A stretch of DNA of 21,856 nt from a virus: positions 1-21,856 of IMG/VR virus record IMGVR_UViG_3300020463_002745, one strand, 5' to 3'. Made by a program: the position numbers and the translations under genes. Shown here piece by piece: positions 1-21,856 of this stretch (position 1 is the first letter of the stretch; the number at the start of each line of letters is the position of its first letter). The notes under the pieces are model-generated. The model did no database searches and was not told where the DNA came from. It saw nothing but the letters and a program-made list of their open reading frames with translations.

Positions 1-558
1 AAAAATGATGACAGAAACTATAACGGAGTTTGTAGTACATTTTTAGCAGATGATGTGGAGTCTGGTGGTGAACTTAAAGTATTTTTTATGCCCAATAAAA
101 GTTTTAGATTACCAGATGATGATAGAGATATTATTATGATAGGGCCAGGCACAGGCATAGCACCTTTTAGAGCATTCTTACAAGAACGAGAAGTTCGTAA
201 AAGCACAGGTAAAAACTGGTTATTTTTTGGCGACCAAACTAGAAGTGATGACTTTATATATAAAAGTGAACTTGCTAAATTATTAACTAACGGAACTTTA
301 AATAAATTAGATTTGGCATTTAGTAGGGATCAAAAAGAAAAAGTATATGTGCAACACAAAATGTATGAAAATAAACAAGAGTTTTATGATTGGTTAGAAA
401 ATGGTGCATACATTTATGTTTGTGGAGATGCTACAAGAATGGCTAAGGATGTAGAGGATATGATACTACAGATTGTAAATGAATGTAGTAGCAATGATTC
501 TAAAGAATATCTTACTAAATTAAAAAAAGAAAAAAGATATTTAAGAGATGTATATTAA
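1..558 (+). CDS. cysJ: Sulfite reductase (NADPH) flavoprotein subunit CysJ, C-terminal part (5' end outside window)
   Basis: The reading frame is open from base 1, so the gene starts upstream. The visible 185 residues are the FAD/NADPH-binding ferredoxin-reductase module of CysJ, which passes electrons from NADPH to the CysI hemoprotein for reduction of sulfite to sulfide. Seen: STFLAD near residue 13, the nucleotide-binding GPGTGIAPFRAF, FFGDQ, the NADPH 2'-phosphate-binding SRDQKEKVYVQ, YVCGDATRMAKDVE, and the C-terminus KRYLRDVY, which closely resembles the end of bacterial CysJ. The NADPH pocket residues look intact. The stop overlaps the next start by one base (TAATG), tying it to the downstream small phage genes. 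Assignment to the CysJ C-terminal module is firm. Whether a flavodoxin domain or a cysI gene lies upstream cannot be seen. An NADPH-cytochrome P450 reductase relative is a less likely alternative. Confidence 0.9.
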   Translation, partial: KNDDRNYNGVCSTFLADDVESGGELKVFFMPNKSFRLPDDDRDIIMIGPGTGIAPFRAFLQEREVRKSTGKNWLFFGDQTRSDDFIYKSELAKLLTNGTLNKLDLAFSRDQKEKVYVQHKMYENKQEFYDWLENGAYIYVCGDATRMAKDVEDMILQIVNECSSNDSKEYLTKLKKEKRYLRDVY

Positions 559-746
559 TGGTTGCTGGAATCACAAAAAAATTATTTGAATTTACAGGCA
601 AAGTTGGCAAATGTGATAAAGGACATGTTGTAAAAATACAAGAATCTGGATTTGGATTTTGCGATGAATGTTCTACTGAAGGCGTTTTAAATCATACATT
701 ATGGATACCACCTGATCATGCAATGAAAGTAGAGGAAATAAAATGA
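558..746 (+). CDS. Small zinc-finger-like protein (62 aa), unknown function
   Basis: I do not recognise a family. The protein has a likely metal-binding set C19, H23, C35 and C38 (C-x3-H then C-x2-C), suggesting a compact zinc ribbon. It starts on the A shared with the cysJ stop codon (TAATG) and ends in an ATGA overlap with the next gene, so the three are probably translated together. The tight coupling to cysJ could mean shared expression timing rather than shared function. Confidence 0.7.
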   Translation: MVAGITKKLFEFTGKVGKCDKGHVVKIQESGFGFCDECSTEGVLNHTLWIPPDHAMKVEEIK

Positions 747-934
747 ACGATTTAATTGTTGATATTGAAGACTTAGAAACTGCAATAAATAGTCTTAAGA
801 AATTAAAACATACACCAGAAGTTATAAATGCTATAGTAAAAATAGATGATATAATTGAAAGGAAAAAGATAGAGTTTCATAATTACGAACACCAAATGCA
901 GAGGGAGTATGGATATGGGTATAACCGCACTTAA
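743..934 (+). CDS. Small charged protein (63 aa), unknown function
   Basis: No family is recognised. It begins in an ATGA overlap with the preceding stop, with an AGAGGA ribosome-binding site about six bases upstream. The sequence is highly charged and predicted helical (residues about 8-50), with a Tyr/Gly-rich end. It overlaps the start of the next gene by about 20 bases, consistent with a compact phage operon. Confidence 0.65.
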   Translation: MNDLIVDIEDLETAINSLKKLKHTPEVINAIVKIDDIIERKKIEFHNYEHQMQREYGYGYNRT

Positions 935-2060
935 AGGAAAAAGACTTTCTAAGAAAAAAACTATTGCTCGTAGAAAAACCGTAGGAGCAAAAGCGGCTCC
1001 TATGGATGATTACAAAAAACATAGTGACTTTTTTCATTTTAATGTAGATACAAAAGAATGTGTGAATATTGTTAAAGCACACATTAAGAAGGTGTATAGC
1101 AAGGAAAAATCTAAAGTAATACTTAAAAACAAAGAATATAAATTTGGAAAACAATTTATAGCTGGATACTGTCATTGGATAGCTGAAGGAAAAGAAGCAC
1201 CACAAGATAATGTAAATTGGATGGAAGGATACTTTGAAGAACTATATAACAAAGGATTATCTATTGTAGAGGAAGTAAAAGCAGAAGAAGCTGCTAAACC
1301 TAAGAATGTCTATGTCCCTAGCATTCAAGAACGCATTAAAGAAGCAAGTGGAAATATTATTTCGCATATTGAAGATGAGGTAGATAGATTTTTACAAGAT
1401 CCAAAAAGTTTTAAAAAGTTCGATGTTGTAAAGTTTTTCCGTGCAAAACAAGTAAACCAAGCTCATGCAAGACATATCCGTGCTTTTTATGAAGGTATAT
1501 TAGGTGAATACTTAATGTTGCAAAAGCCTGCTACTCAACAAGATGAACAATTAAGAGAAGGCTATGCACATTTAGGTAAATTAGAAATAAAAAAAGCCGT
1601 TGAATTATTTCAAGGTATAGTAGGAGCATGTGACCTAATTACTGCTGAAAGTAAAGCAACAAGAAAAACTAGATCACCTAAACCTAAAAGTGCTGATAAA
1701 CTAGTTTCAAAAATGAAGTATTGTAAGTCTGATGAGAAATACAAAGTTGCTAGTATAAATCCTGCAGATATAATTGGATGCAACGAATTATGGATATTTA
1801 ATACTAAAACAAGAAAAATTGGCAAGTATATTGCAAATGAACATGATACCTTACAGGTAAAAGGTACTACGTTACAATTTTTCAATGAAAAACAAAGTGT
1901 AGCAAAAACACTTCGTAAACCTGAACAACAACTTGCTGAATTCAATAAAAGTGGTAAAGTACAATTACGTAAGTTTTTAAGTAATATTAAAGGTGTCGAA
2001 ACAAGACTTAATGGAAGATTTAACAATGATACTGTCATACTTAAGGCAGTCAATAATTAA
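915..2060 (+). CDS. Conserved-looking phage protein of unknown function (381 aa)
   Basis: The N-terminus is strongly basic (KGKRLSKKKTIARRKT), suggesting nucleic-acid contact or a disordered tail. The middle (about 150-240) is helical and charged. Residues about 245-262 form a Lys/Arg/Ser/Pro linker. The C-terminal part (about 265-381) looks like a small mixed alpha/beta domain with NELWIFNTKTRKIGKY. The ATG at 915 is chosen over the ATG at 909 because GGGAG at 903-907 lies seven bases before it and only one base before the earlier ATG. The stop codon (2058-2060) overlaps the late promoter of the next gene. It ends the cysJ-linked operon and may belong to either the metabolic or the structural programme. 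I cannot name a function. Confidence 0.75.
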   Translation: MGITALKGKRLSKKKTIARRKTVGAKAAPMDDYKKHSDFFHFNVDTKECVNIVKAHIKKVYSKEKSKVILKNKEYKFGKQFIAGYCHWIAEGKEAPQDNVNWMEGYFEELYNKGLSIVEEVKAEEAAKPKNVYVPSIQERIKEASGNIISHIEDEVDRFLQDPKSFKKFDVVKFFRAKQVNQAHARHIRAFYEGILGEYLMLQKPATQQDEQLREGYAHLGKLEIKKAVELFQGIVGACDLITAESKATRKTRSPKPKSADKLVSKMKYCKSDEKYKVASINPADIIGCNELWIFNTKTRKIGKYIANEHDTLQVKGTTLQFFNEKQSVAKTLRKPEQQLAEFNKSGKVQLRKFLSNIKGVETRLNGRFNNDTVILKAVNN

Positions 2061-2066
2061 TAAATA
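2059..2066 (+). promoter_or_regulatory. T4-type late promoter (AATAAATA) for the neck gene
   Basis: AATAAATA matches the T4 late -10 box TATAAATA at seven of eight bases. It sits on the stop codon of the previous gene. If start sites fall six bases after the box, as in T4, the transcript begins near 2072 and has a leader of about 14 bases carrying AAGGA. Confidence 0.65.
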
Positions 2067-2087
2067 GTGTATATAAGGATACACTAT
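2064..2087 (+). promoter_or_regulatory. RBS hairpin in front of the neck gene
   Basis: Bases 2064-2072 are the reverse complement of 2079-2087: nine perfect pairs around the loop ATAAGG, which includes most of the Shine-Dalgarno AAGGA. The first two bases of the AUG are in the stem. The left arm overlaps the late promoter and would be missing from transcripts starting at about 2072. Confidence 0.6.
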
Positions 2088-2841
2088 GGCAACACTAGCA
2101 AGTTTAAGATCAGACACAGTAGATTACATTCGCTATCGCTTAGGCGATGGTATGGTAGACGTTGAACTGGATCCCAGTCATTATGATAATGTAATTGATA
2201 AGTCCGTAAAACGTTTTAGACAACGTAGTCAAAATGCATATGAAAGTTCTTATGTGTTTTTGAGTGTTGTAAAAGAGCAACAAGAATATACTTTGCCTGA
2301 TGAAATAGAAGAAGTAAGACAGGTATTTAGACGTAGTGTTGGTAGTGGTAGTAACGAAACTGGTACACAATTTGAACCATTCGAAGCCGCTTTCCAAAAT
2401 ACTTACTTATTACAAAGTGGACGTATAGGCGGCATGGCTACGTATGAAATGTATTACCAGTATCAGGAACTGAGTGCTAGGCTTTTTGGTGGATTTGTTA
2501 ATTTTGAATTTAATCCAGTTACAAAAGTTATAACTGTATTAAGAAAATTTAGTGCCAGTGGCGAAGTACTAGTGTTATGGACATATAATCTACGTCCTGA
2601 AAGTAGACTATTACAAGATAGACATGCAGGACCATGGATACAAGATTATGCTTTAGCCCTAGCAAAATATACACTTGGCGAAGCAAGAAGTAAATTTAGC
2701 ACTATTGCAGGACCACAAGGTGGAACAAGTTTAAATGGTGATTCATTAAAAGCAGAAGCACAAGTTGAAATAGATAAACTTGATGAAGAATTACGTAATT
2801 ATGTGGACGGATCAGATCCACTTTCATTTATAATTGGCTAA
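2086..2841 (+). CDS. 13: Neck protein, gp13-like
   Basis: 251 residues. The pattern (N-terminal helix with YIRYRLGDG and VDVELD, FRQRSQNA, YTLPDEIEEVRQVFRR, a central beta-rich part with LFGGFVNFEFNP, then GPWIQDYALALAKYTLGEARSKF, AGPQGG and a final DPLSFIIG) is that of the neck or head-closure protein conserved in marine T4-like myoviruses and usually called gp13. In T4 the neck proteins gp13 and gp14 close the filled head and connect it to the tail. T4 gp14 is the closer length match (about 256 aa), so the number is less certain than the class. The ATG follows AAGGA by six bases. The gene has its own late promoter and leads a block with gp1. Confidence 0.65.
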   Translation: MATLASLRSDTVDYIRYRLGDGMVDVELDPSHYDNVIDKSVKRFRQRSQNAYESSYVFLSVVKEQQEYTLPDEIEEVRQVFRRSVGSGSNETGTQFEPFEAAFQNTYLLQSGRIGGMATYEMYYQYQELSARLFGGFVNFEFNPVTKVITVLRKFSASGEVLVLWTYNLRPESRLLQDRHAGPWIQDYALALAKYTLGEARSKFSTIAGPQGGTSLNGDSLKAEAQVEIDKLDEELRNYVDGSDPLSFIIG

Positions 2842-2853
2842 CATGAGGCTTAA

Positions 2854-3543
2854 ATGATAATAGGAATATGCGGATTAATAGGTTCGGGCAAAGGTACTGT
2901 CGCGGATATATTAGTTGCGGAAGGTTTCAAAAAACTAAGTTTTGCTGACAAACTGAAAGATGGTGTAGCCAAAGTTTTTGGGTGGGACAGAAATTTACTC
3001 GAAGGCGATACTGCTAAAAGTAGAAAATGGCGTGAACAACGAGATCCTTTTTGGTCAAATGAAACAGGTCGATTAATTACACCGAGAATAGTATTACAAG
3101 AGTTTGGAACAGACTGTATGCGTAATGGGTTTGATAAAGGAATCTGGGTAAGTTTACTTAAAAAACAAATGCTAGAAAATCCAGATGACTACGTTATTCC
3201 AGATGTTAGATTTACAAATGAGCAGGACATGTTACGTAGCATTGGTGGCGAAGTATGGCAAGTAAGACGTGGAGAGAAGCCATTATGGTGGGCTACTGCA
3301 ATAAATGTTAACAAAGCCAATCTTAGTAACGATCAAGTAGATACTATGCAAATTATGTTTAATGATGTTCATACTAGTGAATGGAAGTGGGTAGCGTCTG
3401 ATGATAAGTTTGATGTAATTATTGAAAACAATGAAACTTTACAAAATCTTAAACATCAGGTTTTAGGTCACCTCGATTCCAACCAAACTTTATCAACTCC
3501 TGGTTGCAATTTAGACATACGGTTTTCAGATTACGGTTGCTAA
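2854..3543 (+). CDS. 1: Deoxynucleoside monophosphate kinase, gp1-like
   Basis: 229 residues. The protein phosphorylates dNMPs to dNDPs for phage DNA synthesis. A P-loop GLIGSGKGT lies at residues 7-15. It is followed by LSFADKLKDGVAKVFGWDR, RKWREQRDPFW, TPRIVLQEFGTDCMR, and the lid and base region VIPDVRFTNEQDMLR with VWQVRR, as in phage T4 gp1-type kinases. The last part DVIIENNETLQNLKHQV is the usual end of the fold. About 26 further residues run antisense through the end of the minus-strand gene, so the gene may have been extended past an older stop. It sits 12 bases after the neck gene, so both are probably on one late transcript. Confidence 0.88.
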   Translation: MIIGICGLIGSGKGTVADILVAEGFKKLSFADKLKDGVAKVFGWDRNLLEGDTAKSRKWREQRDPFWSNETGRLITPRIVLQEFGTDCMRNGFDKGIWVSLLKKQMLENPDDYVIPDVRFTNEQDMLRSIGGEVWQVRRGEKPLWWATAINVNKANLSNDQVDTMQIMFNDVHTSEWKWVASDDKFDVIIENNETLQNLKHQVLGHLDSNQTLSTPGCNLDIRFSDYGC

Positions 3544-3778
3544 CATTATTTAAATTTCCATCAATGTAAAAAACAATAACTTGACTTCTCATAACAGGCT
3601 TAAATCCACAAGCCTCACATTTTCTTTTTAATTTATATCCACTATCAACCCATAATGGTTTCACAGGCTTATGTAATTTTAAGCATTGTTCACATTTACG
3701 CCTATAATATATTTTATTACCTTTGTAATAATTTACTGCCTTAGGACGTTGCCCACATTGTTTACAAACCGGTCTCAT
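3449..3778 (-). CDS. Zinc-binding, degenerate HNH-like phage protein
   Basis: About 110 residues with four CxxC pairs, enough for two zinc sites (CKQC, CEQC, CEAC, CLNC). The C-terminal half reads FYIDGNLNNVSNRNLKTVCLNC. This follows the HNH pattern of an acidic/histidine strand, a conserved Asn, NL and then CxxC, but a Tyr stands where the catalytic His is expected. It may therefore bind DNA without cutting it. Related small proteins occur in marine T4-like phages. The ATG at 3778 gives the start MRPVC. A GTG at 3793 is possible but lies only three bases after AAAGG. The gene is on the opposite strand from its neighbours and its 3' end overlaps the kinase by 95 bases. No clear promoter is seen. 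Confidence 0.7.
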   Translation of the reverse strand: MRPVCKQCGQRPKAVNYYKGNKIYYRRKCEQCLKLHKPVKPLWVDSGYKLKRKCEACGFKPVMRSQVIVFYIDGNLNNVSNRNLKTVCLNCNQELIKFGWNRGDLKPDV

Positions 3779-3841
3779 ACATGTATTTAACACGGACCTT
3801 TAAAGGGATATGACAAAATAGGTGTTTTTTAATGTGGTGTG

Positions 3842-3849
3842 GATAAATA
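3842..3849 (+). promoter_or_regulatory. T4-type late promoter (GATAAATA) for gp18
   Basis: GATAAATA lies 37 bases before the gp18 ATG. The expected start near 3855 gives a leader of about 32 bases with AAGGAAAGAG as ribosome-binding site. Confidence 0.7.
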
Positions 3850-3886
3850 ACAGTATACAAAATACCTTAATAAAAGGAAAGAGAAT

Positions 3887-6800
3887 ATGGCACTTATATC
3901 ACCAGGCGTAGAAGTTACAGTAATAGACGAAAGTAATTATACTCCTTCTACTGCAGGTACAGTAGCAACAATTGTTATTGCAACTGCAGAAAATAAAACG
4001 AGTGGAACTGGCTCAGGAACAGCATCAGGAACGACTGCCGCAAATGCAGGAAAAACTTTTTTAATTGGAAGTCAAAGAGAATTAACAAGTACATTTGGAA
4101 ATCCAACTTTTTATAATACTGCAGCGGGCACACCAATTAATGGATACGAATTAAATGAATATGGATTAATGGCAGCTTATAGTCTATTAGGTGTAAGTAA
4201 CCGTGCTTACGTAATGCGAGCAGATGTTGATTTAGGAGAATTAGTAAGCAGTACAAGTAGACCATTAGGACAACCAACAAATGGAACAATATGGTGGGAC
4301 GTTTCTGCAGATACACGTTGGGGAATTTTTGAATGGAACGGAAGTACAGGATCATTTACAAATAAGGTCCCAACTGTAATAACAAGTACAAGCGATTTAG
4401 ATGGCGGAGTTCCTAAAACTTCAATTGGTGCAATAGGTGATTATGCACTAGTTGCAACAAATGTTAGTAACCCTGTATATTATAAGAATCGTGCAAATGC
4501 TTGGGTACTAGTAGGTAGTGCAAGTTGGCAAATTGCTCATGCAACTATTGCTGGAACTGTAGCAAGTCCTAGATTTACACAAGGACATAGTATTACTATA
4601 AATGGTACAACTGTAACAATGGTAGGAAGTACCGTAACTGAATTAAAGACTAGTATTAATAATGCAAGTATTACTGGTGTTACTGCTGATGTGCATAACA
4701 ATAAAATCGAAATATATGCAAATAGCACCGCAGTTGGTGTAGACAGTGTTGCAGATGGCAAAATAGTTTTAGCAAATGCTAGTGGAAGTATTTTGACAGA
4801 CGCAGGATTAAGTGCAGGAACATATGCAAGACCACTTATAGCACAAGATCCGCACTATACCGTACCTGCATTTAAATCAACAGATACAGTACCTAGACCA
4901 ACAGGAAGTGTATGGGTCAAAACAACATCCAGTAATTTAGGTTTTTTAGCAGATGTAAGCACATATAGTACAACAACTGCATCATTTACTGCAAGTACTG
5001 CACCTGCTTATACTAATGATGTTACAGCACTTAAAAATTTAGATGCAACAGGCGGTAAAGCAATTAAGGCAGGCACATACTACGTACAATATGATGTTAC
5101 TGAAAATGATACATTAACTTATAAACTTTTCCAAAGATATAGTGCTGGTATATTAAGTGTAACAGGATTAATAAATTCAGCTACGCCATTGACTGCAGGA
5201 AATAAATTTACTATAAGTGCAAGTAGTGCAAATAGTACAACACTAAGCACTGCTGTAGAAGTTACATTAAGCGGAACATCGATTGCAAGTTTAGCAAGTG
5301 ATATTAATGCCGCTAATGTTTCTAATGTAAGTGCAAGTGTAGATAGTAGTGGATTTTTGGTAATTACACACGCATTAGGTGGTGTAATAATACTTAAAAA
5401 TACTACAGGTACACCTCTAACAGATGCAGGCATAACAACAAGTATAACAACAAAACAAGTAAGAGCTGGTAACAGTAGTGACTTAATATTAAGTAATTGG
5501 ATTGCTCCTACATACACTGCTAGTATAAGTGCACCAAGTGCAAATCCAACAAATAACACACATTGGTATACAGGCGGTTTTGAAGCAGATATTATGGTAC
5601 ATGATGGCACCATATGGAAAGGTTATCAAAACATTACAGATACAAGAGGATTTGCTTTAGCAAGTACAAGTCCAAATGGCGTAATTTTTAGTTCAACCGC
5701 ACCTACATTACAAAGCGATGATAGTGCTTTAGTAAATGGTGACTTATGGATTGATACAAGTGATTTAGAAAATTATCCATCATTGTATAGAAGAGAAACA
5801 GTAAGTGGCGAACAAAAATGGGTTGTAATTGATAAAACGGACAATACTACAGAAGACGGAATAATTTTCGCAGATGCACGTTTTATGGGCGATGGAACTA
5901 CAGATGTGGTGACTGGTACTATTCCAACAACAAAAAGTTTATTAACAAGCGACTACTTAGATATTGATAGACCAGATCCTACAATTTATCCACGTGGTAT
6001 GTTATTGTTTAATACAAGACGCAGTACATACAATGTAAAGAAATTTAGGTCTGATTACTTCAGTAGAACAAATTTTAGTGATACAACTTTATATCCAACA
6101 CTTCCTACTGAGAAGGATGCATGGGTAACAGAAAGTGGTACTACTTTTGGACGTAAGGCAGTAAGGACAGTAGTAGTAAATGCTATGAAGTCTGCTTTAG
6201 ATGCTAGTGCAGAATTACGTGAAGATGCAAGGACTTTTAATGTAATTGCATCTCCTGGTTATCCTGAGCTAATTAGCAACATGGTCAGTTTAAACAATGA
6301 TAGAAGACAAACTGCATTTGTTATAGGTGATACACCGCTAAGATTAGCCGCAACAAGCACTGCATTAGAAAACTATACCACTAACGCAGCAAATGCCTCT
6401 GATAATAATGAAGATGGATTAGTAACTAGTGATCCTTATCTAGCAGTATTTTATCCAAGTGCAACAACAAATGATTTAAATGGTAATACAATTGTAGTAC
6501 CGCCAAGTCATGCAATGTTAAGGACTATTGCAAGAAGTGATGATATTAGTTTTCCATGGTTTGCACCTGCAGGTACACGTCGTGGACTAGTTGATAACAT
6601 AGCAAGTATCGGATATATAAATTCAACAACTGGAACTTTTGTTACAGATAACATACGTGAAAGTGTTAGAGATACATTATATACAAATAGAGTAAATCCA
6701 ATTGCTTTCTTTGCAGGAAGCGGAATCTTAAATTATGGTAACAAGACTAGAGCCGCAAGTACAAGTGCTTTAGACCGAATAAACATATCACGCTTGACAG

Positions 6801-7114
6801 GATATTTAAGGCGTCAGCTACAAACAATTGCAACAGGATTTGTATTTGAACCAAATGATAAAATAACTAGAGACGAGCTAAAACAACAAATCGAACAAAC
6901 ACTTAATGATTTAGTTGCAAAACGTGGAGTATTCGACTACTTAGTAGTATGTGATGATACAAATAATACATCAGATAGAATAGACAGAAACGAGTTGTAT
7001 GTTGATGTTGCTATAGAACCTGTTAAGTCAGCTGAATTTATTTTCATTCCGATAAGACTGAAAAATACAGGCGAAATTGCAAGTGGAAACGTTGCTGCCG
7101 CAAGTACAGTTTAA
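3887..7114 (+). CDS. 18: Contractile tail sheath protein, gp18
   Basis: 1075 residues, against about 660 for T4 gp18. The N-terminus (ISPGVEVTVIDES, then FLIGSQRELTSTFGNP, MAAYSLLGVSNRAYVMRADVD) and the C-terminal third (RTFNVIASPGYPELI, RQTAFVIGDTP, FPWFAPAGTRRGLVDN, NRVNPIAFFAGSGILNYGNKT, INISRLTGYLRRQLQ, then a final beta strand FIFIPIRL) are typical contractile-sheath domains. Residues about 125-660 are an insertion rich in Ser, Thr, Gly and Ala. It contains Trp-centred modules (GTIWWD, GSVWVK, GTIWKGY, GDLWID) and two related domains at about 234-314 and 439-527, presumably exposed on the outside of the tail. A late promoter precedes the gene and a strong terminator follows. The length excess is seen directly; surface exposure is inferred. 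Confidence 0.93.
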   Translation: MALISPGVEVTVIDESNYTPSTAGTVATIVIATAENKTSGTGSGTASGTTAANAGKTFLIGSQRELTSTFGNPTFYNTAAGTPINGYELNEYGLMAAYSLLGVSNRAYVMRADVDLGELVSSTSRPLGQPTNGTIWWDVSADTRWGIFEWNGSTGSFTNKVPTVITSTSDLDGGVPKTSIGAIGDYALVATNVSNPVYYKNRANAWVLVGSASWQIAHATIAGTVASPRFTQGHSITINGTTVTMVGSTVTELKTSINNASITGVTADVHNNKIEIYANSTAVGVDSVADGKIVLANASGSILTDAGLSAGTYARPLIAQDPHYTVPAFKSTDTVPRPTGSVWVKTTSSNLGFLADVSTYSTTTASFTASTAPAYTNDVTALKNLDATGGKAIKAGTYYVQYDVTENDTLTYKLFQRYSAGILSVTGLINSATPLTAGNKFTISASSANSTTLSTAVEVTLSGTSIASLASDINAANVSNVSASVDSSGFLVITHALGGVIILKNTTGTPLTDAGITTSITTKQVRAGNSSDLILSNWIAPTYTASISAPSANPTNNTHWYTGGFEADIMVHDGTIWKGYQNITDTRGFALASTSPNGVIFSSTAPTLQSDDSALVNGDLWIDTSDLENYPSLYRRETVSGEQKWVVIDKTDNTTEDGIIFADARFMGDGTTDVVTGTIPTTKSLLTSDYLDIDRPDPTIYPRGMLLFNTRRSTYNVKKFRSDYFSRTNFSDTTLYPTLPTEKDAWVTESGTTFGRKAVRTVVVNAMKSALDASAELREDARTFNVIASPGYPELISNMVSLNNDRRQTAFVIGDTPLRLAATSTALENYTTNAANASDNNEDGLVTSDPYLAVFYPSATTNDLNGNTIVVPPSHAMLRTIARSDDISFPWFAPAGTRRGLVDNIASIGYINSTTGTFVTDNIRESVRDTLYTNRVNPIAFFAGSGILNYGNKTRAASTSALDRINISRLTGYLRRQLQTIATGFVFEPNDKITRDELKQQIEQTLNDLVAKRGVFDYLVVCDDTNNTSDRIDRNELYVDVAIEPVKSAEFIFIPIRLKNTGEIASGNVAAASTV
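4586..4828 (+). repeat. First copy of duplicated insertion domain in gp18
   Basis: Residues about 234-314 of gp18: ITINGTTVTM, a helix LKTSINNASITGVTADV, then KIVLANASGSILTDAGL. It matches the copy at 5201-5467 in order and in the ending L.N..G..LTDAG. This is a protein-level repeat that has diverged in DNA. Confidence 0.6.
5201..5467 (+). repeat. Second copy of duplicated insertion domain in gp18
   Basis: Residues about 439-527 of gp18: FTISASS, VEVTLSGTSIASLASDINAA, NVSASV, then VIILKNTTGTPLTDAGI. It is homologous in layout to the copy at 4586-4828, with the Trp-containing linker modules lying between and after the two copies. Confidence 0.6.
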
Positions 7115-7130
7115 ATATAATAAAAATTAC

Positions 7131-7156
7131 AATGGGGGTTTATACCCCCATTTTTT
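7131..7156 (+). terminator. Rho-independent terminator after gp18
   Basis: A nine-base-pair stem (7131-7139 with 7144-7152, five G-C pairs) with a four-base loop runs into a T tract at 7151-7156. It ends the sheath transcript before the separate gp19 promoter and allows different mRNA levels for sheath and tube. Confidence 0.9.
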
Positions 7157-7169
7157 ATGGCTTAAAACT

Positions 7170-7177
7170 GATAAATA
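7170..7177 (+). promoter_or_regulatory. T4-type late promoter (GATAAATA) for gp19
   Basis: GATAAATA lies just downstream of the gp18 terminator. The predicted start near 7183 gives a leader of about 26 bases containing AGGAG at 7195-7199. Confidence 0.7.
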
Positions 7178-7208
7178 CTTTTATAATTACTATTAGGAGC
7201 AGAATTAA

Positions 7209-7826
7209 ATGTCAGTTTCATCATTAACAAAGTTCACAGTACCTATAGACGGTGATCAGAGTGCGGCAAGTCAAGGCTTGCTTATGCCAAAACTAAAATA
7301 TCGCTTTAGAGCCAGTTTTGAAAACTTTGGCGTTAGTACACCTAGAACTGAAATGACAAAGCAAATAATGAATATTACTCGTCCAGCAGTAACATTTGAA
7401 GAAAATATGATTGATATCTATAACAGTAAAGTTTATCTTATAGGAAAACATAATTGGGATCCAATAACAGTAAATTTACGTGATGATGTAAACGGTGCTA
7501 TATCAAGACTATGCGGTGAGCAAATCCAAAAGCAATTTGACTTCATGGAACAATCCAGTGCAGCTTCAGGTATAGATTATAAATTTATAACACGTTTTGA
7601 AATACTAGACGGTGGAAATGGTGCAAATACTCCAAACGTACTTGAAACTTGGGAGTTATATGGTTGTTTCGTACAAAATATAAATTACAACGAACTAGAT
7701 TATGCATCACAAGATCCAGCAAATATTACAATGGCTGTAAGATTTGATAATGCAGTACAAACTCCACTAGGCGAAGGAATAGGTTCTTCAATAGATAGAA
7801 CAATTGGTCAAACAGTAACCGGCTAA
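7209..7826 (+). CDS. 19: Tail tube protein, gp19
   Basis: 205 residues. It forms the inner tube of the contractile tail. Features of T4-type tube proteins are visible: MPKLKYRFRASFENFG near residue 26, TKQIMNITRPAVTFEE, IYNSKVYLIGKHNWDPITVNLRDDVNG, a central helix region around IQKQFDFMEQ, then LETWELYGCFVQNINYNELDY and ITMAVRFDNAVQ. It lies right after the sheath gene as in T4 and has its own late promoter. The protein appears complete. Confidence 0.92.
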   Translation: MSVSSLTKFTVPIDGDQSAASQGLLMPKLKYRFRASFENFGVSTPRTEMTKQIMNITRPAVTFEENMIDIYNSKVYLIGKHNWDPITVNLRDDVNGAISRLCGEQIQKQFDFMEQSSAASGIDYKFITRFEILDGGNGANTPNVLETWELYGCFVQNINYNELDYASQDPANITMAVRFDNAVQTPLGEGIGSSIDRTIGQTVTG

Positions 7827-7840
7827 TAGGATAAGTTCTA

Positions 7841-9115
7841 ATGGCTAGTGTAAATCCTTTACTCACACAATTTTCAACAGGTGATACGATGCGTGATTAC
7901 AAACACGCATCTAAAACTTTTGTTGATAATAACTATGAGCTCCAACCTAAATATTCTAATTTATTTCATGTAGTATTTGAATTTACTCCAGAGGCCGCGA
8001 CTTTATTTGACACAATAGCACAATTAGAAATTCCATTACTAGTAAAAAGTGCGGATTTACCTGCCTATACCTTAGACGTACAAACACATAATCAATATAA
8101 TAGACAAACACAAAGTCATCATAAATTTAATTACCAGCCTATAACAATACGTTTCCACGATGATACAAAAGAAGTAATTAGGGAAATGTGGCATAAGTAT
8201 TATATTTACTATAATGCTGATCCCACATATAGTTTAGATGGAAATGCGTACACTACAAGCGACAAATATGCAAATAGGACTCAACAACAATGGGGACTAC
8301 AACGTGGAAACAAAAGATTTTTTAAAAACATTAAAATTTATAGTATGCAAAATCATAAGTTTGGTGAATACACGCTTGTAAATCCAATTATTACTAGTTT
8401 TTCACATGATCAACATGCTTATGCTAATGGCGGATTAATGGAAAATACAATGCAATTAGCATATGAAACTGTAAAATATGCTACTGGTTTTGTGAATAAC
8501 ATAAATCCAAGAGGATTTGGTGATATACATTATGATGTAGAAAAAAGTGATTTAAGTGCTACAACAATAGCTGATGATACTGCATTTATAGACGGCACAC
8601 TAACCAGTGTAACATCGCAACGTGCTACTGATTTATTTGATGGAAATGTTATAGGCACAATTACAGATGCAGAAATAATATTCAATCAAACAAAAAATCC
8701 AGATGGACTAAATGTGTTCGAAGAGACACTTAATATTTTTGCTAATAATTTAATATCAGGTAAAAAGCCAACAAGTAATATACTAGTTCCTATAACAGGC
8801 GAGGCTGAAAAAATTGCAAACAACTATGCTCTGTCTATAGAAAAAGGAATTATTAACACTATTACTGGAAAAAATCAAAACATACAAAATAATACAAACA
8901 GTAATAGAGTTATTACCGATAATGTAGTTACTAGTGGCGGCGTTAATATAGGTAATGCAAATAACACTAGACGTGTAAATTCTGTTAATGTCGGTGGAAA
9001 TACAACCAAAATTCCTGCAGGTACTGGAACAGTCAGTAAGCCAATACATATAAGCGATTTAAAACAGTATAGTAAAAAAAGTAGACTACAAACTCCAATG
9101 GACGGAATAATTTAA
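7841..9115 (+). CDS. Tail-tube-like structural protein (gp19/gp54-like paralogue)
   Basis: 424 residues. The first about 210 residues share the tube-protein pattern of gp19: YSNLFHVVFEF, a strand LLVKSADLPAYTLDVQTHNQYNR, KFNYQPITIRFHDD and later NPIITSFSHDQ with MENTMQLAYETVKYA. The second half is longer and low in complexity, with an Asn-rich stretch at about 345-385. Position next to gp19 and the shared fold suggest a tube-initiation or baseplate-hub protein of the gp54/gp48 kind, or a second tube ring protein. The exact counterpart is uncertain. The ATG follows AGGA by about ten bases, and the stop overlaps the next start (TAATG). Confidence 0.7.
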   Translation: MASVNPLLTQFSTGDTMRDYKHASKTFVDNNYELQPKYSNLFHVVFEFTPEAATLFDTIAQLEIPLLVKSADLPAYTLDVQTHNQYNRQTQSHHKFNYQPITIRFHDDTKEVIREMWHKYYIYYNADPTYSLDGNAYTTSDKYANRTQQQWGLQRGNKRFFKNIKIYSMQNHKFGEYTLVNPIITSFSHDQHAYANGGLMENTMQLAYETVKYATGFVNNINPRGFGDIHYDVEKSDLSATTIADDTAFIDGTLTSVTSQRATDLFDGNVIGTITDAEIIFNQTKNPDGLNVFEETLNIFANNLISGKKPTSNILVPITGEAEKIANNYALSIEKGIINTITGKNQNIQNNTNSNRVITDNVVTSGGVNIGNANNTRRVNSVNVGGNTTKIPAGTGTVSKPIHISDLKQYSKKSRLQTPMDGII

Positions 9116-9483
9116 TGTCACAAGATACTAACTTACCATTAATAAATCCAGTAGATAATTTTGATCAGAGAGTTCAAGATTATTTTACAAACTATTTTAC
9201 TAATCAAATTAGTATGACAGACAATGAGTTTGAAGCCGCAAAAAGTTTTTTTATTGCTAGGACTAAAAATCCAGATGCGGCGGCGGCACTTACTGCAGCC
9301 GTTATAGAAGCGGCAAATGAATTGAACATAAACATTATAGATATAATAAAAGAATTCGACGGTTCAAATTTAAAAAGTTCAATTCCTACATTTTTAAATC
9401 TTAGTAGACGTACATCAAGTTTATTAGGATACGAACAAAATATAAAACCTAATGAGAATATTGCCCGCCAAGTGGAGGCATAA
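9115..9483 (+). CDS. Small conserved-looking phage protein (122 aa), unknown function
   Basis: Mostly helical. It has an N-terminal segment with VQDYFTNYFTN, a helix SFFIARTKNPDAAAALTAAVIEAANELNI, then IPTFLNLSRRTSSLLGYEQ and a closing NIARQVEA. Small proteins ending in an LLGY...N..RQ motif occur next to tail genes in marine T4-like phages, but I know of no assigned function. It is coupled to the upstream gene by a TAATG overlap and to gp4 by an ATG immediately after its stop. Its location suggests a minor structural or assembly role. Confidence 0.7.
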   Translation: MSQDTNLPLINPVDNFDQRVQDYFTNYFTNQISMTDNEFEAAKSFFIARTKNPDAAAALTAAVIEAANELNINIIDIIKEFDGSNLKSSIPTFLNLSRRTSSLLGYEQNIKPNENIARQVEA

Positions 9484-9924
9484 ATGTTTAGTCGTAACAA
9501 ATTTGCTAACGGCTTATACGAAATGAAAAATCCACAAAAGTATAGCGGTAATAAATCTCCTCGCTATAGAAGTGGATGGGAACATGCATTTATGCGTTTT
9601 TGTGACAATCATCCTAGCGTAGTAAATTGGGCAAGTGAAGCAATACAAATACCTTATCGCAATCCTCTAACTGGAAAAGGGACGGTATATGTGCCAGATT
9701 TTGTTGTAATGTATCAAGATAAGAATGGTAAAAAACATGCTGAACTAATTGAGGTAAAACCAAAATCCCAAACAGTGTTGACTGAAAAAACCCGCAAACA
9801 GGAGAAAATTGCAATAGCAGTAAACCACGCAAAATGGGAAGCAGCGGCTAAATGGGCCAAGCATAAAGGTTTACGTTTTAGAGTTGTCACTGAAGAAGAT
9901 ATTTTTCATAACGGTAAACGATAA
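9484..9924 (+). CDS. 4: Head completion nuclease, gp4
   Basis: 146 residues, close to T4 gp4 in length. It has the TnsA-like PD-(D/E)xK nuclease layout: E33 in GWEHAFMRFC, P71-D72 in VYVPDFVV, and E90-V91-K92 in ELIEVKPK. A Lys-rich helix (EKTRKQEKIAIAVNHAKWEAAAKWA) and a terminal strand FRVVTEEDIF follow. T4 gp4 acts at the end of packaging, preparing the filled head for tail joining. All expected catalytic residues are present. GGAGG lies five bases before the ATG, which directly follows the previous stop. Confidence 0.85.
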   Translation: MFSRNKFANGLYEMKNPQKYSGNKSPRYRSGWEHAFMRFCDNHPSVVNWASEAIQIPYRNPLTGKGTVYVPDFVVMYQDKNGKKHAELIEVKPKSQTVLTEKTRKQEKIAIAVNHAKWEAAAKWAKHKGLRFRVVTEEDIFHNGKR

Positions 9925-9952
9925 CTAAGTATTAATAAAATTAGGAAATCCA

Positions 9953-10468
9953 ATGACAAAAAAACTTGAAGAATTATTCAATGTTGAAGTCAACGAAGAA
10001 ATGCCTTTAACAAAAGAAGAAAATGCTAAGGTAATAGATACCATTACTGCAGATGATATTCCTGAACTACAAACAGCAATGGAAAATGTAGATAAAATCG
10101 ATGCGGCTTTGCCTAGTGTAAGAGAACTTGGTACTAGTGATAAAGAGATGGATGATATTGCAGACTTAGCAAAAGATACATTTAAGGATCTAATGGACCT
10201 AGGTATGAATGTTGAAGCACGTTTCAGTGGAGAAATTTTTAACAATGCAAGTCGTATGTTAGATACTGCACTAAATGCAAAACAACATAAAGTAAATAAA
10301 AAACTACGTATGGTGGATTTACAAATAAAAAAAGCAACACTTGATGCAAAACTTGCAAAACAAGCATATGATCGAGGAGAAGATACGGAAGATGGACAAG
10401 GTCATGCTATAGATCGAACCCAATTATTGCAAGAAATCTTAGGACGTGATACACACGAAAAGGAATAA
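9953..10468 (+). CDS. 16: Probable small terminase subunit, gp16-like
   Basis: 171 residues, close to T4 gp16 (164 aa). The organisation fits phage small terminases: an acidic N-terminus, a helical core DDIADLAKDTFKDLMDLGMNVEARFSG, a second helix FNNASRMLDTALNAKQHKVNKKLRMVDLQIKKATL, and a disordered C-terminal tail. In T4-like phages gp16 recognises DNA and stimulates the gp17 ATPase. It is not beside gp17 here but about 3 kb upstream, so the call rests on pattern and length. A prohead-core or other coiled-coil structural protein remains possible. An AGGAAA site precedes the ATG. Confidence 0.5.
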   Translation: MTKKLEELFNVEVNEEMPLTKEENAKVIDTITADDIPELQTAMENVDKIDAALPSVRELGTSDKEMDDIADLAKDTFKDLMDLGMNVEARFSGEIFNNASRMLDTALNAKQHKVNKKLRMVDLQIKKATLDAKLAKQAYDRGEDTEDGQGHAIDRTQLLQEILGRDTHEKE

Positions 10469-10471
10469 ATA
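10464..10471 (+). promoter_or_regulatory. T4-type late promoter (AATAAATA)
   Basis: AATAAATA overlaps the stop codon of the gp16-like gene and precedes the ATG at 10496 by 24 bases. The predicted start near 10477 leaves a leader with AAGGA. Confidence 0.6.
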
Positions 10472-10495
10472 CACACATATAAAAAGGATTGTAAG

Positions 10496-11002
10496 ATGAA
10501 AAGTTTTAAGAGTTATCTAGTAGAAAATGAACAAACATATAAGTTTCGTTTAAAAATTGCAGAGATGTTAGATGATGAAAGAATGGACGCTCTAGAATCT
10601 GCACTTGAAAAGTACGAAGTTGCAAGTATTAGTAAACCTAAAAAAACTCCAATACAAGAACACCCAATGGATTTTCAAACACTTAACAATGCCGAAGTGT
10701 TTATCATGGATGCAGAACTAAAATATCCAGTGACTGCAAATTCTTTGTATGAATACATTACTCAAGTAGTTGGAGTTCCAGCAAGCCACTTGGTAGTAAT
10801 TAACAGCGATCATCCTGAAGAAATTGCACGAGAAGAAGCAATAAAAGAGCAGGATGCAGAATATATTTCTAAATTAGATGATCCAGATTACAAAGATGCC
10901 AAAGACGTAAAAGCATCAGATAGTTTTGGCGATGAATATAATGGAAATATGCTTAAAGGTTTAGAGACTCGTAAATATGAGTTTGAAGCAAAAGGAAAGT
11001 AA
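10496..11002 (+). CDS. Probable head-associated structural protein with capsid-targeting-like N-terminus
   Basis: 168 residues, family not firmly recognised. The first ten residues, MKSFKSYLVE, resemble the short N-terminal targeting peptides of T4 internal head proteins (such as MKTYQEFIAE), which the prohead protease cuts after (I/L)-x-E; LVE would be such a site. The rest has an alpha/beta middle (TLNNAEVFIMDAELKYPVTANSLYEYI, SHLVVINSDHPEE) and an acidic, helical C-terminus. The ATG has AAGGA seven bases upstream and its own late promoter. It begins a run of three genes with scaffold- or virion-like composition. Packaging into the prohead is an inference. Confidence 0.7.
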   Translation: MKSFKSYLVENEQTYKFRLKIAEMLDDERMDALESALEKYEVASISKPKKTPIQEHPMDFQTLNNAEVFIMDAELKYPVTANSLYEYITQVVGVPASHLVVINSDHPEEIAREEAIKEQDAEYISKLDDPDYKDAKDVKASDSFGDEYNGNMLKGLETRKYEFEAKGK

Positions 11003-11650
11003 ATGCGTGACTTGCTAGAAAGTTTAGATAAGATAAGCACAGCACCTGAAGAAATTGATGAACGTGTAACTTACCGTACTCTTGCAAAACTTAGTGGAAT
11101 AAAAGACCCAAATAAGATAAGCATTGGACAAAAAGTTAAACTGCCAAACGGTAAAAGCTATACTGTAAAAAAAGGCGATACACTAAGTGGTATAGCAGAA
11201 AAATATAGATTACTTAATAAAGGTATAAAAAAACAACCTAAAATAACACCTAAAATAGATAATCCCATGGCGCCACCTGAGAAAAAAATATCTCAAAAGA
11301 ACTCTCCTGGCAATCCATTTAGTCCTGATAAAAAAATTAAACCTAGTATTGATAAAAGATTAATGCCTATTACGCCTTTAAACAGGTATGCTTTAAATAA
11401 GGACAATACTTATAAACCTATAACACCTAACTTACAACCTGATAAAAATGATGAACCTTCATTTTTAGATAGGATGCAAAAAGGCTTTAATAAATTTGTA
11501 GGCAATATAAAAAATGATCCTCAATTTGACAAGATAGGTAAGGACCAACAAAAGAAATATGGCGGACTTGATCAAAAGATCAATCCTAAGACATCTAACA
11601 AAACAGCAAATAAAAATATGATTAAACGCATCACAGGTGCTAACACATAA
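11003..11650 (+). CDS. LysM-related phage protein (split LysM motif) with basic disordered tail
   Basis: 215 residues. Residues 24-48 (YRTLAKLSG..DPNKISIGQKVKLP) match the second half of a LysM domain, and 53-70 (YTVKKGDTLSGIAEKYRL) match the first half. The order is therefore reversed relative to a normal LysM, as if permuted or as remnants of two repeats. LysM modules bind peptidoglycan, suggesting cell-wall contact during entry or release. Residues about 75-215 are Lys/Pro/Asn-rich and probably disordered. The N-terminus MRDLLESL also contains an L-x-E sequence. The ATG directly follows the previous stop, with AAGGA upstream. Confidence 0.7.
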   Translation: MRDLLESLDKISTAPEEIDERVTYRTLAKLSGIKDPNKISIGQKVKLPNGKSYTVKKGDTLSGIAEKYRLLNKGIKKQPKITPKIDNPMAPPEKKISQKNSPGNPFSPDKKIKPSIDKRLMPITPLNRYALNKDNTYKPITPNLQPDKNDEPSFLDRMQKGFNKFVGNIKNDPQFDKIGKDQQKKYGGLDQKINPKTSNKTANKNMIKRITGANT

Positions 11651-11660
11651 GGAAAGAAAA

Positions 11661-12530
11661 ATGCCTATAGTAATTAAACCAAAAATGAGTAAAATGGACA
11701 AAATGGGAGCCGGCGGAATGGACATTGGTCGTACACCTTCTCTTAATACTCAAGATTACGATATACCAGGAATAGAAAAAAATCCTACACTAAAAAAGAA
11801 AATGAAGAAAATGGCAGGCAAGATGGAAGATATGCGTGAATATATGGATATATTTGATGGTATTGAAGAAGATACAATTGAAGAGGGTGCATTTAAAGAC
11901 ATGGAAATTGATGTCGAGGATGGCATGAGCAAAGAAGAGTTTGTAAAAGAATATCCGGGTATGGGTGACGAGTACGATAAAATTAAAAAAGAAATCATGG
12001 ACAGAGCAGATGAGACCATTGATCCAGATGAAGATATGCAAGAACAAGATATAGAAATGGAAGATGATTGTGGATGCGACCAAGAAGCAGTAGACGCAAT
12101 GGTATCAGTACCAGTACAAGAACTACAAGATATATTACAACTAGCAGGTTATGAAAACTACGCAGAAAAAATTGCTGAGTATGCCAATGAGCCTGCAGAA
12201 GATTATATGAGTCCTGAAGATCAACTTATTGGATTAAGTGGTGGATTAAATAGACCTAAGAAAAGTTATCCAGCAAGTGCACCTGGTGATAATCCAATGG
12301 ATCAAGAACCACGCGAAGTTGAAGAAACTATGGAAGCAGTAGAAGAAAAACTTTACAAAAGTTACAAAGATTTCTTAGAAGAGCAAGAAATAAAAGTCGA
12401 TGAAAAAATAACTAGAGGTACTGGCAAAAAAGGTTTAGAGAAAAGTTTAGATAAACTTTATGGACCAAAAAAAGGCATGAAGAAAGAAGAAAATACAACA
12501 GAAGAGCGTATGCCTAAGATGCCAAAATAA
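11661..12530 (+). CDS. Acidic scaffold-like phage protein (289 aa)
   Basis: The ATG at 11661 is preferred over 11637 because AAGGA at 11649-11653 lies seven bases before it; the upstream ATG overlaps the LysM gene without such a site. The protein is rich in Asp, Glu, Met and Lys: a basic N-terminus, an acidic centre (IEEDTIEEG, DPDEDMQEQDIEMEDDCGC), a small helical segment VSVPVQELQDILQLAGYENYAEKIAEYA, and a Lys-rich end. A segment KSYKDFLEEQE near residue 233 resembles the capsid-targeting peptide of T4 internal proteins. Composition suggests a scaffold or internal head protein; no family is recognised. It converges with, and overlaps by 17 bases, the minus-strand gene. Confidence 0.7.
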   Translation: MPIVIKPKMSKMDKMGAGGMDIGRTPSLNTQDYDIPGIEKNPTLKKKMKKMAGKMEDMREYMDIFDGIEEDTIEEGAFKDMEIDVEDGMSKEEFVKEYPGMGDEYDKIKKEIMDRADETIDPDEDMQEQDIEMEDDCGCDQEAVDAMVSVPVQELQDILQLAGYENYAEKIAEYANEPAEDYMSPEDQLIGLSGGLNRPKKSYPASAPGDNPMDQEPREVEETMEAVEEKLYKSYKDFLEEQEIKVDEKITRGTGKKGLEKSLDKLYGPKKGMKKEENTTEERMPKMPK

Positions 12531-13095
12531 TTTCGATTTGATCTTTTAGTAATTCAAAAATATAGCGATGTCCGTCATTATTAGGATGTAGGTGATCAGC
12601 TATATATTTTGACTTAGCGTTTTCATTAGTTCCTGTAGCACCTAATTTTTCACACATACCTGGCACACAATCAACGTGCATATATCTTAAACTATTTACT
12701 TTACAAGTCATTTCAACTATGTGTTTTGGATACCATGTGTGTAGTTTTTCAACATATCCATCACGTTCATGTTGATTGACTAGATAATCTCTACAACTAT
12801 CTATTAATGCACTACCAGGTTTTTTCCCTTGTACATAATTCATATGCTCCCATTGTTGTGTTCTATTATTAAACCAACTTTGTCTGTTTGGGTGACTCCA
12901 TCCAAATATAATAAAATCCTTTGGCGTGATATCTTTATATGTTTCACAAAATTTTAAAGCAATATAAGGATTACTTGCACTACTTTCACTTAGTTGTATA
13001 AACTTAAAATTAAACTGTTCTGCTATTAATTGTCCATAACAAATGTCAGCTTCTTCGCCTAAACTTACACTACAACCATATTGAAAAAGTTTCAT
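12514..13095 (-). CDS. SGNH/GDSL-like hydrolase
   Basis: 193 residues. Block I reads GCSVSLGE at 7-14 (usual GDSxxxG, with Cys for Asp), giving S9 as candidate nucleophile. GWSHPNR at 65-71 may represent the central blocks, and DHLHPNNDGH at 167-176 is a good block V with D167 and H170. SGNH enzymes cleave esters; in phages they could trim acetyl groups from surface glycans, but the substrate cannot be read. The ATG at 13095 is chosen over a GTG at 13107 because it starts at the first beta strand. A perfect TATAAATA lies upstream on this strand. Together with the HNH-like gene it is one of two minus-strand genes here, suggesting later acquisition. Confidence 0.75.
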   Translation of the reverse strand: MKLFQYGCSVSLGEEADICYGQLIAEQFNFKFIQLSESSASNPYIALKFCETYKDITPKDFIIFGWSHPNRQSWFNNRTQQWEHMNYVQGKKPGSALIDSCRDYLVNQHERDGYVEKLHTWYPKHIVEMTCKVNSLRYMHVDCVPGMCEKLGATGTNENAKSKYIADHLHPNNDGHRYIFELLKDQIEIILAS

Positions 13096-13118
13096 ATTAG
13101 AGACCACTTTAATTGAGA

Positions 13119-13132
13119 CATAAATATTTATA
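13119..13132. promoter_or_regulatory. Bidirectional palindromic late promoter
   Basis: ATAAATATTTAT at 13120-13131 is a perfect palindrome. On the minus strand it gives TATAAATA (13132-13125), an exact T4 late box, with predicted start near 13119 and a leader of about 24 bases for the SGNH gene. On the plus strand it gives CATAAATA (13119-13126), whose predicted start at 13132 is the A of the next gene's ATG. Confidence 0.65.
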
Positions 13133-13557
13133 TGAGATTTATAAGGGACGAGTATGTAACGGTTTTTCGTGAATGTTTAATCGAAACTAGTCGACAAGAA
13201 GGCTTTACGTTGCCAGAAGATATAGAAGCATATGTGGCTATTCTTCTCGGCTCGTTTATAGACGAACCGGACTTTTTACCCAGTCCTACTTTTACAGAGG
13301 CATACATAAAAGGAACAATGCCATCAAAAGATTTAGCAGATGTTTGTTTATTTGTAAGAGGAGTATTTCCTAAATATGGTGATAAAAACTACCTTACTAC
13401 CATAGGAAAAAGTAGTTATGATAATGCAAGTAAGCAATTACGTATGCGTATGTTCGAAGATATTTCAAACAACTTTGAAACAGTAGTAAAAGTAATACGT
13501 ATAAGTACTAGACCTGCAAAACTATATTTTAAGGATGTTACATGGTTAAACCATTAG
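13132..13557 (+). CDS. Terminase-adjacent conserved phage protein (141 aa), unknown function
   Basis: The protein has a helical N-terminus (YVTVFRECLIETSRQEG, LPEDIEAYVAILLGSFID), a central SPTFTEAYI, then LADVCLFVRGVFPKYG and SYDNASKQLRMRMFEDISNNFETVVKVIRI. Proteins with the CLFV.GVFP.YG and SY motifs accompany terminase genes in many phages, with no established function that I know. By position it could also be a small terminase (gp16), although the gene at 9953 fits that better. There is no Shine-Dalgarno upstream; the late-promoter box ends five bases before the ATG. It overlaps gp17 by 16 bases. Confidence 0.7.
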   Translation: MRFIRDEYVTVFRECLIETSRQEGFTLPEDIEAYVAILLGSFIDEPDFLPSPTFTEAYIKGTMPSKDLADVCLFVRGVFPKYGDKNYLTTIGKSSYDNASKQLRMRMFEDISNNFETVVKVIRISTRPAKLYFKDVTWLNH

Positions 13558-15107
13558 ATCAAAATTTAACAAAAAAAGCATACAAAAAAGAAAAGTTTTC
13601 AAAAGAACAACTAGCAGAATTTGCAAAATGTGCTCATCCTAAAAAAGGTGTGTTTTATTTTATGGATAATCATTTTGCTATACAACATCCTACACAAGGA
13701 CGTATGCAATATAAAGCATATGAATATCAGCATAAATTATTAGATATATATCATAACTACAGATTCAACATAAACATGTTGCCAAGGCAGACTGGTAAAA
13801 GTACAACTGCGGCAGGTTACTTATTATGGTATGCAATGTTTGTGCCAGATAGTGTAATACTAATTGCGGCACACAAATACGCTGGCGCTCAGGAAATTAT
13901 GCAACGTATCCGCTATGCTTATGAACTTTGTCCTGATCATATACGTGCTGGTGTAACTAGTTATAATAAAGGAAGTATAGACTTTGATAATGGTAGTAGA
14001 ATTATAGCACAAGCAACTACAGACAATACAGGAAGAGGTATGTCTATTACATTACTATACTGCGATGAGTTTGCATTTGTTAGACCTAGCATTGCTAAGG
14101 AATTTTGGACAAGTATATCACCTACACTAGCAACAGGTGGGTCTGCAATTATTACAAGTACACCTAACAGTGATGAGGATCAGTTTGCAACTATATGGAG
14201 AGATGCAAATAAGACATATGATCAAAATGGTGTTGAGCAAGACTTAGGTGTAAATGGATTTAAACATTTTCAAAGTTATTGGTGGGAGCATCCAGATAGA
14301 GATGAGGAATGGAAAGCAGAAGAATTACAACGTATTGGCGAAGAACGTTTTAGACGTGAACATGAATGTGAATTTATTATTTACGATGAAACACTAATTG
14401 ACAGTTTGGCATTAACAAATTTACGAGGTATTGAACCATTATATAGACACGGCACTGTTCGCTGGTATAAAAAAATTGACAGACAAATGACATACCTTGT
14501 AGGACTAGATCCTAGTTTAGGAACAGGAGGTGACCCGGCGGCTATAGAAATATTTGAAATACCTAGTATGGAACAAGTAGGAGAATGGAGTCATAATAAA
14601 ACTCCTATACCACAACAAATTCGTATACTAGTTGACATCAACAAATATTTACTAGACGAAGGTGTAGATACTATGAACATATACTATAGTATGGAAAATA
14701 ACACTATAGGAGAAGCCGCTTTACAAAGTGTAGCAGAAATAGGTGAAGAAAATATTCCGGGTATCTTTCTAAGCGAACCAAAAATCCATGGTAACAGTCG
14801 AATGTATCGTAGAGGATTTAACACAACACACCGTAGTAAAATTAGTATATGTAGTAAGTTTAAAACACTTGTAGAAACTGATAAAGTAAAAGTAAACAGT
14901 AAAATGTTACTTAGTGAAATGAAAAGTTTCATAGCTGCCGGTAATAGTTTTAAAGCCAAAGCAGGCGACACAGATGACTTAGTAATGAGCACTTTACTTG
15001 TAATGCGTATGGCTCAAACACTAAAAAACTATCATCCAGAACTTGAAAACCATATACGAGACGGAGACGACTTTGACCAAGAGCCTATGCCATTTATTAT
15101 GATATAG
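13542..15107 (+). CDS. 17: Large terminase subunit, gp17
   Basis: 521 residues. This is the packaging motor ATPase plus headful nuclease. In the ATPase: Walker A PRQTGKST at 81-88, Walker B LLYCDEF at 171-177 (D175, E176) and the coupling motif TSTPN at about 205-209. In the RNase H-like nuclease: D323 in GLDPSLGTGGDPAA, E385 in SMENNTIGEAA and D478/D479 in GDTDDLVMS. All catalytic positions are present, so it should be active. It is shorter than T4 gp17 (610 aa), mainly lacking N- and C-terminal extensions. AAGGA lies shortly before the ATG inside the previous gene. The stop lies on the late promoter of the following gene. Confidence 0.96.
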   Translation: MVKPLDQNLTKKAYKKEKFSKEQLAEFAKCAHPKKGVFYFMDNHFAIQHPTQGRMQYKAYEYQHKLLDIYHNYRFNINMLPRQTGKSTTAAGYLLWYAMFVPDSVILIAAHKYAGAQEIMQRIRYAYELCPDHIRAGVTSYNKGSIDFDNGSRIIAQATTDNTGRGMSITLLYCDEFAFVRPSIAKEFWTSISPTLATGGSAIITSTPNSDEDQFATIWRDANKTYDQNGVEQDLGVNGFKHFQSYWWEHPDRDEEWKAEELQRIGEERFRREHECEFIIYDETLIDSLALTNLRGIEPLYRHGTVRWYKKIDRQMTYLVGLDPSLGTGGDPAAIEIFEIPSMEQVGEWSHNKTPIPQQIRILVDINKYLLDEGVDTMNIYYSMENNTIGEAALQSVAEIGEENIPGIFLSEPKIHGNSRMYRRGFNTTHRSKISICSKFKTLVETDKVKVNSKMLLSEMKSFIAAGNSFKAKAGDTDDLVMSTLLVMRMAQTLKNYHPELENHIRDGDDFDQEPMPFIMI

Positions 15108-15115
15108 GATAAATA
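15108..15115 (+). promoter_or_regulatory. T4-type late promoter (GATAAATA)
   Basis: GATAAATA immediately follows the gp17 stop. The five bases CGTGT separate it from the ATG at 15121, so the expected start coincides with the start codon. Confidence 0.6.
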
Positions 15116-15120
15116 CGTGT

Positions 15121-17178
15121 ATGCGAAGTATAGAAAACATATCAGAAGAACTGTTTGATAAGATACGTAGTCGTGTGGCTAACATTAAATTAGGGGACAG
15201 TGAAGGCAATGTTACTACAGATCCTAATCAAGCAAGATTTTTTGAATTTAATTTTAAGCACAGAGATTTGCCAGTTGGTGCAGTAACTATTAGTTTAAAT
15301 GAAGAAGGAAAATTACAAGTTTATTTTCCTAATAGCATAGTAGAAGATTCTGATAGTAGTACTGCAGATGCTTGGTATGGATTTTTAAAAGAACTAAGCA
15401 AATTTAGTGTAAGAAATATGTTAAGCTATGAAACACATAATGTAACAAAAGAGAGACTTGATAAAAAAGATTACAAGTTTTTAACACAACGTAACCAGGA
15501 CGAAGTTATGGAAAACAGACTACATGGCACTAGCCAAAAAAGTTTCCTAGAACAAGGAAAAGCAAAGCTCATTATTAAGCATAACAAAACAGTAGATGAA
15601 ACAAAAATGGGTGCGAGGAGCAGAAACATAAGTGCTATCTACATTGAAAATAGTCAAGGTGAACGCTTTAAATTTGCAAATAATTATCTACCTGGTGCAA
15701 GAGCAATGGCGAGACATATCTCAAATGAAGGCTATACACGTGACGAGCGTGGTACACATATTGTAGAAATTATGCAAGAAATGCAACAATTGAAACAGTT
15801 TGTACGTAGTGCAAAATCCAATAACTATGTAAGTGAAGATGCAGTAGAAGTTATAGAAGCAGCGACAGATAGATATTACGGACTAAAAGATACACTTAAA
15901 GCAATTAGTAGTGCGAATGGTTACAACAAATATTTTGAGAATTGGGTACCCGATGTAATTGAAGTAGAAGAAAATGATATTGAAGATTTAAAAACAAAAC
16001 TTACACGTCAAGTATTTGACGATCGTATGGCAGATAGTTTACCAGCAGTACACAGAGCACTAAGTTTAAAAAAGGAAGCAAAGATGGATAAGGATAACTA
16101 CAACCCAGCTGATTATCCTCAGGATATAGAAAAACGTAGCGAAAAGGATCTAGATTCCGAAGTGGCAGACAGAGCAAATGATGTTACATCTTTAGCAAAT
16201 AGTTCTGAAAATATACAAGTATTTAAAAATGAAACAGATGAACAAGAACTAAAAAATTATTTTAATATAATGAAAAATAGTGATATGCCAACTGCTAACA
16301 AAAATCGTAATTTAGTGATTAATGTTATAGAATATATTTCTAATAATCATGTAGATGATAAAATGGGTAATGTACTAGGTGGCATAAACTATGATGACGA
16401 TAAGCAATACGCTGCCGCAATAAAAATTACTAAGAAGTATTTACAAGGTAAAGTAGATATAGTTGACAGAGCTGCTAAAAAAGATTTATATGGTAAAGAG
16501 AAAAAAGAAGATGTAACATTTGAAACATATGAGCAAGGACTTGATATGATTTCAGAAGGAACATGGGCTTTACCAACTACTGATGAAGAAGTAGCAAAGA
16601 TGAATAAATTAATGCAAAATCCTATTCCATTAGGTGATGGCGGAGAAGATGCTATTAATGCAATTGCTTTTGCATTTGGTGATGATACATTGTATGACTA
16701 TTTAGGAGATGCTGGTGATAAAGATCCAACTGGAGATGCTAGACCAATCATACAGAAATACTTAGATACTGTAAAAGGAACTTTTGGTGTTGAATATGAC
16801 AAGTACTTGTCTGCTATAGCAGATGCAAACAGACCGGGTCAAATGGAATTACCTCTAGATGATGATGTTCAAACAATTGAAAATGAACAAGAAGAAGTAG
16901 AAGAAGGTAAACTTAATCCAGGACTTCAGGCATTTTTAGATAAGAAAAAAGGTAAAGATTCTAATGATAAAGATGACAAAGAAGATAAAAAAGAATCAGT
17001 AGAAGCAGTAGACGAAGTGGCGGAAAGCATTGCAAAAATGAAAGCAATGGCAGGCGTAGGGTCAAAGGCGAGGAGCAACCACGGCATACATGAAGGCGAA
17101 CAAGGGTATCAAATAACACCGAGAAGTATAGTAGCAAGACAAATGCGTAAACTACAAGACATCGAACGAAGTAAATAG
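15121..17178 (+). CDS. Large phage protein of unknown function (685 aa), possibly virion-associated
   Basis: I do not recognise a catalytic family. Residues about 1-110 look alpha/beta (FFEFNFKHRDLPVGAVTISLNEEGKLQVYF, WYGFLKELSKFSVRNML). Residues 110-330 include TKERLDKKDYKFL, KMGARSRNISAIYIENSQGERFKF and LPGARAMARHISNEG. Residues about 330-590 are charged and helical. From about 598 there is NPGLQAFLDKKKGK followed by a Lys/Asp/Glu-rich disordered linker and a closing helix SIVARQMRKLQDIERSK. Large proteins of this kind occur near terminase genes of marine T4-like phages. The N-terminus MRSIENISEE holds an I-x-E like a prohead-protease site. A late promoter precedes it and a strong terminator follows, so it may form a single-gene late transcript. 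Confidence 0.75.
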   Translation: MRSIENISEELFDKIRSRVANIKLGDSEGNVTTDPNQARFFEFNFKHRDLPVGAVTISLNEEGKLQVYFPNSIVEDSDSSTADAWYGFLKELSKFSVRNMLSYETHNVTKERLDKKDYKFLTQRNQDEVMENRLHGTSQKSFLEQGKAKLIIKHNKTVDETKMGARSRNISAIYIENSQGERFKFANNYLPGARAMARHISNEGYTRDERGTHIVEIMQEMQQLKQFVRSAKSNNYVSEDAVEVIEAATDRYYGLKDTLKAISSANGYNKYFENWVPDVIEVEENDIEDLKTKLTRQVFDDRMADSLPAVHRALSLKKEAKMDKDNYNPADYPQDIEKRSEKDLDSEVADRANDVTSLANSSENIQVFKNETDEQELKNYFNIMKNSDMPTANKNRNLVINVIEYISNNHVDDKMGNVLGGINYDDDKQYAAAIKITKKYLQGKVDIVDRAAKKDLYGKEKKEDVTFETYEQGLDMISEGTWALPTTDEEVAKMNKLMQNPIPLGDGGEDAINAIAFAFGDDTLYDYLGDAGDKDPTGDARPIIQKYLDTVKGTFGVEYDKYLSAIADANRPGQMELPLDDDVQTIENEQEEVEEGKLNPGLQAFLDKKKGKDSNDKDDKEDKKESVEAVDEVAESIAKMKAMAGVGSKARSNHGIHEGEQGYQITPRSIVARQMRKLQDIERSK

Positions 17179-17184
17179 GCACAT
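17174..17184 (+). repeat. AATAGGCACAT element, copy 1
   Basis: It overlaps the stop codon of the 685-residue gene, exactly 100 bases before copy 2. Unlike the other copies it is not in front of a gene start. Confidence 0.5.
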
Positions 17185-17199
17185 AATAAAATTACAAAA

Positions 17200-17226
17200 G
17201 AGGCATCACTTTGTATGCCTTTTTTT
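17200..17226 (+). terminator. Rho-independent terminator before gp32
   Basis: AGGCAT (17201-17206) pairs with ATGCCT (17215-17220) around an eight-base loop, followed by six T at 17221-17226. The flanking AAAAG can extend the stem into the T tract. It separates the late structural transcript from the gp32 unit. Confidence 0.88.
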
Positions 17227-17227
17227 A

Positions 17228-17256
17228 TTGACTTGATAAATAAAGTAGCATATACT
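17228..17256 (+). promoter_or_regulatory. Sigma70-type promoter of gp32
   Basis: TTGACT (17228-17233), a 17-base spacer and TATACT (17251-17256) form a near-consensus host promoter, as expected for early or middle expression of a DNA-replication gene. A seven-base inverted repeat overlaps its -10 box. Confidence 0.75.
17235..17242 (+). promoter_or_regulatory. T4-type late promoter (GATAAATA) nested in the gp32 promoter
   Basis: GATAAATA lies inside the spacer of the sigma70-type promoter. Predicted start is near 17248, giving a leader of about 74 bases. Confidence 0.6.
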
Positions 17257-17270
17257 ATGTAATATAGTAT
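17252..17270 (+). promoter_or_regulatory. Inverted repeat at the gp32 promoter (possible operator or RNA hairpin)
   Basis: ATACTAT (17252-17258) and ATAGTAT (17264-17270) are perfect reverse complements around GTAAT. The repeat covers most of the -10 box and the predicted start site, so it could act as a DNA operator, or as a leader hairpin in late transcripts. Confidence 0.5.
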
Positions 17271-17273
17271 GTG

Positions 17274-17307
17274 AATAGGCACATACAAGGCTAAACAATA
17301 GGCACAT
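17274..17307 (+). repeat. Two AATAGGCACAT elements (copies 2 and 3) in the gp32 leader
   Basis: Identical 11-mers at 17274-17284 and 17297-17307, 23 bases apart. The second is followed by the gp32 Shine-Dalgarno AAGGAG and ATG. They may be RNA sites for translational control or DNA sites for transcription. Confidence 0.6.
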
Positions 17308-17321
17308 TTAAGGAGAAAATA

Positions 17322-18353
17322 ATGGCAACATCTTTGGCAGAAATTAGAGCAAAACTAAAATCACAAGAATCTCGTAGTGAGAGATCCGGCGGCGGCGACA
17401 ACGCAATTTTTCCACATTGGAACATACCTGAAGGAGCAACGACAGCAGTTCGTTTCTTACCTGATAACGATCCTAATAACACATTTTTTTGGGCTGAAAG
17501 GCTTATGATTCGTTTACCATTTAGTGGTGTAAAGAACGATTTAAATAGTAAACCTGTAGTAGTACAAGTTCCATGTGTTGAGATGTTTGGAGAAACTTGC
17601 CCAGTATTAACAGAAGTACGCGGTTGGTTTAAAGATTCAAGTCTTGAAGATATGGGTAGAAAATATTGGAAGAAACGTAGTTATATCTTTCAAGGTTTTG
17701 TAAACGAAAATCCTCTACAAGAGGACTCACCTGAAAACCCAATAAGAAGATTTGTAATCTCACCTAGTATCTTTAACTTAATTAAAGATGCACTTATGGA
17801 CCCAGACATACAAGAGATGCCAACAGACTATACTGCTGGTTTAGATTTCCGTATTACTAAAACTACAAAAGGACAGTATGCAGATTACAGTACAAGTAAG
17901 TGGGCTCGTAAAGAGACAGCACTAACAGAGTCGCAAATGTCAGCCATTGAGACACATGGTCTTAATACATTATCAGACTACCTTCCTAAAAAACCTACAG
18001 AAGTAGAATTGCAGTGCATAAAAGATATGTTCGAAGCAAGTGTAAATGGTGAGGCTTACGACGTTGAACGTTGGGGCCAATATTATCGTCCATATGGTAT
18101 AGATGCTCCAGCAGGTTCCTCAACCTCTAGTACGTCGACTGCGAAAGCACCAACTACTCCAACACCTGCTCCGGCAGCTCCAGTTATGGAAACTGCTCCG
18201 GCTCCAGTAGCAACACCAGCAGAAATGGGTGCTACACCTATTCCTACTCCGCAGACTGAAACAGTAGCGGCTCCCTCAGCGCCAGTAGCAGAGGCCGGTG
18301 AAAGCAAAAGAGCAGAAGACATTTTAGCAATGATCCGTAATAGACAATCTTAA
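17322..18353 (+). CDS. 32: Single-stranded DNA-binding protein, gp32
   Basis: 343 residues. It coats ssDNA at replication and recombination forks. The N-terminal SLAEIRAKLKSQESRSER is a basic cooperativity segment. The core has AIFPHWNIPEGATTAVRFLPD, FFWAERLMIRLPF, PCVEMFGETCP (C85 and C93), RKYWKKRSYIFQGFV, IRRFVISPSIFNLI and FRITKTTKG. Only two Cys are visible where T4 gp32 has a full Zn site (three Cys, one His). The T4-like OB fold is otherwise clear, so zinc binding may be altered or absent. Residues about 265-325 are an Ala/Pro/Thr linker leading to a conserved-looking terminal helix KRAEDILAMIRNRQ. AAGGAG precedes the ATG. Regulation appears layered: early promoter, late promoter, inverted repeat and repeated leader element. 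Confidence 0.93.
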   Translation: MATSLAEIRAKLKSQESRSERSGGGDNAIFPHWNIPEGATTAVRFLPDNDPNNTFFWAERLMIRLPFSGVKNDLNSKPVVVQVPCVEMFGETCPVLTEVRGWFKDSSLEDMGRKYWKKRSYIFQGFVNENPLQEDSPENPIRRFVISPSIFNLIKDALMDPDIQEMPTDYTAGLDFRITKTTKGQYADYSTSKWARKETALTESQMSAIETHGLNTLSDYLPKKPTEVELQCIKDMFEASVNGEAYDVERWGQYYRPYGIDAPAGSSTSSTSTAKAPTTPTPAPAAPVMETAPAPVATPAEMGATPIPTPQTETVAAPSAPVAEAGESKRAEDILAMIRNRQS

Positions 18354-18359
18354 TAATTA

Positions 18360-18382
18360 AGGGGTGGCAGACTGTCACCCCT
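18360..18382 (+). other. Strong intergenic hairpin after gp32
   Basis: Nine pairs including one G-U (18360-18368 with 18374-18382) and a five-base loop. No T tract follows, so it is more likely an mRNA-end stabiliser or processing element than a classical terminator, though partial termination is possible. Confidence 0.6.
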
Positions 18383-18401
18383 ATATTAAAAGGACTATGT
18401 A

Positions 18402-19193
18402 ATGAACTTTAATTTAGTTTTTACTAAAAGTGGTGATATGATTGAACTCAATACTCATAATCCAACTTTAGTAGAATATTATTTTGAATCTCTTAATAAG
18501 TCTAGCAAAAATAAATTTAACATTAGTTGTGATAATTTAATGACTAGTTTAGAATATCTTAGAGAGTGTTTGTCAGAAATAAATGAATACTTTGTGGATA
18601 AGTTTAACTTTAGTCATTTCACAGAATTTGTAAATGTTAGTCTATATAATCAGGAAGTGTTAAACAAATTACATATGATTTGGGTAAAGTTTCAATTGGA
18701 ACATGTTAAAATTAGTACAATTCTTAATAAAATAAATCCAGTGCTTTGTAAAAAATTTCGTGATATTAATCAAATCTTACATAACATAGAAAATTTTAAA
18801 TTTAAGATTCGCAACTTTGACGCAAAGGATATATGGTCATGCGAAAATATATTCGGTAGTAAGATAACTGATTTCAATAGATATAATGTAAATATAAAAT
18901 TTAATGACCTAGGCAGACAAACATATGAAAAATGGAAACATTACGATGAGAATATTTATGATATCGACACAGACGATTTTACAACTTTAAGTGGTGAATT
19001 AATTTTAAGTATAACTAAAACATATAAACAATCTGCACCGGATGATTATGTATCCTATTGTAAAAATAACAATTTATCAGTGATAGGAAGCACAATTGGA
19101 TTTGGAAATTTTACTCAACAAATACAAATAGTACAAGACATCTTGTATAGGAATATGAAAACAGGTTGCAAAGAATTAAAAATAGTAGTATAA
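18402..19193 (+). CDS. Phage protein of unknown function (263 aa)
   Basis: No family is recognised. The protein is Asn/Lys/Ile-rich and looks alpha/beta. The first half is helical (LVEYYFESLNKSSKN, MTSLEYLRECLSEINEYFVDKF, VLNKLHMIWVKFQLEHVKISTILNKI). The second half contains FNRYNVNIKFNDLGRQTYEKWKHYDENI, DDFTTLSGELILSITKTY and IGFGNFTQQIQIVQDIL. An AAAAGGA site lies about seven bases before the ATG. It sits between two recombination genes, gp32 and uvsX, and is cotranscribed with gp32 unless the hairpin stops transcription. The uvsX promoter lies within its 3' end. Confidence 0.7.
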   Translation: MNFNLVFTKSGDMIELNTHNPTLVEYYFESLNKSSKNKFNISCDNLMTSLEYLRECLSEINEYFVDKFNFSHFTEFVNVSLYNQEVLNKLHMIWVKFQLEHVKISTILNKINPVLCKKFRDINQILHNIENFKFKIRNFDAKDIWSCENIFGSKITDFNRYNVNIKFNDLGRQTYEKWKHYDENIYDIDTDDFTTLSGELILSITKTYKQSAPDDYVSYCKNNNLSVIGSTIGFGNFTQQIQIVQDILYRNMKTGCKELKIVV

Positions 19194-19194
19194 T
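19166..19194 (+). promoter_or_regulatory. Sigma70-type promoter of uvsX
   Basis: TTGCAA (19166-19171), a 17-base spacer and a perfect TATAAT (19189-19194). It overlaps the end of the preceding gene. Predicted start is near 19201, leaving a leader of about 20 bases that begins within AATAGGCACA. Confidence 0.7.
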
Positions 19195-19198
19195 AAAG

Positions 19199-19208
19199 AA
19201 TAGGCACA
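19199..19208 (+). repeat. AATAGGCACA element, copy 4, in the uvsX leader
   Basis: The same 10-mer as in the gp32 leader, 22 bases before the uvsX ATG (25 bases at gp32), and followed directly by the GGAG ribosome-binding site. Confidence 0.6.
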
Positions 19209-19220
19209 CAGGAGTATAAT

Positions 19221-20333
19221 ATGGGCAAACCATTTGACGTAAGTAAATTTAGAAAAGACATAACAAAAAGTATAGATGGATTAAGCATAGGATTCCACGA
19301 TCCAACTGATTGGATTAGTACAGGAAGTTATGCACTAAACTATCTAGTAAGCGGTGACTTTCACCGCGGTGTACCTATGGGTAAAGTTACAGTGTTCGCA
19401 GGTGAATCTGGTGCAGGCAAAAGTTATTTTGCATCTGGAAACATTGTAAAGAATGCACAAGAACAAGGTATCTTTGTTGTGCTTGTTGATAGTGAAAATG
19501 CATTAGATGAAAGTTGGTTACAAGCACTTGGTGTAGATACCGATGAAAGCAAGTTACTTAAACTTAGTATGAGTATGATAGATGATGTAGCAAAAACTAT
19601 CAGCACATTTATGAAAGACTATAAAGCAATGCCTGAAGAAGAAAGACCTAAGGTATTATTTGTAATTGATAGTTTAGGTATGTTATTAACGCCAACTGAT
19701 GTAGATCAATTTGAAGCAGGTAACATGAAAGGTGATATGGGTAGAAAGCCTAAAGCACTTACTGCACTTGTTCGTAACACAGTAAACATGATTGGTAGTT
19801 ACAACGTAGGTATGGTATGTACCAACCATACATATGCCTCGCAGGATATGTTTGACCCAGATGATAAAATTAGTGGTGGACAAGGCTTTATATATGCGAG
19901 TAGTATTGTTATTGCTATGAGAAAATTAAAACTAAAAGAAGATGAAGATGGAAATAAAACAACAACTGTCAACGGAATAAGAGCGGCATGTAAAGTAATG
20001 AAGACTAGATATGCAAAGCCGTTTGAAGGTGTACAAGTTAAGATTCCTTATGAAACAGGAATGAACAAGTATAGCGGATTACTTGAACTGTTTGAGGCAA
20101 AAGGCTTACTTACAAAACAAGGTAATCGTTTGAAGTATACAACAACTGCAGGTGTAGAAATGCTAGAGTTTCGGAAAGCATGGACAGGAGATAAACTTGA
20201 AGTAATTATGCAAGACGTTTCTGCACAAGATGGACTAAGTATAGATGAAGTAGTTGACGGACACGGAGATGTCCATGAAAATATAAAACGAGCAGACTCA
20301 GAAGTAGAGAAAGAAAATGGAAGCATCAGTTAA
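19221..20333 (+). CDS. uvsX: RecA-like recombinase UvsX
   Basis: 370 residues. It is the strand-exchange ATPase of T4-type recombination-dependent replication. Walker A GESGAGKS is at 61-68, a SEN acidic motif at 91-93, Walker B VLFVIDSLG at 145-153 (D150), and the DNA-contact region with TNHTY and ISGGQGFIYAS follows. The C-terminus is acidic, as in T4 UvsX. All core motifs are present. GGAG lies shortly before the ATG. The next gene starts within its last 17 bases, and UvsY-like and methyltransferase genes follow by overlap, making a recombination operon. Confidence 0.95.
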   Translation: MGKPFDVSKFRKDITKSIDGLSIGFHDPTDWISTGSYALNYLVSGDFHRGVPMGKVTVFAGESGAGKSYFASGNIVKNAQEQGIFVVLVDSENALDESWLQALGVDTDESKLLKLSMSMIDDVAKTISTFMKDYKAMPEEERPKVLFVIDSLGMLLTPTDVDQFEAGNMKGDMGRKPKALTALVRNTVNMIGSYNVGMVCTNHTYASQDMFDPDDKISGGQGFIYASSIVIAMRKLKLKEDEDGNKTTTVNGIRAACKVMKTRYAKPFEGVQVKIPYETGMNKYSGLLELFEAKGLLTKQGNRLKYTTTAGVEMLEFRKAWTGDKLEVIMQDVSAQDGLSIDEVVDGHGDVHENIKRADSEVEKENGSIS

Positions 20334-20547
20334 ACTTATATATGAAATATTAAAACAATATATCCCTGCAAAAGAACTTCAACATGCAACTGATCAACTT
20401 GTAGACGATTTACAAGAGGTGTTAGACGAAGAAGATCTTATTAAACTTGGTGGTATAGATGAATACATGAAAAATAGTGTAGACGAAATAGTTGGTGAAG
20501 TTGACGAAGATGAATATGATGATTACGAGGAAGAGGATTTGTATTGA
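20317..20547 (+). CDS. Small acidic protein (76 aa) after uvsX
   Basis: No family is recognised. The N-terminal about 45 residues are helical (VKLIYEILKQYIPAKELQHATDQLVDDLQEVLDEEDL), and the end is a highly acidic tail (EVDEDEYDDYEEEDLY). Acidic tails of this kind can mimic DNA or bind ssDNA-binding proteins and polymerase. It starts inside uvsX, and its TGA overlaps the next TTG start, so it is translationally coupled with the recombination genes. Confidence 0.7.
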   Translation: MEASVKLIYEILKQYIPAKELQHATDQLVDDLQEVLDEEDLIKLGGIDEYMKNSVDEIVGEVDEDEYDDYEEEDLY

Positions 20548-21005
20548 GCCAGTGGTACAATAGAGTTGTAAATAATATTGCTGATATACCAGGCTTTATA
20601 AACTTTTACGAAAGCGAATTAGAAGAAGCAAAACGTGAATGCAATGTTAAAGGAATCGTAGAAAAAAATATTACTGCGTTGCCTGGTATTACAGAACATA
20701 GATTTAATCAGCTACAAGAAATAGAAGCAGTGCTTAATTTTTTAAATATACAATTACGTAAGATAAGGCGAAAGCATTTTCAAAAATATTTGGAAGGATA
20801 TGCTCGTGCATTGACTAGCCGAGACGCAGAAAAGTATGTAGACGGAGAAGACGAAGTAATTGACTTTGAAACTATAATTAATGAAGTTGCACTACTAAGG
20901 AATAGATGGCTAGGTATAATGAAAGGCTTAGATACTAAACAATGGCAAATGGGTCATGTAGTAAGATTACGTACTGCTGGTATGGAAGATATTAGAATTG
21001 ATTAA
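20544..21005 (+). CDS. Candidate UvsY-like recombination mediator (153 aa, TTG start)
   Basis: It starts at TTG in a TTGA overlap, with AGGA six bases upstream. It is helical and basic in the middle: ITEHRFNQLQEIEAVLNFLNIQLRKIRRKHFQKYLEGYARALTSRDAEKY. The end DEVIDFETIINEVALLRNRWLGIMKGLDTKQWQMGHVVRLRTAGMED parallels the C-terminal layout of T4 UvsY (about 137 aa), where a helical segment is followed by a conserved ...IKHIQDMRAFE end. Position directly after uvsX fits a mediator that loads UvsX onto gp32-covered DNA. Similarity is by pattern only, so a different conserved phage protein is possible. Confidence 0.5.
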   Translation: MSQWYNRVVNNIADIPGFINFYESELEEAKRECNVKGIVEKNITALPGITEHRFNQLQEIEAVLNFLNIQLRKIRRKHFQKYLEGYARALTSRDAEKYVDGEDEVIDFETIINEVALLRNRWLGIMKGLDTKQWQMGHVVRLRTAGMEDIRID

Positions 21006-21768
21006 TTTAGTAGCAAATTGGGATAACAAACTAAGTCATCAACATAGTTTGAATGCATTGAATTTATTAGATCAATTTGATGACTTCAAAGTAAGTATTA
21101 AACATATGGCTGACTTTGGTTGTGGAAATGGACAAGACCTTGAGTTTTGGGCTAATATGCATACGTGGGAAGAAGACGGAACTCCAGGTCCTAAATTAAA
21201 TTTTGATTGTGTAGGTTTTGATTTACATACGGAAAACAACGTGCCAAGTCGCAAAAATATACAGTACAAGAGCCATGATTTTAACACAACTAATACAATA
21301 TGGAGTGTACCTTTTGATGTGGTTTGGTGTCATAATCTAATGCAACATATATATAGTCCCTTAGAATTCCTAGGGCGTGTTAATAAATCAATGTCTGTAG
21401 GTAGTATGTTATATTTATGTGTGCCAAGTACAGTAAGTATGTACCATAACAGATTTCAAAATTATACTCCTTCACAAAATTACAATACTTTTACAGTCAC
21501 ACAAATTTTGTATCTGTTAGCATTAAATGGATTCGATGTAAATGATTTTTATTTACAAAAAGAAAAGTATAGTGATATAATACAAGTGCTAACATATAAA
21601 GAAAGAGACATATTAGACTATAAGACTTCCTGGTACGAAATTGCTGATTTAGGATTACTTAACGATAATTTAAAAGAAATAGTAATGAGTAACAATATAC
21701 TGTCTGATCAAGGAATAGTAACTAAATGGTTAGATGGAACAGTATATGATTACAGATGGCATACTTAA
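20998..21768 (+). CDS. SAM-dependent methyltransferase (class I), TTG start
   Basis: 256 residues. Motif I DFGCGNGQDLEFW starts at 39, and VGFDLHTEN gives the acidic SAM-ribose contact at D75. FDVVWCHNLMQHI with SPLEFLGRVNKSMSVGSMLYLCVP is a motif IV/V-like region typical of Methyltransf_11-type enzymes. The substrate cannot be read; small molecule, protein or surface glycan are possible. No DNA-methylase DPPY-type motif is visible. The TTG at 20998 has GGAAG nine bases upstream. The next in-frame ATG would remove the helix before motif I. It overlaps the UvsY-like gene by eight bases, and its stop lies on the following late promoter. Confidence 0.85.
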   Translation: MINLVANWDNKLSHQHSLNALNLLDQFDDFKVSIKHMADFGCGNGQDLEFWANMHTWEEDGTPGPKLNFDCVGFDLHTENNVPSRKNIQYKSHDFNTTNTIWSVPFDVVWCHNLMQHIYSPLEFLGRVNKSMSVGSMLYLCVPSTVSMYHNRFQNYTPSQNYNTFTVTQILYLLALNGFDVNDFYLQKEKYSDIIQVLTYKERDILDYKTSWYEIADLGLLNDNLKEIVMSNNILSDQGIVTKWLDGTVYDYRWHT

Positions 21769-21774
21769 TAAATA
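21767..21774 (+). promoter_or_regulatory. T4-type late promoter (AATAAATA) in front of the riboswitch
   Basis: AATAAATA overlaps the methyltransferase stop codon. A start six bases downstream falls at A21780, directly before the first conserved riboswitch base C21781. Confidence 0.65.
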
Positions 21775-21779
21775 CATGT

Positions 21780-21826
21780 ACGTTCACCCGTTAGGGCGGA
21801 AGTAGGCAATCGCTGAAGGAACGCAC
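21780..21826 (+). ncRNA. Glutamine riboswitch aptamer (glnA / Downstream-peptide family)
   Basis: Conserved blocks of the glutamine-binding aptamer are present in order: CGTTCACCC, then GG-CGGAAGTAGG, then CTGAAGGAACGC. P1 pairs CGTTC (21781-21785) with GAACG (21819-21823), extended by flanking pairs across one mismatch. P2 is CCC/GGG (21787-21789 with 21794-21796) with loop GTTA. P3 is a short stem G805-T814, G806-C813, C807-G812 (last three digits). The family is known from cyanobacteria, their phages and marine metagenomes, and controls nitrogen genes or small peptides. Here it lies in the leader of a phage gene that starts at 21853. Confidence 0.88.
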
Positions 21827-21830
21827 TTAA

Positions 21831-21845
21831 CCTTTAACAAGGGAG
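21831..21845 (+). promoter_or_regulatory. Riboswitch expression platform with RBS-masking hairpin
   Basis: CCTT (21831-21834) can pair with AAGG (21839-21842) of the ribosome-binding site AAGGGAG. It can alternatively pair with the aptamer's own TGAAGG (21814-21819). These choices are mutually exclusive and suggest translational switching. Confidence 0.5.
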
Positions 21846-21852
21846 AGTGATT

Positions 21853-21856
21853 ATGA
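21853..21856 (+). CDS. Start of a riboswitch-controlled gene, cut off by window end
   Basis: An ATG at 21853 has GGAG seven bases upstream. Only the start codon and one further base are inside the window, so the product cannot be known. It is the gene regulated by the glutamine riboswitch. Confidence 0.6.

Follow-up and report, generated by a model that had tools for sequence, protein, structure and literature searches.

The window, which is the entire IMG/VR record of 21,856 bases, begins inside a reductase gene and continues into phage genes. The features considered here are the following.

1..558, plus strand: 3′ portion of a gene for a CysJ-family diflavin reductase (NCBIfam cysJ, Pfam NAD_binding_1, PDB 1ddg, alignment and tree)
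556..560, plus strand: TAATG stop/start overlap between the cysJ-like gene and the 62-aa gene (sequence and overlap table)
558..746, plus strand: small phage accessory gene for a 62-aa putative Zn-ribbon protein, CDKGH...CDEC (97% match in contig L017)
732..747, plus strand: breakpoint, where homology to related phage contigs begins (732–740) and identity to L017 ends (747) (blastn and junction alignment)
743..934, plus strand: conserved phage gene of 63 aa (95–97% amino-acid identity in L002/L003, 56% in L004–L010)
909..2060, plus strand: conserved phage protein phrog_11903, the phage anchor (profile matches and related contigs)
2086..2841, plus strand: head-tail adaptor, phrog_211 (PHROG match)
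2854..3543, plus strand: deoxynucleoside monophosphate kinase (Pfam DNMK, phrog_139)
13542..15107, plus strand: terminase large subunit (TerL), nearest to PA5oct-group jumbo phages (PHROG and TerL comparison)

The open frame at 1–558 (+) encodes 185 residues, terminates in TAA and is open at the contig edge. It contains the end of the FAD module, the NADPH module and a C-terminal RDVY, and scores 267 bits against NCBIfam cysJ (TIGR01931) over model positions 412–597 of 597. Because the window is the whole record, the contig edge cuts the gene, and what can be seen is the last third; the N-terminal two thirds (the FMN module and most of the FAD module) fall beyond that edge. The best PDB match is Escherichia coli CysJ (1ddg, E 1.2e-57), and the Pfam match is NAD_binding_1. 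The motifs GPGTGIAPFR, SRDQKEKVYVQ, YVCGDA and RDVY are mostly invariant in a 16-sequence alignment, in which a single 3-residue in-frame deletion sets the fragment apart from the 15 other sequences. As expected of CysJ, the NADPH-binding module carries the SRxxxK.Y.Q and CGD motifs, and the C-terminal residue is aromatic. A back-translated KRYLRDVY-stop pattern gave one match, with none expected by chance. The fold of the fragment is clear from its sequence, and TIGR01931, 1ddg and the alignment agree with the first-pass annotation that a CysJ-family NADPH module with an RDVY end lies in frame beside phage genes.

That annotation had also described start/stop overlaps joining the cysJ-like gene to small phage genes, and both are present: TAATG at 556–560, and ATGA at 743–746, which links the 62-aa gene to the 63-aa phage gene that follows. 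Other gene pairs of the same phage overlap likewise (overlap table), and AGAG within the LRDVY codons may serve as a ribosome-binding site for the 62-aa gene. The 62-aa gene has a 97% identical copy in a second phage contig, L017, where it precedes a PsiE-like gene, again with an ATGA overlap. L017 encodes the phage proteins ATPase and VWA/metallopeptidase (phrog_1297 and phrog_1314), as well as SufE-domain and PsiE-like proteins, and it ends 6 bases inside the 62-aa gene, that is, at most 6 bp from the cysJ/62-aa boundary. Its occurrence in two contexts identifies the 62-aa gene as a phage accessory gene. The encoded protein had no family match in Pfam, NCBIfam and PHROG profile searches, and a bacterial origin was rejected, as 136 SAR116-order genomes gave weak matches alone (best E 0.007). 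In L017 the PsiE-like membrane protein is encoded at 180–575 and the SufE-domain protein at 5195–5596; a SufE-domain gene is also found in the related contig G001 (79558–79953, in L104).

The source phage is a marine jumbo myovirus. Clearly recognisable products are a head-tail adaptor, tail sheath, tail tube, terminase and UvsX-like and ssDNA-binding proteins. The earlier label of 'T4-like' holds in a broad sense, with TerL matching more than 2,500 phage records, but needs narrowing, as the nearest of these are PA5oct-group jumbo phages at 52%. Using the gene at 909–2060, we found 15 related viral contigs, mostly fragments. One of them, the 131.6-kb contig G001, shares 96% identity with the window, beginning at base 738. 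In the close relatives that reach the site (L002–L010), homology starts at 732–740, which is the end of the 62-aa gene; upstream of this point the relatives have other small genes, and L003, L004 and L008 also have a DNA ligase. Neither the cysJ-like nor the 62-aa gene is present in any of the 15 related records, most of them fragmentary, and G001 has a different gene at this position and neither of the two anywhere in its 131.6 kb. Since the relatives differ upstream of 732–740 and lack both genes there, the site is a variable slot, located just 5′ of the conserved head/tail genes.

Several further features of this phage group were observed. A 197-aa gene at 12514–13107 (−) has no PHROG match and by eye resembles small GDSL/SGNH-like proteins of G001 (73952–74614, 78891–79379 and 89202–89918). 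An open reading frame at 3449–3793 (−), right after the kinase gene, resembles a Cys-rich HNH-type protein, and L007–L010 have about 1 kb extra between the adaptor and kinase genes. The segment 16550–16897 matches G012 (L113) twice, which may reflect a local duplication or an assembly error in G012.

The closest cellular matches of the reductase fragment, at 75–76% identity, are full-length CysJ-like proteins from five SAR116-order genomes (G016, G038, G039, G067 and G080), with which the window groups in the tree (UFBoot 99, SH-aLRT 96). These proteins have the flavodoxin, FAD and NADPH layout of CysJ; one of the closest scores 608 bits, below the cysJ equivalog cut-off of 668. In all five genomes the CysJ-like gene lies directly 3′ of gltB, a gene of about 1800 codons for the large subunit of glutamate synthase (its frame is split in G039), and in four of the five a LysR gene comes next. 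No sulfite-reductase hemoprotein (CysI or NIR_SIR) was detected in the SAR116-order genomes tested individually (8/8; 11/11), and controls gave matches. Within the order, no genome belongs both to the 35 that have a strong CysJ-like match and to the 22 that have NIR_SIR. GltD was likewise not found over noise in G038, G080, G123, G018 and G019, all of which have the gltB/CysJ-like pair. The genomes are drafts, so that single absences are weak, whereas a consistent pattern across genomes is not.

Many SAR116-order genomes also encode a short CysJ-like protein of 373–382 aa that lacks the flavodoxin domain, with a LysR gene next to it on the downstream side (L118, L124–L133). An ordinary gltB is found close to the short gene in G016, G031, G039, G064 and G067, and gltD adjoins this gltB in G031, G039, G064 and G067.

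The association with gltB extends well beyond these relatives. Among 83 CysJ-like loci, the partner is gltB in 54, cysI in 21, both in none and neither in 8. In a 90-row tree, in which G028, G042 and G035 carry 'gltB' as a default label, all 21 cysI-linked sequences fall on one side (23 rows), and the window and the gltB-linked sequences fall on the opposite side (67 rows, SH-aLRT 99). Of profile HMMs for the two groups, the gltB-linked one scores the fragment 20 bits above the cysI-linked one. A large gltB, not cysI, adjoins CysJ-like genes in Agrobacterium, Pantoea, Methylomonas, SAR92 and SAR116 (L134–L138, L022–L100). Such loci in many bacteria suggest a glutamate synthase (GOGAT) with a diflavin electron-transfer subunit.

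The phylogeny against CysJ sequences called for in the first-pass annotation therefore goes against its sulfur interpretation: the window lies opposite all cysI-linked sequences. The annotation had proposed a host using CysJI, yet the nearest relatives are gltB-linked and come from genomes without detectable CysI or NIR_SIR; its proposal of phage support for sulfide and cysteine supply is contradicted by the position of the fragment in the gltB-linked clade. With relatives beside gltB, in genomes without a detectable sulfite reductase, a role in nitrogen metabolism is likelier than one in sulfur metabolism, and the sulfur reading is probably wrong. That the fragment is instead a genuine assimilatory sulfite reductase flavoprotein, working with a host CysI and raising sulfide and cysteine supply, we regard as very improbable: its match to the cysJ family and the SufE-domain gene of the phage relatives, which makes sulfur handling not foreign to them, are outweighed by the clade, the missing hemoprotein and the 20-bit HMM difference described above.

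The claim that the gene belongs to a phage genome is partly borne out. We judge it quite probable that the reductase gene is resident in the phage, on the grounds of the gene overlaps at the join, the phage-like codon choice and the presence of the 62-aa gene in a second phage contig. Synonymous codon usage places the fragment with the phage model, by a small margin over the second-best model; of the test pieces, 23 of the 24 from phage were scored as phage, as was 1 of about 100 from bacteria. Residence is unproven because the 96%-identical G001 lacks both genes, and because the evidence comes from one contig, at its edge, with no second viral example among the contigs scanned. These same points favour an assembly or library chimera, in which phage DNA was misjoined, at about 558 or at 732–747, to the end of a SAR116-like bacterial gltB–cysJ-like locus. 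The sequence ATAAAATGAA is shared at the 732–747 join, and the end of L017 falls at the other join (the cysJ/62-aa boundary), possibly a branch point of the assembly. However, a random join would seldom produce an overlap of a stop with a phage start (about 1.6%, by arithmetic, for a start within −4 to +10 nt), the two joins flank the 62-aa gene, which belongs to phage, the codon usage of the fragment is phage-like, and four of the five nearest relatives in cells have the LysR gene downstream. We consider a chimera unlikely, if still a serious alternative. An origin of the window's fragment as a provirus flank is not favoured, as there is no integrase among the window genes and the phage is a T4-superfamily jumbo phage.

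Searches of viral collections gave no other IMG/VR contig with such a reductase (protein and profile scans and a 3′-end DNA pattern) and no long-type GltB; these scans used exact short patterns, may omit records near the window and can thus miss relatives. The sole scan result, at 556–819 of L146 (IMGVR_UViG_3300037294_000357), is a high-GC, truncated end of cysJ that adjoins a CI-like repressor, and is probably flanking host DNA of a prophage that inserted in cysJ or close to it. The CysJ entries in INPHARED (OR844989, OR849986, OR851542, AGRM01000002 and CAKLQH020000002), although listed as phages, look like contigs or clones of bacterial DNA. A literature search of partial coverage, which is not proof of novelty, found no phage-borne cysJ and no gltB/CysJ-type glutamate synthase.

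Judging by gene linkage, the fragment is likely to derive from a GOGAT-type NADPH reductase. Its source was probably a SAR116-order-like alphaproteobacterium. We propose, at about even confidence, that it is the end of a CysJ-type diflavin reductase of the gltB-linked subfamily, carried by the marine jumbo myovirus and likely serving the host GOGAT. After acquisition from such a bacterium, the gene would have come to occupy the variable slot together with the 62-aa gene, the two being read as part of one overlapping gene string. The whole protein, if encoded and made, would pass electrons from NADPH through FAD to FMN and on to the host glutamate synthase or a similar flavin or Fe–S acceptor, and more glutamate could be supplied during infection. 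Diflavin modules can serve several acceptors, and the phage might instead carry a general NADPH diflavin reductase that acts on flavodoxin- or ferredoxin-type or Fe–S proteins, for example in ribonucleotide reduction. The absence of long-type gltB from the viral contigs scanned fits such an enzyme; set against it are the consistent adjacency to gltB in the cellular relatives and the lack of an acceptor gene nearby, and we find it rather improbable. More tentatively, and somewhat short of even confidence, the GOGAT-linked reading can be sharpened: the phage may encode a subunit dedicated to NADPH oxidation in a class of glutamate synthase that is little described and has a CysJ-type diflavin protein in place of GltD, and during infection may thereby steer nitrogen assimilation in marine alphaproteobacteria.

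If truly in the phage, the gene would represent a kind of auxiliary metabolic gene that our scans detected in no other viral contig; it would also point to nitrogen, not sulfur. More generally, the name CysJ, when given by homology, covers two groups of proteins, of which the first is linked to sulfite reductase and the second to glutamate synthase, so that sulfur-metabolism calls based on cysJ only can be wrong, in viromes and SAR116-type genomes alike.

Compared with known systems, the fragment resembles CysJ (TIGR01931; 1ddg) in the sequence of its NADPH module and in the C-terminal RDVY, but its relatives adjoin gltB, not cysI, and occur without detectable CysI. With the gltB-linked reductases of the SAR116 order (G067, G039, G038, G016 and G080) it has the clade, about 75% identity and the domain ends in common; theirs follow gltB and mostly precede LysR, whereas the gene in the window is followed by overlapping phage genes. 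GltD (TIGR01317), the small subunit of standard NADPH-GOGAT, would have the same role as that proposed here, the delivery of NADPH electrons to GltB, but belongs to a protein family separate from the CysJ-like one and is not found over noise in several genomes bearing the pair. Among phage sulfur auxiliary metabolic genes, the available portion of one source lists dsr and sox (PMC8190135), which the reductase gene would resemble in being a host-derived redox gene in a phage.
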